Shown: in pieces, positions 1-64,000 of the stretch
Position numbering within the stretch: position 1 is the first letter of the stretch
How the letters are laid out: each line of letters opens with the position of its first letter
DNA from: Corallococcus sp. AS-1-6
Lineage (GTDB): Bacteria > Myxococcota > Myxococcia > Myxococcales > Myxococcaceae
Assembly: GCF_020037015.1 (NCBI RefSeq)
Contig: NZ_JAIQDE010000001.1
Coordinates: 62,001 to 126,000, forward strand
Reading direction: 5' to 3'
DNA length: 64,000 bases
Notes under the pieces: generated by a model
Databases searched by the model: none
What the model was told of the DNA's origin: nothing
What the model saw: the letters and a program-made list of their open reading frames with translations, nothing else
Translations under genes and position numbers: made by a program

Positions 1-2
1 CG

Positions 3-695
3 CGTGAACGCATGCCGGGGCAGAGTTCGGGTCACAAGTTTGAGGAACTCTGTGCTGCGTTCCTCAAGACGACGTTCTTGGGCCTGCAACACCTTCGACC
101 CGGAGATTGGCATGTTCGCCAAGTCAGCGGGCACAACCGGAACGAGATTGCGGCCTACGAGCAGTACGCGCACCTTGCTGCCCTCCAGCGCGCTGCCGAT
201 AGGGATCCTGAACTTAAGGCCGCGCTCGGCAACGACTACACGGTCACTCCGGACATCATCATCACTCGCGAGCCCGAACCTGATACGACGATTAATGCTC
301 CGCAGGTAATCGTGGATCCCAACGTCGCCCGTCACGCCGCACTCCGCAGGAGCAACAACAGGCTGCCGCTTCTTCACGCGAGCATCTCCTGCAAGTGGAC
401 AATCCGTAGTGACCGATCCCAGAACAGCCGCACTGAGGGTCTAAACCTCATTAAGAACCGCAAGGGGCGGCTTCCTCACGTGGTTGTAGTCACCGGGGAG
501 CCCTTGCCGGGTCGGCTCGCATCCATCGCCATTGGCACCGGCGAGATAGACTGCGTGTACCATTTTGCTCTGCCGGAACTTGAAGCCGCCGTCCGGGAAG
601 AGGGCTTCGACGACTCCGCAGTGCTCTTGCAGACGATGGTCGTGGGCAAACGATTGCGCGATATTTCTGACCTGCCGCTCGATTTGGCCGTTTAA
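3..695 (+). CDS. NgoMIV-family type II restriction endonuclease, 5' end cut by window edge
   Basis: Probably cleaves GCCGGC, the NgoMIV site. From the ATG at 12 the 227 residues align to NgoMIV, as I recall that sequence, with no gap and a constant offset of 59. E11, D81, C127, K128 and E142 then fall on NgoMIV E70, D140, C186, K187 and E201, the active-site residues. The C-terminal GKRLRDISDLPLDLAV is almost identical. The frame is open upstream of the ATG and the preceding codons (R-E-R) still match, so about 59 N-terminal residues lie off-window. The ATG at 12 is internal. The TAA is at 693-695, and vsr follows after 9 nt. The partner cytosine methyltransferase is not in the window and should be upstream. 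Confidence 0.93.
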   Translation, partial: RERMPGQSSGHKFEELCAAFLKTTFLGLQHLRPGDWHVRQVSGHNRNEIAAYEQYAHLAALQRAADRDPELKAALGNDYTVTPDIIITREPEPDTTINAPQVIVDPNVARHAALRRSNNRLPLLHASISCKWTIRSDRSQNSRTEGLNLIKNRKGRLPHVVVVTGEPLPGRLASIAIGTGEIDCVYHFALPELEAAVREEGFDDSAVLLQTMVVGKRLRDISDLPLDLAV

Positions 696-704
696 GACCA
701 CATC

Positions 705-1160
705 GTGGACAAGATCAGCAGGAAGCGTCGTAGCGCCAACATGAGCAGGATCAGGGCGAAGGACACCCAGCCCGAGGTACTCGTCCGCCGGATTGTTCAT
801 GCGGCCGGGTACAGATTCCGGCTCCACCGGCGCGACTTGCCAGGTCGGCCGGACCTTGTGTTTCCGGGGCTTCGAAAAATCATCCAAGTGCACGGGTGCT
901 TTTGGCATCAGCACGCGCGCTGCGTTGATGGGCGTGTTCCCCGCTCGAACGCGGGCTATTGGGGGCCAAAGCTGGAACGAAACAAGCAAAGAGACGTTGA
1001 AGTAGAACGAGCACTAACGAAACTTGGCTGGTCCGTACTCACAGTCTGGGAGTGCGAGACTGCAAAGCCTGACCTTGTAGCCGAGCGCGTGCTTCAGTTT
1101 CTGGGCGCATCCGGTGGTGGTGGCACATCCATGCAGAACCCCCCTTTCGGCGCAGGCTAA
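705..1160 (+). CDS. vsr: Very short patch repair endonuclease Vsr
   Basis: Nicks DNA 5' of T:G mismatches left by deamination of 5-methylcytosine. Its presence implies that the associated modification enzyme is a C5 methyltransferase. The 151-residue protein has the Vsr layout: E24, GRPDLVF with catalytic D50, and HGCFWH (63-68) with H68. Further cysteine and histidine residues (C65, H70, C73 and the Cys of VWECE) fit the structural zinc site. The GTG at 705 keeps the conserved RSxNM segment; an ATG at 741 would remove it. It sits 9 nt after the restriction gene, so the two are probably co-transcribed. The glycine-rich tail after residue 135 is not conserved in the family. Confidence 0.93.
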   Translation: MDKISRKRRSANMSRIRAKDTQPEVLVRRIVHAAGYRFRLHRRDLPGRPDLVFPGLRKIIQVHGCFWHQHARCVDGRVPRSNAGYWGPKLERNKQRDVEVERALTKLGWSVLTVWECETAKPDLVAERVLQFLGASGGGGTSMQNPPFGAG

Positions 1161-1210
1161 CACGGCGTCGCTGAGCCTTGATTCCGCAGCGTGCCGGGTT
1201 GCTCGACAGG

Positions 1211-1230
1211 GAGCTTGCCCGGGCAAGCTC
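1211..1230. terminator. Perfect 20-bp palindrome between convergent genes
   Basis: GAGCTTGCCC is followed directly by its exact complement GGGCAAGCTC. It lies in the 123-bp gap between the vsr stop and the stop of the convergent NO VEIN-like gene, which suggests a bidirectional terminator. No T-tract follows on either side, so a protein-binding or recombination site remains possible. Confidence 0.45.
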
Positions 1231-1283
1231 AGCCCGCCTGTTAATCTCCACCTGGCCACAGGCTTAGGTATGCCTTAGGGAAC

Positions 1284-2135
1284 TCAGCCCGGCCAGCGAG
1301 GTTCACCGGCGAGTATCGCGAGTGGCGGCTGGTGCAGAGTACCGAGCACCGCCGGAATTCCAGGAATCAAAGCTTCTGTAGGCACATCCAGCCTCACCGA
1401 TTCCCAACGCACGCCAGGGGTACGGTCGAGCGGCGCAGACGCGCCGATCCACTCGCGGTCGACGCTGGCGATCGACGCGGGTTGGAAGTCCGGATCCAAG
1501 CGCACTGCGACGAGCACCCAAGCGGCGTCCCGGCGCATCGTCTCGTATTCGTTCCGGGAGAGATAGACCCTGAGCCGCCCGCGTCGCGTAGTCGACTTGA
1601 CCTCTAAGTGGAACGCCGCACCGCCCACGGTGACCTCCACGTCGTACCCGTAGCCGTCGGATTCGAGCGAGACGTGCCGCACCCGCGCCATCGGCGCGGA
1701 GGCCAACAGCGCTATCAGTCCGTGCTCGCCCGCAGCTCCAATCCGCAGACGGTCCGCTAAGTCGGCCTTCCCCGAGGCATGCCGGATTGCCGCTAGGCTC
1801 TCTTCGGGCGACAGACCGAGAATTGCGGCGGCGCGGCGCGCATCCTCCGGGAGATCGGCGGCCGTGGTCACCAGCGCGTCCGCATCCTGGAACCAGAAAG
1901 AGGCTGCAATTGCCGCTTCGAAGAGAGCTATTTTCCCAGCCCGTCCCGCAGCGGCCTCATCGAGGACTCCTAGCGCCTCCAGCCAGGAATACGCCGCCTC
2001 ATATTGCGTGGGCGTAAGATCATTGAACGCGGCGTGCGACATGAACAGGGCACGCGTCCGCTGCGCGTCCGCTCGTGGCAAGTGTTCCAGCCACCGCGAC
2101 GCCGCGCGCAAAACCGGATCAGATGGCACCGGCAC
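1284..2135 (-). CDS. NO VEIN (DUF3883)-like PD-(D/E)XK nuclease-fold protein
   Basis: A 283-residue protein. The C-terminal half (about 135-225) has a restriction-endonuclease-like arrangement: E137 on a helix, D165 in GYGYDVEV, and LEVKS with E178 and K180. A conserved NEYE segment follows. This matches the NO VEIN C-terminal (DUF3883) domain, a nuclease-like domain found beside helicases and restriction genes. The N-terminal 130 residues are helical and I do not recognise them. It is the last gene of the ParB-like/helicase operon, and its start overlaps the helicase 3' end by 17 nt. The nuclease fold is well supported by the motif; activity and target are inference. Confidence 0.75.
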   Translation of the reverse strand: MPVPSDPVLRAASRWLEHLPRADAQRTRALFMSHAAFNDLTPTQYEAAYSWLEALGVLDEAAAGRAGKIALFEAAIAASFWFQDADALVTTAADLPEDARRAAAILGLSPEESLAAIRHASGKADLADRLRIGAAGEHGLIALLASAPMARVRHVSLESDGYGYDVEVTVGGAAFHLEVKSTTRRGRLRVYLSRNEYETMRRDAAWVLVAVRLDPDFQPASIASVDREWIGASAPLDRTPGVRWESVRLDVPTEALIPGIPAVLGTLHQPPLAILAGEPRWPG

Positions 2136-3954
2136 GCAGATGCCCCATAAGTGCCTGCAGATCGTGCTGATCGAGGCCGCCGCTGATGACTGGTTCCTCG
2201 TCCAAATCCGCTAGCTGCTGCACGGCAGGATCATCGAGGATTCTGCCCATGAATTGCAGCTTCACATCTAGCCGCTGGTTCACGACCTCATCGATCGTCT
2301 TGGCACTGCTGAGAACGGTAATCCGCGTCTCCGCAGTCGGGGACAGCCCGAGTCGGTGAATCCGGTCGAGGCTTTGCAAGAAGCGGCCGGCTGCGAAGTC
2401 CCGGTCCACGTACACCGCATCGTGACATGTCTGGTGCAGACTTATGCCTTCACCAAGCGTTGCCGGGTTTGACAAGAGGACCATGCACTGCGGATCGCGT
2501 CGGAATCGGATGATTTGTTCTTGCCGGTCGTCAGTACCGCCGTGCACTACCACGGGTGAGAACTCCTTCAGAATCTGCTTGAGCGTCATGACGCTGCGGA
2601 TAAAAGTGGACCATACCAACGTTTTCCTCCCCGCCTTTGCATTTTCGGCCACGATGGCGAGCGTCTCGCGATACTTTGGCGACATCTCGTAGCTCGGCAA
2701 GTCACGCATGAGTTCGAAGAGCGGCGAACCCTCAGGTACCGTCAATGGGGGCACCTGATAGTTTAGCGGTTCGTATGGCGTCGTCCCGGCAGCGAGCAAC
2801 GTAGGACTGATCGCCGCCATCAACAGATAGACCAGGATCCGGCCGAGCGCCGCAAACTCATCCTGAGAAGTTGATGCACGGGCGGAATAAAGGCCGACGA
2901 GCGCGTCGTAAATCTCTCTGTGCAGAGGCGGCATCTCGATCACTCGCTTGCGGACCAAAACCGGCGGTAGTCCCAACTCACTTTTGGTCGTGCGGGTGAA
3001 CAGGGGACGGAGAATTCTGCTCGCGTACGCGAGATCGCGTCCAGCAACCGCCTGTGTGACCATCTGCCGACCGTATCCCGGCCACACAAACGCGAGCAGG
3101 TTCTCCAGATCCTTCACACCGTTCGGCGCGGGCGTGCCCGTGAGGATCAACCGGCGGCGCGCCCGCGGCCCGAGCGCCATGCAGGCAGCGCCGTACGCCC
3201 CTTCCGCACCAAGCTTCATGCGATGCGCCTCATCAAGGATGAGCAACGATGGAAGTGCGGAAACCCACCCGGCGAGCGCGTTGCGAGTCCCCTGAAACCG
3301 GAGGCGTTCGTAATTGACAATCACGGCATCGGCCGCAGGATCGATTCCCGTGTCGAAGACGTGCATGCGAAGCGGTTTGGCCAAGCATTCCGTATTTTCG
3401 TACTGCCACGCCTCGTAACAAGATTTCGGCCCGACGATCAGTAACCGGCTAACCTGGCCTGCCTGACGAAGGGCCTCAAAAACCGCCAGCGCCACGCGAG
3501 TCTTCCCTGCCCCGGGTACCGAAAAGTTCGCTCCGTGGCGCAACGAGAGAAGTTTCGCGATGTCGCGCCTCTGAAACGACGTCAACTCACCTAGCCAGTC
3601 CGGCCCGAGCAGCGCCGACACCGCTTCTGGCGAAGTCTGGCGGTCAGCGGCTGTGTCTTCGTCCCTGAGCCGCTCTCCCGCCGCTTGCGCGTCGAGGGTG
3701 GTGTCCGTCGCGAGCGCGGCGAGGCTGGGGTCCCACGCGACGCTGTCGGGATGAGGCCACATGGCCAGCTCCCCGAGGTTCATCAAAAGATCGTCGACCG
3801 CAACCTCCGCTAAGCCTTGCGATAGCGGGCGCGCCGTCCGGTACCGGTTGAGCAGACGGTGGAGGTCGTCCTCCAGTCCCTCACGCGCCCTGAATCGCGC
3901 CACCACTGCGTCATCGCCAAACCCGATCTCCAGGCTAGGACTGGACTCACTCAT
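2119..3954 (-). CDS. SNF2-type DEAD/DEAH-box helicase/translocase
   Basis: A 611-residue superfamily 2 ATPase. The N-terminal 120 residues are unassigned. Then come a Q-motif-like LTSFQRRDIAKLL, Walker A PGAGKT (148-152), DEAH (241-244) and LTGTPAPN (271-278). The second lobe ends with a motif VI-like LDRIHRLGL. This architecture fits SNF2-like DNA translocases of restriction and defence operons. The start is the ATG at 3954, which overlaps the upstream stop as ATGA; in-frame codons further upstream lie inside the ParB-like gene. Such translocases usually supply the ATP-driven DNA-tracking step, with the downstream nuclease-like protein as a plausible effector; that division of labour is inference. 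Confidence 0.88.
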   Translation of the reverse strand: MSESSPSLEIGFGDDAVVARFRAREGLEDDLHRLLNRYRTARPLSQGLAEVAVDDLLMNLGELAMWPHPDSVAWDPSLAALATDTTLDAQAAGERLRDEDTAADRQTSPEAVSALLGPDWLGELTSFQRRDIAKLLSLRHGANFSVPGAGKTRVALAVFEALRQAGQVSRLLIVGPKSCYEAWQYENTECLAKPLRMHVFDTGIDPAADAVIVNYERLRFQGTRNALAGWVSALPSLLILDEAHRMKLGAEGAYGAACMALGPRARRRLILTGTPAPNGVKDLENLLAFVWPGYGRQMVTQAVAGRDLAYASRILRPLFTRTTKSELGLPPVLVRKRVIEMPPLHREIYDALVGLYSARASTSQDEFAALGRILVYLLMAAISPTLLAAGTTPYEPLNYQVPPLTVPEGSPLFELMRDLPSYEMSPKYRETLAIVAENAKAGRKTLVWSTFIRSVMTLKQILKEFSPVVVHGGTDDRQEQIIRFRRDPQCMVLLSNPATLGEGISLHQTCHDAVYVDRDFAAGRFLQSLDRIHRLGLSPTAETRITVLSSAKTIDEVVNQRLDVKLQFMGRILDDPAVQQLADLDEEPVISGGLDQHDLQALMGHLRAGAI

Positions 3955-5366
3955 CGCTCGTCCTTCATAGATTCGAGCAACCAAGCAACACCATCGCCCG
4001 GTTCGGGAAACGTACGCCGTGCCTGCTTGGCGAGCTTCTGCAACATACTGCGCAACCGGATGACGGCATCGTCGAATGCCGTCTCGTCGAGAGCGCGCTT
4101 CGCGCTCGCTTCGGCAAGCTCGGCGATACACAGTTCGATGTTGTCGCAAGCATCGGAAAGCCGCTCTGGCGCGGCGAGCTTACGCTGCTGAAGGCGGGCG
4201 TCCCGTCCCGCGGGATCCAGGGCCCGATCGAACGCCTCTTTAGCAGCCTTGAGCTGCGCCGCCGCCTTTTCGACGGTTGCGGGAGCGGCTTTGTCGCCCG
4301 CCTGAGCCAAGGCTTTCGCCTGGAGAAGGTTGTCTGTCAGGGCCTTCGTGATCTTGGTCGTAGGCGTAACATCCGGGACGGCAACCCCCGGGAGCCCAGG
4401 AACCTTGAGCTTTGAAGGCTCTTTCACGTCGGGCTTCATCGTCTCGGGAAGCTTGAGTGCGAGGTACTTGTCGTAAAACTCCGCCTGCGCGAGCCGAACG
4501 TCGGTCTTAGCGTAGCCGAGCACAATCATCGCCAGCCGCGATTCCTTCAGCGCCTCTGCCGCGTTCTTGTCCGTCGCCGCTACTTTCACGTATGCCCGGT
4601 GTAATTCGCGAAGCTTTTCTTGGTGGTCCTCGAAGTCGATCCACCGAAGCGAGGGACCCTCTGGGGACGTGCGGCTACGGCCGATAGCTTCGCGGATGAC
4701 CGTGTAGATCCAACGATCTTGCTCAAGCGTCGGCGTTTTGATCCGAAACTCTCTCGCGATGTCGTCCGGACGCCGGTTCTGCTTGATCTGCTCGTCGATC
4801 GCTAGGAGCCGGTTGATGTACGAATAGTCCCGCTTATGCTCTTTTCTCAGCTGAAGCGCGAGTTCAACCGTGTTGATGTCGTCCCAGCTTGCATCGTCGG
4901 GAAGCACGCCGACGCGAATGTATTTTTCACCCAGCTCGCGGAGAGCCGCGCAACGCGTATTTCCGTTGACCAACAGGCCGCGCGTGGTGATCAGGCCAGG
5001 ATCCTTCTGGCCGAACTTCTCAAGGTCGTCCCGAAGCGCGTCGAACTCGGGATCCCTCTTCTCTGGGTTCGACGGCTGGCATTTCAGCAACATTTCGAGG
5101 TAGCTTTGGCCTACTTTTCCATAAGGGTCTGCCTCGAGTTCCCGATCCCGAACCGGATCGAGACTGCGCTGCGCCCTGATCCGGTGCGTGTGGGGGTTGT
5201 AGTAGAGTATGTCGACTGGCATTGAAATGACGTAGGGGTGAATTTGCTGTCCGCGCCATTCGACCGTTGTTTTTTCGGCGTTAGCCTTCTGAGCCTGAGC
5301 CCGGCGTTCGTCGATCATGGAATTGAGATCTTTGACTCGCCGCGGCATCTTCGACGTTGTGTCCAT
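3951..5366 (-). CDS. ParB/Srx-fold DNA-binding or nucleotide-binding protein
   Basis: A 471-residue protein and first gene of the three-gene operon. Residues about 42-160 look like a ParB N-terminal domain: a leading strand region (IHPYVISMPVDILYYNP), then LLVNGNTRCAALREL (132-145), which matches the NG/GxxRxxA box of ParB, sulfiredoxin and DndB-like folds. A putative HTH region (IAREFRIKTPTLEQ) follows. The last 150 residues are Ala/Lys-rich and probably coiled coil. The start is the ATG at 5366 with AGGGGA about 8 nt upstream; codons further upstream would run into the divergent gene. Its stop overlaps the helicase start (ATGA). A role in site recognition or regulation is inference. Confidence 0.72.
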   Translation of the reverse strand: MDTTSKMPRRVKDLNSMIDERRAQAQKANAEKTTVEWRGQQIHPYVISMPVDILYYNPHTHRIRAQRSLDPVRDRELEADPYGKVGQSYLEMLLKCQPSNPEKRDPEFDALRDDLEKFGQKDPGLITTRGLLVNGNTRCAALRELGEKYIRVGVLPDDASWDDINTVELALQLRKEHKRDYSYINRLLAIDEQIKQNRRPDDIAREFRIKTPTLEQDRWIYTVIREAIGRSRTSPEGPSLRWIDFEDHQEKLRELHRAYVKVAATDKNAAEALKESRLAMIVLGYAKTDVRLAQAEFYDKYLALKLPETMKPDVKEPSKLKVPGLPGVAVPDVTPTTKITKALTDNLLQAKALAQAGDKAAPATVEKAAAQLKAAKEAFDRALDPAGRDARLQQRKLAAPERLSDACDNIELCIAELAEASAKRALDETAFDDAVIRLRSMLQKLAKQARRTFPEPGDGVAWLLESMKDER

Positions 5367-5474
5367 CCGAGCTTTCCCCTTCGAGCAACATCGTTGTCGC
5401 GACGCTATCCTAGCACCGGCTGTGACGGGAGCGGACACAGGAGGCGGTATGCGTGACGCGCGAGCGGAGCGACC
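5367..5474. promoter_or_regulatory. Divergent promoter region of the defence-like module
   Basis: A 108-bp gap separates the starts of the leftward ParB-like operon and the rightward winged-helix/HNH-like gene, so promoters for both must lie here. On the minus strand TAGGAT (5412-5407) is a possible -10; I see no convincing -35 and no clear operator palindrome. Confidence 0.4.
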
Positions 5475-6167
5475 TTGACCATGGACAGATGGAACGACCC
5501 CAAGCTCAAAGCCGGGACCATGATCAAGGGGGCGCTGTGGCTCGTCAACGAAGTTGGCGAGGGAAACGTATTCACCAAGGAGCAATTGCGGGCAGCATTC
5601 CCAGGCATCGCGCAGGTGGATCGGAGGATCCGAGACCTTCGTGATTACGGTTGGGTTATCTACACGAACACGGACGACGCGGCGCTGAGGCCAGACGAGC
5701 AGCGATTCGTGAAGGCGGGCATCGCGGTTTGGAAACCTGACGAGCGTCGGAAAGCGCGGGCCGCCGGTGTTTCGGCGAAAGAACGCCGAATTGCGTTCGC
5801 CGCGGACCAGTTTCAGTGTGTCGTCTGCGGGGTCACAGGAGGCGAGACTTATCCCGACGCGCCCAGCGACTGCGCCGTGCTGAGCGTCAGCCGCAAGATG
5901 GTTTTCTTGCCGGGAGGCTCCACGGAGGAGCAGATGGTCACCGAGTGCAAGCGCTGCCGCTCGGGAAGCAAGGCGGAGGAGACTATCGACACGGGAAGGC
6001 TGCTGTCTGACATTCAGGATCTCGATGCGCCAGATCGCGCCCGGCTCCTCCGCTGGATGGAGCGGGGCCGACGGGGCCCGACGTTGCTCGATCGCGCGTG
6101 GAATGCTTATCGGCGGCTTCCCGCTGCATCCCGGAACGAGATCTTTAAGCTGCTAAAAGGCGGATGA
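5475..6167 (+). CDS. Winged-helix-like plus degenerate HNH-like zinc protein
   Basis: A 230-residue protein. Residues about 12-80 resemble a winged helix (FTKEQLRAAFPG followed by VDRRIRDLRDYGW), as found at the N-terminus of some restriction-associated HNH nucleases. Two CxxC knuckles (C115/C118 and C158/C161) have the spacing of an HNH zinc finger. Where HNH enzymes carry the D-H pair between the knuckles, this protein reads LSVSRK, so the catalytic histidine seems absent. It is probably a DNA-binding or structural protein rather than an active HNH nuclease. The TTG at 5475 has GGAG 5 nt upstream; an ATG at 5481 is the alternative. It is divergent from the ParB-like operon. Confidence 0.68.
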   Translation: MTMDRWNDPKLKAGTMIKGALWLVNEVGEGNVFTKEQLRAAFPGIAQVDRRIRDLRDYGWVIYTNTDDAALRPDEQRFVKAGIAVWKPDERRKARAAGVSAKERRIAFAADQFQCVVCGVTGGETYPDAPSDCAVLSVSRKMVFLPGGSTEEQMVTECKRCRSGSKAEETIDTGRLLSDIQDLDAPDRARLLRWMERGRRGPTLLDRAWNAYRRLPAASRNEIFKLLKGG

Positions 6168-6236
6168 AGCGAATCACGGCTCTTGGAACTCGGGTCGCCT
6201 CTTCTGTCAGAGCGAGGGCCTCGCAACCGTAACTCC

Positions 6237-6467
6237 TCACCCGCCCCCATCGTGACAGGAGACGGATGACGTGCGGAGGTGAGCGCTAGAATTGAAGCGG
6301 GAGGAGCGCTTGGACATGGGGTTGAAGGAGCTGGCCTCGAAGCTGATGACCGTCGCCTCTCCAATGCCTAGCAGGCGGACAATCTGCACATACGACAGGC
6401 CCGCGTCGTGGAAGACCCGCACGATGGCCCGTCGCAGCTTCTCCGGGGTGGGATGTCCTTTGCTCAT
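6237..6467 (-). pseudogene. IS630-type transposase N-terminal remnant
   Basis: Reading leftward from the ATG at 6467, about 40 residues (MSKGHPTPEKLRRAIVRVFH, then GLSYVQIVRLLGIGEATV) match the N-terminal helix-turn-helix of IS630-like transposases common in myxobacteria. The similarity stops near 6352. The rest of the frame is unrelated, and no DDE catalytic domain is present. The 346-bp gap between the HNH-like gene and the next gene holds nothing else that I recognise. I see no terminal inverted repeats. The remnant sits exactly where the composition changes from the defence island to high-GC core DNA. Confidence 0.7.
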
Positions 6468-6513
6468 CCCTAGAGAAGAGCAAGCCTCGACGATCGCCTC
6501 AATTGAGCCCTTG

Positions 6514-7257
6514 TCAGAAGCTGCCCATCAGGCCCAGGTGCGGGCCCTTGCTGCTGTAGGTGGCCACGGGCATCAGGCGCACGGACGGGCCCGGAGGGGG
6601 CTCCTGCAGCGCGGCCTCCTTGCTCAGGGCGTTGGCGTGGGACAGCTCGAAGCCCGCGCTCGCGCCCACCACCGGGAGGATGAAGAGGGCGGCGTTGAGG
6701 GCCGGGGGCGCCTCCGTGCCGCTGTTCACCAGCGTGAGCGCCAGGAACGTCGCGCCCCAGCCCACCATGCTCCCGGCCACCGTCGCGCCCACCCGGCCGC
6801 GTCCGCCCATGAACCGGCCGCCCGCGTACGTGCCCACCGGGATGCCGATGATGCCTCCCGCCGCGGCGCCCGCGACGGCCATCACCAGGCACTCGTCGCA
6901 GCCCACCGTGGCGGACCCCAGCAGGTACCCCACCGAGCCCAGCACCGTCGCGCCCACGACGCCGCCCGCCGTGCCGCCCAGCACCTCCAGCGCCACGCGC
7001 GGCACCGGGTCCTTCGCGGCGGGCGCGGCCTTCACGGAGGGCAGCGCCTGGGCGGGGACGGCGGCGCGCTTCGGGACCTCGTCTCCGGTGGTGACGTCCG
7101 GCGGCGGAGGCACGTCCTCGTCCGGCGCGCCCACCAACGGCGGCGGCGTGAGGCTCCCGGCGGGAGCCCGGGCCGGCTCGGAGGGGGCCTCCTGGGCCGA
7201 GGCCAGGCCCGATACGAGCAGCAGGGCGAGGAGTGTGGACAGACGTGTGTGCTTCAC
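6514..7257 (-). CDS. Exported glycine-rich protein of unknown function
   Basis: A 247-residue protein with a clear signal peptide (cleavage near LASA-QE, residue 22), a Pro-rich linker to about residue 85, then several Gly/Ala-rich hydrophobic stretches with glycine-zipper spacing (for example LGGTAGGVVGATVLGSVGYL). The final segment resembles barrel or membrane-anchored envelope proteins. I recognise no family. It lies 12 nt downstream of the cytochrome c/FTR1 gene on the same strand, so it is probably co-transcribed and may contribute to the same envelope function; that link is inference. Confidence 0.7.
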   Translation of the reverse strand: MKHTRLSTLLALLLVSGLASAQEAPSEPARAPAGSLTPPPLVGAPDEDVPPPPDVTTGDEVPKRAAVPAQALPSVKAAPAAKDPVPRVALEVLGGTAGGVVGATVLGSVGYLLGSATVGCDECLVMAVAGAAAGGIIGIPVGTYAGGRFMGGRGRVGATVAGSMVGWGATFLALTLVNSGTEAPPALNAALFILPVVGASAGFELSHANALSKEAALQEPPPGPSVRLMPVATYSSKGPHLGLMGSF

Positions 7258-7269
7258 CAGGACGGGAGG

Positions 7270-9150
7270 CTACCGCAACGGCTGTGTCGGCGTCGCCCCG
7301 TCACCGGAGGCGGGCGTCTCCACGCGGGTGCGGCGGCGCAGGGCCCGGTAGACGAGCGGCGCCACGGCCAGCAGCGCCTGCGGCACCAGCGACAGCGCAT
7401 CCGGGTACAGGCCCAGCATGTCCACGTAGATGAAGCGCACCGGCACCAGCGGCAGCGCGCCCACCTCCTGCAGCGAGTGGATGCCCTTGCCCAGCAGCAT
7501 CACCGCCGTCACCACCATCACCACCGTGGAGAGGCTGAAGAGCGTCTTCATGGGCAGCCGGTAGCCCAGGCGGTTGACGAAGAGCACCAGCACCGCCAGC
7601 GCGACGATGCCCCCCGCCACGCCCCAGGCCACGCCCGCCGCGGAGTCCACCGCCAGGCCCTGGAGGAAGATGGCCGTCTCGAAGCTCTCACGCAGCACGG
7701 ACGTGAACGCGATGACGAACAGGCCCACCGTGCTGCCCCGGCCCAGCGCGCCCTGCATCTTCTGGCGCAGCTCGCCCATGAAGTGGCTCACGTTGGCGCG
7801 CGCGTTGAGCCACAGCGCCGCGTACAGCAGCATGCCCACCGCCACCAGCGCGGTGATGCCCTCCATCCACTCGCGCTGCGCGCCCGCCAGCAGCTTGCGC
7901 CCCACGATGTACGCGAGGGCGCCCGCGATGAGCGCGGACACCCAGCCCGCGTGCACCACGCGGACCTGGTCCATGGCCTTCATCTTCTTCAGCGCGGCCA
8001 GCAGCGCCGTGACGATGATGGTCGCCTCGAAGCCCTCGCGCAGCAGGATGAGCAGCGTGAGCCACGCCACGGACAGCACGTCCGTGGTGCTCCCGGTGGA
8101 CTTGCGCGCCTGGTCCAGCAGCGACAGCAGCTCGCGCCCCTCGTCCTGCAGGTGCGGGCTCTTGCGCTCGGCGGCGAGCCGCGCCTGCATGAAGGCCTCC
8201 TCCAGCTTCTGGGTGAGCGCCGGGTCGCGCCCGCGCAGCTTGGGCTCCACCGGCTCCAGGCCGTTGAGGTACGCGTCCAGGAGCGCGTTCTTCGCGCCCA
8301 CGTAGTCACCCTCCGCGCCCATGCGCATCGCGTGGCCCACCGCCGCGCGCGCGTTGAGCAGCACCTTCTCCTCGTCCGCGTCCGGCATGTTCCGGCGCAG
8401 GCACGCCACCTTGTCCGCGCCGAACGCCTTCGCCAGCTCCGCGTCCGTGGACGTGGCCAGCCGCTCCAGCGACGCGTTGGGCGGCTCGCCCTGGCACGGC
8501 GGCTGGCGCAGGGTGAAGACGAAGAAGGCCAGCGACCAGCGGTCCTCCTCGGTGAGCGTGGGGTAGGCCGGCATCGCCGTGCCGGGCACGCCGAAGCTGG
8601 TGGTGTTGAACGCCTTGTAGGGCGTGAGGCCGTCCTCCATCAGCTCCGCGTCATGGAAGTTCGCAGGCCGCGGCTCCATGTTCGCCGCGATGGACACGTC
8701 CGCCTTGCCCTCCGCGCCGTGGCACGCCGTGCAGTTGGCCTGGAAGAGCTTCTTGCCGTGCTCCAGGTCCGGCGCCACGCGAGGGCTGCGCGCCAGGCCC
8801 CCCGCCAGCACCAGGCTCTCCACCAGCTCCCCGCAGTCGCGGCTCACGCCCTCGGGGTCCTTCGCTTCGTTGACGCGCGCCTGGATGGCCTCCACGCGGG
8901 GCACGAACGTGGCCGCCGCCGGGCCCAGGTCCTTCGCCGCCGCCAGCGCCTCCGCCGCGAAGCTCTTCTGCTCCGTCAGCTCGAACTCCGACTGGGACGA
9001 CACCGCCGCCGGGTAGTCCGCCTGGAGGTACTGGAGGATGCCCACCAGCCGGTGCCAGGTGCGCCCCTCGTCGGACGCCGGCGACTCGGCCCGGGCGGAA
9101 GAGGACAGCGCGAGCAGCAGGCACAACGTGAGGGCGGCGGCGTGTTTCAC
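7270..9150 (-). CDS. Cytochrome c/FTR1 family iron permease
   Basis: A 626-residue fusion. A signal peptide (1-21) leads to a periplasmic helical region, then a cytochrome c domain with the haem motif CTACH (140-144), and then an FTR1 permease with about seven membrane segments. The permease carries the iron-translocation motifs REGFE (in LLREGFEATII) and RESFE (in LRESFETAIFL), which follow the RExxE pattern of Ftr1/EfeU. Such fusions are thought to oxidise Fe(II) and import the resulting Fe(III). An AT-rich segment just upstream is the likely promoter and operator. The downstream exported protein is probably in the same transcript. Confidence 0.9.
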   Translation of the reverse strand: MKHAAALTLCLLLALSSSARAESPASDEGRTWHRLVGILQYLQADYPAAVSSQSEFELTEQKSFAAEALAAAKDLGPAAATFVPRVEAIQARVNEAKDPEGVSRDCGELVESLVLAGGLARSPRVAPDLEHGKKLFQANCTACHGAEGKADVSIAANMEPRPANFHDAELMEDGLTPYKAFNTTSFGVPGTAMPAYPTLTEEDRWSLAFFVFTLRQPPCQGEPPNASLERLATSTDAELAKAFGADKVACLRRNMPDADEEKVLLNARAAVGHAMRMGAEGDYVGAKNALLDAYLNGLEPVEPKLRGRDPALTQKLEEAFMQARLAAERKSPHLQDEGRELLSLLDQARKSTGSTTDVLSVAWLTLLILLREGFEATIIVTALLAALKKMKAMDQVRVVHAGWVSALIAGALAYIVGRKLLAGAQREWMEGITALVAVGMLLYAALWLNARANVSHFMGELRQKMQGALGRGSTVGLFVIAFTSVLRESFETAIFLQGLAVDSAAGVAWGVAGGIVALAVLVLFVNRLGYRLPMKTLFSLSTVVMVVTAVMLLGKGIHSLQEVGALPLVPVRFIYVDMLGLYPDALSLVPQALLAVAPLVYRALRRRTRVETPASGDGATPTQPLR

Positions 9151-9180
9151 GACCGCTTTCTACCAACCGCGCCACGCGTG

Positions 9181-9210
9181 TTCAATTCTGCGAATCAAAT
9201 TCAATTGATA
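9181..9210. promoter_or_regulatory. AT-rich operator-like repeats upstream of the FTR1 gene
   Basis: Within otherwise GC-rich DNA, 9181-9210 is strongly AT-rich. TTCAATT occurs at 9181-9187 and 9200-9206 (19-bp period), and an inverted repeat ATCAA (9194-9198)/TTGAT (9205-9209) overlaps the second copy. It lies 31-60 bp upstream of the FTR1 start. A Fur-like or other iron-responsive operator is plausible from the gene's function, but the match to a Fur box is loose. Confidence 0.4.
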
Positions 9211-9239
9211 AGCCCCCCTCGTGAGGCAAACCCCTGGAA

Positions 9240-9734
9240 TCAGGGCTGGCCCTGACGCTCGTAGGTGAAGAAACCGAAGGGCAGGTCGCCTTCCGGGTGC
9301 CGTTCCTCCTCCACCAGCGTCCATCCGCTGAGGTCCAGGGGCGGGAAGAAGGCGTCGCCCGGGACGTCCCGCTCGAGGCGGGTGAGGTAGAGCCGCTGCC
9401 ACAGCGCTTGCGTCTGCGCGTAGAGGTCCGCGCCGCCCGCGATGAAGACCTCGCTGTCGCCCCGCGCCTGCTCCAGGGCCTCGTCCACGGTGTGGGCCAC
9501 GTGGACGCCTTGGGGCGCGGGCCAGTCGCGCTGGCGGGTGAGCACCACGGTGGTTCGGCCGGGCAGGGGACGTCCGATGGAGTCGTACGTCTTGCGGCCC
9601 ATGACGAGGGTGTGGCCCAGCGTCAGCCGCTTGAAGCGCGCCAGGTCCGGCGGCAGGCGCCAGGGCAGGGTGTTGCCCTGACCGATGACGCGGTTCGCCG
9701 CCATGGCGACGATGGCGGACACGCGCGGACTCAT
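9240..9734 (-). CDS. folA: Dihydrofolate reductase
   Basis: Reduces dihydrofolate to tetrahydrofolate with NADPH. The 164-residue protein has the family signature from the N-terminus: [14 protein letters not shown], then [16 protein letters not shown] with the catalytic acid Asp in PPDL, and [18 protein letters not shown] with the NADPH-binding MGRKTYDS. The length is normal. Its start ATG overlaps the thyA stop (ATGA at 9731-9734), so translation is coupled. This pairing is functional because thymidylate synthase produces the dihydrofolate that this enzyme recycles. Confidence 0.97.
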
Positions 9735-10525
9735 ACGGCCACGGGCGCCTTGATGGCGGGGTGCGGGTCGTAGCCCTCCAGCGTGAAGTCCTCGTAGCGG
9801 AAGGCGAACAGCTCCTTCACGTCCGGGTTCAGGCGCATGCGCGGCAGCGGGCGCGGCTCTCGCGTCAGTTGCTCCCGGGCCTGCTCCATGTGGTTGAGGT
9901 ACAGGTGCGCGTCACCGATGGTGTGGATGAACTCGTGCGCGGTGAGGCCCGTGGCCTGCGCCACCATCAGGGTCAGCAGCGAGTACGACGCGATGTTGAA
10001 GGGCAGCCCCAGGAAGATGTCCGCGCTGCGCTGGTAGAGCTGGCAGGAGAGCTTCCCGTCGGCCACGTAGAACTGGAACAGCACGTGGCAGGGCGGCAGC
10101 TTCATGGAGGGCACGTCCGCCACGTTCCACGCGCTCACCAGGTGCCGGCGCGAGTCCGGGTTCTTCTTGAGCCCGTCCACCAACTGCTTCATCTGGTCCA
10201 CGTGGCCGCCGTCCGGCGTGTTCCAGGAGCGCCACTGGTGGCCGTAGACGGGGCCCAGGCTGCCGTCCGCGTTGGCCCACTCGTCCCAGATGGTGACCCC
10301 CACCTCCTGGAGCGAGCGCACGTTCGAGTCCCCCCGGAGCATCCACAGCAGCTCGTGGATGATGGACTTCAGGTGGAGCTTCTTCGTCGTCACCAGGGGG
10401 AAGCCCTGGGTGAGGTCGAAGCGGAGCTGGTGGCCGAAGAGGCTCAGCGTCCCCGTGCCGGTCCGGTCGCCCTTCTTCGTCCCGTGATTCAGGACGTGCT
10501 CCATCAGACTCAGGTAAGGCTGCAT
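9731..10525 (-). CDS. thyA: Thymidylate synthase
   Basis: Methylates dUMP to dTMP using methylenetetrahydrofolate. The 264-residue ThyA-type protein has the dUMP and folate motifs: [11 protein letters not shown] near the N-terminus, the catalytic cysteine in [28 protein letters not shown] and the C-terminal PAIKAPVAV typical of the E. coli-like enzyme. It is first in a two-gene leftward operon with folA (4-nt overlap). The 103-bp divergent gap to the cobalamin adenosyltransferase gene must hold its promoter; an AT-rich patch (caaaatat, near 10563) is the only composition break there. Confidence 0.98.
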
Positions 10526-10628
10526 GGGGCCCTTTTTCCCTAGGTGGGGTCGGGCAAGCGAGCAAAATATCGGCCGCTGTCCACCCGCGCACGGCGTCGC
10601 CGTGTCGCATCGTTAAACAAGGGCTGCC

Positions 10629-11189
10629 ATGAAGATCTACACGAAGACCGGCGACGCCGGCGAAACGGGCCTCTTCGGCGGCGGCCGGGTGTCGAAGGAC
10701 GACGCGCTGGTGGAGGCGTACGGCGAGGTGGACGAGCTCAACGCCACGCTGGGCCTCGCGCGCACGTTCTCGCTGCCGGCGGACCTGGACCACCTGCTCC
10801 AGCGCCTCCAGGACCAGCTCTTCACGGTGGGGGCGGTGCTGGCCACGCCGCCGCACACCAAGGCGGCGGCCCACATCCCGGAGCTGCGCCCGGAGTGGGT
10901 GGAGGAGATGGAGCGCCACATCGACCGCTACGAGGAGGAGCTGCCGAAGATGACGCACTTCATCCTCCCGGGAGGCGCGCCCGCGGCCGCTGCGCTGCAC
11001 CTGTCGCGCACGGTGTGCCGCCGCACCGAGCGCCGGGTCGTGACGCTGCTGCGTGAGGACAAGGCCCCGCCCGCGGTGGCCATGTACTTGAACCGCCTGT
11101 CGGACCTGCTCTTCGTGGTGGCCCGGCTGGTGAACTTCCGCGCCGGCCTGCCGGACGTGAAGTGGATCCCCGAGAAGCCGACGAAGTAG
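10629..11189 (+). CDS. ATP:cob(I)alamin adenosyltransferase, PduO type
   Basis: Transfers the adenosyl group of ATP to cob(I)alamin to make coenzyme B12. The 186-residue protein begins with the ATP-binding MKIYTKTGDAGETGLFGGGR, which is diagnostic of the PduO/MMAB family. It continues with VDELNATLGLAR and ends with the C-terminal RLSDLLFVVARLVN helix that carries the conserved Arg and Asn residues. AAGGG lies 5 nt before the ATG. It precedes queG by 4 nt. I see no cobalamin riboswitch in the leader. Confidence 0.94.
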   Translation: MKIYTKTGDAGETGLFGGGRVSKDDALVEAYGEVDELNATLGLARTFSLPADLDHLLQRLQDQLFTVGAVLATPPHTKAAAHIPELRPEWVEEMERHIDRYEEELPKMTHFILPGGAPAAAALHLSRTVCRRTERRVVTLLREDKAPPAVAMYLNRLSDLLFVVARLVNFRAGLPDVKWIPEKPTK

Positions 11190-11193
11190 CCCC

Positions 11194-12219
11194 GTGTACG
11201 CGACGCAACTGCCCACTGCCCGGCTGCGGCAGCTCGCCCAGGACGTGGGCTTCGACCTCATCGGCTTCGCGCGCGCGGAGCCCATCCCGCCGTCGTCGCT
11301 GATGTCGTGGCTGGAGGCCGGCTACGACGCGGACATGGACTGGATGGGGTCGCGCGCGGAGGAGCGGCTCGACGTGTCGGTGCTCCTCCCGGGGGCGCGC
11401 ACGGTGCTGTCGCTCGCGAACAACTACTGGCGGGACGACGCGCCGTCGCAGGGCTCGCCCATCGCGCGGTACGCGAGGGGCCGCGACTACCACTCCACGC
11501 TGCGCGACCGGATGAAGGCGTTCCGCAAGACCCTCAACGCCTGGTACCCGGGGCTGGGCACCTACGGCGGCGTGGACAGCGGCCCCATGATGGAGAAGGT
11601 CTGGGCCGCGCGCGGGGGCCTGGGCTACGTGGGCAAGAACGGCTGCCTCATCACGGAGTCGCACGGCTCGTGGGTGCTGCTGGCCACGCTCATCCTGGAC
11701 GCGGAGGTGGACGCGTATCCGGAGGGGCCGGTGGCGGACCGGTGCGGCTCCTGCCGGCGGTGTCTCATGGCGTGTCCCACGGGCGCGCTGGTGGGCAACC
11801 GGCAGGTGGATGCGCGGGCGTGCCTGTCGTACCAGACCATCGAGAACCGCGACCGCGATGTGCCGGAGGCGTTCCGGCTCAAGTTCGACAACCTCATCTT
11901 CGGCTGCGACATCTGCCAGCAGGTGTGCCCGCTGAACCGCAAGCCGGTGTTCGCGGACGACGAGCGCTTCATGCCCCGCGCGGTGGCGTCGCTGGGCACG
12001 CTGGAGCTGGCGGCGCTGACCCCCGAGCAATACAAGGAGCTCATCCCGGGCACGGCGCTGGCGCGCGCGCGGTACGACGGTTTGAGGCGCAACGCTGTCT
12101 ACGCACTGGGCGTCGCACGGCAGGCACACGCCCGGCCGCTGCTCGAAAAACTCAGCGGCGACGACAGCGAGCTGGTACGCAGCGCCGCACGATGGGCGCT
12201 TCTGCAACTGGAGCCGTGA
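11194..12219 (+). CDS. queG: Epoxyqueuosine reductase
   Basis: Catalyses the last step of queuosine biosynthesis in tRNA, reducing epoxyqueuosine with a cobalamin cofactor and two [4Fe-4S] clusters. The 341-residue protein starts at a GTG and has the N-terminal cobalamin-binding domain (LAQDVGFDLIGFARAEP; later YVGKNGCLI). The two ferredoxin-type cluster motifs are CGSCRRCLMACPTGAL and CDICQQVCPLNRKP. A C-terminal HEAT-like segment follows. It sits directly after a B12 adenosyltransferase gene, both cobalamin-linked, though QueG does not obviously need the adenosyl form. Confidence 0.96.
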   Translation: MYATQLPTARLRQLAQDVGFDLIGFARAEPIPPSSLMSWLEAGYDADMDWMGSRAEERLDVSVLLPGARTVLSLANNYWRDDAPSQGSPIARYARGRDYHSTLRDRMKAFRKTLNAWYPGLGTYGGVDSGPMMEKVWAARGGLGYVGKNGCLITESHGSWVLLATLILDAEVDAYPEGPVADRCGSCRRCLMACPTGALVGNRQVDARACLSYQTIENRDRDVPEAFRLKFDNLIFGCDICQQVCPLNRKPVFADDERFMPRAVASLGTLELAALTPEQYKELIPGTALARARYDGLRRNAVYALGVARQAHARPLLEKLSGDDSELVRSAARWALLQLEP

Positions 12220-13142
12220 CGCCGTCCGCCGCGCCGCCGCCGCTCGGGCGGGTGTACGCGGCGCTGACGGTGCAGGTGCTGATCAGCGCGGGCACGTACC
12301 TGGCCGCCAAGCGGGCGATGACGGAGCTGTCGCCGTTCACGGTGGTGCTGTGGCGCTTCCTCGTCTGCGGCGTCGCGTTCGTGGCGTTGCTGGCGCTGAC
12401 GCCGGGGCGGAAGCTGCCGCCGCGCCACGCGTGGCCGCGCATCGCGCTCCTGGGGCTGATGGGCGGGCCGGTGAACCAGACGCTGTTCTTCTCCGGCCTG
12501 TCGCGCTCCACGGCGGCGCACGCGGCGCTGTTCTACGCGCTCACGCCGCTGGGCGTGTACGTGGCCAGCCTGGTGCTGGGCCGGGAGCGGGCGTCCGCGC
12601 GGACGACGGCGGGCATCCTCACGGCGCTGGTGGGCGTGGTGGTGCTGCTGTTGGGCCGGGGGCTCGCGAGCGCGCGGGGCACGCTGGAGGGGGACCTGCT
12701 CATCCTCGCGGCGGTGGTGGCGTGGGTGGTCTACACGACGGAGGGCAAGTCCCTGGCCACGGAGCATGGACCGCTGCGCGCGACGGCCTGGACGATGACG
12801 GTCGCCACGGTGTTGCAGTTGCCGCTCGCCCCGTTCGTGCTGGAGCCCGCGGCGGTGTGGGCCTCCAGCGCCGCGGCGAAGGCCTCCATCGTGTACGTGG
12901 GGCTGATGACGTCGGTGGTGGCGTACCTGCTCTGGTCCTACGCGCTGTCGAAGGTGCCCGCGTCGCGCGTGGCCATCTTCTCCAACCTGCAGCCGGCGGT
13001 GACGGCGCTGGTGGCGTGGCTCTTCCTGGATGAAGCGCTGCACTGGGAGCTGGCGCTGGGCGGCGCGCTGGTGCTCGTGGGCGTGCGGCTGACGCAGGGC
13101 GCGCCGGTGAAGGCCGCGCCGGTGGTGGTGCGCGCGGGCTGA
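12192..13142 (+). CDS. EamA/DMT-family transporter
   Basis: A 10-TM drug/metabolite-type exporter of about 316 residues made of two EamA repeats (roughly 20-145 and 165-305). Typical features are the conserved WRFL segment, the Pro- and Gly-rich membrane helices and the C-terminal LQPAVTALVAWLFLDEAL, which is the EamA signature. The ATG at 12192 overlaps queG by 28 nt; a GTG at 12216 overlaps the queG stop as GTGA with GGAG just upstream and is a good alternative. The substrate cannot be told from sequence. Confidence 0.88.
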   Translation: MGASATGAVTPSAAPPPLGRVYAALTVQVLISAGTYLAAKRAMTELSPFTVVLWRFLVCGVAFVALLALTPGRKLPPRHAWPRIALLGLMGGPVNQTLFFSGLSRSTAAHAALFYALTPLGVYVASLVLGRERASARTTAGILTALVGVVVLLLGRGLASARGTLEGDLLILAAVVAWVVYTTEGKSLATEHGPLRATAWTMTVATVLQLPLAPFVLEPAAVWASSAAAKASIVYVGLMTSVVAYLLWSYALSKVPASRVAIFSNLQPAVTALVAWLFLDEALHWELALGGALVLVGVRLTQGAPVKAAPVVVRAG

Positions 13143-13152
13143 CGGACCGGCG

Positions 13153-13965
13153 TCAGTCGCCGTTGGGGTCCCACTCGGAGATGTCCTTCTTCGCGGGCTC
13201 CGGCGGAATCACGGGGCGCGGCGGCTCCTGGATGCGCGGCGGCGGCTCCTTCTTCGCCACGGGCGGCGGCGGGGGCGGCAGGTCCTCGTCGTCCGAGCGG
13301 CTCGGCGGCGCGGGCTCGGCCACCGCCGGCCTCGGCTCGGGCTTGCGCGCGGGCGGCTCCGCGCGGGGCGGCGGCTCCGCGAAGGCCTCGATGTCCGGGG
13401 TCTCCGTGCGCCGGGGCTCCGGCTCGGGCGCCACGGCGGGGGAGGGCGGAGGCGGCGTGCGCTCCGGCTCCTGGGCCTTCGCCGGGACGGCCGCCTGCTT
13501 CCGTCCGTTGTTCCTCGCCGGCTTCTCGTCCGACGCGCGGTAGCCCGTGCGCTCTGGGGGCGGCTCCGGCGGATCATCATAGGAGTCGCGCACCGGCCTC
13601 GCGCGCGGCTCCTTGTTCTCGTCGTCGCCGAAGGGGTCCTCCTCGCGGCGGCGGTCCTTCTCCTTGATTTCGCGCAGCTTGGCCGCCTCCGTCTTGCCCA
13701 TCCGGCGCTCGGGTGGCGCCTCCGGTGCGTCCGGCGCCCGGTTGTTCACCGCGTTGAACCGGCGGGTACACTGCGTGCGCGTCTCCAGGCAGCCCTCGAA
13801 ACAGCGCGTCAGCTTCTTGAGGGCGGCGCCGTTGCCGCCGTACTCGATGGTGCAGTCCTCCTTGCACGTGGTGGCGTCCTCCTCGCAGCCGGGCGGGACG
13901 GGACCGGCCAGGGCGGGGGTTGCGAACAGGACGCTGAGGACGACGAGGCGCGGAAGAAGACGCAT
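13153..13965 (-). CDS. Exported Cys/Pro-rich hypothetical protein
   Basis: A 270-residue protein. A signal peptide (about 1-20) is followed by a compact domain of six cysteines (CEEDATTCKEDC, then CFEGCLETRTQC), suggesting disulfides or metal binding. Residues 75-260 are low-complexity Pro/Glu/Arg-rich and likely disordered, which would suit a periplasm- or wall-spanning linker. I recognise no family. It is convergent with the EamA transporter and divergent from the phosphorylase gene; the 95-bp divergent gap holds the promoters. Confidence 0.7.
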   Translation of the reverse strand: MRLLPRLVVLSVLFATPALAGPVPPGCEEDATTCKEDCTIEYGGNGAALKKLTRCFEGCLETRTQCTRRFNAVNNRAPDAPEAPPERRMGKTEAAKLREIKEKDRRREEDPFGDDENKEPRARPVRDSYDDPPEPPPERTGYRASDEKPARNNGRKQAAVPAKAQEPERTPPPPSPAVAPEPEPRRTETPDIEAFAEPPPRAEPPARKPEPRPAVAEPAPPSRSDDEDLPPPPPPVAKKEPPPRIQEPPRPVIPPEPAKKDISEWDPNGD

Positions 13966-14060
13966 GGCAAATGTGAAAGCTACCAGTCTTCCGCGCTTCC
14001 TGGGCGAGCCCCCCGCGATATCGTCAGGCCCACGCCCGGCGACCGGGCGAGAGGAGACGC

Positions 14061-14951
14061 ATGGCGGCGGTCAAGGTGGGCATCATCGGGGGCCAGGCCC
14101 TCTACCAGGCCCTGGGACTCCAGGGACGCGGCGAGCACCTCTCCGTGGAGACGCCCTTCGGGCCCCACAGCACCCCGCTCATCGCCACGGAGCTGGACGG
14201 CGTCCCCATCCTCTTCGTCTTCCGCCACGGCCAGGGCCACGTCCACAACGCCACCCGCGCCCCCTACCGCGCCAACCTCTTCGCCCTGAAGTCGCTCGGC
14301 GTCACCCACGTCCTGGCCACCGGCACCGTGGGCAGCCTGCGTGACTCCATCCAGCCGCTGCACCTGGCCCTGCCGGATCAGGTCATCGACCGGACCTACC
14401 GCCGCCCCTGCACCTTCTACGACGACGTCGCCGTGCACGTGGAGCTGGCCCAGCCCTTCTGCGCCACCCTGCGCCAGACGCTCACCGACGCGGCCCTCCA
14501 GAGCGACACGGAGGTGCACGCCTCCGCCACCTACGTCTGCATCGAGGGCCCCTCCCTGAGCACCCAGGCGGAGAGCCAGCTCTACCGCACGTGGGGCGGG
14601 GACCTGGTGGGGCTCACCGCCATGCCGGAGGCGCGGCTCGCCCGCGAGGCGGAGCTGCACTACGCCCTCGTCGCGCTGCCCACCGACCACGACTCCTGGC
14701 GCTCCCCGCCCGTGGGCCAGGAACCCGAGGCGCTCCTGCCGCGCTTCGCCCAGCGGCTGGACGCCGTCACCGCCCACGGCGCCGCGCTCCTGCGCCGCGC
14801 GCTGCCCCGCATCGCGGGCACGCCCACCACCTGCCGCTGCGACAGCGCGCTCGCGCTGGCCATCTTCACCGACCGCACCCGCATCCCCGCCGACGTGAAG
14901 AGCCGCCTGCGCCCGCTGCTGGGCCGCTACCTGCCCTCCGGGCTCGTCTAG
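14061..14951 (+). CDS. S-methyl-5'-thioadenosine phosphorylase-family protein
   Basis: A 296-residue nucleoside phosphorylase of the MTAP/PNP class, which releases adenine from methylthioadenosine or bases from purine nucleosides. Motifs in order: GIIGGQALYQAL; RHGQGHVHN with APYRANL for phosphate and ribose binding; ATGTVGSLRD; IEGPSLSTQAES; LTAMPEARLAREAEL; and TDHDSW, whose Asp matches the adenine-recognising residue of MTAP. The usual MT of the MTxxPE box reads LT here, so substrate preference is uncertain. GGAGACGC lies before the ATG. Confidence 0.85.
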   Translation: MAAVKVGIIGGQALYQALGLQGRGEHLSVETPFGPHSTPLIATELDGVPILFVFRHGQGHVHNATRAPYRANLFALKSLGVTHVLATGTVGSLRDSIQPLHLALPDQVIDRTYRRPCTFYDDVAVHVELAQPFCATLRQTLTDAALQSDTEVHASATYVCIEGPSLSTQAESQLYRTWGGDLVGLTAMPEARLAREAELHYALVALPTDHDSWRSPPVGQEPEALLPRFAQRLDAVTAHGAALLRRALPRIAGTPTTCRCDSALALAIFTDRTRIPADVKSRLRPLLGRYLPSGLV

Positions 14952-15068
14952 CGTTCAACACCCGGCACGCCGCCAGCGCCTCCGGCCGCGAGCGCTCGGC
15001 CGGCCGCCTGCTGCCGAAGGGCCGGGCCGTTCACACATTGGCTCCCCACGGACCCGAGGGGGAACCAC

Positions 15069-16118
15069 ATGGGGCTGCCACGGCTCAAGTACCTGACGTG
15101 GAGGGAGTTCGCGCGGCGCTTCTGGAAGGAGATTGAGGAGGACACCGTCACCGACGTGGCGGCGCAGTTGTCCTACTACTTCATCTTCTCCCTGTTCCCC
15201 TTCCTGTTCTTCCTCGTCACGCTGGTGGCGTACATGCCGTTCGCGCCCGGCGCCGTGGACGCGATGATGGACCGCATCCGCCCGCTGGTCCCCGGCGACG
15301 CGCTGGGCGTGGTGAGCCAGCACCTCACCTCCCTCGTCGGGGAGACGCGCCCCAAGCTGCTCACCGTGGGTCTCATCGTGGCGCTGTGGACCGCGTCGCG
15401 CGGCGTGGACGCCCTGCGCAAGGCGCTCAACCTGGCCTACGACGTGTCGGAGTCCCGGCCCTACTGGAAGACGCAGGGCCTGGCGCTGCTGGTGACGCTG
15501 ATGGGCGGCCTGCTGATTCCCCTGTCCTTCGCCATCCTGCTGCTGGGCGGTCGCGTGGGGGCGTGGGTGGCGGACAAGCTGGCGCTCATCGACGAGTTCC
15601 ACCTCGTCTGGTCCTGGCTGCGCTGGCCCTTCACCGCGGCGCTGGTGATGCTGATGCTGTCGATCTGCTACTACCTGCTGCCGGACGTGAAGCAGCGCTT
15701 CAAGTACATCACCCCGGGCTCCGTCATTGGCACCCTGGCGTGGCTGGGCAGCACCTGGGGCTTCACCCAGTACGTGGAGCACTTCGGCAAGTACGACGTC
15801 ACCTACGGCTCCATCGGTGGCGTGGTGGTGCTGCTCCTGTGGCTCTACATCTCCGGGCTCATCTTCATCCTCGGAGGGGAGCTCAACGCCATCCTGGAGC
15901 ACGCCTCCGCGCAGGGGAAGGCCAAGGGCGCGCGCGACTTCGGCCAGCCCGCGCCCCTGGAGCCGCCCCTCAAGACGCCCGGCGCGGCCAAGAGCGCCGC
16001 CAGCGCCCGGAAGACGCGGCTGGCGCTGTTCCGGCGCAAGCGCCGCGTGGCGGAGGGCAAGGACCCGGAGCCCCCGGGCCTGATGCCGGACGGGAGTGAC
16101 ACCCCGTCCGTGCACTGA
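15069..16118 (+). CDS. YihY/BrkB-family inner membrane protein
   Basis: A 349-residue polytopic protein of the YihY/virulence factor BrkB family with about six membrane helices. Family features visible include DVAAQLSYYFIFSLFPFLFF, a helix ending at TASRGVDALRKALNLAY, and the C-terminal YGSIGGVVVLLLWLYISGLIFILGGELNA. The last 70 residues are a basic, Ala/Pro-rich cytoplasmic tail. The family's transport role is unsettled. GAGGGGGAA precedes the ATG. It is convergent with the M48 protease. Confidence 0.9.
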   Translation: MGLPRLKYLTWREFARRFWKEIEEDTVTDVAAQLSYYFIFSLFPFLFFLVTLVAYMPFAPGAVDAMMDRIRPLVPGDALGVVSQHLTSLVGETRPKLLTVGLIVALWTASRGVDALRKALNLAYDVSESRPYWKTQGLALLVTLMGGLLIPLSFAILLLGGRVGAWVADKLALIDEFHLVWSWLRWPFTAALVMLMLSICYYLLPDVKQRFKYITPGSVIGTLAWLGSTWGFTQYVEHFGKYDVTYGSIGGVVVLLLWLYISGLIFILGGELNAILEHASAQGKAKGARDFGQPAPLEPPLKTPGAAKSAASARKTRLALFRRKRRVAEGKDPEPPGLMPDGSDTPSVH

Positions 16119-16142
16119 AGCGCCGGGGACTGGCCGTCACGG

Positions 16143-16967
16143 CTACTGCCTGGGCAGCCTGGCCTGGATGGCCGTCAGCCCGCCCGCGGTGTTGCGGTCG
16201 CCCTTGAGGCCCTGCTGCGCGATGATCTTCCGCAGGTGCGCGATGCGGTCCTCGCTGGTGGGGTGCGTGGACAGCCACTTGAGCACGCCCGGCGTGTGGC
16301 CCTGCTCCTTCTGCAGCTTCTGGAAGAAGGTGATGAGGCCGTTGGGGTCGAAGCCCGAGGCGGAGGCGTACTTCGCGCCGTACTCGTCCGCTTCCGTCTC
16401 TTCACTGCGGCTGTGCGCCAACTGCAGCCCGCCGCCCGCCAACTGCGCGGCGATCTGCGCGGCGGTGCTCGGGTTCTGGCCCAGCGCCACCTGGGTGATG
16501 GCCTGCAGGCCATAGGCGTTCACCATGGCGCGCGCGGAGTGACGGCCCACCACGTGGCCCGCCTCGTGCGCCATCACGCCCGCCAGCTCCGCCTCCGTGT
16601 CCGCCGCGAGCAAGAGGCCCGTGTACACGTAGAGGAAGCCGCCCGGCGTGGCGAAGGCGTTGACCGTCTTCGGGTCATTGATGACGTTGACCTTCCACTT
16701 CACCCCGGAGCGGTCCTTGTTGGCCTGCGCGAGGATGGGCTGGGAGATGCCCCGGACGTACGCCAGCACCTCCGGGTCCTCCACGTACTGGATGTTCTCC
16801 TTCGTCTCGAGCTCCTTCTTCACCTGGAGGCCGAGCTGGTTCTCCTGCTCGTCGGAGATGAGGACACTGGCGATCGCCTTCTCCGCGCCCACGCGCTGCT
16901 TGGTGCAGCCCGTGGAGAGGCCCGAGGCCAGGGTGAGGGTCAGCAGTGCGGTGACCATCCGTTGCAT
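16143..16967 (-). CDS. M48-family metalloprotease lipoprotein
   Basis: A 274-residue zinc peptidase of the M48 class (BepA/LoiP-like outer-membrane quality control). The N-terminus is a lipoprotein signal with lipobox LSTGC (Cys 21). The catalytic zinc motif HEAGH lies in MAHEAGHVVGRHSARAM, and the third ligand is in EETEADEYGAKYA. The C-terminal THPTSEDRIAHLR is typical of the family. It is a stand-alone leftward gene; its promoter is in the 149-bp gap shared with mutM. Confidence 0.92.
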   Translation of the reverse strand: MQRMVTALLTLTLASGLSTGCTKQRVGAEKAIASVLISDEQENQLGLQVKKELETKENIQYVEDPEVLAYVRGISQPILAQANKDRSGVKWKVNVINDPKTVNAFATPGGFLYVYTGLLLAADTEAELAGVMAHEAGHVVGRHSARAMVNAYGLQAITQVALGQNPSTAAQIAAQLAGGGLQLAHSRSEETEADEYGAKYASASGFDPNGLITFFQKLQKEQGHTPGVLKWLSTHPTSEDRIAHLRKIIAQQGLKGDRNTAGGLTAIQARLPRQ

Positions 16968-17116
16968 GGGCGAGTCATCCCTTCTTGCTCAGTGGGTGGA
17001 AGCTTTCGCGGCCCGTCGTAACCGCGCCTCCGCGTCCCGGGCAAGCACCTTCCCGGAGCGCCATCCACCGGGGGACATGCGCCGGACACGGTCCGGTGGT
17101 ATGCCCCTGCGCCTGG

Positions 17117-18019
17117 ATGCCTGAGCTACCGGAAGTGGAGATCGCCCGGCGCAACCTGGAGCGCTGGTTCAAGGGCCGCCGCATCGTGCGCGCGGAAGCG
17201 GACGCCACCCGCGTCTTCCGGGGCGCGGAGCTGCCCCTCTTCACCCGGCTCACCGGGCGCGTGGAGTCCCTGGAGCGCAAGGGGAAGTACCTGCTCCTCA
17301 CCCTGGAGGGCGGCCACGGCCTGATGGCCCACCTGGGCATGACGGGCAAGTTCGTGCGCCGCGAGGAGGGCGTGCCCGTCCCCCACAGCCGCGCCCGCTT
17401 CCACCTGGATGACGGCCACGTGGTCCACTTCAGTGATCCACGCCTCTTCGGCCGCATGGAGCCCGTGCCCGCGAAGGCGCTGTGGGAGCTGCCCTCGGTG
17501 AAGGCCCTGGGGCGGGACCCCCTGACTGAAGGGCTCACCGGCCCCCAGCTCCAGGAGGCGGTGGGGGACTCCCGGCAGGACCTGAAGGTGGCGCTGATGG
17601 ACCAGGGCCGCGTCGCGGGCCTGGGCAACATCCACGCCGCGGAGGCGCTCTTCCGCGCGGGGCTGCACCCGGCGCGCAAGCCCGGCACCCTCACGCCGGA
17701 CGACTGGAAGCACCTGGCGAAGGCCATCCACGCCGCGTTCGACTTCGCCTTCAAGGAGCAGGAGGGCGAGGACATCACCTACCTGGAGGAGCCAGGGTCC
17801 GTGAACCGCTTCCGCGTCTACGGGCGGGCGGACGGGCCGTGCTCGAAGTGTGGAACGACGGTGGAAGCCTTCACCCAGGGTGGGCGCACCACGCATTTCT
17901 GTCCGAAATGTCAGCCGCTCTCCACGGTTGCTGTCCGCGCGTCCCGGAAGGGGACGGCGGCGGGGAAGGGGCCGGCTCCCGCCGTCCGCGGCCCGAAACC
18001 CCGATCCCGTAGACGTTGA
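17117..18019 (+). CDS. mutM: Formamidopyrimidine-DNA glycosylase (Fpg/MutM)
   Basis: Excises 8-oxoguanine and formamidopyrimidines and nicks the site. The ATG at 17117 gives the invariant N-terminus MPELPEVE, where Pro2 is the catalytic nucleophile and Glu3 the acid; longer in-frame starts would bury it. The Lys of ERKGKYL, the H2TH region (DQGRVAGLGNIHAAEAL) and the C-terminal zinc finger CSKCG...FCPKC are present. A basic tail of about 35 residues (Lys/Arg/Pro-rich) extends beyond the usual end. The protein has 300 residues. Confidence 0.97.
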   Translation: MPELPEVEIARRNLERWFKGRRIVRAEADATRVFRGAELPLFTRLTGRVESLERKGKYLLLTLEGGHGLMAHLGMTGKFVRREEGVPVPHSRARFHLDDGHVVHFSDPRLFGRMEPVPAKALWELPSVKALGRDPLTEGLTGPQLQEAVGDSRQDLKVALMDQGRVAGLGNIHAAEALFRAGLHPARKPGTLTPDDWKHLAKAIHAAFDFAFKEQEGEDITYLEEPGSVNRFRVYGRADGPCSKCGTTVEAFTQGGRTTHFCPKCQPLSTVAVRASRKGTAAGKGPAPAVRGPKPRSRRR

Positions 18020-18098
18020 CACCCCAGGGGGGCATGGCTTGAATCGCCCGCCCTTTACACCCGGCCGCGTCATGTCGCGGCCCCGGAGACCGTTGACC

Positions 18099-19967
18099 AT
18101 GTCTCACGTCCTGCTGGCGGCGCTGCTCGTCGCCTCGTCCACGGCCACCGCGCAGACGCCGGTGCCCGATGGTGGCACCACGCCCTCGGCACCCCAGGAG
18201 TCGGCTCCCGCCGCGGCTCCCGCGGCTCCGGCCGCCGTTTCCCCCGCCCCCGCCTCCGAAGGCTCCGTCAGCCGCGAGGAGCTGGAGCAGCGCCTGGAGG
18301 CCACGCGACAGGAGCTGCGCGAGGACATCCGCGCGCAGACGGCCACCCAGGCCGTGGCCAACAACGACTGGCAGGAGGAGTGGACGGAGGAGAAGCGCAA
18401 GCTGGAGCTGTTCACGCTGGACGGCTACCTGCGCGTGCGCCCCACGCTCTTCTACAAGTTCGACCTGGGCAAGCCCCCGCTGCCCTCCGGCACGCCCCTG
18501 GGCCGCCAGCTCTGGACGCGCTCGCCGCGCTCCGGCGCCGAGCAGACCCAGGCCGGCGCCAACATGCGCTTCCGCCTGGACCCGTCCTTCAACATCTCCG
18601 AGGACGTGCGCATCAAGGCGCAGGTGGACGCGCTGGACAACGTCCTCTTGGGCTCCAACCCGGACAGCGCCTACAGCGGGGATGGGCGCAACAACTTCAC
18701 GCTCTTCTCGGAGAACCAGTCCCCGTCCGACTCCGCCGTCAACGCGTTCAAGGACTCCGTCCATGTCCGCCGCGCGTACGGTGAGGTGACGACGCCGGTG
18801 GGCATCCTGCGCTTCGGCCGCATGGGCAGCCACTGGGGCCTGGGCATGCTGCGCAACGACGGCAACTGCCTGGACTGCGACTACGGCGACACGGTGGACC
18901 GCATCCAGTTCGTCACCGAGCCGTTCGCCGGCTGGTACGTGACGCCCATGCTGGACTTCAACTCGGAGGGGCTGTCCACGGAGAAGGCCAACGCCCTGGG
19001 CGAGCCGGTGGACCTCACCCAGTCCGACGACGCGCACAGCCTGGTGCTGGCCATCGCGCGGCGCGACACCGACCAGCAGCAGAAGGCCAAGCTGGACAAC
19101 AACCAGGGCGTCCTCAACTACGGCCTGTACTTCACCTACCGCACGCAGCGCTACGCCACCCTGACGGAGACGGGCGTCCCCTTCGAGGACGCCAACCCCT
19201 CCATCCCCGTCAACGTCACCACGCCGGCCTTCGTCCCGCGCGGCGGCACGCTCTACATCCCGGACCTGTGGTTCAAGTACGAGGAGAAGAAGTTCCGCAT
19301 CGAGGCGGAGTTCGCCGCGCAGTTGGGCACCATCGACGGGCGCGCGCTCACCGCCACCGACCCCACCACCCAGTCGCTGCGCGTGGCGCAGTTCGGCGGC
19401 GTGCTCCAGACGGAGTTCCACGTCATCGAGAACAAGCTGCACCTGGGCATCGAGGCGGGCTTCGCGTCCGGTGACAGGGCGCCGGGCTTCGGCAACTACC
19501 CGGGCCGCCAGGGCACGGGCTCGGACGGCAACACCGCGCCGGGCGACGTGGAGGGCCGCCAGTACAGTTGCGACACCGGCGGCTGCAGCGACAACGCCAT
19601 CCGCAACTTCCGCTTCAACCGCGACTACCGCGTGGACCTCATCCTGTGGCGGTCCATCCTCAACGGCGTCACGGACGCGTTCTACGTGAAGCCGGGCCTC
19701 AAGTACTCCATCGCGGAGGGCTTCGACGTCTTCGGCAGCGTCATCTACTCGCAGGCGTTCTACGCGGAGTCCACGCCGTCCTACATCAGCAAGAGCCTGG
19801 GCCTGGAGGCGGACATCGGCGCGCGCTACGTCACCGAGGACGGCTTCGTGGCGGGCATCGACTACGGCATCCTCTTCCCGCTGGACGGCCTGAAGGACCT
19901 GAACCTGCCGGCCCAGGAGCTGAACACCGCGCACGCCATCCGCGGCACGCTGGCCATCCGGTTCTAG
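18099..19967 (+). CDS. TIGR04551-type outer-membrane protein
   Basis: A 622-residue exported protein. The ATG at 18099 has GGAGA 9 nt upstream and gives a clean signal peptide (MSHVLLAALLVASSTATAQ); an ATG at 18072 is less likely. A Pro/Ala linker and a short coiled coil (REELEQRLEATRQELREDI) lead into a long beta-rich region of alternating aromatic and polar strands, with GRMGSHWGLGM and a terminal aromatic strand (TLAIRF) as in outer-membrane barrels. I recall this as the TIGR04551 family of myxobacteria. Function unknown; a porin-like role is inference. Confidence 0.72.
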   Translation: MSHVLLAALLVASSTATAQTPVPDGGTTPSAPQESAPAAAPAAPAAVSPAPASEGSVSREELEQRLEATRQELREDIRAQTATQAVANNDWQEEWTEEKRKLELFTLDGYLRVRPTLFYKFDLGKPPLPSGTPLGRQLWTRSPRSGAEQTQAGANMRFRLDPSFNISEDVRIKAQVDALDNVLLGSNPDSAYSGDGRNNFTLFSENQSPSDSAVNAFKDSVHVRRAYGEVTTPVGILRFGRMGSHWGLGMLRNDGNCLDCDYGDTVDRIQFVTEPFAGWYVTPMLDFNSEGLSTEKANALGEPVDLTQSDDAHSLVLAIARRDTDQQQKAKLDNNQGVLNYGLYFTYRTQRYATLTETGVPFEDANPSIPVNVTTPAFVPRGGTLYIPDLWFKYEEKKFRIEAEFAAQLGTIDGRALTATDPTTQSLRVAQFGGVLQTEFHVIENKLHLGIEAGFASGDRAPGFGNYPGRQGTGSDGNTAPGDVEGRQYSCDTGGCSDNAIRNFRFNRDYRVDLILWRSILNGVTDAFYVKPGLKYSIAEGFDVFGSVIYSQAFYAESTPSYISKSLGLEADIGARYVTEDGFVAGIDYGILFPLDGLKDLNLPAQELNTAHAIRGTLAIRF

Positions 19968-19970
19968 CCC

Positions 19971-20182
19971 ATGCGCTCCTGCCTCCCGCGGCTGTGCGCC
20001 GCCACCAGCCTGACGCTCGCGCTGGTGGCGTGCGGCATCAAGGGCAGCCCCCGCGCGCCCCGGCCGGCGCCGCTGCCCGCGCCCACGGCGGAGACGGTGC
20101 CCGCGCAGCAGCCGCCGCGCGGGCCCGTGGAGCCCTCCGGCCCCACGGTGCCTCCGTCCACCCTGGACGCCGGGCTGCCCGA

Positions 20183-20186
<4 letters not shown>
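19971..20186 (+). CDS. lptM: LptM-like small lipoprotein
   Basis: A 71-residue lipoprotein. The signal ends with lipobox VACG, and the mature protein starts CGIKGSP, the hallmark of the LptM/YifL/LppL family (C-G-x-K-G-P). A Pro-rich tail follows. In E. coli LptM helps mature the LptD-LptE lipopolysaccharide translocon. Small lipoproteins of this type commonly sit beside lysA or dapF, and here the stop overlaps the lysA GTG as GTGA. The family assignment rests on the short motif plus this context. Confidence 0.75.
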
Positions 20187-21424
<1,238 letters not shown>

Positions 21425-21440
21425 ACGTATAAGCGCCGGC

Positions 21441-22328
21441 ATGAAGACCTTCGAAGGCTCCATGACGGCGCTGGCCACTCCGTTCCGTGAAGGGGTGCTG
21501 GACGAGGGGGCCTTCCGTGCCCTGGTGCGCTACCAGTTGGACGGCGGCACGAACGTGCTGCTGCCCATGGGCACCACCGGCGAGGCGGTCACCATGGACG
21601 CGGACGAGCGCGCGCGCGCCATCGCCGTCGTCGTGGACGAGGTGAAGGGCCGGGTGCCGGTGGTGGCGGGCGCGGGCAGCAACAGCACCCGAGAGACCAT
21701 CGAGTCCGTGCGCCGCGCGCGCGAGGTGGGCGCCGACGGCGCGCTCATCGTCACGCCCTACTACAACAAGCCCACGCAGGCGGGCATGGTGGAGCACTAC
21801 CGCGCCATCGCGAAGGAGCACCCGGGCTTCCCGCTCATCGCCTACAACGTGCCGGGCCGCACGGGCGTGGACCTGCTGCCGGAGACGGTGCTCCAGTTGT
21901 GTGACGTCCCGGAGGTCGTGGCGCTGAAGGAGGCCACGGGCAACCTCATCCGCGCGGTGGACCTGGTGGAGAAGTGCGGCGACCGGATGACGCTCCTGTC
22001 CGGTGACGACTTCACGGTGCTGCCCTTCATCGCGTGCGGCGGCAAGGGCGTCATCTCCGTGTCCTCCAACGTCGCGCCCCGCATGATGGCGGACCTGGTG
22101 GCGGCGGCGCGGAGCAACGACATGGCGAAGGCGCGCGGGCTCCAGGTGCGGATGAACGCGCTGCACCGGCTGCTCTTCGTGGAGTCCAACCCCATCCCGG
22201 TGAAGTGGGCGCTGCACCTGATGGGCCTGTTCGGCCCGGAGCTCCGCCTGCCGCTCGTGCCCATGGGCGAGGCGAACGCCGCGAAGCTGAAGGCCGAGCT
22301 GTCCGGGCTGGGCCTGCTGAAGGGCTAA
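21441..22328 (+). CDS. dapA: 4-hydroxy-tetrahydrodipicolinate synthase
   Basis: Condenses pyruvate with aspartate semialdehyde. The 295-residue TIM barrel has GTTGEAVTM with the catalytic threonines, the proton-relay Tyr in YNVPGRTGVDL, and the Schiff-base Lys in VALKEATGN. The ATG at 21441 matches the usual family start; upstream in-frame codons lie within lysA. It lies 16 nt after lysA and 14 nt before dapB. Confidence 0.97.
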   Translation: MKTFEGSMTALATPFREGVLDEGAFRALVRYQLDGGTNVLLPMGTTGEAVTMDADERARAIAVVVDEVKGRVPVVAGAGSNSTRETIESVRRAREVGADGALIVTPYYNKPTQAGMVEHYRAIAKEHPGFPLIAYNVPGRTGVDLLPETVLQLCDVPEVVALKEATGNLIRAVDLVEKCGDRMTLLSGDDFTVLPFIACGGKGVISVSSNVAPRMMADLVAAARSNDMAKARGLQVRMNALHRLLFVESNPIPVKWALHLMGLFGPELRLPLVPMGEANAAKLKAELSGLGLLKG

Positions 22329-22342
22329 GGGAAGAGAGCGCC

Positions 22343-23161
22343 ATGACCCGCACCGTCATCACCGGCATCTCCGGCCGCATGGGCAGCACGCTGGCGCGCC
22401 TGGCGAAGGCCGCCAGCGACCTGCCGGTGGTGGGCGCCACGGTGCGCCCGGGCAGCCCCCTCTCCGGGCAGGACGCGGGGCTCGTGGCCCGGCTGGGCGC
22501 TCCGCTGGACGTGGTGGCGCACGACGACCTGGGCCGCGCGCTGGACGGCGCGAAGGCGGACGTCGTCGTGGACTTCACCGGCCCGGAGGCCACGCTGGAG
22601 CACGCGCGCGTCTGCGCCGAGCGCGGCGTGGCGCTGGTGGTGGGCACCACGGGCTTCACGCCGGAGGGGCGCGCGCGGCTGGAGGCGTACGCGAAGCAGG
22701 TCCCCATCGTCGCGGCGCCCAACATGTCCGTGGGCGTGAACCTGGTCATCCGCATGGCGGCGGAGCTGGCGCGCGTGCTGGGGCCGTCGTTCGACGTGGA
22801 GGTGCTGGAGACGCACCACCGCATGAAGAAGGACGCGCCCAGCGGCACCGCGCTCAGGCTGGCGGAGGTGCTGGTGGACGCGCTGGGCCGCACGAAGGAC
22901 GACCTCACCTTCGCGCGCGAGGGCCAGACGGGCGCCCGCCCGCCGGGTGAGATTGGCGTGCAGGCGCTGCGCGGCGGGGACGTGGTGGGCGAGCACACGG
23001 TGTACTTCTTCGGGGAGGGCGAGCGCATCGAGCTCACCCACCGCGCGACGAACCGTGATCAGTTCGCGCAAGGGGCGCTGAGGGCCGCGCGCTGGGTGGC
23101 GGGCCGCGCGCCGGGACTCTATGACATGGCCGACGTGCTCGGCCTCCAGGGGAAGACATGA
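22343..23161 (+). CDS. dapB: 4-hydroxy-tetrahydrodipicolinate reductase
   Basis: Reduces hydroxytetrahydrodipicolinate with NAD(P)H. The 272-residue protein has an N-terminal Rossmann motif (TGISGRMGSTLARL), VDFTGPEATLEHA, GTTGFTPEG, APNMSVGVN, and the catalytic block HHRMKKDAPSGTALRLAE with His and Lys. AGGGAAGAG precedes the ATG. The stop overlaps the next gene's ATG (ATGA at 23158-23161). Confidence 0.97.
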   Translation: MTRTVITGISGRMGSTLARLAKAASDLPVVGATVRPGSPLSGQDAGLVARLGAPLDVVAHDDLGRALDGAKADVVVDFTGPEATLEHARVCAERGVALVVGTTGFTPEGRARLEAYAKQVPIVAAPNMSVGVNLVIRMAAELARVLGPSFDVEVLETHHRMKKDAPSGTALRLAEVLVDALGRTKDDLTFAREGQTGARPPGEIGVQALRGGDVVGEHTVYFFGEGERIELTHRATNRDQFAQGALRAARWVAGRAPGLYDMADVLGLQGKT

Positions 23162-23925
23162 CCGCCCGCTACTGCCGCTTCCAGGTCGAGGGCCGCGCCA
23201 GCTTCGGCCGCGTCGATGGCAACGAGGTGGTGGTGCTCACCGCCGCGCCGTGGGCCGGCGGCAAGGAGACCGGCCTGCGCCGCTCGCTCCAGGGGCTCAC
23301 GCTGCTCACGCCCTCGGACGCGTCGAAGGTCGTCTGCATCGGCCAGAACTACCGCAAGCACGCGGAGGAGATGGGCAAGCCCATCCCCACGGAGCCGCTC
23401 ATCTTCACCAAGCCCTCCACCGCGCTCAACGGCCCTGGTTCGCCCATCCGCATCCCCAGGGCGAGCCAGGAGGTCCACCACGAGGCGGAGCTGGCGCTCG
23501 TCATTGGCGAGCGCCTGAAGAACGCGGACGAGGCCACCGCCGCGCGCGCCATCTGGGGCCTCACCGCCTTCAACGACGTCACCGCACGCGACATCCAGCG
23601 CAAGGAGATCCAGCACACCCGCGCCAAGGGCTACGACACCTTCGCCTGCGCGGGCCCCTGGGCCGTGACGGGCCTGTCGCCCGCGGACCTGCGGGTGGTG
23701 TGCCGGGTGAACGGACAGGTGCGCCAGGATGGCCGCACGTCCGACATGGTGTTCAGCCCCGCCCGCCTGGTGTCCTTCATCTCCCACATCATGACGCTGC
23801 TGCCCGGCGACCTGGTGAGCACGGGCACGCCGTCCGGCGTGGGCGCGCTCAAGGCGGGGGACACGGTGGAGGTGGAGCTGGAGGGAATCGGAACCCTGGT
23901 GAACCCGGTTGAGATGGAGCCTTGA
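23158..23925 (+). CDS. Fumarylacetoacetate hydrolase-family protein
   Basis: A 255-residue FAH-fold hydrolase or decarboxylase. The short N-terminal domain is followed by the family core: VCIGQNYRKHAEEMG, the metal ligands in EVHHEAELALVIGERL, NDVTARDIQRKEIQHTRAKG and a C-terminal PGDLVSTGTPSGVG. This subgroup often acts on acylpyruvates or oxaloacetate, but the substrate cannot be assigned. It is embedded in the lysA-dapAB-folK operon by 4-nt overlaps at both ends, which suggests coupled expression rather than pathway membership. Confidence 0.92.
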   Translation: MTARYCRFQVEGRASFGRVDGNEVVVLTAAPWAGGKETGLRRSLQGLTLLTPSDASKVVCIGQNYRKHAEEMGKPIPTEPLIFTKPSTALNGPGSPIRIPRASQEVHHEAELALVIGERLKNADEATAARAIWGLTAFNDVTARDIQRKEIQHTRAKGYDTFACAGPWAVTGLSPADLRVVCRVNGQVRQDGRTSDMVFSPARLVSFISHIMTLLPGDLVSTGTPSGVGALKAGDTVEVELEGIGTLVNPVEMEP

Positions 23926-24461
23926 GTGCGACCGTCTATGTAGGACTGGGTTCCAACGAGGGCGACCGCGAGGCCCACCTCGTGGCCGCCCTCTCCGCGA
24001 TGTCGTGCATCGACGCGGTGTCGGTGCTGGGCTGTTCCTCCCTCTATGACTCGGCCCCGGTGGGGCCCGCGCAGCCGCGCTTCCTCAACGCCGTGGTGGC
24101 GCTGGAGTGCGACCTGACGCCGCAGCGCCTGCTGTGCATCCTCCAGCGCATCGAACAGGACCTGGGCCGCCGCCGGCTGCAGCGCTGGGGCCCGCGCACC
24201 ATCGACCTGGACATCCTCCTGTGGGACGAGGAGGACCACTGCGTCGTCGCGGACGCGAACCTCCAGGTGCCCCACCTTGAACTGCACAAGCGCCGCTTCG
24301 CGCTGGAGCCCCTGGCGGAGCTGGCCCCCGACTCCCGCCACCCGGTGCTGGGCATGACGGTGCAGGAGCTGCTCGCGAAGCTCGCCCCCCAGGACGTCCG
24401 CAAGCGCGAGGCCCTCTACTGGCCCGACATGGGCGCCCGTTTCCCCGTCCACGAACTATGA
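23922..24461 (+). CDS. folK: 2-amino-4-hydroxy-6-hydroxymethyldihydropteridine pyrophosphokinase
   Basis: Pyrophosphorylates hydroxymethyldihydropterin in folate synthesis. The 179-residue protein has VYVGLGSNEGDREAHL at the N-terminus, YDSAPVGPAQPRFLNAVVAL, and the signature RWGPRTIDLDILLWD with the two metal-binding Asp residues. It starts at a TTG overlapping the previous stop (TTGA), and its own stop overlaps the next gene (ATGA). Other folate genes of the window (thyA-folA) are 13 kb away. Confidence 0.95.
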   Translation: MSATVYVGLGSNEGDREAHLVAALSAMSCIDAVSVLGCSSLYDSAPVGPAQPRFLNAVVALECDLTPQRLLCILQRIEQDLGRRRLQRWGPRTIDLDILLWDEEDHCVVADANLQVPHLELHKRRFALEPLAELAPDSRHPVLGMTVQELLAKLAPQDVRKREALYWPDMGARFPVHEL

Positions 24462-25831
24462 GCCTGTCCCTCGTCCTGGCCACGACCGCGCTGCTCGCGG
24501 CCGAGCCCACCTCCCTGCCTCCCGGCCACCCCACGATTCCCCCCGGCACCCAGGCGTCGCCTGCGGGCATGGGCGCTGGCGCCAATGCCGCCACCGGCGC
24601 GCTGCCCCCCGGCCACCCCACGATGCCCGCGGGCTCTCCCGTGGCGCCGGGCACGCCGCTGCCTTCGGGCCACCCCACGGTGGACGCGAACAAGCTGCCG
24701 CCCTCCGCCGAGGAGCTGATGAAGCAGCTCGACTCGTCCGAGGGCCTGCGCGAGCGGGAGAAGACCTTCGAGATCGCCTCGTCGCTGGGCAAGCTCTACT
24801 ACACGAACGGCCGCAACGCGGAGGCGCTGGCCTACCTGGGCCAGGCGCAGGCCAAGGCGGACGGCGTGCGCTCGCTGTTCCTCGCGTCCAGGAAGAAGCT
24901 GGGCAAGGCCGCCATCCCCACCCCGGAGGCCGCCAACTGCGGCTTCACGCCGGGCCAGGCGCTGGACGCCATGGCGGCCGTGGCGCAGGCCCGCGCGAAG
25001 TCCGGTGACACCGCGGGCGCCGCCGCGTGCGCGGGCGCCGCGCTGGTCCCCGCGGTGGACGTGGACGTGCTGATGGGCAACGCGCTGTACCTGGGCGGTG
25101 ACAGCGCCAAGGCGCTGAAGGCGTATGAGCGCGTGCTGGAGGTGGAGCCCCAACACGAGGAGGCGCTCTACGCCCACTCCTCGCTGCTCTTCGAGACGCA
25201 GGGCGAGAACCTCCCGGCGCTCGGCGCTGCGCGCCAGGGCTTCGACGCGCTGGTGCAGGCGCATCCGAACTCCCAGCGCGCGCCCATGGCCCGCGAGCTG
25301 AGCGTGCGCATCCAGGAGATCGCCAAGGCGGGCGGGCGCAAGAAGTGGCTTCAGTCGCGCGCCGAGGACCGCAAGGTGCGCCTGTCCCAGTCCACCGCGC
25401 AGGCCGCCGCGATGCCGCCGGACGCGCCGCGCCCGCTGACGCCGGAGATGGTGGACGCGGTGAAGAACACCGAGCGCACGCCGGAGCTGGAGGCGGGCCT
25501 CACGAAGCTGGTGGAGGAGGGCGAGGAGCACCTGGCGCGCGGCCGCTACCAGGAGGCCCTGGCCAACTACACCCGCGTGGTGCCCTTCCAGCCGGAGAAC
25601 GGCCGCGCCAAGGCGGGCATGGCCTGGGCGCTCGTCGGCCTGGGCCGCCCCATGGGCGCGCGCGTGTGGAGCGTGGCGCTGGAGTCCGACGCGGGCGCGG
25701 TGGAGAAGCTGGGCGACACGCTGCTCGCCAAGGGCGACGCCAAGGGCGCCAGGGCGCTCTGGGAGAAGCTGGCCCAGGACGTGCCCAACTACCCCAACAA
25801 GGCCGCGCTCCAGGCGAAGCTGTCGCAGTAG
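24458..25831 (+). CDS. Exported TPR protein with PxGHPT repeats
   Basis: A 457-residue protein. A short signal peptide leads to a Pro/Gly-rich N-terminus with three copies of an L-P-x-GHPT motif (about residues 20-75: LPPGHPTIP, LPPGHPTMP, LPSGHPTVD). The rest is helical with TPR-like repeats (for example ALKAYERVLEVEPQHEEALY and ALANYTRVVPFQPENGRAKA). TPR proteins scaffold complexes; no catalytic motif is visible. It is the last gene of the lptM-lysA-dapAB-folK operon and starts within a 4-nt overlap. Convergent kdsD ends 12 nt further on. Confidence 0.82.
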   Translation: MSLSLVLATTALLAAEPTSLPPGHPTIPPGTQASPAGMGAGANAATGALPPGHPTMPAGSPVAPGTPLPSGHPTVDANKLPPSAEELMKQLDSSEGLREREKTFEIASSLGKLYYTNGRNAEALAYLGQAQAKADGVRSLFLASRKKLGKAAIPTPEAANCGFTPGQALDAMAAVAQARAKSGDTAGAAACAGAALVPAVDVDVLMGNALYLGGDSAKALKAYERVLEVEPQHEEALYAHSSLLFETQGENLPALGAARQGFDALVQAHPNSQRAPMARELSVRIQEIAKAGGRKKWLQSRAEDRKVRLSQSTAQAAAMPPDAPRPLTPEMVDAVKNTERTPELEAGLTKLVEEGEEHLARGRYQEALANYTRVVPFQPENGRAKAGMAWALVGLGRPMGARVWSVALESDAGAVEKLGDTLLAKGDAKGARALWEKLAQDVPNYPNKAALQAKLSQ

Positions 25832-25843
25832 CGCCCGGCCTTC

Positions 25844-26908
25844 CTAGACGAACTTCGCCGCCAGCAGGTCCTGGACGTCGAGCAGGCCCACCGCGCGGCC
25901 CTCGACGTCCACCACGGGCAACTGGTCCACCTTCAGCTCGCGCATCTGCGCGGCGGCGGTGAGCACCAGCGTGTCCGGGGTGATGCAGCGCGGGCGCTTG
26001 CCCATCACCTGCCGCACCGGCACCTCGAAGTCGGTGTGGCCCCTCTCCACCAGCCGGCGCAGGTCGCCGTCCGTGAAGATGCCCTCCAGCTTCCCGTCCC
26101 GGTCCACCACGCACGCGGCGCCCGGCCGGCCCGGCGTGTTGGTCATCACCACCACCGCCAGGGACAGCCGCGCGGTGTCCAGCACCAGCGGGTTCGCGGG
26201 GCCCGTGCGCATCAGCTCGAAGACGCGCAGCACGGAGCGCCCCAGCTTCCCGCCCGGGTGCAGGAGCGCGTAGTCGTCCCGCCCGAAGGGGCGGCTTCGC
26301 AGCAGCGTCATGGCCAGCGCGTCCCCCACGGCGTGCAGCGCGGCGGTGGACGCGGTGGGCACCAGGCCCATGGGGCAGGCCTCTTCAATCCGGCCGATGT
26401 CCAGCACCACCTCCGCGCCCTTCGCGAGCGGGCTGTCCGCGTCCCCGGTGAGCGCCACCACCGGCGTGCCCATGCGCTTGAAGAGGGGCAAGAGGCGCAG
26501 GAGCTCCTCCGTGCTGCCGCTGTTGGACAGCGCGAGGATGACGTCGCCCGGGCCCACGCGGCCCAGGTCCCCGTGCACGGCCTCCGCGGGGTGGAGGAAC
26601 ACGGAGCGGATGCCGGTGGACGCCAGCGTGGAGGACAGCTTCTGGCCGATGTGGCCCGCCTTCCCCATGCCCGTCACCACCACCTGGCCCGGGCAGTCGC
26701 GCACCAGCTTCAGCGCGCGCAGGAACGCGTCCCCCAGCCGGTCGGTGACGCCTAGAATCGCGCGGGCCTCCGCCTCCAGCACGCCTCGCGCGTAGGTGAG
26801 CGCGGCCTCGTCGTCGTCGTCGCGGCGGGCGGGGGCGGGGGAGGGCGCGCGGCCGGGGAGGGCACGCAGTTTGGGCTTCTTGGCGGTGGAGCGGGGAGCG
26901 CGGGCCAT
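25844..26908 (-). CDS. kdsD: KpsF/GutQ-type arabinose-5-phosphate isomerase
   Basis: Interconverts ribulose-5-phosphate and arabinose-5-phosphate, the first step to KDO of lipopolysaccharide. The 354-residue protein has an N-terminal SIS domain ([32 protein letters not shown] with the active-site His; [17 protein letters not shown]) and two C-terminal CBS domains (about 225-350). A basic N-terminal extension of about 35 residues (Lys/Arg/Pro-rich) precedes the SIS domain. It is divergent from the aldolase gene. Confidence 0.93.
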
Positions 26909-27027
26909 GGATGGGCGCTACCTCTACTCCAGCCGTCGCGTGGGCGGCCATCCTTGACGCATGGGGGGGCCTGGGCTACGGCCTGCCCGCCCGGCCGCCC
27001 GTGGCCGGAAAAACCCAAGGGGACGGC

Positions 27028-27693
27028 ATGAAGTTCTTCATCGACAGCGCGGACGTCGGCGAAATCCGCAAGGCCCATGAGATGGGCTGCGTGGACGGCG
27101 TCACCACCAACCCGTCACTGCTGGCCAAGGTCGGCCGCGGGCTGGACGAGACCATCCGCGAGATCTGCTCCATCGTGGACGGTCCCATCAGCGCGGAGTG
27201 TGTGTCGCTGGACGCCCCGGACCTCATCAAGGAAGGCCGGGAGCTGGCGAAGATCCACGACAACGTCGTGGTGAAGATCCCCATGGGCGTGGAGGGCATG
27301 AAGGCCGTCAAGGCGCTCACCGCGGAGGGCATCCGCACCAACGTCACCCTCTGCTTCTCCGCCAACCAGGCCCTGCTGTGCGCCAAGGCCGGCGCCACGT
27401 ACGTGTCGCCCTTCGTGGGCCGGCTGGACGACATCTCCCAGGACGGCATGGAGCTCATCGCCCACATCCTGGAGATCTACCAGAACTACGACTTCACCAC
27501 GCAGGTGCTGGTGGCCAGCGTGCGCAACCCCGTCCACGTCCTCCAGGCCGCGCGCCTGGGCGCGGACGTGGCCACGCTGCCCTACAACGTCATCACCCAG
27601 TTGGCGAACCACCCCCTCACCGACTCGGGCATCAAGAAGTTCCTCGCGGACTGGGAGAAGGTCCCCAAGCAGGGCAAGCCCGCGGGGAAGTAA
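27028..27693 (+). CDS. Transaldolase/fructose-6-phosphate aldolase-family protein
   Basis: A 221-residue single-barrel protein of the TalC/FSA class, the short transaldolase form. Signatures are [28 protein letters not shown], the Schiff-base lysine in VVVKIPM, and [13 protein letters not shown]. The ATG at 27028 gives the standard N-terminus and has AAGGGGA upstream. Whether it acts as a true transaldolase or as an F6P aldolase is not decidable from these motifs alone. It is a single rightward gene. Confidence 0.93.
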
Positions 27694-27734
27694 CCGCCCG
27701 GGTTCCCAGGCCGGCTTCCGAGCCTCCCCTCCGC

Positions 27735-27755
27735 CGTTCCGGTGTCCCTGGAACG
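27735..27755. terminator. Hairpin after the aldolase gene
   Basis: CGTTCC (27735-27740) and GGAACG (27750-27755) pair across a 9-nt loop, 42 nt after the aldolase stop. The stem is short and no T-run follows, so a weak terminator is only a possibility. Confidence 0.3.
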
Positions 27756-27818
27756 ACGGGGGGGCCCTTTCGGGGGCTGGCGCCTGGACGGCGGGAGCGG
27801 TATGGCAGAGGGAGCGGA

Positions 27819-27834
27819 TTGATATTTGAATCAA
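27819..27834. promoter_or_regulatory. AT-rich inverted repeat upstream of acyl-CoA dehydrogenase
   Basis: TTGAT (27819-27823), 6-nt spacer, ATCAA (27830-27834), ending 19 bp before the ATG at 27854. The 16-bp symmetrical AT-rich patch stands out in GC-rich DNA. Its size fits a dimeric repressor operator (TetR or GntR type regulators of fatty-acid genes use similar sites) or a promoter -10 region; the regulator is unknown. Confidence 0.4.
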
Positions 27835-27853
27835 CCTTCCCGGAGCCCCGCCC

Positions 27854-28990
27854 ATGGATTTCCAGCTCAGCGAAAACCAGCGCGCCTTGCAGGAGGCCGC
27901 GCGCAAGTACGCCCGTGACGTGGTGCGCCCCAAGGCCCCCCACTACGACGAGACCTCCGACTTCCCCAAGGACCTCATCTCCGCGGCCTTCGAGCTGGGC
28001 CTGCTGAACATGGCCATCCCGTCCGAGTACAACGGCGTGGGCCTGACGCACCTGGAGCAGGTCATCGTGTGCGAGGAGCTGGCGTGGGGCTGCGCGGGCG
28101 TGGCCACGTCCCTCATCGCCAACGACCTGGCCAACCTGCCCATCATCCTGGCCGGCACGGACGACCAGAAGAAGCGCCTGCTGGCGCCCTTCGGGGAGAA
28201 GCTGAAGCTGAGCTGCTTCTGCCTCACGGAGCCCGCCGCGGGCTCGGACGTGGCGGCCATGGGCACCACCGCGCGCCGCGAGGGTGACGAGTACGTCCTC
28301 AACGGCAGCAAGTGCTTCATCACCAACGCCGGCTACGCGGATCAGTTCACCGTGTTCGCCACGCTGGACAAGGGCAAGAAGCACAAGGGCATCACCTGCT
28401 TCGTCGTGGAGGGCCGTCCGCAGGGGCTCACCACCGGCAAGCACGAGAACAAGATGGGCCAGCGCGCCAGCAACACCGCCACCGTCACGTTCGACGAGGT
28501 GCGTGTCCCTGTCGCCAATCGCATCGGCGAGGAGGGCGAGGGCTTCAAGATCGCCATGGCCACGCTGGACAACAGCCGCCCGCTGACGGCGAGCATCTCC
28601 ATCGGCATCGCCCGCGCGGCGCTGGAGCACTCGCTGGAGTACTCCGCGCAGCGCCAGACGATGGGCAAGCCCATCCGCGAGCACCAGGCCGTCCAGTTCA
28701 TGCTGGCGGAGATGGCCATGAACACCCACGCCGCGCGCCTGCTCACCTACGAGAGCGCGCAGGTGCTGGATGAGGGACAGCGCAACACCCTCCAGTCCAG
28801 CTACGCGAAGTGCTTCGCCGCGGACATGGCCATGAAGGTCGCCACGGACGCGGTGCAGGTGTTCGGCGGCTACGGCTACATGAAGGAATACCCCGTGGAG
28901 AAGCTGATGCGCGACGCCAAGCTCATCCAGGTCTACGAGGGCACGAGCCAGGTGCAGCGCCTGGTCATCGCGAAGGAACTGTTCAGGTAG
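27854..28990 (+). CDS. Acyl-CoA dehydrogenase
   Basis: A 378-residue FAD enzyme that introduces the alpha-beta double bond into acyl-CoA and passes electrons to ETF. Motifs in order: LSCFCLTEPAAGSDVAAM (FAD/substrate loop), NGSKCFITNAG, the C-terminal VFGGYGYMKEYPVEKLMRDAK, and the catalytic Glu in VYEGTSQVQRLVIAKEL at the position used by short- and branched-chain enzymes. The length is typical. The etfB and etfA genes follow 131 bp later, which fits a beta-oxidation or amino-acid-oxidation electron path. Confidence 0.95.
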   Translation: MDFQLSENQRALQEAARKYARDVVRPKAPHYDETSDFPKDLISAAFELGLLNMAIPSEYNGVGLTHLEQVIVCEELAWGCAGVATSLIANDLANLPIILAGTDDQKKRLLAPFGEKLKLSCFCLTEPAAGSDVAAMGTTARREGDEYVLNGSKCFITNAGYADQFTVFATLDKGKKHKGITCFVVEGRPQGLTTGKHENKMGQRASNTATVTFDEVRVPVANRIGEEGEGFKIAMATLDNSRPLTASISIGIARAALEHSLEYSAQRQTMGKPIREHQAVQFMLAEMAMNTHAARLLTYESAQVLDEGQRNTLQSSYAKCFAADMAMKVATDAVQVFGGYGYMKEYPVEKLMRDAKLIQVYEGTSQVQRLVIAKELFR

Positions 28991-29121
28991 AAAAGCAAAA
29001 CTGTGCCCGGCGGGGCTTTCCCGTTGCCGCCGCCGTGTGCGGATGTCTATTACTCCGGCCCTGATGCGCGACGCGTCAAGCGCCCGATTTCCAAACACTC
29101 CCCACTGAGGAGAAGCCCGCC

Positions 29122-29919
29122 GTGAAGATTCTCGTCACCGCCAAGCGCGTGGAAGATCCCGAGTCGAAGATCAAGGTGAAGCCGGACGGCTCGGACATCG
29201 TGAAGGAGGGGCTGAAGTACAAGATCAACCCCTTCGATGAAATCGGCGTGGAAGAGGGCCTGCGCCTCGCGGCGAAGCACACCGGCGAGGTGGTGGTGGT
29301 CTCCATCGGCGGCAAGGAGGTGCAGGAGCAACTGCGCCACGCGCTGGCCATGGGCGCCAACCGCGCCATCTGGGTGAACCACACGGGCCCGCTGGATCAG
29401 TTGGGCATCGCGGGGCTGCTCCAGAAGGTCGCGGAGAAGGAGAAGCCGGACATCGTCCTGCTGGGCAAGCAGTCCATCGATGACGACCAGAACCAGGTGG
29501 GCCAGTACCTGGCCGAGTTCCTGGGCTGGGGCCAGGCCACGTTCGCCTCCAAGGTGGAGTCGCTGGAGAGCGACCAGGAGAAGAACAAGGTCCCGGCGGT
29601 GGTGCTGTCCGCGGACAAGAAGAGCGTCCAGGTGGTGCGTGAAGTGGACAACGGGCTGGCGACCCTGGAGGTCCAGCTCCCCGCCATCGTCACCACGGAC
29701 CTGCGCCTGAACCAGCCGCGCTACGCCAGCCTCCCGGGCATCATGAAGGCGAAGAGCAAGCCCATCGAGGAGCTGACCCCGGCGGGCCTGGGCGTGGACG
29801 TGGCCCCGAAGATCCAGGTGCTCAAGCTGGCGTCGCCTCCGGCGCGCAAGGCGGGCATCAAGGTGCCGGACGTGGCCACCCTGGTGGAGAAGCTGCACAA
29901 CGAGGCGAAGGTCGTCTGA
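29122..29919 (+). CDS. etfB: Electron transfer flavoprotein beta subunit
   Basis: Binds AMP and, with EtfA, carries electrons from acyl-CoA dehydrogenases. The 265-residue protein begins KILVTAKRVEDPESKIKV and has NPFDEIGVEEGLRL, LGKQSIDDDQNQVGQYLAEFLGW and LPAIVTTDLRLNQPRYASLP, all EtfB signatures. The GTG at 29122 gives the family N-terminus and is preceded by GAGGAG with a 9-nt gap. The final 25 residues (PARKAGIKVPDVATLVEKLH) are as in bacterial EtfB. etfA follows after 41 bp. Confidence 0.97.
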   Translation: MKILVTAKRVEDPESKIKVKPDGSDIVKEGLKYKINPFDEIGVEEGLRLAAKHTGEVVVVSIGGKEVQEQLRHALAMGANRAIWVNHTGPLDQLGIAGLLQKVAEKEKPDIVLLGKQSIDDDQNQVGQYLAEFLGWGQATFASKVESLESDQEKNKVPAVVLSADKKSVQVVREVDNGLATLEVQLPAIVTTDLRLNQPRYASLPGIMKAKSKPIEELTPAGLGVDVAPKIQVLKLASPPARKAGIKVPDVATLVEKLHNEAKVV

Positions 29920-29960
29920 CCGCGCTCCCAACCCTTCCAACGATTCCGGAGACAGACACC

Positions 29961-30926
<966 letters not shown>

Positions 30927-30934
30927 GGCCGCCT

Positions 30935-31001
30935 CCGCCGTCCTCACGGCGGACCGTGACCCGCGAGGGGCGCGTCACCGGGACATCCCGGAGGCGCGCC
31001 C
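30935..31001. terminator. Double hairpin terminator after etfBA
   Basis: First stem CCGCCGT (30935-30941)/ACGGCGG (30946-30952) with a 4-nt loop. Second, larger structure: outer GGGCGCG (30968-30974)/CGCGCCC (30995-31001) enclosing CCGGGA (30978-30983)/TCCCGG (30986-30991), followed by TTT. It lies between the convergent etfA and Coa1-like genes and probably terminates both. Confidence 0.65.
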
Positions 31002-31018
31002 TTTGCCGTTGGTGGGGC

Positions 31019-31591
31019 CTACAGCTCGATGTCGGTGTCGTGGCCGGGCTTCTTGCGCGCGGGCGGCTCCGGGGGCTCGGTGTCGTCCGGCTCCAGCTCG
31101 TGGGGCACCTCCTCCGGCTCCGGGGGTTCGCCGGGGGCTTCCGGGGACGGCTCGCCCGTGTCGAGCAGGTCGATGCGCTGTCCGTCCTCCACCTGGACGT
31201 AGAGGGTGCGGAAGGTCCACGTCTCGCCGTCCTTGTCGGCCACGGCGTGGAGGCTGCCGTCCGCCTTGGGGCCGTCCAGCGGGACGGTGAACTCCGCGTG
31301 GGTGCGGCCGTTGCGGGTGCTCACCTGGGTGTTGCTGGGGAAGCCCGGCGTGAAGGTGCCGCCCAGGGCCTGCCGCACGTGCGGGTCCTCCTGGGCCTCC
31401 GCGATGGCGTCCGTGTACGCGCCCATGTCCTTGAACGACGAGTAGCCCCAGCCCACGGCGATGGCCGCGAAGCAGAAGCACGAGCCCAGCATCCCCAGGC
31501 AGCCCAGGGGCACCGCCCATTTCCAATTGCGGCTCCACCATCCCTGGCGGGGAACGGGTGCGTACTCGCCCTCGGGCATCGTCGGCGGCAT
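31019..31591 (-). CDS. Coa1-like membrane-anchored protein
   Basis: A 190-residue protein. A short N-terminal tail ([12 protein letters not shown]) is followed by one hydrophobic helix (about 27-50). Next comes a small domain with [26 protein letters not shown] and [19 protein letters not shown], which resembles the cytochrome oxidase assembly factor Coa1 family. The last 45 residues are Pro/Glu-rich and disordered. Coa1-like bacterial proteins have no established role; a link to oxidase assembly is by family name only. It stands alone, divergent from the next gene. Confidence 0.7.
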
Positions 31592-31702
31592 GGGCCCTCC
31601 TGGCCTGGACCTGGGGCCGTGTCATAGCCGGTTCCGGACGAAGCGGGGGTGGGCCTGCACCGGGGGCGGGTTTCGGGGGCGCCTTCATGACAGAGTGGGG
31701 GC

Positions 31703-32680
31703 ATGCCCTCTGGTGGCGTCTCGACGGCCGAGCTCGCGGACCTGCTTGCGGCGCTGCCCTTCGGCCACCGGCTGTGGGTGCGCGGCATGGGGCGGTGTCT
31801 CTACCCGCTCCTGCGCAGCGGGGACGCGGTGCGGCTGCTGCGCTGCGGGCCGGAGCGGCTGGCGCGCGGGGACGTGGCGCTGGTGCGGCACGGGCCCCGG
31901 CTGGCCGCGCAGGTGGTGCTGTCCACGCAGCCCTGGGTGACGGCGTCGCTGTTGGGCGGCACGGACGTGGCGGGCGGGGAACTGGTGGGGCGCATCATCG
32001 CGCTCAAGCGCGGGCGGTGGGTGATGCGGCTGCCCCGGCCCACGCGGCCGGCGCTGTTCCTCCTGCAGCGCACCCTGTCCGGCGTGTGGACGAAGCCCGC
32101 GTCCCGGGCGGTGTTCCGCCACCTGCGCGACCTGCTCTCCGGGTGGACGAAGCCGCTGCGCCGCCAGTTCGTGGGCCCGCTGGAGATCCGCCTGGTGCGC
32201 CCGGAGGACCTGGACGCGCTGCTCGCCTTCGCCACGGAGCGGCTGGTGGTGTCCGGCACCTTCCTGCGCCGGCAGCTCCGCGACCGGTGGGGCCTGCCCG
32301 CGGACAGGCGAGTGGGCGCGGCGGCGGGCGCCTTCGACGCCCAGGGGCACCTGCTCGGCTTCGCGTGGGCGGACGACTACCACCAGGAGGGGCTGTCCCT
32401 GGACGGCTTCTGGGTGCGCTCGCTGGTGGTGTCCCCCAAGGTGCGGCGCATGGGCGTGGCCACCGCGCTGGTGCGGTGCCTGGTGGAGGAGATGCACCGG
32501 CAGGGCGCGGACCGGCTCCACGCGGACATCGACGAGGATAACACCGCCTCCCTGCGGACCTTCTCCGGCCTGGGGTTCCGCCCCGCGCCGGACGCGCTCA
32601 CGGTCGCCACGAACCAGCAGTGGGACGCGGCAGGGGGGAGCAAGCGGCTGGTCGTGCTGGTGCGCCCCCTCTCTCGCTGA
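31703..32680 (+). CDS. S24/S26 peptidase-like domain fused to a GNAT acetyltransferase
   Basis: A 325-residue two-domain protein. Residues about 22-110 match the S24/S26 (LexA/signal peptidase-like) fold: RCLYPLLRSGD (31-41) lines up with the SMxPTLxxGD box and RGDVALVR (55-62) follows. The nucleophile Ser is replaced by Cys32, and the HR/KR catalytic position reads A69-Q70, so classical Ser-Lys/His proteolysis looks lost. Residues about 165-320 form a GNAT domain with the acetyl-CoA loop SLVVSPKVRRMGVATALV. Substrate unknown. It lies divergent from the Coa1-like gene and ahead of an EamA transporter. Confidence 0.75.
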   Translation: MPSGGVSTAELADLLAALPFGHRLWVRGMGRCLYPLLRSGDAVRLLRCGPERLARGDVALVRHGPRLAAQVVLSTQPWVTASLLGGTDVAGGELVGRIIALKRGRWVMRLPRPTRPALFLLQRTLSGVWTKPASRAVFRHLRDLLSGWTKPLRRQFVGPLEIRLVRPEDLDALLAFATERLVVSGTFLRRQLRDRWGLPADRRVGAAAGAFDAQGHLLGFAWADDYHQEGLSLDGFWVRSLVVSPKVRRMGVATALVRCLVEEMHRQGADRLHADIDEDNTASLRTFSGLGFRPAPDALTVATNQQWDAAGGSKRLVVLVRPLSR

Positions 32681-32764
32681 CGGATGGGGGTTGCGCTCCG
32701 CCGGTGGCTGGGCCAAACGGCGGGGCGTCCTGCTCGAGGCCTTGGGCGGGGAAGGGTGGATCCG

Positions 32765-33688
32765 GTGTCCGAAGGGCGTGACGGTGCGCGGTGGAGGGCG
32801 GACGGGGCGCTGGTGCTCCTCACCGTCTTCTGGGGGCTGACGTTCGTGGTGGTGAAGGACGCGCTCGCGTTCGCGGACCCCTTCACCTTCCTCACCCTGC
32901 GCTTCGTGGTGGGCGCGGCGGTGCTGGCCGTCATCGCGCGCCGGCGGATGTTCGCGCCCGGCATCGTCCCCAAGGGGCTGCTCCTGGGCGGGGTGCTGTT
33001 CCTGTGCTTCGCGCTCCAGACGGTGGGGCTGATGGATACGACGCCGTCGCGCGCGGCGTTCCTCACCGGCCTCAACGTCCTCTTCGTCCCGCTGCTGTCC
33101 ATGGTGCTGCTCAAGCGCCTGCCCCGGTGGGGCACCAGCGTGGGCGTGGTGCTGGCGGCGGTGGGGCTGTACTGGCTGACGCGGCCCACGCCGGACGACA
33201 CGCTGCCCGGGGGCATGGGCGGCTTCCGCCTGGGGGACTGGCTGTCCATCGGGTGCGCGGTGGCGTACGCGGGGCACATCCTGCTCACGGAGCGCTTCGC
33301 GTCGAAGGACAACGCGGTGGGCCTGGTGGCGGTGCAGTTGGTCGGCGTGGCGGTGCTGTCCGCGCTGTGCCTGCCCTTCGTGGAGCGCCGGCTGGAGTGG
33401 AGCCAGCCGCTGGTGGTGGCGGTGCTCGCGTGCGGCGTGCTCGCGAGCGCGGTGGCCATCCTGGTGCAGACGTGGGGCCAGGCGCGCACCAGCGCCGTGC
33501 GCGCGGCGCTCATCTTCGCGCTGGAGCCGGTGTTCGCCTCGGCCTACTCCGTGGCGGTGGGCCGCGAGGTGCTGGGCCCGAAGGAGTGGCTGGGCGGCGC
33601 GCTCATCGTCGTGGGCGTCTTCGCGTCGGAGCTGGGCACGGTGGTGTGGGACGGATGGCGGGCACGGGGCCGCACGCCCGCAGCCTGA
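32765..33688 (+). CDS. EamA/DMT-family transporter
   Basis: A 10-TM transporter of about 307 residues with two EamA repeats: LTVFWGLTFVVVKDAL at the first helix, RAAFLTGLNVLFVPLLSMVLL in repeat one, and RAALIFALEPVFASAYSVAVG in repeat two. The GTG at 32765 follows GGGGAAGGGTGGA and removes an unlikely basic extension; an ATG at 32684, 4 nt after the previous stop, is the alternative. It is a distant paralogue of the transporter at 12.2-13.1 kb. Substrate unknown. Confidence 0.87.
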   Translation: MSEGRDGARWRADGALVLLTVFWGLTFVVVKDALAFADPFTFLTLRFVVGAAVLAVIARRRMFAPGIVPKGLLLGGVLFLCFALQTVGLMDTTPSRAAFLTGLNVLFVPLLSMVLLKRLPRWGTSVGVVLAAVGLYWLTRPTPDDTLPGGMGGFRLGDWLSIGCAVAYAGHILLTERFASKDNAVGLVAVQLVGVAVLSALCLPFVERRLEWSQPLVVAVLACGVLASAVAILVQTWGQARTSAVRAALIFALEPVFASAYSVAVGREVLGPKEWLGGALIVVGVFASELGTVVWDGWRARGRTPAA

Positions 33689-33753
33689 GCATCCGACGCG
33701 GCTCCAGCCGTGAGCGCGAGCAGCCGGGCCGCGCTATAGACAGCGCCCATCCC

Positions 33754-34728
33754 ATGAGCGTGGAGCTGAGACGCAACGGCCTGCACCTGTCGGGCACGCC
33801 CCTGTCGCTGGACGCGAAGCGCAAGTCGCCGCTGTCCTTCGTCAGCCACGGACACTCGGACCACATCGCCCGCCACGAGAGCACCATCGCCACGGCCGCC
33901 ACGCTGCGCTTCATGGCCCACCGGCTGGGGCCGGTGGCGGCGCCGCTGTCCGTGCCGTTCCGCCGCCCGTTCGAGCTGGGCCCGCTGCTGCTGGAGCTGC
34001 TGCCCGCGGGCCACATCCTGGGCAGCGCGCAACTGCGCGTCACGCGCGCGGATGGCAGGCGCATCGTCTACACGGGGGACCTGAACACCGCGCCGTCGCT
34101 CACCGCCGAGGCCACGGAGGTGGCCACCTGCGACACGCTGGTCATCGAGTCCACCTTCGGGCACCCGCGCTACCGCTTCCCGCCGCGCCCGGAGGTGCTG
34201 GGGCAGGTGGAGACGTGGCTCCACGCGCAGTTGAGCCGGGGCGCGACGCCGGTGCTCCTGGGCTACCCCCTGGGCAAGAGCCAGGAGGCGATGAAGCAAC
34301 TGGCCCTGCGCGGCTTCAAGCTGGTGGCGCACCCGTCCATCTTCGAGGTGGCGGAGCTGTACGCGGAGCTGGGCGTCCCCATCGAGAACCTGCGCCGCTA
34401 CGACGGCCGCGTGGAGCCGGGCGAGGTCCTCTTCTTCCCGCCGCACCTGGCGCGGGGCGGGGCCCTGGCGCCGCACTGGCCCCGGGCCACGGCGGTGCTC
34501 ACCGGCTGGGCCATGGACCCGGGCGGCGCGCGGCGCTACGGCGCGGACGTGGCCTTCCCGCTGTCCGACCACGCGGACTTCCCGTCGCTGCTGCGCTACG
34601 TGAAGGACACCGGCGCGCGGGACGTCATCACCTGCCACGGCTTCGCGGAGGAGCTGGCCCAGGCGCTGCGCGACGCGGGCACGGACGCCCGCCCGCTGGG
34701 CAAGCCACAGCAGATGACCCTGTTTTGA
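33754..34728 (+). CDS. MBL-fold metallo-hydrolase, RNA/DNA exonuclease-like
   Basis: A 324-residue metallo-beta-lactamase fold protein. The zinc motif is SHGHSDH; further ligands lie in LPAGHILGSAQL, YTGDLNTAPS and the C-terminal SDHADFPSLL, and VITCHGF closes the fold. This layout is that of the beta-CASP-like group that includes the DNA ligase-associated exonucleases (TIGR04122 type). No ligase or Lhr helicase gene is adjacent here, so the specific role is open. The ATG at 33754 fits the conserved VELRRNGLHLSG start. Confidence 0.8.
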   Translation: MSVELRRNGLHLSGTPLSLDAKRKSPLSFVSHGHSDHIARHESTIATAATLRFMAHRLGPVAAPLSVPFRRPFELGPLLLELLPAGHILGSAQLRVTRADGRRIVYTGDLNTAPSLTAEATEVATCDTLVIESTFGHPRYRFPPRPEVLGQVETWLHAQLSRGATPVLLGYPLGKSQEAMKQLALRGFKLVAHPSIFEVAELYAELGVPIENLRRYDGRVEPGEVLFFPPHLARGGALAPHWPRATAVLTGWAMDPGGARRYGADVAFPLSDHADFPSLLRYVKDTGARDVITCHGFAEELAQALRDAGTDARPLGKPQQMTLF

Positions 34729-34764
34729 TTTCGCCGCGCTGGCGTGTTGGAACGGGCGCCCGAT

Positions 34765-35379
34765 ATGCCCACTCCTGCCCCCTCGCTGACCGGACACCTG
34801 GCCAACGTGCTGCTGTGCACGGACGCTGAACCCAAGCGCTTCGTCACCCGGGAGGTCCCGGAGGTGACGGTGGACTTCGCGGGCATCGTGGGGGACCGGC
34901 ACGCGGGCCTCACGCGCAAGGCGGACGTGCGGGTGCCGTGGTTCCCCAAGGGGACGCTCATCCGCAACACCCGGCAGCTCTCCATCGTGTCGCGCGAGGA
35001 GCTGGTGGAGGTGGCGCGCGCGCTGGGCGTGCCGCACGTGCTGGCGTCGTGGCTGGGCGCGAACCTGGAGCTCGTGGGCGTGCCGCGGCTGACGCACCTG
35101 CCGCCGGGGACGCGGCTGTTCTTCCCGGAGGACGCCACGCTGGTGATGGAAGGGGAGAACCACCCCTGCGTGCAGCCGGGCCGCGTGATTGAAGCGCACC
35201 ACCCGGACCTGAAGGGGCTGGCGGGCCGCTTCGTGAAGGCCGCGTGGCAGAAGCGCGGGCTGGTGGGCTGGGTGGAGCGCCCGGGCCTCATCCGCGCGGG
35301 CGACGAGGTGCGCGTGATGCTGCCGCCGCCGGTGACGTACTCGCTGCCCTCCGCGCCGCCGTCGGAGGCGGTGGGCTGA
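34765..35379 (+). CDS. MOSC domain-containing protein
   Basis: A 204-residue protein consisting of one MOSC domain, the molybdenum-cofactor sulfurase C-terminal fold that handles sulfur or oxo transfer. The family pattern is visible: FAGIVGDRHAGL near the start, NTRQLSIVS, a central LGANLELVGVP, and the reactive cysteine in ENHPCVQPGR. The ATG at 34765 is used because the in-frame GTG at 34744 adds only seven poorly placed residues. Partner and substrate unknown. Confidence 0.85.
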   Translation: MPTPAPSLTGHLANVLLCTDAEPKRFVTREVPEVTVDFAGIVGDRHAGLTRKADVRVPWFPKGTLIRNTRQLSIVSREELVEVARALGVPHVLASWLGANLELVGVPRLTHLPPGTRLFFPEDATLVMEGENHPCVQPGRVIEAHHPDLKGLAGRFVKAAWQKRGLVGWVERPGLIRAGDEVRVMLPPPVTYSLPSAPPSEAVG

Positions 35380-35394
35380 GCGTCCTCCCCGCCG

Positions 35395-36915
35395 TCAGTG
35401 CAGGGACACGAAGATGCGCAGTTGCCAGGTGTCCTTCGTCACGTCCGGGTAGGACTCGAAGCGGCTGTGGCGCCGGAAGAAGTTGAGCTGCGAGCCCATC
35501 CCCAGGTTCCGGTACACGGGGAGGTCCACCTGGAGCTGGGCCTGGTGCACCCGGTGCGCGCCGCCCGAGCCGTCCACCACCACCACGTGTTCGGCGCCCG
35601 CCTCCAGCGTGACGACCTCCCAGTCCTCGCGCAGGTACGCCATCTGGAGCTGGAAGCCCAGGCCGGGGCCGTAGTCGTAGTCCCGGCCCTCGTTGCCCTC
35701 GCTGTCGGTGTGCTCGGAGGTGACGCCGGTGAGGAGGCTGCCGTCCACGAGCAGCGCGGTCCTCAGCCGGGAGCGGTTGGGGAACCTGTGCTCGTGCAGC
35801 AGGCCCGCGTTCAGGGACTGGCCGCCCACCTCGTACGCGAGCGTGTCCGTGTAGTCGAGTTGCTGGAGCAGCCCCAGGCGCAGCTCGTCGCGCTCGGCGC
35901 TCCAGAGCGTGGACTTCACGAGCAGGCCCTGCAGCCTCGCGTGGCTGACGAGGCTGCTCTCCCGCGAGGTGAGCTGCACGCGCGCGTTGAAGGCGTCGAA
36001 GGGCCGGTGGTGCGCGCCCCGGTACATGTCGCCGTAGCGCAGGGTGCCCTGGATGAAGAACTGATCCTCGCCCCAGGCCAGGGACCTGCCGTCCCCCAGC
36101 TTGAGGTAGCCCAGCGAGGCCCAGCCCGCGATGTCCTCCGGCCACCACTCCGTCGGCGACGGACCGTGGTGGGAAACGTCGCCGCGCGCCACGCGGTTGA
36201 TGCCGCGCATGGGGCTGAGGACGCCGGCGGTCAGCTCGCGCACGAAGCGCTGGCGGCCCCGGGCCTCCGTGTCCAGCACCAGCGAGGACAGGCGGTAGAG
36301 GGCCTCGCCCATGGCCACGCCGCCCACGGTCGTGTTGATGAGGTCATTGGCGGAGGGCGGCTCGTTCTCCGCGAACAGCTCCCACTGGAGGCTGCCCAGG
36401 AAGGTGAGCGGCACCGCGGCCTGGAACGGCAGGCCGTTGTCGCGCGCGGCCGTGTAGTAGAGGCCGCCGTGATACGGGTGGGCGAACTGGTTGGTGGAGA
36501 AGCCGTCCTGGTCCCAGACGAAGCCGGTGCGGAAGTTCTCCTTCCACACGGACGTGGAGATGTACGCCCAGTCCTTGTTCGCGATGTAGCGGTCATACGT
36601 CCAGACGACCACGTTGATGGCCGTCACCTCCCCCAGCGCAATCCACGGGTGGGGCCCGGGGTTGTCCCGGAGCTCGTCCTCCCTCACGGGCGCATCCGCC
36701 GGCAATGCGGCGTACGCCTCGGCCACGGGAGGGCAGGGCTCCCACCGGGTCTCCTGGCCGGGCGAAAGCCGCGCCGCGCAGAGGGCCATGACGCTGGACG
36801 GAACGGAGCGCGCCATGTCCTGTGGCGAACCATCCGCGACCGCGACGCAGGCGCGCAGGGCGCACGCCAGCGCCACGCCTCGCGGCAGCCATGGCCCCCA
36901 CCCACCGTGCCCCAT
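35395..36915 (-). CDS. DUF3943 outer-membrane-type protein, copy A
   Basis: A 506-residue exported protein with the DUF3943 core: DNGLPFQAAVPLTF, then LQWELFAENEPPSANDLINT and GGVAMGEALYRLSSLVLD. The C-terminal half is a run of amphipathic strands ending RIFVSLH, as in a membrane barrel. The start at 36915 (M-G-H-G) matches the start of the neighbouring paralogue; an ATG at 36948 adds 11 residues. Function unknown. It is arranged head-to-tail with copy B, and the two are clearly a tandem duplication. Confidence 0.8.
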   Translation of the reverse strand: MGHGGWGPWLPRGVALACALRACVAVADGSPQDMARSVPSSVMALCAARLSPGQETRWEPCPPVAEAYAALPADAPVREDELRDNPGPHPWIALGEVTAINVVVWTYDRYIANKDWAYISTSVWKENFRTGFVWDQDGFSTNQFAHPYHGGLYYTAARDNGLPFQAAVPLTFLGSLQWELFAENEPPSANDLINTTVGGVAMGEALYRLSSLVLDTEARGRQRFVRELTAGVLSPMRGINRVARGDVSHHGPSPTEWWPEDIAGWASLGYLKLGDGRSLAWGEDQFFIQGTLRYGDMYRGAHHRPFDAFNARVQLTSRESSLVSHARLQGLLVKSTLWSAERDELRLGLLQQLDYTDTLAYEVGGQSLNAGLLHEHRFPNRSRLRTALLVDGSLLTGVTSEHTDSEGNEGRDYDYGPGLGFQLQMAYLREDWEVVTLEAGAEHVVVVDGSGGAHRVHQAQLQVDLPVYRNLGMGSQLNFFRRHSRFESYPDVTKDTWQLRIFVSLH

Positions 36916-37018
36916 CCGGTCCGCCCGCGCCTCCGCGCACGGCTGCATGCCGCGCTCGCGGAAGGTAAGCAGTCAGGTGTTGGAAAGCGCCCCCGGAGCT
37001 CATCCTTTCGGGCGACTT

Positions 37019-38503
37019 CTAGTAGTGCACGGAGAAGAAGACGCGCAGTTGGTACGCGTCCTTCTCCACGTCCGGGTAGGACTCGAAGCGGCTGTGGCGG
37101 TGGAACCAGTTCAGCTCCGTGCCCAGCCCCAGGCGCTTGTACACGGGGATGTCCGCCTGGAGCTGGCCGGTGAAGACCTGGTGCGAGCCGCCGGAGCCGT
37201 CCACCACCACGATGTGGGAGGTGCCCGCCTCCAGCGTGAGGACCTCCCAGGCGCCGCGCATGTACGCGACCTGGAGGTTCAGGCCCAGGCCGGGACCGTA
37301 GTCGTAGTTGCGGCCCGCGACGCCGCTGTGCTCGGAGGAGATGCCGGTGAGGAGGCTCCCGTCCACCAGCAGCGCGGTCCGCAGCTTCGAGCGCGCGCCG
37401 AGCTGGCGCTCATGCAGCAGGCCCGCCTCCACGGACTGGCCGCCCAGTTCGTACGCCTCCGTGTCCACGATGCTGAGCTGCTGGAGCAGGCCGAAGCGCA
37501 GCTCGTCCTTCTCCGTGCTCCAGAGGGACGCCTTCAGCAGCAGCCCCTGGATGCGCGCATGGCTGATGAAGCTGCTCTCCTTCGAGGTGAACTGGACGCG
37601 CGCGTCGAAGGCGTCGAAGGGGCGGCGGATGTCGCCCTGGTACATGTCGCCGTAGCGCATGGCCGCGTGGAGGAAGAACTGGTCCTCGCCCCAGGCCAGG
37701 GGCCGGCCGTCACCCAGCTTGAGGTAGCCCAGGTTGCCCCAGATGGACAGGTCGCTGGGGCGCCAGTCCGGGGGCGTGGGCTCGTGGCGCGTCACGTCGC
37801 CGCGCACCACGCGGTTGAAGCCGCGCACGGGGCTCATCGCGGCGGCGGTGAGCTCGCGCACGAAGCGCTCGCCGCCCCGGGCCTCCGTGTCCAGCGCCAA
37901 CGAGGACAGCCGGTAGAGCCCCTCGCCAATGGCCATACCGCCCACGGACGTGTTGATGAGGTCGTTGGCGGACGGCAGCTCGTTCTCCGCGAACAGCTCC
38001 CACTGCGCGCTGCCAAACAGCGTGAAGGCCAGGGCGGCCGCGTAGGGCACGCCGTTGTCGCGCGCGGCCGTGTAGTAGAGGCTGCCGTGGTACGGGTGCG
38101 CGAACTGGTTGGTGAGGAAGCCGTCCGCGTCCCAGACGAAGCCCGTGCGCAGGTTCTTCGCCCACGTGGACGGGCTCACCTTCGCCCAGTCCTTGTTCGC
38201 GAGGACCCGGTCCCACGTCCAGACGAACAGGTTGATGGCCGTCACTTCCCCCACCGCGAGCCACGGGTGGGCCTTCTCCCGGCGCGCGTCCTCGCGGACG
38301 GTCTGCTCGTTCAGCGGGGCATCCGCTGGCGGCGACCGCGGCCCGGCCCGCGCGGGGGCCTCCGGCGCGGGAGCGTCCTCGCACGGCGCCTCCTGGGCGA
38401 AGGCGGGCGCGCCCACCAGCAGCGCGCAGGCCAGCCGCACGCCCCCTGGAGGCCACGGACTTCCGCCTCCGCCGTGCCCCCGTGCGTGCCTGCCTCGCCC
38501 CAT
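37019..38503 (-). CDS. DUF3943 outer-membrane-type protein, copy B
   Basis: A 494-residue paralogue of copy A with the same segment order: signal peptide ending APAFAQ, an Ala/Pro linker, EVTAINLFVWTWDRVLANKDW, FAHPYHGSLYYTAARDNG, ELFAENELPSANDLINTSVG, RPLAWGEDQFFLHAAMRYG, and a barrel-like C-terminus ending LRVFFSVHY. The ATG at 38503 gives a usable signal peptide; the longer frame runs into the intergenic region. The two copies are 103 bp apart and probably share a promoter upstream of copy B. Confidence 0.8.
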   Translation of the reverse strand: MGRGRHARGHGGGGSPWPPGGVRLACALLVGAPAFAQEAPCEDAPAPEAPARAGPRSPPADAPLNEQTVREDARREKAHPWLAVGEVTAINLFVWTWDRVLANKDWAKVSPSTWAKNLRTGFVWDADGFLTNQFAHPYHGSLYYTAARDNGVPYAAALAFTLFGSAQWELFAENELPSANDLINTSVGGMAIGEGLYRLSSLALDTEARGGERFVRELTAAAMSPVRGFNRVVRGDVTRHEPTPPDWRPSDLSIWGNLGYLKLGDGRPLAWGEDQFFLHAAMRYGDMYQGDIRRPFDAFDARVQFTSKESSFISHARIQGLLLKASLWSTEKDELRFGLLQQLSIVDTEAYELGGQSVEAGLLHERQLGARSKLRTALLVDGSLLTGISSEHSGVAGRNYDYGPGLGLNLQVAYMRGAWEVLTLEAGTSHIVVVDGSGGSHQVFTGQLQADIPVYKRLGLGTELNWFHRHSRFESYPDVEKDAYQLRVFFSVHY

Positions 38504-38634
38504 ATCCCGTCCGCCGCACCCTCGCTCGCGGTGCCACGCCGCGCGTCTTGAAGGTAGGCGGCGGGGCGCCGGATGAAATCCTCCTCCTGGAAGGAGGGAG
38601 AAACGGCTTCCAGCGCACAGGCGGCGGGGGACAT

Positions 38635-38684
38635 GACAAGGCCCGGCGGGATGCGCCTGGGGGGCGCTCCGGCCGGGCCTTGTC
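38635..38684. terminator. 13-bp stem hairpin after the pentapeptide gene
   Basis: GACAAGGCCCGGC (38635-38647) and its exact complement GCCGGGCCTTGTC (38672-38684) flank a 24-nt loop. It begins 28 nt after the stop of the leftward pentapeptide-repeat gene (38712) and ahead of the DUF3943 promoter region. It lacks a T-run but the stem is perfect and GC-rich, so it probably ends that transcript. Confidence 0.6.
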
Positions 38685-38711
38685 GTCACGTCACCCGCGG
38701 GACGGAAGGCC

Positions 38712-40187
38712 TCAGGCCTCCGGCGACTGGACGATGAGCTTCTCCTTGCCGCACACGTCGCACCGCACGTGCACGAACAGGTCGTCGTCGCTCTCCTCGG
38801 GCACCTCGCCCTCGGGCACGCCCAGCTCCGCCTTGGCCAGCGCCGGCACCTTGGCCGGGATGTCCTGCGCCTTGAGCGACTGCACGTAGGTCATCTCGCG
38901 CTCGTGGCACTCGCGCACCTCCGGGCCGGACAGCCACTGCGGCTCCATGCCCTCCGGCAGCCGGCTGAGCAGCTCCAGGTTGGACACGGACTCCGCCAGG
39001 TACGCCAGGCGGCGCAGCCGCGCCTCCTCCGGCAGGGCCGCGAACACCTGGAAGCCCTCCAGCAGCGCCTGCCGGTCCTCGCCCGTGGCCGCGTTCGCCA
39101 GCTCCAGCGACGCGTCCGCCGACTCCAGCGCCTCGTCCCAGTTGTTCTCCGGGTTGAAGCCCGCCTCCAGCAGCGACGTGTAGAGCTGCGCGGCGGCCAG
39201 CCGGCGGCGCACCTCGTGCAGGTGCTCCACCACCTCGTGCGTCAGGCGCAGCTCCAGGAGCGCCCCCGTGGTGCGCGGGTCCACGGAGCCCGTGAGGTCG
39301 TCCACCTCCACCTCGGTGCGCAGCTCCGCCTTGAGCTGCTTCGCCGCGGCGAAGCGGAACAGGGGCAGCACGCCCACCTCGCGCAGGTACACCGCCGCGA
39401 CGTTGGCCTCCTTGCCGCCCATGCGCAGCGCCTTCTGCGCGCGCTCCACCGCGCCGGGGTCCGCCGCGGGCTTCTTGTTCTCCAGCCGCGTCTTCACCGC
39501 CTCGCGGTAGAGCGTCTCCAGGGAGCTGCCCGGCGGCAGCCGCTGCGGCAGGAGCGGACGCAGGCCCGGCACGTCCAGCACCCAGAGCGGGGGCGCGCCC
39601 ACGCGCTTGAGCGCCCGGAAGAAGAGCGAGCCCGGCGGGTCCTGCGGCCGGAACGGGGGCAGCTCGTCCGGGTGCGCGGAGGTCGCGCCGTCCATCGCGC
39701 CGCCCGCGTGCGACTGGCCGAGCATCTTCTCACGCTGCTCGCGGGTGAACGCCGTGATGCCCTGCACCGGCGGGGGCGGCGGCGGCGGGGCCTCCTCGCC
39801 GTCCAGGCCCGTCACGCGGTCCATGTCCACGTCGTCCATCTCCAGGTCGTCCAGACCCTTGGCGCCCGTGAAGTCACAGCGCAGGAGCTTGAGCTTCTCG
39901 AAGACACAGCCTTCCAGGTTGGCGCCCCGGAAGTCGCAGTCCTGGAGGCGGCCCCCGTGGAAGTAGGCGTTGGTGAGGTCCGTGTCCCGGAAGTTCATCT
40001 TCGACAGGTCACAGCGCTCCCACTCGGAGCCCACCAGCTCCAGTCCGGAGAGGTCGGCGTTGGCGGAGAACAACTGCGTGAACGTGGCACCCGTCTGGCC
40101 GGTGGGCGCCTGGCCGGACTTGCGCAGCTTGTTCCATTCGGCGGAACCGTTCTGGAGCAGCTTCTCGATAGTTGGGGCTTTCGGCAT
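38712..40187 (-). CDS. Pentapeptide-repeat protein with a C-terminal helical region
   Basis: A 491-residue cytoplasmic protein. Residues about 40-125 carry pentapeptide repeats of A(D/N)LxG type (NADLSGLEL, KMNFRDTDLTNAYF, DCDFRGANLEGCVF), which form a right-handed beta-helix. A poly-Pro linker near residue 145 and a long helical region without recognised domain follow, ending with a single CDVCGKEK knuckle. Function unknown; the repeats usually mediate binding. The ATG at 40187 is chosen because it avoids overlap with the divergent RluA-type gene leader. Confidence 0.75.
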   Translation of the reverse strand: MPKAPTIEKLLQNGSAEWNKLRKSGQAPTGQTGATFTQLFSANADLSGLELVGSEWERCDLSKMNFRDTDLTNAYFHGGRLQDCDFRGANLEGCVFEKLKLLRCDFTGAKGLDDLEMDDVDMDRVTGLDGEEAPPPPPPPVQGITAFTREQREKMLGQSHAGGAMDGATSAHPDELPPFRPQDPPGSLFFRALKRVGAPPLWVLDVPGLRPLLPQRLPPGSSLETLYREAVKTRLENKKPAADPGAVERAQKALRMGGKEANVAAVYLREVGVLPLFRFAAAKQLKAELRTEVEVDDLTGSVDPRTTGALLELRLTHEVVEHLHEVRRRLAAAQLYTSLLEAGFNPENNWDEALESADASLELANAATGEDRQALLEGFQVFAALPEEARLRRLAYLAESVSNLELLSRLPEGMEPQWLSGPEVRECHEREMTYVQSLKAQDIPAKVPALAKAELGVPEGEVPEESDDDLFVHVRCDVCGKEKLIVQSPEA

Positions 40188-40231
40188 GGACCCCGAATTA
40201 TTCGTGTGCTCTGGTCCAGGCGCCAGCACAA

Positions 40232-41194
40232 ATGATCGAGTACCGAATCGAAGCCGACACCGTCGGGATGCGGCTGGACAAGCACCTGCGCAAGCGGATG
40301 CCCAACGTCCCCGTCAGCCACCTCTTCAAGATGATCCGCACCAAGAAGGTGCGGGTGAATGGCAAGCGCGCGCAGCCGGAGCAGTTGCTTGTCGAAGGAG
40401 ACGTGCTCACCATCCGCGGCACCGAAGAGCAACTCACCCTCGCGGAGCGTCCGAAATCGGACCGTCCGCCCCCCCCGCCGCCACCGGTGGACCCCTCCCG
40501 GCTGGTCATCCTGATGGAAGACGACTGGCTCATGGCCGTGGACAAGCCCAGCGGAATGGCCGTCCATACCGGCAGCGGCATCACCGGGGGCACCCTGGTG
40601 GACTACGTGCGCGCCTACCTGGGCCCCAAGGCCACCCGCAACGACTTCACCGCCTCCCCCGCCCACCGGCTGGACCGGGAGACCTCCGGCGTCATCCTGG
40701 TGGCCAAGCGCCGCCCGGCGATGGTGCATTTCACGGAAATCTTCACCCACGGCCACCCGAAGAAGCGCTACCTGACCCTGGTGAAGGGGAAGATGCCGAA
40801 GGATTCCGGCGTCATCGACCTGCCGCTCGCCGAGCACCAGCAGACGGCCGAGTCCAAGGCCCGTCGGGGAGTGAACATGCAGGAGGCCGTCACCCGCTGG
40901 AAGGTCGTGCGCCAGTCGAGCGAGGCAGCCCTCCTCTCCTGCACCATCGAGACCGGGCGCACGCATCAGATAAGAAGGCACCTGGTCGCCGTGGGCCACC
41001 CGGTGGCGGGTGACAAGAAGTACGGAGACTTCGCCTTCAACCGCGACGTGCGGGCGCGCTGGGGGCTCAAACGTCTGTTCCTGCACGCCGAGCGCATCGA
41101 ATTTCCGCACCCCGAGGATGACAGGAAGGTCGTCGTGGAGACCCCCATGCCACCCGAATTGAAGGACGTGCTGAAGCGGGCGGCGCTCCTCTAA
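40232..41194 (+). CDS. RluA-family pseudouridine synthase
   Basis: Isomerises uridines in rRNA or tRNA. The 320-residue protein has an N-terminal S4 RNA-binding domain (MRLDKHLRKRMPNVPVSHL, then KKVRVNGKRA). The catalytic domain carries VDKPSGMAVHTG, the motif HRLDRETSGVIL with the catalytic Asp, and TGRTHQIRRHLVAVGHPV. The S4 plus RluA layout is closest to RluC/RluD-type enzymes, but the exact target is not decidable. The gap to PBP1A is 30 bp. Confidence 0.93.
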   Translation: MIEYRIEADTVGMRLDKHLRKRMPNVPVSHLFKMIRTKKVRVNGKRAQPEQLLVEGDVLTIRGTEEQLTLAERPKSDRPPPPPPPVDPSRLVILMEDDWLMAVDKPSGMAVHTGSGITGGTLVDYVRAYLGPKATRNDFTASPAHRLDRETSGVILVAKRRPAMVHFTEIFTHGHPKKRYLTLVKGKMPKDSGVIDLPLAEHQQTAESKARRGVNMQEAVTRWKVVRQSSEAALLSCTIETGRTHQIRRHLVAVGHPVAGDKKYGDFAFNRDVRARWGLKRLFLHAERIEFPHPEDDRKVVVETPMPPELKDVLKRAALL

Positions 41195-41224
41195 GCCTTG
41201 AGCCCAGGACTCGACAGAACACGC

Positions 41225-43798
41225 ATGTCCGACCCGAAGATTGACCGCAGCCGCTCCAAGCTGGTGCTCGACGGCGTTCCGCCCAAGCGCAACATCCTCG
41301 TGCGCCTGATGAAGCTCGTGGCCGTGCTGGGCCTCATGGGCGCCACCGCGGGCGTGCTCGCCGTCGTGGGCGCCTACTACGTCTTCTCCGACGGGCTGCC
41401 CGCCATCCCGAAGGTGGACGAGTACTGGCCGCCCATCGTCACGGAGGTCTACACCGACGACGCGGTGCTCGCGGGCGAGTTCTACAACGAGCGGCGCAAG
41501 GTGGTGCCCTACGAGCGCATCCCCAAGCGGCTCGTGCAGGCGTTCATCGCCAGCGAGGACTCCAGCTTCTTCGACCACTTCGGCGTGGACGTGCTGGGCA
41601 CCACGCGCGCCGTCTCCAAGACGGTGATGACGAAGCTGGGCCTGCGCGCCGGCGGCGTGCAGGGCGGCTCCACGCTCACGCAGCAGACCGCGAAGGCGGT
41701 CCTCATCTCCGCGGAGGGCTACAAGGAGGCCACCGCGAAGACGCCCAAGCGGAAGATCCGCGAGGCCATCCTCGCCTTCCGGCTGGAGCAGGCGCTGACG
41801 AAGGAAGAGATTCTGTACCTCTACCTGAACAACGTCTTCCTGGGGCACCACAGCTACGGCGTGCAGAGCGCGGCGGAGAACTACTACCGCAAGGACGTGC
41901 GCGACCTGACGCTGGGGGAGATGACGCTCATCGCGGGCCTGCCCCAGGCGCCCAGCCGCTACTCGCCCTTCCTGCGCCCGGAGGCCGCGAAGAAGCGCCG
42001 CTCGTACGTGCTGGGCCGCATGCTGACGGAGGGCATGATTTCGAAGGCCGAGCACGACCAGGCCAACGCGGAGCCGGTGAAGGTGTACCCGGTGGAGGAC
42101 GTCTTCCACGAGTTCGCCCCGTACTTCGTGGAGCAGGTGCGCAAGGACGTGGTGGACCGCTACGGCAACCCCGTGTTGCTCAAGGAGGGCCTCAAGGTCT
42201 TCACCACCATGGACAGCGAGCGCCAGCGCGCGGCGCAGGACTCCGTGCTGGACGGCCTGATGTCCGTGGACAAGCGCCAGGGCTGGCGCGGCCCGGTGAT
42301 GCAGTTGGCCACGGAGGGCGAGCGCAAGGCGTTCCTCGACAAGGCGAAGAAGGCCATGGGCAAGGAGGAACTCGTCGAGAACCGCCTCTACGTGGGCGTC
42401 GTCACGCGCATCGACGAGGACGGCAAGGGCGCGGACGTGCAGGTGGGGCCGCACCAGGGCCGGCTGCCGCTCTTGGGCATGCGCTGGGCGCGCAAGGTGA
42501 ACCCGGAGAGCTACTACCCGGCGAGCATGATCACCTCCGTCAAGAAGGCCGTGGCGGTGGGCGACGTGGTGGTGCTGCGCCACGTGGTGAAGAAGGAGCT
42601 CACGGACGACAAGGAGCAGTGGGACAAGAAGCTCGCGGAGGCCATCCCCGAGGAGGGCGTGAAGCTCTTCCGGCTGGAGCAGACGCCGGAGGCGCAGAGC
42701 GCGCTGGTCTCCATCGACCCGCATCGCCAGTACCTCACCGCCATGGTGGGCGGCTATGACTTCGACGACAACGAGTTCAACCGCGCGTTCCAGGCGTGCC
42801 GCCAGCCGGGCTCGTCCTTCAAGCCGTTCGTGTACTCGGCGGCGCTGGAGCAGTTGGAGTGGACGGAGGCCACCGTCATCGTGGACTCGCCCATCGTGGA
42901 GCACGACCCGGACAACAAGGTGTCGTGGAAGCCGGCCAACTACAGCGAGGAGTTCGTGGGTGACGTGCTGTTGCGCACGGCGCTGGTGAACTCCATGAAC
43001 ATCCCCGCGGTGAAGACGTTCGGCGCGGTGGGCGTGCACAACATGGCGGAGTGGTCCAAGAAGCTGGGGCTGACGACGCCCATGAACATGGACTTCTCCG
43101 CGGCGCTGGGCTCGTCCTGCGTGTACCCGTTCGACCTGGCCAGCGCGTACGCGACCTTCAACCGCTACGGCCGCAAGAAGCCCACGTACTTCATCCGCAA
43201 GGTGGAGGACCGCTTCGGCCGCACGCTGGAGGACCACACGGCGTTCGACGACGCGTGGGCCCCGCTGCAGGACCGCGTGGCCGCGGGCTACGCGCGCCTC
43301 TTCGAGCCGGGCGAGCAGGTGATGAGCCCGGAGACGGGCTTCATCCTCACGCACCTCTTGCGCGGCGTGGTGCTCCAGGGCACCGGCGGCCCCGCGCAGA
43401 GGCTGGGCAAGCCGGCGGCGGGCAAGACGGGCACGACGAACGACTCCTTCGACGCGTGGTTCGCGGCCTACACCAAGGACCTGGTGACGGTGGCGTGGGT
43501 GGGCTACGACCTGAACCCGCACCCGCTGGGCCGCTACGAGACGGGTGGCCGCGCGGCGCTGCCCATCTGGCTCAACTACATGAAGCGCGCGCTGGAGGGC
43601 CGGCCGCAGCCGGAGTTCTACCCCTGGCAGTCCATGCAGCTTGCGCGGCTCTACATCGACAAGAAGACGGGCAAGGTGGCCAGCCCCGGGGCCAAGGGCG
43701 CGGAGCTGATGTTCTTCAAGAAGGGCACCGAGCCGAAGGAGGCCGTGCCCGACAAGAACCAGGTCGGCGTGGACCAGTTCATGATGGGCGCGCAGTAG
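41225..43798 (+). CDS. mrcA: Bifunctional penicillin-binding protein 1A
   Basis: Polymerises and cross-links peptidoglycan. The 857-residue protein has one N-terminal membrane anchor (about 27-55). The transglycosylase domain contains EDSSFFDHFGVD with the catalytic Glu, GGSTLTQQTAK, and KILYLYLNNVFLGH-like EEILYLYLNNVFLG. An OB-like insert near 395-450 (YVGVVTRIDEDGKGADVQVG) follows. The transpeptidase motifs are SSFK (in PGSSFKPFVY), SMN (in VNSMNIPAVK) and KTGT (in AGKTGTTND). The ATG at 41225 gives a short cytoplasmic tail. Confidence 0.96.
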   Translation: MSDPKIDRSRSKLVLDGVPPKRNILVRLMKLVAVLGLMGATAGVLAVVGAYYVFSDGLPAIPKVDEYWPPIVTEVYTDDAVLAGEFYNERRKVVPYERIPKRLVQAFIASEDSSFFDHFGVDVLGTTRAVSKTVMTKLGLRAGGVQGGSTLTQQTAKAVLISAEGYKEATAKTPKRKIREAILAFRLEQALTKEEILYLYLNNVFLGHHSYGVQSAAENYYRKDVRDLTLGEMTLIAGLPQAPSRYSPFLRPEAAKKRRSYVLGRMLTEGMISKAEHDQANAEPVKVYPVEDVFHEFAPYFVEQVRKDVVDRYGNPVLLKEGLKVFTTMDSERQRAAQDSVLDGLMSVDKRQGWRGPVMQLATEGERKAFLDKAKKAMGKEELVENRLYVGVVTRIDEDGKGADVQVGPHQGRLPLLGMRWARKVNPESYYPASMITSVKKAVAVGDVVVLRHVVKKELTDDKEQWDKKLAEAIPEEGVKLFRLEQTPEAQSALVSIDPHRQYLTAMVGGYDFDDNEFNRAFQACRQPGSSFKPFVYSAALEQLEWTEATVIVDSPIVEHDPDNKVSWKPANYSEEFVGDVLLRTALVNSMNIPAVKTFGAVGVHNMAEWSKKLGLTTPMNMDFSAALGSSCVYPFDLASAYATFNRYGRKKPTYFIRKVEDRFGRTLEDHTAFDDAWAPLQDRVAAGYARLFEPGEQVMSPETGFILTHLLRGVVLQGTGGPAQRLGKPAAGKTGTTNDSFDAWFAAYTKDLVTVAWVGYDLNPHPLGRYETGGRAALPIWLNYMKRALEGRPQPEFYPWQSMQLARLYIDKKTGKVASPGAKGAELMFFKKGTEPKEAVPDKNQVGVDQFMMGAQ

Positions 43799-43830
43799 CC
43801 CGCGCGCCGCATCTCAAGACGCAGTGCCCC

Positions 43831-44685
43831 TCAGGCGCCTTCGCGGAACGCACGCGAGGGCGTCTGATGTGCTTCCAGGGCCTTCCTCAGCGCGGCCACG
43901 TCCGGACCGGCCTCCAGCACGGAGCGCGCGGCGGTGGGCAGCACCTGCCGCTCGCGGCCGGAGAAGAGCCTGGGCAGGTCATTGAAGCCCGCGCCCTGCG
44001 AGCCGATGCCGGGCGTGAGCAGCAGCGCGCCGCCCAGCCGCTCCACCACGTCGCGGTCGGCCGGGGGCAGGGTGGCGCCCATCACCGCGCCCGCGGGCAG
44101 CACGCCGGGGCCGGCCTTCTCGTTCAGCTCGCGCAGGCCGTCCGCCACCGCCTGGGCCACGGTGCGGCCGTCGCTCCCCACGGCGTTCTGCACGGGCACG
44201 CCCTCCGGGTTGGACGAGCGCACGACGACGAAGGCGCAGGCCCCGTGGGCCCTCGCGCGCTCCACCGTCTTCGCGAGCGCGCCCAGGCCCAGGTACGCGG
44301 TGAAGGTGGCGGCGTCCACGTCGTACGCGCTGCCCCTTCCGAACAGCGACTCCGCGTAGGCGTCCATGGTGGACCCGATGTCGCCGCGCTTCACGTCCAG
44401 CAGCGTGAGGGTGCCCGCGGCGCGGAAGCGCTGGAGCACGCGCTGGAGCACGACGAGCCCCTGGGGGCCGTGGCGCTCGAAGAAGGCGCTCTGGGGCTTC
44501 ACCACCGCGAGCGTGTCGCCGGCCGCGTCTGCCAGCCGGTCGCACAAGTCGGACAGGCCCTGCGCGGTGTCCGGCAGGTTCCAGCGGGCGAGCACGTCGC
44601 GGGACGGGTCCAGGCCCAGGCAGAAGGGGGAGCGCTCGTCGGCGAGCTTCGCGAAGCGCTGCGCGAAGGACGGGGGCGTATTCAC
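43831..44685 (-). CDS. pyrF: Orotidine-5'-phosphate decarboxylase
   Basis: Converts OMP to UMP in pyrimidine synthesis. The 284-residue protein is of the longer (type 2, mycobacterial/myxobacterial) PyrF class: FCLGLDPSRDVL, VKPQSAFFERHG, the catalytic LDVKRGDIGSTMDAYA, and LLTPGIGSQGAG near the end. It starts at a GTG (44685) with AGAGGAGG 7 nt upstream. It lies 14 nt downstream of the SDR gene on the same strand and is convergent with PBP1A. Confidence 0.96.
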   Translation of the reverse strand: MNTPPSFAQRFAKLADERSPFCLGLDPSRDVLARWNLPDTAQGLSDLCDRLADAAGDTLAVVKPQSAFFERHGPQGLVVLQRVLQRFRAAGTLTLLDVKRGDIGSTMDAYAESLFGRGSAYDVDAATFTAYLGLGALAKTVERARAHGACAFVVVRSSNPEGVPVQNAVGSDGRTVAQAVADGLRELNEKAGPGVLPAGAVMGATLPPADRDVVERLGGALLLTPGIGSQGAGFNDLPRLFSGRERQVLPTAARSVLEAGPDVAALRKALEAHQTPSRAFREGA

Positions 44686-44699
44686 GGGCGGGCCTCCTC

Positions 44700-45461
44700 T
44701 CACTTCAACCGGCGCGCGGTGGCGTCGAACAGCGGGTTGGGCATCACCTTCAGGACGCGCATGGGCGTGGACAACTGCCAGGGGAAGCTCACCTCCGCGG
44801 CGCCCGCGAAGATGGCGCGGCCCATGCGCGCCACCGCGTCCTCGGTCTCCATGAGGAAGGGCATGGGGAAGGTGTTCTTCGCGGTGAGCTCGCTCTTCAC
44901 GAAGCCCGGGTAGACGCACGTCACCTGGACGCCGGTGCCCTTCAGGTCCACGCGCAGGCTCTCCAGGAAGGTGGCGAGGAAGGCCTTGGACGCCGAGTAG
45001 GCCGCGTGGCCCGCGAGCCCCCGCATGCCCGCCAGGCTGGACACGCCGACGAGGTGGCCCCGGCGGCGCTCCACCATCTGCGGCAGCACCGCGCACAGCG
45101 TGGCGGCGGCGCCGGTGACGTTGGTGTCGATGATGGAGCGGGCGCGCTCCCAGTCCATGCGCTTGCCGTGCGTGGGGCCACCGATGCCGGCGTTGGCCAC
45201 CACCAGGTCCAGCCCGCCGCACTCCGCGTCGATGGCGCGGATGCGCTCCTGGGAGGCCTCGGACGCGCTGACGTCCATCACGACGGGCTCCACCGCGGCG
45301 CCCGCGGCCTGGGCCTCCGCGGACAGGGCCTGCAGGTGCGTCAGCCGCCGGCCGGTCGCGAAGACGCGCACGCCGTGCTTCGCCAGCCACAGGGCCAGTC
45401 CACGTCCCAGGCCGCTCGAGGCGCCAGTCACCAGCGCCGTCCGGTAGGTCATCTCCGCCAT
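44700..45461 (-). CDS. SDR-family oxidoreductase
   Basis: A 253-residue classical short-chain dehydrogenase/reductase using NAD(P). The cofactor loop is VTGASSGLGRGLAL (TGxxxGxG), followed by VVANAGIGG and the catalytic Ser and YSASK (in YSASKAFLATF), with TCVYPGFVKSEL after it. GGAGGA lies 5 nt upstream of the ATG at 45461. The substrate is unknown. It heads a two-gene leftward unit with pyrF; the divergent gap of about 150 bp to the receiver gene is the likely promoter region. Confidence 0.92.
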   Translation of the reverse strand: MAEMTYRTALVTGASSGLGRGLALWLAKHGVRVFATGRRLTHLQALSAEAQAAGAAVEPVVMDVSASEASQERIRAIDAECGGLDLVVANAGIGGPTHGKRMDWERARSIIDTNVTGAAATLCAVLPQMVERRRGHLVGVSSLAGMRGLAGHAAYSASKAFLATFLESLRVDLKGTGVQVTCVYPGFVKSELTAKNTFPMPFLMETEDAVARMGRAIFAGAAEVSFPWQLSTPMRVLKVMPNPLFDATARRLK

Positions 45462-45614
45462 GCCGTCCTCCGAAGGGTGTCGCAGCGGCCTGCCTTGTCG
45501 CACGGTTGCGCGCCCGAAGGCAGGCAAAACACCTCCCCCCCACCCGAGGACGAGGTGGCTCCTTCCGCGCGTTGACACCCTGGAGGGACGGGACTCTTCG
45601 GGAGTGTGCGACGC

Positions 45615-46013
45615 ATGCCCTGGTGGAACTGCATCCTGGTGGTGGACGACGACCTGGACCTGCTCCGGGCCTACAAGGAAGCGCTGGAGCTGGACAGGTA
45701 CGAGGTGGTGCTGGCGCGCAACGGCTTCGAGGCGCTGCGCCTGCTGAACCAGGGGCTGCGCCCGGCGCTCATCCTGCTGGACCTGATGATGCCGGGGATG
45801 AACGCCTGGTCGTTCCGGCTGAGACAGTTGGAGGACCCGGCGCTCGCCTCCATCCCGGTCATCGTCCTGTACGCGCAGGACGCGGGCGCCCGGGCGATGA
45901 ACGCCCTGGGGGTGGACGCCTTCCTGGAGAAGCCGGTGGACCTGGACGTGCTGCTGGCCGCGGTGGCGGCCTACGCGAGGCCAGCGGCCTTCCAGGGCCA
46001 CACCCTCCAGTAG
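45615..46013 (+). CDS. Single-domain response regulator (receiver)
   Basis: A 132-residue receiver domain without an output domain. The acidic pocket is VVDDDLDLL, the phosphoacceptor Asp lies in LILLDLMMPGM and the conserved Lys in FLEKPVD. The position normally held by Thr/Ser after beta-4 reads VLYAQD, an unusual substitution that may alter signalling kinetics. The ATG at 45615 has GGGAG 10 nt upstream; the GTG at 45606 is too close to it. No kinase gene is adjacent, so the partner is elsewhere. Confidence 0.9.
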   Translation: MPWWNCILVVDDDLDLLRAYKEALELDRYEVVLARNGFEALRLLNQGLRPALILLDLMMPGMNAWSFRLRQLEDPALASIPVIVLYAQDAGARAMNALGVDAFLEKPVDLDVLLAAVAAYARPAAFQGHTLQ

Positions 46014-46022
46014 GAACCCCGC

Positions 46023-47837
46023 TCAACGGAACGGCGGCGCGGGCTGCCCCTTGAACCACTCCGTCGCGTTCAGCAGGTGCAGGTCGTGCTTGCCGGGCCG
46101 CAGCTCGATGCCGCCCGTCACCGCGCCCAGTGACGCCAGCAGGGCGCCCGTGATGTTTCCCTGCACGAGGTCCAGGTGGCCTTGCAGCGAGAAGCCCTCG
46201 CCCTTCGCCTTCAGCTCGCGCAGTTGGAGCCCGCGCTCGTCGATCTGCACCTCCCCCGTCACCTCCACCTTGGGGATGTTGAGCAGGGACGTGAGGAAGC
46301 CGGGCAGCTTCCGGGAGGACGTGATGAGCGCGACGATGGGCTGCGTGTCCGTGAGCTGGCTCGCGAAGCGCGCCCTCAGCACCGTGGGGGACAGGGAGAG
46401 GCTGGCGCGCGGCAGGGTGAAGGTCCCGCTCCAGGCGCGGATGGGCACGTTGCCGTTGGAGGACACGTCCCTCAGCCGCAGCGTCGTCCCGCTCAGGCCC
46501 AGCTCCGTCATGTCCCAGGACAGGTTCCGCGCGTCCACCTCCACCTCCGCGCGCAGGAGGACCTTGTTGGGCCCCATGCGTCCGGAGACGAGGTCCGTGT
46601 CCATGCGCAGCTCCAGGGTGTTGCGCGCCTTCGCGCCCTGGGAGGGCTCCTCGCTGCGCACCGTCACGTGGCCGGAGTCGATTTCGAGCGTCTGGCCCAG
46701 CCACGGGTTGAGCACGCGCAGGTCCAGGGGCTTGCTCTTCGCCACGCGCAGCTCGGGGGCCAGGTCCAGGCCGGACTGACCTTCCCGCCGCCGGGCCTGC
46801 ACGGTGAGGGCGACCTCCGGCACCTCCAGGTCGTGGCCCTTGGGGCCCGTCACGTGCACGGGCGCGAAGGCCAGCCGCAGCGAGCCTGACGGCGGCCCCT
46901 TCGGCTCCGGGTCCATGGCCGCCTGGAGGCTCCACGGCGCCCGGGCGCGCATGGGGCCGGCCCTCAGGTCCAGCGCCTCACCGGAGGCCTTGAGCTGGCT
47001 GCCCGGCTCCAGCGTGTTGCGCTCCATGCGCACGTCCAGGTCCACCCGCCCCGCGCCGCCGTGAAGGGACACGGGCGCGCTTTCGCCCAGCAGGTCGTTG
47101 ATCCAATCCAGGGGCAGCACGTCGATGCGCGTCTTCACCTGGCCGCCCAGGGCCTGGGACAGGTCGTAGCCCTTGTCGGCCTGGAAGGGCGCGTCGAGCC
47201 GGGCGCGCGAGTCGAGCGACTCCAGCCGCGCCACGCGCTTGCCGTCCACCGCGATGAAGCCCTCGGCCACGCGCACCGACGGCAGGTCCACCTGGAGCCG
47301 CTCGCGGGACTGGAGGTTCAGCGTGCCGGTGACGTCCAGGGCCCCCTCGAAGCGCACGCGGCTGAAGTCCAGCTCGCGCACCTGGTGCAGCGTGACGTCC
47401 CGGAGGTGGATGACCCAGGGCTTGCTGCTCGGGCTGGACGGCTCCTCGGGCGCGCCGGACGGCTCCAGGTGGAAGCGGGCGCCGTGCCCGTCGATGCCGT
47501 CCACGTCCACGCGCTTGCGCAACAGGCCCGTGAGCGACATGCCCGCCTCCAGCGCGTCCACCTCCACCTTCCACCAGACGTTCGCGTCCTGCTGGGTGAG
47601 GGTGAAGCCCTTCAGGTGCAGCCGGCCCACGGGCCACAGCCACCACGCGCGCTCCCACGTCAACCGCGTGCGGTCCGTCGCGCGGCCCATGATGGCCTGG
47701 GTGACGCCCGTGTTGAGCGCGACGTTGAGGGCGACCTCCAGCACCGCCACCGCCACCGCGGCCCACAGGGCGGCGCGGCGCCAGCGCCTGCCGCGAGGGG
47801 CCGCGTCCTGCACGTCCGGGGGAGGGGAGACGGTCAT
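46023..47837 (-). CDS. AsmA-like membrane-anchored envelope protein
   Basis: A 604-residue protein with one N-terminal membrane helix (about 22-45) and a long periplasmic region of beta-strand repeats. Segments such as GFTLTQQDANVWWKVEVDALEAGMSL and LRDVSSNGNVPIRAWSGTF resemble the AsmA/TamB/YhdP group of bridge-like proteins for lipid transport between membranes. No specific motif confirms this, so the call is structural. The C-terminus ends GGIELRPGKHDLHLLNATEWF. It is convergent with the receiver gene. Confidence 0.6.
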   Translation of the reverse strand: MTVSPPPDVQDAAPRGRRWRRAALWAAVAVAVLEVALNVALNTGVTQAIMGRATDRTRLTWERAWWLWPVGRLHLKGFTLTQQDANVWWKVEVDALEAGMSLTGLLRKRVDVDGIDGHGARFHLEPSGAPEEPSSPSSKPWVIHLRDVTLHQVRELDFSRVRFEGALDVTGTLNLQSRERLQVDLPSVRVAEGFIAVDGKRVARLESLDSRARLDAPFQADKGYDLSQALGGQVKTRIDVLPLDWINDLLGESAPVSLHGGAGRVDLDVRMERNTLEPGSQLKASGEALDLRAGPMRARAPWSLQAAMDPEPKGPPSGSLRLAFAPVHVTGPKGHDLEVPEVALTVQARRREGQSGLDLAPELRVAKSKPLDLRVLNPWLGQTLEIDSGHVTVRSEEPSQGAKARNTLELRMDTDLVSGRMGPNKVLLRAEVEVDARNLSWDMTELGLSGTTLRLRDVSSNGNVPIRAWSGTFTLPRASLSLSPTVLRARFASQLTDTQPIVALITSSRKLPGFLTSLLNIPKVEVTGEVQIDERGLQLRELKAKGEGFSLQGHLDLVQGNITGALLASLGAVTGGIELRPGKHDLHLLNATEWFKGQPAPPFR

Positions 47838-47931
47838 GTCGCGAGGTTCCGGGAAGAGGCCCCTGGATGCCTCATGCTCCCGGCACGCACAAGGCGTGTT
47901 TCCTCGCGACGATGGATGGGAGACACCGCCC

Positions 47932-49431
47932 TCAGTGGACGGGGGCGGCGCCGTTCTCCATCTTCGCCATCACCTGGTCGATGGAGAAGCTGGCCGGGTG
48001 CTGGCGCGAGGGGAACTCCTGGAAGGTGGCCAGGAACCGGCCCACCAGGGCCTGCGCGGGCACCAGGACGAAGGCGCGGTCCAGCATCCAGGCGGAGTAG
48101 CCGACGGAGTCCATGGAGCGCTCCAGCGGATCCGCGCGCAGGTCGAGGATGAGCGGGACGCGGCGGCTGCTGAAGGGATGCGCCCACACCTCGATGCCCC
48201 TGGCGGTCTGCTCCTCGAAGACGAGCTTGAAGCGCCGGTAGCGCATGGCGACCAGCTCGCCGTCGTCGCCGAAGTAGAAGAACTCCTCGCGCCTGGACTC
48301 CGGGGACTGGCCGGACAGCAGCGCCGTCTGGTCATAGCCGTCCAGGTGGACCTTGAAGTGCTTGTCGCCCGCGTCATGGCCGTCGAGCAGCTTCTGTACG
48401 ATGTCCGGTTCGCCCGCGGCGGAGAGCAGCGTGGGCAGCCAGTCCTCGGAGGAGAACAGCTCGTTGATCTGCGCGCCGGGCTTCACGACGCCGGGCCAGC
48501 GCACGAGGCACGGGGCCCGGAACGCGCCCTCCCAGTTGGTGTCCTTCTCGCCGCGGAAGGGCGTCATGCCGCCGTCCGGCCACATGCTCGTCATCGCGCC
48601 GTTGTCCGTGCTGTAGATGACGATGGTGTCATCCGAGATGCCCAGTTGGTCCAGCTTGTCCAGCAGCCGCCCCACGTGCCCGTCGTGCTCCACCATGCCG
48701 TCCGGGAAGAGGCCGAAGCCCGTCTTGCCCTGGGACTCCTTCCGCAGGTGCGTGTGGATGTGCATGCGGGTCGTGTTGAACCAGATGAAGAAGGGCTTCT
48801 GCTCCTGCTGCGTGCGGTCGATGAAGTCCAGGGTCGCGGCGAGGAACTCCTCGTCCACGGTCTCCATGCGCTTCTTCGTCAGCGGGCCGGTGTCCTCCAC
48901 CGTCTGGCCGCCCCGGCCGTCCGCCTTGCTCTTGAGCACGCCGCGCGGACCGAAGCGCTGCCGGAACGCGGGGTCCTTGGGGTAGTCCACGTTCTCCGGC
49001 TCCTCCTCGGCGTTGAGGTGGTAGAGGTTGCCGAAGAACTCGTCGAAGCCGTGCACGGTGGGCAGGTACTCGTCGCGGTCACCGAGGTGGTTCTTGCCGA
49101 ACTGGCCGGTGCGGTAGCCCAGGGGCTTGAGCAGGTCCGCGATGGTCGGATCCTCGGGCTGGAGCCCCACCTTCGAGCCCGGCATGCCGACCTTGGTGAG
49201 GCCGGTGCGGAAGGGGCACTGCCCGGTGATGAAGGCCGCGCGGCCGGCGGTGCAGCTCTGCTGGGCGTAGTAGTCGGTGAAGAGCGCGCCCTCCCTGGCC
49301 AGCCGGTCGATGTTCGGCGTGCGGTAGCCCATGACGCCCAGGTTGTAGGCGCTGAGGTTCCAGTAGCCGATGTCGTCTCCGAAGATGACCAGGATGTTGG
49401 GCTGCTTCTTCTTCACGGGCTTCGTCGCCAT
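47932..49431 (-). CDS. Arylsulfatase (formylglycine-type), copy 1
   Basis: A 499-residue type I sulfatase that hydrolyses sulfate esters. N-terminal metal ligands are in LVIFGDDIGYWN (D19, D20). The modification site is CTAGR (60-64), where Cys60 is converted to formylglycine by the FGE encoded at 58.5 kb. KNHLGD with catalytic Lys and His, TVHGFDEFFGNLYHLNAEEE and FSTDNGAM-like YSTDNGAMTS follow. No signal peptide is visible from the ATG at 49431, so it may be cytoplasmic. It is divergent from the 49.6-kb gene. Confidence 0.93.
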   Translation of the reverse strand: MATKPVKKKQPNILVIFGDDIGYWNLSAYNLGVMGYRTPNIDRLAREGALFTDYYAQQSCTAGRAAFITGQCPFRTGLTKVGMPGSKVGLQPEDPTIADLLKPLGYRTGQFGKNHLGDRDEYLPTVHGFDEFFGNLYHLNAEEEPENVDYPKDPAFRQRFGPRGVLKSKADGRGGQTVEDTGPLTKKRMETVDEEFLAATLDFIDRTQQEQKPFFIWFNTTRMHIHTHLRKESQGKTGFGLFPDGMVEHDGHVGRLLDKLDQLGISDDTIVIYSTDNGAMTSMWPDGGMTPFRGEKDTNWEGAFRAPCLVRWPGVVKPGAQINELFSSEDWLPTLLSAAGEPDIVQKLLDGHDAGDKHFKVHLDGYDQTALLSGQSPESRREEFFYFGDDGELVAMRYRRFKLVFEEQTARGIEVWAHPFSSRRVPLILDLRADPLERSMDSVGYSAWMLDRAFVLVPAQALVGRFLATFQEFPSRQHPASFSIDQVMAKMENGAAPVH

Positions 49432-49602
49432 GGGGGCACGCTCCGGTGTCTGGGGTTGCGCGTAGGGATGGGGACGCGGCGGGCGGTGGACAACCGGAAG
49501 GGAGCGGCGTGGCGTGCGGAGGGCGTGTCTGGATGTCATTGCCCGGGTGCGCGGGGGGTCCCATCCTCCAGGGGAACCCCCTGTGGAAGGACGGGTGTCT
49601 TG

Positions 49603-50559
49603 ATGGGAAGCACGGGCCGCACGGGACCCGTCGAGGCGCTGCGCAACCTGACGTTGTCACTGCAGCGCATGGTGGCGGCCGAGATCGCGACCGGCGTGGT
49701 GCGCGGCACCGCCGACGGGCTCCGCGAGGAGGTCCCCGACGGCGACCATCAGTTGCACACCCTGCTCCAGGACTCGCTCACGGTGCTGGGCCGCATGGCG
49801 CACGAGGCCGCCGGGCGCGAACCGGGAGCGTCGGCGGACGCGACGGAGGTGCTGGCGGGCGCGGCCATGGAGGGGGCGCTGAAGGCGCTGGAGAAGGAGT
49901 GGAATGACGGGGGCCTGCCGCTCCACGGCTTCATGGTGAGGCTCAACCAGCTCTTCGACGAGGTGGTGGCGTTCGCCCATTCCCGCACGGATGAGATCCG
50001 CACGCCGGGCGAGCGCGCCCAGGCGATGGCCCGGGGCGTGGTGAAGGCGGCCACGGAGCAGTTGCATGACTCCCTGCCGGCCATCCTGGAGGACGCGCGC
50101 GGCGTGGTGCCATTGGGGGAGGAGGTGGCGTCGAAGGTGGGCCGGGGGCTGGTGTCGGGCGTCGAGTCCATGCTGCGAGAGGACTCCGCGTGGCTGTTGG
50201 GGCTGGTGGAGCAGGCGGGGCAGGGGTTGGTGCGGGGGCTGGCGGCGGGCCTCCACGAGGAGCTGGTGACGAACCCGATGGCCTCCCGGGAAGCGCTGGG
50301 CGCGTCCCTGGCGGCGCTCGCCGAGAGCACCGCGGCGGCGACCGTCCGGGGGGCGGGGAGCGCGCTCACGCAGGAACAGCTCCGCTGGCGGCAGGAGCCA
50401 GCCCACCAGGACCTGGTGCGGCGCACGAGCCGGGACATCACCGCCGGAGCGCTGGAGGCCCTGGGCGCGCGGTTGAGACGGCCCCTGCTGGCGCTCGCGG
50501 GAGCAGGCAGCGCGCTCGTGGCGCTGACGGTGCTGTCGTCCCGGTGGCGCCGCGCGTGA
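49603..50559 (+). CDS. Hypothetical helical protein with C-terminal membrane anchor
   Basis: A 318-residue protein of unknown family. It is mostly amphipathic helix with repeated Ala/Gly/Val-rich segments (VASKVGRGLVSGVESML, GQGLVRGLAAGLHEEL) and a final hydrophobic stretch (LLALAGAGSALVALTVL) followed by WRRA, which suggests a tail anchor or a membrane-remodelling helix bundle. The ATG at 49603 follows GGAAGGA. The 171-bp divergent gap to the sulfatase (49432-49602) holds both promoters; I see no clear operator in it. Confidence 0.65.
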   Translation: MGSTGRTGPVEALRNLTLSLQRMVAAEIATGVVRGTADGLREEVPDGDHQLHTLLQDSLTVLGRMAHEAAGREPGASADATEVLAGAAMEGALKALEKEWNDGGLPLHGFMVRLNQLFDEVVAFAHSRTDEIRTPGERAQAMARGVVKAATEQLHDSLPAILEDARGVVPLGEEVASKVGRGLVSGVESMLREDSAWLLGLVEQAGQGLVRGLAAGLHEELVTNPMASREALGASLAALAESTAAATVRGAGSALTQEQLRWRQEPAHQDLVRRTSRDITAGALEALGARLRRPLLALAGAGSALVALTVLSSRWRRA

Positions 50560-50654
50560 GGGTTGAGCCGTCTTCGACCCGGGGTGAGCGGGCGCCAGGC
50601 TGATGCGCTGCCCGGGACCTTGGTCCCTGCCCACTCCCTCGCCACCTTCCTTCC

Positions 50655-51626
50655 ATGGACGGGTTCGAGAACGCCTTCGCGCTGCTCCTGGATGGCCGCG
50701 GCGGTGCTCGCCCGCTCACCCTGGAGGAGACGCGGAGCTGGCGGGCTTCGGATGGCATGCTCTGGGTCCACCTGCCCCCGGACCTGCCGGACCTCCCCCG
50801 CGTGCTGGAGGCCGTCTTCCGCCTGCCTCCCCAAGTTCGTGAACCGCTCCTGGCGGACACGGGCCGCGTGCGCATCGACGTGCTCAACGAGAACGAGCTC
50901 GTCCTGCTCCTGCTGCACCCGGACTCGACGCCTCCCGACGCGTCGTCCCCGCGCCAGTTGCGCGCCTGGATGACGGCGGACCGCTGCGTCACCGTGGCGC
51001 CCACGTCCCAGCACGCCATCGTGGCCGTCCGGGAGCAGCTCGCCCATGGCCGGGGACCCCGTGGCACGGACCTCTTCCTCGCCTTCGCCACCACCGCCAT
51101 CTCCACGGCCGCGCTGCGCACCAGCGAGCTGGACGACACGCTGTCCGGCCTGGAGACCCGCTTCGAGGCGCGCCGCGATGACACCGCCGATGTGCCGGGG
51201 GACCTGCGCCGGCTGCGCCGCACCCTCGTGGAGCAGCGCCGCTTCGTCTCCCTGGTCCGCGACGCCATCCTGCGCGTCAGCCTGCTCACCGTGGAGTGGG
51301 TGCACGCCCAGCAGCGGGAGCTGCGCCAGATGGCCGAGCGCGCCGGCGGCGCCCTCAAGGAGATGGACGCCCTGGTGGAGCGCGCCCGCATCCTCCACGA
51401 GGACATCAAGGCCCGGCAGGACGCCCGCAGCCAGCGCATCCTCTACATGCTCACCATCATCTCCGGCGTCTTCCTGCCCCTGTCCTTCATCACCGGACTG
51501 CTGGGCGTCAACCTGGGCGGCATCCCAGGCAGGCACTGGCGTGGCTCGTTCCTGCTGCTCGTGCTCGTGCTCGTCGTCCTCGCCGCCGCGGAGTGGCGCG
51601 CCCTGCGCCGCCGCGAGCTCGTCTGA
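50655..51626 (+). CDS. CorA/ZntB-family metal transporter
   Basis: A 323-residue pentameric-type divalent metal channel. A soluble N-terminal domain and a long stalk helix end in two C-terminal membrane helices (ILYMLTIISGVFLPLSFITG and LLLVLVLVVLAAAEW). The pore signature reads GVNLGGIPG instead of the GMN of CorA; this form is seen in the ZntB-like subgroup. Selectivity (Zn or Mg) is not decidable. It lies between the sulfatase and HAD genes of the sulfatase locus. Confidence 0.88.
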   Translation: MDGFENAFALLLDGRGGARPLTLEETRSWRASDGMLWVHLPPDLPDLPRVLEAVFRLPPQVREPLLADTGRVRIDVLNENELVLLLLHPDSTPPDASSPRQLRAWMTADRCVTVAPTSQHAIVAVREQLAHGRGPRGTDLFLAFATTAISTAALRTSELDDTLSGLETRFEARRDDTADVPGDLRRLRRTLVEQRRFVSLVRDAILRVSLLTVEWVHAQQRELRQMAERAGGALKEMDALVERARILHEDIKARQDARSQRILYMLTIISGVFLPLSFITGLLGVNLGGIPGRHWRGSFLLLVLVLVVLAAAEWRALRRRELV

Positions 51627-51743
51627 GGGCAGGCACCGGACCTCGTCAGCGGACATCCCCGTGCGACCCGCGTTCCGTGGCGACCGGCTCCACTTCCTCA
51701 CCAGCTTCATCCCCGGGCGCGGCACAGGCAGGGGGAGGACTTG

Positions 51744-51869
51744 ATGGCGGGAGCCCGGGCGCGTTGCCTGCTGCTCGGACTCATGGGGGGCCTGTGCTGC
51801 GCCGTTTCCCCCTCTCCGCCAGACGCCGCCTGCTCCCTGACGGCCGGGCTCAGCGGGCCCTCCTCCTGA
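51744..51869 (+). CDS. Possible small exported peptide (41 residues)
   Basis: A short frame in the otherwise gene-free 51627-51950 stretch. It has GGGGAGGA 5 nt before the ATG and encodes MAGARARCLLLGLMGGLCCA followed by a Pro/Ser-rich tail. The hydrophobic N-terminus with LMGGLCC resembles a lipoprotein signal. No homologue is known to me, and the high GC makes chance frames common. Nothing else is visible in this stretch. Confidence 0.35.
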   Translation: MAGARARCLLLGLMGGLCCAVSPSPPDAACSLTAGLSGPSS

Positions 51870-51950
51870 AGCCCCCACGCCGCGTTGTGGCGGGGCCACG
51901 GCGTTCCCACCCTCATGTCTGGGATTGTACCGGGACAGGAGGCGAGCTTG

Positions 51951-52943
51951 ATGCGACGCACGTGGAAGGGCACGGCCTGCCTGCCGTGGGCGCTGGCGCT
52001 GCTGGTCGCCATCCCCCTCCAGGCGCTGGCGGCGGATCCGCTGCCGTCCTGGAATGAAGGCCCGGTGAAGCAGTCCATCATCGACTTCGTCACCCGCGCC
52101 ACCACCGAGGGAGGCCCCGGCTACGTCCCCCCGGAGGAGCGCATCGCCACCTTCGACAACGACGGCACGCTCTGGCAGGAGCAGCCCGTCGTGCAGGGCG
52201 TCTTCCTGCTGGACCAGGTCAAGGCCCGCGTGAAGGAGGACGCGTCGCTCGCGAAGCGGCAGCCCTTCAAGGCCGTGCTGGAAGGCGACCTGGCCCTGCT
52301 GTCCGCCATGGACGAGCCCCAGTTGATGGAGCTGTTCGCCGCCACCCACGCGGGCAAGACGCAGGACGCGTTCGCCCGCGAGGCCCAGGCCTTCTTCCAG
52401 ACCGCGCGCCACCCGACGCTGGGCGTGCCGTACACGCAGCTCGCCTACGTGCCCATGCTGGAGCTGCTCCAGTACCTGCGCGCCAACGGTTTCCAGACGT
52501 GGATCTCCTCGGGCGGCGGCGCCGACTTCATGCGGGTCGTCTCCGAGGACACCTACGGCATCCCGCCCCAGCAGGTCATCGGCAGCAGCCTCAAGGAGAA
52601 GTACGACGAGAACAACGGCCACCCGGTGCTGCGGCGCGAGGCCCGCCTGGACCACCTCAACGACAAGGCCGGCAAGCCGGTGGGAATCGAGCAGCACATC
52701 GGGCGGCGGCCCGTGTTCGCGGCGGGCAACGTCCGCTCGGGCGGTGACATCCCGATGCTCCAGTACACGAAGGAGCAGCCGCGCCCCGGCTTCGCGTTGC
52801 TCATCGACCACGACGACGCGGAGCGCGAGTTCGCCTACCAGGAGAAGAACGACGCGTCCCTGAAGGCCGCGCGCGAGGGCGGCTGGACCGTGGTCAGCAT
52901 GCGCCGGGACTGGAAGCGCGTCTTCCCTCAGGAGGGCCGGTGA
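51951..52943 (+). CDS. Exported HAD-superfamily hydrolase
   Basis: A 330-residue haloacid dehalogenase-type phosphatase. The ATG at 51951 has AGGAGG 8 nt upstream and gives a signal peptide (LLVAIPLQALA-AD); the ATG at 51915 is less likely. Catalytic motif I is TFDNDGTLW; motif II is WISSGGGADFM; motif IV is in LIDHDDAEREF. It is similar to the phosphoserine phosphatase-like HAD proteins often found near arylsulfatase and FGE genes. The substrate is unknown. The stop overlaps the next gene (TGATG), so the two are co-translated. Confidence 0.87.
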   Translation: MRRTWKGTACLPWALALLVAIPLQALAADPLPSWNEGPVKQSIIDFVTRATTEGGPGYVPPEERIATFDNDGTLWQEQPVVQGVFLLDQVKARVKEDASLAKRQPFKAVLEGDLALLSAMDEPQLMELFAATHAGKTQDAFAREAQAFFQTARHPTLGVPYTQLAYVPMLELLQYLRANGFQTWISSGGGADFMRVVSEDTYGIPPQQVIGSSLKEKYDENNGHPVLRREARLDHLNDKAGKPVGIEQHIGRRPVFAAGNVRSGGDIPMLQYTKEQPRPGFALLIDHDDAEREFAYQEKNDASLKAAREGGWTVVSMRRDWKRVFPQEGR

Positions 52944-53845
52944 TGGACGTCTTGCATGCCTTCATCGAGCTGATGATCTCGACCTTCATCATCGCGCTCG
53001 GGTTGTCGCAGGGGCTGTCGTGGCGCCTGGCGGACCTGGGCCAGGGCGTGCGGCAGCCCGCGTTCGCGCGAGGCCTGGGGGTGTGCCTCGTGGGCGTGCC
53101 CCTGCTGTCCCTCATCGTGGTGAAGGTGCTGCCCGTGCCGCCCGTCGCCGCGGGCGTCATCGCGGTGATGGCGTTCTGCCCGGGGCTTCCCATGGCGCTC
53201 AACGTCGTGTCCCACCAGAAGGGCAACCTGTCGCTGGCCCTGGCGCTGTCCATCACGCTGTCGCTCGTCGCCATCGTGCTGATGCCGCTGTCCCTGAACC
53301 TGCTGGAGCGGCTGTTCCCCTTCGCCATCCAGGCGCCGCCGTACAGCACGCTCCTGGGGCGGGTCATCCTCCCGTTCCTCGTGCCCTTCGCCCTGGGCAT
53401 CGGCTTCCAGAAGGTGGCCCCCGTCTGGGCGCACCGGCTGCGCAAGCCGGTGAAGCTCTACTTCAACGTCGCCCTGACCGTGGCCGCGCTGGCGGTGGTC
53501 GTGGCCAGCTTCCCGCTGCTCAAGCGCCTCCACCCCTGGGCGTTCGTCGCCATGGTGGTGGTGACGCTGGGGGCCGCGGCCCTGGGCCACGTGGCCGGCC
53601 GGCCCCGGGCCGGGGACCGCACGGCGCTGGCCATCTCCGCCGTCTTCGGCAACCCCGCCTTCGCCTTCTGCCTGGGCAGCAGCACCTACCCCATGAAGAG
53701 CCTGCTGGGCGTCATGGGGCTGTACCTCCTGATTCGCACCCTGGCCCTGGTGCCGTACCTGCTCTGGAACCAGCGCCACCAGGCGTCCGAGCGCGGCGGC
53801 GGGCCGTCCCTGCCGTCGGGCAGGCGGGCCTCCGCGGGCACGTAG
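52943..53845 (+). CDS. BASS-type (bile acid:sodium symporter-like) transporter
   Basis: A 300-residue membrane protein with 8-10 hydrophobic helices. The conserved elements are the early TFIIALGLSQGLS, the substrate-site-like VIAVMAFCPGLPMALNVV helix and AISAVFGNPAFAFCLG, which resemble the crossover helices of the bile acid/sodium symporter (BASS) fold. The ATG overlaps the HAD stop by one base and has AGGAGGG 6 nt upstream. The coupled HAD phosphatase suggests uptake of the dephosphorylated product, but this is inference. Confidence 0.7.
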   Translation: MDVLHAFIELMISTFIIALGLSQGLSWRLADLGQGVRQPAFARGLGVCLVGVPLLSLIVVKVLPVPPVAAGVIAVMAFCPGLPMALNVVSHQKGNLSLALALSITLSLVAIVLMPLSLNLLERLFPFAIQAPPYSTLLGRVILPFLVPFALGIGFQKVAPVWAHRLRKPVKLYFNVALTVAALAVVVASFPLLKRLHPWAFVAMVVVTLGAAALGHVAGRPRAGDRTALAISAVFGNPAFAFCLGSSTYPMKSLLGVMGLYLLIRTLALVPYLLWNQRHQASERGGGPSLPSGRRASAGT

Positions 53846-53963
53846 GCTTCTTCCTGTCGTGAAGCCGATGCGCGCAACGCACCCCGGTGGGTGATGCGGC
53901 GGCGCCCGTGGGCCTCCACCCTTCCTTGCGTCCGGGAGGCCAGGCACACGGGGGGGAAGGGCC

Positions 53964-55721
53964 ATGAAGCGCACCGCGGCCAAGGCCGCTCAGGTCCTGG
54001 GTCGCTTCCTTCCGGGCATCGAGCAGGCACGCACCTATGAGCGGCGGTGGCTGCGCGCGGACGTCCTGGCCGCGCTCACCGTGGGCGCGATGCTCATCCC
54101 CCAGGGGCTGGCCTACGCGCAGATTGTCGGCGTGCGCCCCGCGGCGGGGCTGTACGCGGGCGTCTTCGCGATGCTGGCCTACGCGCTGTTCGGTCCGTCG
54201 CGCCACCTGCTGCTGGGGCCGGAGGCGGGCGCGGCCATCCTCACCGCGACGGCGCTGGGCCCGGTGGTGGCGGGCGGCGGACCGGAGCGGCTGGCGTCCC
54301 TGGCGGCGCTGCTCGCGTTGATGGTGGGGGGCGTGAGCCTGCTGGGCGGGCTGTTCCGCGCGGGGGCGCTGGCGGACTTCCTGTCGCGGCCCATCCTCAT
54401 CGGCTACATCAACGGCGCGGCGCTCATCATCATCGGCAGCCAACTGGCCCGGATGTTCGGGCTGGAGCGCGGGTCGAACCAGTTCGCGGGGCAGTTGCAG
54501 GAGGTCGCGGCGAACGTGGGCCGCACGCACGTGCCCACGCTGCTCCTGGGGCTGGGCATCGTCGCGGCGCTGGTGGCCATGCGCCGCTTCCTGCCGCGCT
54601 GGCCCGCGCCGCTGGTGATGGTGGTGCTCACCACGGCGGCGACCTGGGCGTTCCAACTGGAGCACGGCGGCGTGAAGGTGGTGGGGCCAATCGCCGCGGC
54701 GGCGCCCGCGTTCGGCCTGCCCTCCTTGCGCTTCGAGGACTTGCGCGCGTTGCTGCCCGCGGCCTTCAGCCTCGCGCTGGTGAGCTACGCCAGCTCCGTG
54801 CTCACGGGCCGCATCTACGCGGACCGCTTCGGCTACCGGCTGGACACGCAGCAGGAGTTCTTCGGCCAGGCGGCGGCCAACCTGCTCACCGGCCTCACGC
54901 AGGGCTTCCCGGTGTCGGGCAGCGACTCGCGCACGGCGGTCAACGCGTCCATGAAGGGGCGCACGCAGCTCGTCGGCGTGGGCGCGGCCGGGGTGGTGCT
55001 GGTGTTCTCGCTGTTCCTCACGCCGCTTTTGGCGAAGCTGCCCCTGGTGACGCTGGGGGCCATCGTCATCGTCGCGGCGGTGTACCTGCTGGAGGTCAAG
55101 CCGCTCCTGCGGCTGTGGCGCGTGCGGCCGGTGGAGGCGGTGCTCGCGGTGGTGACGATGCTGGGCGTGCTCTTCCTGGGCATCCTCCAGGGCCTCCTCA
55201 TCGCGGTGGCGCTGTCGCTGGTGGACCTCATCCGCCGCGCGGCGCACCCGCACGACGCCGTGCTGGGCGAGCGCGAGGGCATGCCCGGCTGGCACGACGT
55301 GGAGGGCCACGCGGACGCGGAGACGATCCCAGGCCTCGTCGTCTACCGCTTCGACGCGCCCCTCTTCTTCGCCAACGCCCGCTTCCTGCGCGAACAGGTG
55401 CGCCGGCTGGTGGCGGACTCGCGCCACCCGGTGCGCTGGTTCGTGCTGGACGCGTCCTCCGTGTTCGACCTGGACATCACCGCCGCGGAGAGCCTGGAGA
55501 AGGTGCGCCACGAGCTCACGGACGAAGGCATCGTCTTCGCCGTGGCCCAGGCGCGCGCGCCGATGCGCCGGATGCTCAAGCGCTCAGGGCTGACGGGGCG
55601 CATCGGCGAGGAGCTGCTCTTTCCCACCGTGGGCGCGGCCGTTCGCGCCTACCTCGAATCGCGAGGCGACGCGCGGACCGCCGAAGGCGGCGCGCCCGTC
55701 TCCTCGCCACAGGTGCACTGA
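53964..55721 (+). CDS. SulP-family anion (sulfate) transporter with STAS domain
   Basis: A 585-residue transporter of the SLC26/SulP family. The membrane domain opens with LRADVLAALTVGAMLIPQGLAYA, continues with GPEAGAAILTATAL and includes GFPVSGSDSRTAVNAS. The cytoplasmic STAS domain (about 440-565) has VVYRFDAPLFFANARFL and FVLDASSVFDLDITAAESL, where the regulatory Ser/Asp lie. It could import the sulfate released by the neighbouring sulfatases; other SulP members carry bicarbonate. The FadL-type gene follows after 4 bp. Confidence 0.93.
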   Translation: MKRTAAKAAQVLGRFLPGIEQARTYERRWLRADVLAALTVGAMLIPQGLAYAQIVGVRPAAGLYAGVFAMLAYALFGPSRHLLLGPEAGAAILTATALGPVVAGGGPERLASLAALLALMVGGVSLLGGLFRAGALADFLSRPILIGYINGAALIIIGSQLARMFGLERGSNQFAGQLQEVAANVGRTHVPTLLLGLGIVAALVAMRRFLPRWPAPLVMVVLTTAATWAFQLEHGGVKVVGPIAAAAPAFGLPSLRFEDLRALLPAAFSLALVSYASSVLTGRIYADRFGYRLDTQQEFFGQAAANLLTGLTQGFPVSGSDSRTAVNASMKGRTQLVGVGAAGVVLVFSLFLTPLLAKLPLVTLGAIVIVAAVYLLEVKPLLRLWRVRPVEAVLAVVTMLGVLFLGILQGLLIAVALSLVDLIRRAAHPHDAVLGEREGMPGWHDVEGHADAETIPGLVVYRFDAPLFFANARFLREQVRRLVADSRHPVRWFVLDASSVFDLDITAAESLEKVRHELTDEGIVFAVAQARAPMRRMLKRSGLTGRIGEELLFPTVGAAVRAYLESRGDARTAEGGAPVSSPQVH

Positions 55722-55725
55722 CGCC

Positions 55726-57177
55726 ATGATGCCAATCCATTCCAGGGCCCCGGGCGCCACGGTGCTGGGCGCGGTGCTGGGCCTGCTCCTCTCCGTGACG
55801 GCGCTGGCGCAGGACGCGCACTACACCACGCGGCAGTTCGGCAACCGGGCGTGGCTGCTGGGCGGCGCCTTCGTGGGCAACCCGAACGACATCAGCGCCG
55901 TCTATTACAACCCCGGCGCGCTCGCGCTCCTGGACGCGCCGGAGCTGGAGCTCACCGGCAGCGTCTATGAGTACACGCACGTGAACGTGAAGGACGGGCA
56001 GGGCCAGGGCAGGGGCCTGTCCGACTCCAACGTGGACGTGCTGCCGTCGCTCATCGCCGGCTCGCTGCGCTTCGGGTTCCTGGGGAAGTCCCGGATGGCC
56101 TACTCGCTGCTCACGCGCCAGGGCTTCGCCTACAGCCTGCAGTCGCGCGGCACGCGGCTGGGCACGGACCTGGCCGGCGTGCAGGGCCTGGACCTGCTGT
56201 CCACGAACGTGCGCCTGGACCAGAACGTGAGCGAGTTCTGGACGGGCCTCTCCTGGGCCTACCCCGTCACGGAGCACCTGGGCCTGGGCCTGACGCCGTT
56301 CATCGCGTCCCGGCATCACGAGCTGAGCTTCCAGACGCTGGCGCAGGGCTCCGGCGCCGCCGGCCAGCAGCTCCTGGCGACCCTGGGGCGCGACCTGGAG
56401 TTCGACCACGTCCGGGTGTTGTTGAAGGTGGGCGCCAGCTACCAGCGCGGCCCCTGGGCCGTGGGGCTCGCGGTGACGACGCCGAGCGTGGCGCTCTGGG
56501 GCCGGGGCTCGGTGGGGTACGAGCGCGCCGTGCAGTCCCAGGGGCTGGACACGAACGCGCCCGCCCCCGTGTTCAACTATCAGGAGGACCTGCCGGCGCA
56601 CTTCCGCAACTCCTGGTCCGCGGCGCTCGGCGTCAGCCGGAGCTTCGGCGAGTCGACCGCGGTGTACGCGTCCCTGGAGGGCTACGCGCGCGTCGCGACC
56701 GTCACCCTGGTGGACGCGGAGCCCATCCTGCCGCGCGGCAGCACCGAGCCCATCGACGGGGACTACGCCTTCGCGCTCAAGCCGCTGCTCAACGGGGCGC
56801 TGGGCGTGGAGCAGGCGCTGGGGGACCGGGTGCGGGTGTACCTGAGCGGGCACACGGACTTCAGCGCGTTGGACCAGACGCCCGGGACGAACGCGCTGCT
56901 CGGCGGCTGGGACCTGTACCACGTCGCCTCGGGCATCCACTTCGTGCTGGGCCGCTCGCGCTTCACGCTGGGCGGCGACCTGGCGTGGGGCGGCAAGCAG
57001 ACCAGCCGCTTCTCGGAGTCGCTCCAGCAACTGGGCCTGTCCTCCTCCATGCGGACCCAGGACGTCCGCTTCTTCCAGGCCACGCTGCTGGTGGGCGCCA
57101 GCTTCTCGTTCAAGGACACGCGAGGCACCAGCGGCAAGGGCAGCGTGGAGGAAGCCCCGAAGGCGGACGCGCCATGA
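55726..57177 (+). CDS. OmpP1/FadL/TodX-type outer-membrane protein
   Basis: A 483-residue exported beta-barrel. The signal peptide ends LLSVTALAQ. The N-terminal hatch region has GGAFVGNPNDISAVYYNPGAL, which matches the FadL family NP(A/D)...NPA segment. Alternating strands fill the rest (for example YSLLTRQGFAYSL, VGLAVTTPSVALWG), and the barrel closes near VGASFSF. FadL homologues pass hydrophobic substrates (fatty acids, aromatics, terpenes). Directly after SulP and overlapping ThrE (ATGA), it belongs to one transporter operon. Confidence 0.88.
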   Translation: MMPIHSRAPGATVLGAVLGLLLSVTALAQDAHYTTRQFGNRAWLLGGAFVGNPNDISAVYYNPGALALLDAPELELTGSVYEYTHVNVKDGQGQGRGLSDSNVDVLPSLIAGSLRFGFLGKSRMAYSLLTRQGFAYSLQSRGTRLGTDLAGVQGLDLLSTNVRLDQNVSEFWTGLSWAYPVTEHLGLGLTPFIASRHHELSFQTLAQGSGAAGQQLLATLGRDLEFDHVRVLLKVGASYQRGPWAVGLAVTTPSVALWGRGSVGYERAVQSQGLDTNAPAPVFNYQEDLPAHFRNSWSAALGVSRSFGESTAVYASLEGYARVATVTLVDAEPILPRGSTEPIDGDYAFALKPLLNGALGVEQALGDRVRVYLSGHTDFSALDQTPGTNALLGGWDLYHVASGIHFVLGRSRFTLGGDLAWGGKQTSRFSESLQQLGLSSSMRTQDVRFFQATLLVGASFSFKDTRGTSGKGSVEEAPKADAP

Positions 57178-58448
57178 CGCCGGCGCACGAGGGCGCCGTG
57201 GACGAGGCGGCGGCCTCGGCCTTCCTGCTGGACCTGGCGAAGGCGCTGCACCTGGCCTACCAGCCGTCGTCGCTGGTGGAGGAGCGCGTGCGCCGGGCGG
57301 CGAAGGCGTGGGGGCTGGACGTGGAGGTCTTCACGCTCCAGAGCCTGGCGATGACGCAGGTGGCGTCACCGCGGCGCCCGCGCGTGGCCTTCGAGAGGCT
57401 GCCCTTCAGCCCGCACTGGAACCTGGGCCGGTCCGCGGCGCTCCTGCGGCTGGCGGACGCCATCGCCGAAGGGCGCGGGGGGCTGCCCGAGTCCCGCGCG
57501 GAGCTGGACCGCATCCTGGCCCGGCGCGCGCCCTATCCGGTGTGGCTCGTGTTCGTGGCGTACGGCGTCTACGGCGCCGCGGTGGCGGCGCGGGTGGGCG
57601 GCGCGGGGTGGGAGATGCTGGTGGCCTTCTGCGTGGGCTTCGTCGCGGGGGGCATCCACTTCGGCACGCTGCACTCGCAGCGGGTGGACCTGCAGAAGAG
57701 CTTCCTCGCCGCGTTCCTGGGGACGCTGGTGGCGTTCGGGTTCACGTTCCTCCTGCCGCCCTTCAACGCCGTGCGGGCGCTGTTCGGCGGCATCGTGCTG
57801 CTGGTGCCCGCGATGGTGGTGACGCTGGGCTCGCTGGAGCTGGCCATGGAGTCGGTGGAGGCGGGCCTGCCCCGGCTGACGTACGGCCTGCTGCGCTTCC
57901 TGATGCTGGGCGTGGGCATGGCCGCGGCGGGGACGCTGTGGAGCTTCTTCTGGCCGCTGCCGCCGCGCACCGCGGGGCCCGGCCTGCCGCCGCTCCTGAC
58001 GTTCCTCCTGATGGCGGTGGGAGGCGTGGCGCTGTCGGTGTGCATGTCGGGACGGCCTCGCGACGTGGCGTGGATCGTCGCCGGGGTGCTGCTCGCCTGG
58101 GGGACGCAGACGGGCGCGAAGGCGCTCCTGGGGGACCACGGCAGCCCGATGGTGGCCGCGTTCGTGCTGGGCGTCGCGGGGCTGCTCTACGGGCGCAAGG
58201 GGGACCGGATGTCCATGACGGTCATCCTGCCGGGGATGCTGCAACTGGCGCCGGGCTTCATCGGCACGAAGGCCATCGTCGCGCTGCTCGGCGGGGGCAG
58301 CGCGGGCGCGGAGGACGCCCGGCTGTTCGACGTGCTGATGGTGGCGCTCCAACTGGTGCTGGGGCTGGTGTTCGCCACGGTGGTGGTGCCGCCGCGCTTC
58401 TCCGTGGACCGGGGCACGCCGGTGCCTCCGGGCGCGGGCCCCGCGTAG
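57174..58448 (+). CDS. ThrE-type threonine/serine exporter-family protein
   Basis: A 424-residue membrane protein combining the two ThrE halves. An N-terminal soluble segment (DLAKALHLAYQPSSLVEERV) resembles the DUF1212 opening. Then come about ten hydrophobic helices including GIVLLVPAMVVTLGSLELAME and the C-terminal part (GNRMSMTVILPGMLQLAPGF-like MSMTVILPGMLQLAPGF). The exact substrate may not be threonine. The ATG overlaps the previous stop by 4 nt. It is convergent with the FGE gene. Confidence 0.82.
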   Translation: MTPAHEGAVDEAAASAFLLDLAKALHLAYQPSSLVEERVRRAAKAWGLDVEVFTLQSLAMTQVASPRRPRVAFERLPFSPHWNLGRSAALLRLADAIAEGRGGLPESRAELDRILARRAPYPVWLVFVAYGVYGAAVAARVGGAGWEMLVAFCVGFVAGGIHFGTLHSQRVDLQKSFLAAFLGTLVAFGFTFLLPPFNAVRALFGGIVLLVPAMVVTLGSLELAMESVEAGLPRLTYGLLRFLMLGVGMAAAGTLWSFFWPLPPRTAGPGLPPLLTFLLMAVGGVALSVCMSGRPRDVAWIVAGVLLAWGTQTGAKALLGDHGSPMVAAFVLGVAGLLYGRKGDRMSMTVILPGMLQLAPGFIGTKAIVALLGGGSAGAEDARLFDVLMVALQLVLGLVFATVVVPPRFSVDRGTPVPPGAGPA

Positions 58449-58452
58449 CGGC

Positions 58453-59454
58453 TCAGGGGCGCACGATGCAGCGGAAGCCGATGTGGCTGGCGCCGCTGTC
58501 CACGGCCTGGGGCGAGCGCGCCGCGGGGCGGTAGCGGCGGCAGTAGTTGGGCGCGCACAGGTGGCTGCCGCCCTTGAGGACGCGGCGCGGGATGGTGATG
58601 GCGGGCGTGGAGGGGTCCTGGCTGCCCTGCGCGGTGGAGGGGCCTCGCGGGTTCACGGGGATGCAGCACGCCTTGCCTTTGTTGCCCTGGTGGCGCTCCT
58701 GGTACCAGTCGGTGGTCCATTCCCAGACGTTGCCGGCCATCTCATGCAGGCCGTAGCCGTTGGGCGGGAAGGCGCCGACGGGGCAGGTGCCCTCGTGGCC
58801 GTCCTCGCGGAGGTTCTGCCACGGGAAGTAGCCCTGCCAGGTGTTGGCCATGTGCTCGCCGTTCGGGGTGAAGTCATTGCCCCAGCAGAACTCGTTGCGG
58901 TCCAGGCCGCCGCGCGCGGCGCGCTCCCACTCCGCTTCGGAAGGGAGCGCCTTGCCGGCCCAGGTGGCGTAGGCCTCCGCGTCCTCGAAGGCGATGTGGA
59001 CGACGGGGTGGTCGCGGCGGTGTTTCACGGAGGAGCGGCGGCCCTCGGGGTGTTTCCAGCAGGCCTCGGGGACGTAGCTCCACCAGTTGGCCACGTTGCC
59101 CAGGTCCACGGGCCCCGGGGCCTTCTGGAAGACGAGCGAGCCGGGGACGAGCGTCTCCGGCGTGGCGCCGGGGTAGTCCGCGGGGTCGAGGGGCCGCTGG
59201 GCGACGGTGACGTAGCCGGTGGCCTCGACGAAGCGGGCGAACTGTTCGTTCGTCACGGTGAAGCGGTCCATCCAGAAGCCGGAGACGGTCACCTGGTGCG
59301 CGGGCGCCTCTTCCGGATAGTGGTGGTCGGAGCCCATCCAGTACGTGCCGCCGGGGACCCACACCATGTCCGGGAACGGAGCGCGGCCGGGGCGCGCGGC
59401 GGTGTCGGTGGGCTCCACGTCGGGGGCGGCGTCGCGGCTGTCATTCCGGTGCAT
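58453..59454 (-). CDS. Formylglycine-generating enzyme (FGE/SUMF1)
   Basis: Oxidises the sulfatase active-site Cys to formylglycine, as required by both arylsulfatases here. The 333-residue protein shows MVWVPGGTYWMGSDHHYPEE, YPVTHEQF-like TVTNEQFARF, HPVVHIAFEDAEAYA, KALPSEAEWERAARGG, GNVWEWTTDWY, and the C-terminal GGSHLCAPNYCRRYRPAAR with the copper-binding catalytic pair C300 and C305. The ATG at 59454 is used; upstream codons are not conserved. Its unit includes no sulfatase, but copies 1 and 2 flank the locus. Confidence 0.96.
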   Translation of the reverse strand: MHRNDSRDAAPDVEPTDTAARPGRAPFPDMVWVPGGTYWMGSDHHYPEEAPAHQVTVSGFWMDRFTVTNEQFARFVEATGYVTVAQRPLDPADYPGATPETLVPGSLVFQKAPGPVDLGNVANWWSYVPEACWKHPEGRRSSVKHRRDHPVVHIAFEDAEAYATWAGKALPSEAEWERAARGGLDRNEFCWGNDFTPNGEHMANTWQGYFPWQNLREDGHEGTCPVGAFPPNGYGLHEMAGNVWEWTTDWYQERHQGNKGKACCIPVNPRGPSTAQGSQDPSTPAITIPRRVLKGGSHLCAPNYCRRYRPAARSPQAVDSGASHIGFRCIVRP

Positions 59455-59558
59455 GGCTTGAAGTCCTCCACTGGAGAACATCCGGTCCGGCGCGGGGAAT
59501 GACACTCGCACCGGGGGCCGGGTAGGGTGTCGGCGCGTTGACGTGCGTTGGAGCCTGG

Positions 59559-60053
59559 ATGGCTGGAAAAGTCCGAGGACAAAGGGCAGTCCTGCCCAAG
59601 GCTTTGGGCGCATGGCTTCTGCTCGCCGCCACTGTTTCAGGCGGGTGCTCCCATGCCCAGAGGCCAGCGCGGCATACCTATCTCATCGCGGAGGATGCAG
59701 GTGGAGTGGGTGGCGCCGGTGGTCGTGATTGCGATGCCGAGCATGTCACCTGCTTCGACCGGTGCTGGAACTCCGCTCCGCCGCTGACGAGCATCAAGTG
59801 GGGCTCCGGCAAGCACCATGAGTACTGCACGGAGGAGTGCCGCGCACGCTACATGGATTGCATCGAGGACGTGGAGCGGGCGTCACGGAAGGGCTCGGAA
59901 CTGCGGTTCTCGAATCTGGATGGGGCGCTGGATTGGTTGAGAACGCACCGGACGGAGGTGGCGATTGGAACGGTCGTCGTCATCGCGGGCGTGGCGTTCG
60001 TCGTCGCCACGGGTGGATCGGGAGCGTTGATTCTCGCCCCTCTTGCGCTCTAG
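59559..60053 (+). CDS. Cys-rich lipoprotein with C-terminal membrane segment (SitA-like leader?)
   Basis: A 164-residue lipoprotein. The lipobox is VSGGC (C30). A Cys-rich module follows (CDAEHVTCFDRCWN, then HHEYCTEECRARYMDC), then ALDWLRTHRTEVAIG and one hydrophobic helix, where the protein ends (LILAPLAL). I recall this lipobox/Cys-rich/hydrophobic layout from myxobacterial SitA-type delivery modules, which then carry a C-terminal toxin; here no toxin domain follows. It is either a toxin that lost its tail or a complete accessory protein. The ATG at 59559 has GGAG 6 nt upstream. Base composition is less GC-rich than the neighbours. Confidence 0.6.
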   Translation: MAGKVRGQRAVLPKALGAWLLLAATVSGGCSHAQRPARHTYLIAEDAGGVGGAGGRDCDAEHVTCFDRCWNSAPPLTSIKWGSGKHHEYCTEECRARYMDCIEDVERASRKGSELRFSNLDGALDWLRTHRTEVAIGTVVVIAGVAFVVATGGSGALILAPLAL

Positions 60054-60075
60054 TGACAGCGAACGGGACAAGGCC

Positions 60076-60456
60076 ATGACTGCTTCCAAAGAATTCGAAA
60101 TGGAGTCGACGCTGCGAATCCTGGACGCCGTGAGCAAAAGCTATCCGCCCGGCTCCAAGGAAGAGGCCGCTGTCCAACTTGCGGCTATCTCCCTGCTCTA
60201 CCTCCGCCGGCTCAAGAAGCTGGACGGCTTTCTTGAGTTTCATCGGGAGTTCTCCGACTCCTCGGCGCACGTCTCCATCTCAAGGGAGTTCGCGACCCAG
60301 GCCGATGCGGACATGTGGCTAGCCAGTGGAGAAGCTGTCGATGGCACGCTCGTCAGGATTGAGGGCCGGGGCTTTCAGGTCATCCAGTTGCCCAAGGGAC
60401 TGAAGTTCCTCCGGACGCCCCTTCCGGATGAGTTGGGACCTCCAGGGCCGAAGTAG
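60076..60456 (+). CDS. Small partner protein of the lipoprotein, possible immunity gene
   Basis: A 126-residue soluble protein 22 nt after the lipoprotein gene. It has no signal peptide and starts MTASKEFEMESTLRILDAVS, with a helical N-terminal half and a C-terminal half reading ATQADADMWLASGEAVDGTL, then FQVIQLPKGLKFLRTPLP. I recall similar small proteins following such lipoproteins in other myxobacteria, but I know no function. The position suggests an immunity or chaperone role; this is inference. A perfect hairpin terminator follows 9 nt later. Confidence 0.6.
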   Translation: MTASKEFEMESTLRILDAVSKSYPPGSKEEAAVQLAAISLLYLRRLKKLDGFLEFHREFSDSSAHVSISREFATQADADMWLASGEAVDGTLVRIEGRGFQVIQLPKGLKFLRTPLPDELGPPGPK

Positions 60457-60465
60457 CGAGGCAGC

Positions 60466-60504
60466 ACCGCCACCGCCGTCGGTGCTCCATCCGGCGGTGG
60501 CGGT
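60466..60504. terminator. Bidirectional 12-bp stem terminator
   Basis: ACCGCCACCGCC (60466-60477) and its exact complement GGCGGTGGCGGT (60493-60504) enclose a 15-nt loop. It sits in the 56-bp gap between the stops of the convergent small-protein and arylsulfatase genes. No T-run is present. Confidence 0.6.
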
Positions 60505-60512
60505 ACGCGGGG

Positions 60513-62171
60513 TTAATGGTGCGACTGCTGGGCGCGGTGGATGAACTGCTCCACCTCGTTGGCCAGGGTCATGACCTGGTCGCCGATGCTGGGCGCCTCC
60601 TTCTGCTTGCGCGCCTCCGCCATCTTCTGTTTCACGCGCTCCTTCATCGGCCCGATGCTCAAGCTGCCCGGCGCCTGGCTGGGCAGGAACTCGATGAGGC
60701 TCTCCGCGAACTGCTTCACCAGCATCTGCGCCGGGACGAACGTGAACATGCGCTCGCCGTACCACTGGGTGTACAGGCCGGAGTGGGGCCCGTACTCGAA
60801 CGGGTCCGAGCGCAGGTTGATGAGGTAGGGCCACGCCGGGTTGAAGCGCTTGCCGCTGAACCACATGTCCGGGCCTTCCCCGTCCTGGTAGCTGAAGATG
60901 ATCTTCCAGTCCTTGTAGCGGACCGCCGCCAGGTCGCCGCTGTCGAGCACGTAGAGGAACTCGCTGCGGCGGCCCTCCTCCGTGCCCGCCAGCAGCCCGC
61001 TCTGGTCGTATCCGTCCAGGTGGACCCGGAAGGTCTTGGCGCCGACCTTGTAGCCCTTCCTGCACTTCTCCACGAGGTCCGTGGGGCCGCCCGCCGCCGC
61101 CACCAGCGTGGGCATCCAGTCCTCGTGCGCGAAGATGTCGTTGATGACGCGCCCCGGCTCCACCACGCCCGGCCAGCGCACCACGCACGGCACCCGCACG
61201 CCGCCCTCCCACGTCGAGCCCTTCTCCCCGCGGAACGGGCTGTTGCCGCCATCCGGCCAGCCCATCTTCTCCACGCCGTTGTCGGTGGAGAACACGACCA
61301 GGGTGTTGTCCGCGATGCCCAGCTCATCCAGCTTGTCGAGCAGCACCCCGACGATGTCGTCCAGCTCCCGCATCGCGTCCGCGTAGAGGCCGTAGCCCGT
61401 GGCGTTGCGGTACTTCTCCTGGAGGAACGTCCAGACGTGCGTGCGCGTGGTGTTGTGCCAGAGGAAGAACGGCTTGCCGTCCTTCACGGCGCGCTCCATG
61501 AAGTCCAGGGAGCCCTCCAGGAACTCGCCGTCCACGGTCTCCATGCGCTTCTTGGTGAGCGGGCCGGTGTCCTCGATGCGCTGGCGGCCCACCACGCCCC
61601 AGCGCGGGTCCTCGGTGGCGTCATTGCGGTCCGTGGCCCAACTGTGCAGCACGCCGCGCGGGCCGAAGCGGGCCTTGAAGGCCGGGTCCTTGGGGTAGTC
61701 CGGGCACTCCGGCTCGTTCTCCGCGTTGAGGTGGTAGAGGTTGCCGAAGAACTCGTCGAAGCCGTGCACGGTGGGCAGGTAGGGATTGGAGTCGCCCAGG
61801 TGGTTCTTGCCGAACTGGCCGCAGGTGTAGCCCAGGGGCTTGAGCATCTCCGCGAGGGTGGGGTCGGAGTCCTGCAGGCCGTACTTCGCGCCCGGCATGC
61901 CAATGGTGGTGAGCCCGGTGCGCAGCGGGTTCATGCCGGTGATGAACGCCGCGCGGCCGGCGGTGCAGCTCTGCTGGCCGTAGCAGTCCGTCATCAGCGC
62001 GCCTTGCTTCGCGATGCGGTCGATGTTGGGCGTGCGGTAGCCCATCATCCCCTGGTTGTAGGCGCTGATGTTCCAGAAGCCGATGTCGTCTCCCCAGATG
62101 ACCAGGATGTTGGGCTTCTGCTTCGCCTGCTTGCCGTGTCCGTTGCCCGAGGGTTTCGCTTTGCTTGCCAT
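60513..62171 (-). CDS. Arylsulfatase (formylglycine-type), copy 2
   Basis: A 552-residue sulfatase paralogous to copy 1. Metal ligands are D28/D29 in LVIWGDDIGFWN, the formylglycine site is CTAGR (C69), and TVHGFDEFFGNLYHLNAENE and FSTDNGVEKMG follow. Compared with copy 1 it has an extra segment after GPRGVLHSW (ATDRNDATEDPRWG) and a longer C-terminal helical tail. The ATG at 62171 has AGGAGG 6 nt upstream and no signal peptide. It depends on FGE at 58.5 kb for activation. Confidence 0.93.
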   Translation of the reverse strand: MASKAKPSGNGHGKQAKQKPNILVIWGDDIGFWNISAYNQGMMGYRTPNIDRIAKQGALMTDCYGQQSCTAGRAAFITGMNPLRTGLTTIGMPGAKYGLQDSDPTLAEMLKPLGYTCGQFGKNHLGDSNPYLPTVHGFDEFFGNLYHLNAENEPECPDYPKDPAFKARFGPRGVLHSWATDRNDATEDPRWGVVGRQRIEDTGPLTKKRMETVDGEFLEGSLDFMERAVKDGKPFFLWHNTTRTHVWTFLQEKYRNATGYGLYADAMRELDDIVGVLLDKLDELGIADNTLVVFSTDNGVEKMGWPDGGNSPFRGEKGSTWEGGVRVPCVVRWPGVVEPGRVINDIFAHEDWMPTLVAAAGGPTDLVEKCRKGYKVGAKTFRVHLDGYDQSGLLAGTEEGRRSEFLYVLDSGDLAAVRYKDWKIIFSYQDGEGPDMWFSGKRFNPAWPYLINLRSDPFEYGPHSGLYTQWYGERMFTFVPAQMLVKQFAESLIEFLPSQAPGSLSIGPMKERVKQKMAEARKQKEAPSIGDQVMTLANEVEQFIHRAQQSHH

Positions 62172-62242
62172 GCACGACCTCCTGGACACGAGGTGTTCAT
62201 AGCGATGGGCGCGGGCATCGTTCCGGAAGGCAGGTAAGGGGC

Positions 62243-62995
62243 TCAGCGGGAGTCGCGTCCACCGATGGCGGGGAACCGCTCGTAGGCTCGCTGGAGCGCT
62301 TCGATGTGCGCGGGGTTGTCATAGTCCAGCGGGGCCTCCGTGAGCTGGACCACCCAGCCCCCAGAAGGGGTGCGCCGCGAGCGGGACAGCAGCTCCGCGT
62401 CACGAGCAGCGTCCGGGAAACCGATGGCCCGAGCGGCGGCTTCGGACCAGTAGTTCAGCCACCCGAGGTGCTGCGGAATTTCAGGTGCACGGAGCTGCTC
62501 GGTCAGTTTGAGCGCCGGAAGCCCATTGGGAGGGCTGCCTGGCTTGTGTACCGGGTCCCTGACCTGCCGTGAGACCTGGACGGCTGCGTTGAATGGCGTC
62601 GCGTGTCCCCAGTAGCCACGAGCCGCTTCCGCGACGTTCGCCAGCAGAGTGGTGGCGAGACGGGATGCCTCCAGAGGCAGTTCGGCGTGGACCTCGAGCA
62701 ACGCATGGCCCCCAGGCCCGAGCCTTCCAGGCCCCTCCACGCCGAAGAGTGTCACGGGATGACGCTCATCGTTGTTGCAGAGAAGCTGAAAGCCGCCTCC
62801 GGCCCTGGGCCTGGCAAGCCAGGCGTCTCGTTGGGAGAGCTTCACGAGCTGCTGCTCATCGGAGACCGTCCAGTCCAGATGCGTTCCAGGGAGCGCGTGT
62901 TCCACTCCAAGGGCCATCTGCATGGGCCGACGGTCGAAATCTGTCATGGCAGGCGCGTGGATGCGCACGGTCAGGGGGTTGTGACTGAAGGCCAT
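62243..62995 (-). CDS. DUF5953-type protein, presumed immunity factor
   Basis: A 250-residue soluble protein without signal peptide. The pattern LTVRIHAPAM, a central QRDAWLARPRAGGGFQLLCNND, VTLFGVEGPGRLGPGG and RGYWGHATPFNAAV matches the DUF5953 family (Imm52-like) of myxobacteria, as I recall it. It starts 1 nt after the stop of the lipoprotein toxin gene on the same strand, so the two are tightly coupled, as expected for toxin and immunity protein. Composition is less GC-rich than core genes. Confidence 0.75.
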   Translation of the reverse strand: MAFSHNPLTVRIHAPAMTDFDRRPMQMALGVEHALPGTHLDWTVSDEQQLVKLSQRDAWLARPRAGGGFQLLCNNDERHPVTLFGVEGPGRLGPGGHALLEVHAELPLEASRLATTLLANVAEAARGYWGHATPFNAAVQVSRQVRDPVHKPGSPPNGLPALKLTEQLRAPEIPQHLGWLNYWSEAAARAIGFPDAARDAELLSRSRRTPSGGWVVQLTEAPLDYDNPAHIEALQRAYERFPAIGGRDSR

Positions 62996-62996
62996 G

Positions 62997-63899
62997 TCAG
63001 CACCACGTCATGAGGACGATGTTGAAATCTGGCAACAGTGCTTCGAGGAGCTTCTTGTGGGCTTCAGTGCGGACGCCAATCGAGAACTGGAATCCGCAAG
63101 CCTCCGCGAGAGCGCGCTCGCGTTTTGCCTCATCGACCTGCTTCTGGAGCTCGGCCTGGCGAACGAACGGGCTGTAGGTTTCGATGTCGTTGGTCTTGAC
63201 CTCCCACAGCATGCGCGTCGCGCCTTGAAGCCCATCGAAGTTCTTTCCGTCAACGAGTGCATCCCATCCCGAAAAGGTGTTCCGTGGAATCCGGTCGGCA
63301 CATTTGTTGTGCAGGTCATTGCCGCCCAGATGCGGGACCCGCTTGGGACTGCAATTCGGATTCCGCTCGTGCTCGGAGGGGGCACCCGGAACGGGAGGAA
63401 ACCAATCCTGTCCAGAGGGTTGGGGTTGAGGCTTTCGCTTGGGCAGGGAGCTCCGGATGGCCGTCTGTGTTTCTGACACAGACCGGGTCTCCTCGGGATA
63501 AAGTTGGCGGAGCTCGTATGCGTCCAGTGCCTCGTGAATGGCGGCAGCGACCACCACGACGCCGATGATGATCACTGCCCCTACGGCGATCTCAGGTGCG
63601 GCCAGGATGCAGACACCCAGTCCCAGCGTCGCGGCGCCCGCGGAGGCCGCGGTGCACCGTCCTGTGGTGTCATGAAAGCGGATCCGGTCATGGTCGAGCT
63701 GTTGAAAACAGTGCTCCACGACCGTGGGCCACGGACGAGTGGCCTCCCTGACGACGCATCGCCCTTCATCGGTCCAAGGCAGTTTCGCTGCCCGTTGGAG
63801 AGTCGAGAGCCCTGGAGCGCGGGCGACCGCGGCCGGTGCCGGCGTCGTGGCGCAAGCAGAGAGCAGAACTCCCAACAGGATGCCGGCATAGCGATGCAT
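62997..63899 (-). CDS. DUF6310-type lipoprotein toxin with nuclease-like C-terminus
   Basis: A 300-residue lipoprotein from the ATG at 63899: lipobox LLSAC (C16), a Cys-containing linker, hydrophobic segment (about 84-125), then a Pro-rich hinge. The last 120 residues form the DUF6310 region: GGNDLHNKCAD, GWDALVDGKNFDGL with D213, LWEVKTN with E233 and K235, AEACGFQF and a terminal IVLMTWC. D...EVK is a PD-(D/E)XK-type nuclease pattern. Lipid anchoring plus a C-terminal toxin is the layout of SitA proteins, which myxobacteria exchange between kin. No good RBS is visible; an ATG at 63935 is the alternative. The remaining 101 bp of the window hold no recognisable gene. Confidence 0.75.
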   Translation of the reverse strand: MHRYAGILLGVLLSACATTPAPAAVARAPGLSTLQRAAKLPWTDEGRCVVREATRPWPTVVEHCFQQLDHDRIRFHDTTGRCTAASAGAATLGLGVCILAAPEIAVGAVIIIGVVVVAAAIHEALDAYELRQLYPEETRSVSETQTAIRSSLPKRKPQPQPSGQDWFPPVPGAPSEHERNPNCSPKRVPHLGGNDLHNKCADRIPRNTFSGWDALVDGKNFDGLQGATRMLWEVKTNDIETYSPFVRQAELQKQVDEAKRERALAEACGFQFSIGVRTEAHKKLLEALLPDFNIVLMTWC

Positions 63900-64000
63900 T
63901 GGAGCGGAGCGTAGCCGCTTCGCTCCGCCCGCCATATTGCTCAATGCCTGGGCCCCCGCGAGTCGCCATCCACGCTTCGGGCCAGTCACTCCGGCGACAT

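Follow-up and report, generated by a model that had tools for sequence, protein, structure and literature searches.

S24/S26-like domain and GNAT acetyltransferase joined in one Corallococcus protein: a probable former leader peptidase, now probably inactive, without its partner genes

Gene structure in and around the fusion gene

The window analyzed here is a stretch of 64,000 nucleotides from the genome of Corallococcus sp. AS-1-6. On its forward strand, at positions 31703–32680, lies a gene for a protein of 325 aa which, judged from its sequence, joins an S24/S26 (SpI)-like domain to a GNAT acetyltransferase domain. The gene was matched in all 16 Corallococcus genomes, once only partially: in genome G009 the match is limited to residues 1–124, near a contig end, and an apparent frameshift follows. 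Residues 20–110 (31760–32032) make up the predicted S24/S26-like beta domain, which was delimited by profile comparison and by the beta strands of a structure model. Within it, codon reading and alignment place Cys32 (codon TGT, 31796–31798) at the position of the Ser nucleophile and Gln70 (codon CAG, 31910–31912) at that of the catalytic His, and the aligned Asp88 (31964–31966), a candidate for the third triad residue, is present. A helical linker of residues 111–157 (32033–32173; model helices at 112–129, 132–148 and 150–157) leads to the GNAT domain of residues 158–325 (32174–32677). The translation of this domain contains the acetyl-CoA loop RRMGVA (residues 248–253; 32444–32461), which we take to be GNAT motif A (R/Q-x-x-G-x-G/A).

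The gene on the left, on the reverse strand, encodes a Coa1-like protein (31019–31591; PF08695, E 1e-10). Between the two genes lies an intergenic junction (31592–31702), at which, according to synteny, genes for a PqqD protein, a giant lipoprotein, a short peptide and an HprK-like protein are found in related genera. The Coa1-like gene thus forms the left border of what is referred to as the cassette site hereafter. On the right, both on the forward strand, are genes for an EamA-type transporter (32684–33688; PF00892, E 7.6e-34), which keeps this place in loci with and without the cassette, and for a metallo-beta-lactamase (MBL)-fold protein with an approximate start (33889–34728; PF07521 and PF12706, E 0.004, below the cut-off), which was also identified by synteny. 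Farther on, at 35395–38551, two adjacent reverse-strand ORF regions have similar antisense translations, suggesting a tandem duplication.

In the Pfam scan of the whole protein, the GNAT half alone was recognized (PF00583, 46.4 bits against a cut-off of 20.7, E 5.7e-12, residues 212–292); together with the acetyl-CoA loop, this assigns it to the GNATs, and it is apparently competent. All of the 50 structures listed in the fold search were GNATs (Z 15.4–17.2). Among these matches, the N-alpha-acetyltransferases RimI and NatA occur beside ArsN/PAT-type and other small-molecule GNATs, and so the fold points to no substrate class. As the whole model was used, the fold searches reflect the GNAT half alone, and the absence of S24/S26 structures from them carries no meaning.

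A second, unlinked paralogue of the fusion occurs in Citreicoccus (L051, 7914–8909; L052) and carries Pro, Tyr and Gly at positions 32, 70 and 88. In L051, it is located between genes for a flippase-like protein and an acyltransferase-3, with 4-bp overlaps, in a run that includes a glycosyltransferase gene. These surroundings hint that the substrate of that copy may be a sugar. They also favor the idea that the GNAT of the window protein acts on a sugar or another small molecule and is merely stabilized by its N-domain; however, the four window neighbors scanned are not glycan genes, and we regard this idea as rather unlikely.

Relationship of the N-terminal half to the S24/S26 peptidases

The sequence-only reading had aligned the stretch RCLYPLLRSGD with the S24/S26 box. 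This alignment held: Cys32 corresponds to the Ser, and Pro35 and Gly40-Asp41 also align. By itself, the window sequence is a poor witness to the relationship. Pfam gave no S24/S26 match for the whole protein at E ≤ 1, nor any, PF00717 included, for its N-terminal part at E ≤ 10, and the comparison of the window sequence with the profile of an S24/S26 paralogue, which forms a second gene family in the same genomes, reached a probability of only 9.6% (E 0.0033). The profile of the family (22 sequences), however, matched that of the paralogue (13 sequences) with a probability of 97.6% and an E of 3.9e-12, and position 70 of the family fell opposite His60 of the paralogue. The N-terminal half is thus a homologue within the S24/S26 superfamily, and this is established through the family profile rather than through the window sequence alone.

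Matches of the family members to PF00717 are weak and patchy. In one scan, six of 10 proteins matched (best E 2e-4) and the other four did not; in a second, four of nine matched, one of them (L059) just above the cut-off (23.5 vs 23.3 bits), and the other five did not. The Corallococcus member of the paralogue scored 33.7 bits, above the cut-off, and the paralogue profile matched chains of SEC11A, LexA, SipA and LepA in the PDB (best E 1.6e-4). The profile of the N-domain alignment found only ferredoxin-NADP reductases there (E 0.34–0.36). A weak TIGR02228 match (E 0.004) was seen in the relative L047. The first structure model had a pLDDT of 75.3; the second, based on an alignment of 53 sequences from up to 65 rows (the window and 64 non-redundant rows), had a mean pLDDT of 85.5 and a pTM of 0.61. 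The N-domain is modelled as beta-rich, and residues 131–150 have the lowest pLDDT after the N-terminus (63–66).

Signal peptidase I and S24 (LexA) belong to the MEROPS clan SF. The family resembles the archaeal/ER-type signal peptidase I (TIGR02228, SipW, SEC11) and S24 (LexA) in its SxxPxLxxGD box followed by a His. Unlike these, the window protein has its nucleophile and base replaced, is fused to a GNAT, and has no membrane segment that is obvious by inspection.

The partner cassette in related genera

In most of the cassette loci, the order is coa1/PqqD–giant lipoprotein–peptide–HprK-like–fusion gene–EamA–MBL. The coa1 gene is about 8 kb away from the fusion gene there, and is directly beside it in those Corallococcus and Myxococcus/Pyxidicoccus loci whose sequence spans the site. 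In L048–L050, the HprK-like gene shares 4 bp with the peptidase gene. The giant proteins have 1,734–2,314 aa in the loci examined, and that of L035 carries Ig-like and FG-GAP repeats; where the called start lies far enough upstream, inspection shows an N-terminal motif that we take to be a lipobox. The HprK-like proteins matched TIGR04352 in three cases (E 6.6e-10 to 2.5e-8), far below its cut-off, and their best score was 38.6 against the HprK_rel_A cut-off of 200. The PqqD protein of L035 matched PF05402 (E 1.1e-13). PqqD-like proteins serve as RiPP recognition elements (RREs; PMC7470986, PMC5067487), and a discrete RRE of this type is present in the cassette relatives. A PADLOC scan of five proteins, run for a possible defense system, returned nothing for the fusion protein and only weak mad3/mad8 matches for the kinase, and this possibility was discarded.

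Of the 86 genomes that represent the family, 39 have the PqqD of the cassette type, and none of these is among the 16 Corallococcus or the 17 Myxococcus-group genomes. Two PqqD-positive genomes, G018 and G056 (85–86% complete), gave no peptidase match. Fourteen genomes from four genera carry an unfused peptidase (135–150 aa, one start being unclear) on a contig different from that of PqqD; no HprK-like match was seen in two of them, G046 and G060. The record BNCN01000001 (L100), titled Comamonas sp. KCTC 72670, corresponds to G055 of the Myxococcus/Pyxidicoccus group and is probably mislabelled.

Catalytic residues among the relatives

The search of 144 relatives gave matches at E ≤ 0.001 in 96 of them, often through the GNAT part alone, and 70 rows cover the N-domain (the window and L064, which has no clear start, are counted). 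Positions 32 and 70 are Ser/His in 42 of these rows, Cys/Gln in 12, Asp/Gln in five, Ser/Gln in four, Gly/Gln, Gly/His and Pro/Tyr in two each, and Gly/Arg in one. Each of the 36 rows that come from PqqD-positive genomes of Myxococcaceae has Ser32, His70 and Asp88 intact, and G034, a PqqD-positive genome outside these 36, also shows them in the alignment. Among the PqqD-negative genomes, Ser and His are kept in only six of 33 (Fisher p 1e-13, the kinship of the rows being ignored). Those six, all of the Myxococcus group, have the complete triad without the cassette, and so erosion does not always follow the loss of the cassette.

In Corallococcus (G009 added), Gln70 is found in 16 of 16 genomes, and residue 32 is Cys in 11 (codon TGT) and Ser in five (AGT/AGC in four, the fifth, of G009, being taken from the protein). 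In the Myxococcus group, residue 32 is Cys, Gly, Asp or Ser. Asp88 is kept in 11 of the 15 rows from Corallococcus and in 12 of the 17 from the Myxococcus group; it is replaced by Pro or His in five of the 16 Corallococcus genomes. A change of codon 32 from AGC/AGT to TGT/TGC or GGC requires a single step or nearly so, that to GAC two steps, and the change of codon 70 from CAC to CAG one step. In a tree of 47 fusion rows, from which L011 (at a contig end) and L044 (truncated) were left out, as also from the dN/dS analysis, four changes of the dyad state suffice, and Cys32 occurs in Corallococcus and, separately, in L019. A single loss of the cassette before the split of Corallococcus and Myxococcus was not rejected (p-AU 0.083), and the cassette-bearing Citreicoccus groups with Myxococcus (support 87/82).

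With Cys32 and Gln70, the window protein lacks both the Ser and the His/Lys base of an active peptidase, and its peptidase half, a former leader peptidase in the favored reading, is probably inactive. The earlier reading had seen Ala-Gln where His-Arg or Lys-Arg was expected. Gln70 does stand opposite the catalytic His, but the missing Arg is uninformative, since the position after residue 70 is Val, Leu, Met or Ile in 70 of 70 rows.

That reading had also considered a Cys-dependent enzyme and proposed to check whether Cys32 is invariant. It is not, and the general base is missing; the idea of such an enzyme is not supported. A new cysteine hydrolase or an acyl carrier created by Cys32 would agree with the occurrence of this residue in 11 of the 16 Corallococcus genomes and with a distant SpI-like protein (G024, L160) that has a Cys together with an intact His-Arg; nevertheless, five Corallococcus genomes have Ser32, none of the 16 has His70, and L012 and L013, sister rows, carry Cys and Ser respectively, which makes this explanation highly improbable. 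Because Cys32 occurs separately on the tree, it looks like one outcome at a freed position rather than a new nucleophile. In L160 (G024:C692, 208–1490), an HprK-like gene overlaps the S24/S26-like gene by 4 bp, and this S24/S26-like protein is possibly a true Cys variant.

It had further been foreseen that orthologues with an intact dyad would indicate simple decay in this strain. Such orthologues exist, as described above, but decay confined to a single strain is rejected, because the loss is genus-wide and recurrent and tracks the absence of the partner cassette. The halves, as read from the proteins, fail in different lineages: L048, L055, L056 and L059 retain Ser-His and have no GNAT by Pfam, and in L053 the GNAT is absent and the protein has 145 aa.

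Precursor-like peptides and likeness to known systems

The suggested search of other genomes for precursor peptides linked to the gene had a positive outcome: the relatives with the intact triad have beside them a short ORF whose leader is conserved and whose Cys-containing tail varies. In all of the 10 loci first checked, an ORF of 45–51 aa, with starts chosen by hand, lies between the giant and HprK-like genes; the consensus of its N-terminal part is KKPYRPPxVRSEKILVPDLF. A motif derived from these 10 loci was scanned in 160 loci and the window, and the peptide was found in loci of 17 genomes, many loci being too short to cover the site. A profile search found it in 18 of 144 genomes, none of them Corallococcus (0 of 16) or of the Myxococcus group, and the motif scan found none in the window. 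Inspection of 13 further loci by eye revealed a [Y/W]xxP peptide with at least two Cys in 10; it was absent from L044, L159 and L118, and L044 gave a weak profile match at the peptide site (E 5.5e-4). No NCBIfam model matched the eight putative precursors scanned.

These genes recall the linear polyphosphorylated peptide (LPP) clusters, LppA/K/B/S/D/N, of Bacillota (Popov et al. 2026, PMC13381572). According to that paper, their components are an SpI-like peptidase (LppS), an RRE (LppB), an HprK-like kinase, an NTP transferase and an MsbA-like transporter; the leader of the precursor is YxxPxVLxHQxIxFETxxS; and cleavage of the leader by LppS requires LppB and is abolished by S29A, H68A or D93A. 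In the same paper, LPPs are called restricted to Bacillota, SpI cluster 1 is "predominantly" from Bacillota, and SpI-like peptidases are said to be previously undescribed in RiPP pathways. The cassette relatives are like the LPP clusters, as described there, in having an SpI-like Ser-His-Asp peptidase (36 of 36 rows, Asp88 being presumably equivalent to D93 of LppS, matched by order and not by alignment) and a discrete PqqD-type RRE. Less certain counterparts are the HprK-like protein, a putative kinase with its low-scoring matches, and the precursor-like peptide, whose leader has a YxxPxV-like part and otherwise differs. They are unlike the LPP clusters in their occurrence in Myxococcota, the giant Ig/FG-GAP lipoprotein, the frequent GNAT fusion and the Cys-containing tails; their leader is without the HQxIxFET part, and no NTP transferase or MsbA-type transporter was found among the cassette genes given to Pfam/NCBIfam. 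The window copy differs further from the LPP type described there, having lost all partners and catalytic residues: no RRE, HprK-like kinase or precursor gene adjoins the peptidase gene, and the window locus is not an LPP-type cluster. The cassette also resembles the paeninodin-like lasso clusters (RRE B1, HprK-type kinase) in its [Y/W]xxP leader, RRE and putative kinase, but neither a cyclase nor a B2 cysteine peptidase was found among the genes scanned, and an S24/S26-type peptidase is present instead.

Judged from the parts of the cassette and their order, the intact relatives, many of them with a GNAT, are most likely leader peptidases. Acetylation of a peptide by the fusion would be plausible. 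A more ambitious proposal is an unreported LPP-like RiPP family of Myxococcota, in which the SpI-like peptidase, often fused to a GNAT, would remove the leader and the same enzyme would then acetylate the freed N-terminus of a Cys peptide; in Corallococcus and much of Myxococcus, the peptide system would have been lost and the peptidase would have become a pseudo-enzyme serving the GNAT as a substrate- or partner-binding domain. Taken as a whole, this is tentative and, in our judgment, rather unlikely. Among the matches listed in searches of open-access text, none described the cassette.

The second cassette of this genome

The genome of the window carries another cassette (L113; G000:C5:72456–77784), with genes for an intact S24/S26 protein, a PqqD protein, a small putative lipoprotein, an HprK-like protein, an exported protein of 1,008 aa and a short peptide that contains YVPPAI and two Cys. 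The peptide reads YVPPAILWEQPFVALAQ followed by the terminal CTIPGESECMP, and related peptides occur in L122 and L157. A search for S24/S26 proteins of this type matched 40 of 88 genomes; all 25 loci examined, those of the 16 Corallococcus genomes among them, keep the Ser, the His and the Arg. This paralogue, still next to genes for PqqD, HprK-like and exported proteins, serves as a control from within the window's genome.

This raises the question of whether the inactive domain presents a peptide, such as the product of the second cassette, to the GNAT for N-acetylation. The occurrence of this S24/S26 type in all 16 Corallococcus genomes and in the two genomes of the Myxococcus group that the search included, the peptide-like ORFs of L113 and L122, and the resemblance of the GNAT to RimI and NatA, besides small-molecule GNATs, would fit. 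However, the leaders of the two cassettes differ, the loci have no genetic link, and the fold of the GNAT does not indicate a substrate; we consider presentation of this kind quite improbable.

In the same genome, a PqqD gene and an MNIO gene (PF05114, E 2e-76) occur near repeated short peptides, at least two in number, of the type MYIQSxIVRVSA..DKCTCSNGM (L114; G000:C8:106000–124000). This region looks like a separate RiPP cluster.

Selective constraint on the two halves

In the 14 Corallococcus sequences compared, only one of the codons 21–74, that of residue 32, varies in amino acid; 22 vary synonymously only and 31 are identical. The corresponding numbers for the GNAT codons 158–320 are 40, 58 and 65 (Fisher p 0.0005). 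By rough pairwise counting, dN/dS in Corallococcus is 0.031 for residues 20–74 and 0.232 for the GNAT, and synonymous change is also lower in the former (dS 0.19 vs 0.26). For residues 20–74, dN/dS is 0.169 in eight cassette-bearing relatives and 0.039 in the cassette-bearing Citreicoccus pair. In the Myxococcus group, it is 0.112 for six rows with the intact triad and 0.351 for 11 without the intact dyad. Strong constraint on this segment is thus not unique to the dead copies, as seen from the Citreicoccus pair.

These values bear on the possibility that the peptidase half, left over from the loss of the cassette, is carried along neutrally by a GNAT that is still useful and will itself disappear in time. 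The recurrent and varied changes at positions 32, 70 and 88 and the value of 0.351 are what such decay would produce; in Corallococcus, however, the value of 0.031 lies below those of the GNAT and of the eight cassette-bearing relatives, although it is similar to that of the Citreicoccus pair. We consider vestigial decay unlikely. Since residues 21–74 are the most constrained of the regions compared in Corallococcus, the probably dead half is likely to have kept a role, in binding or as a scaffold. The earlier suggestion that the peptidase half is no longer a peptidase and has been kept as a module is supported by this constraint together with the genus-wide Gln70.

Interpretation

The explanation that we favor as a whole, with a probability of roughly 0.6, is that the window protein is a former LppS-like leader peptidase that has lost its partners, is catalytically dead and has been kept on a GNAT. 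The ancestor of the N-terminal half would have been an SpI-like leader peptidase that acted on a short precursor together with a PqqD-type RRE and an HprK-like kinase, as LppS does, and the GNAT would have joined the peptidase in some ancestor. The genes for PqqD, the giant lipoprotein, the precursor and the kinase are absent from the locus in Corallococcus and the Myxococcus/Pyxidicoccus group, presumably through loss; in Corallococcus the His has changed, as has the Ser in many genomes and the Asp in some. The resulting protein would be a GNAT carrying a dead leader-peptidase fold, whose most likely role is to bind a peptide or a partner or to stabilize the shape of the GNAT. The sequences themselves show the homology, the changes in the triad, the co-occurrence, the synteny, the precursor-like ORFs and the purifying selection; cleavage of leaders by relatives with the full triad, the succession of events, the inactivity of the window copy, the activity of the GNAT and the binding role are inferred from them.

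The wider cassette, which lies outside the window, is more interesting than the window copy. The relatives suggest that the arrangement of an RRE, an HprK-like protein, an SpI-like peptidase and a [Y/W]xxP peptide also exists in Myxococcaceae, beyond Bacillota. Within this family, the proteins form a series from intact to apparently dead leader peptidases, with an intact-looking paralogue in the genome of the window and with precursor-like ORFs suited to expression, and the GNAT fusion would allow a direct and cheap check on whether such peptides are acetylated at the N-terminus.
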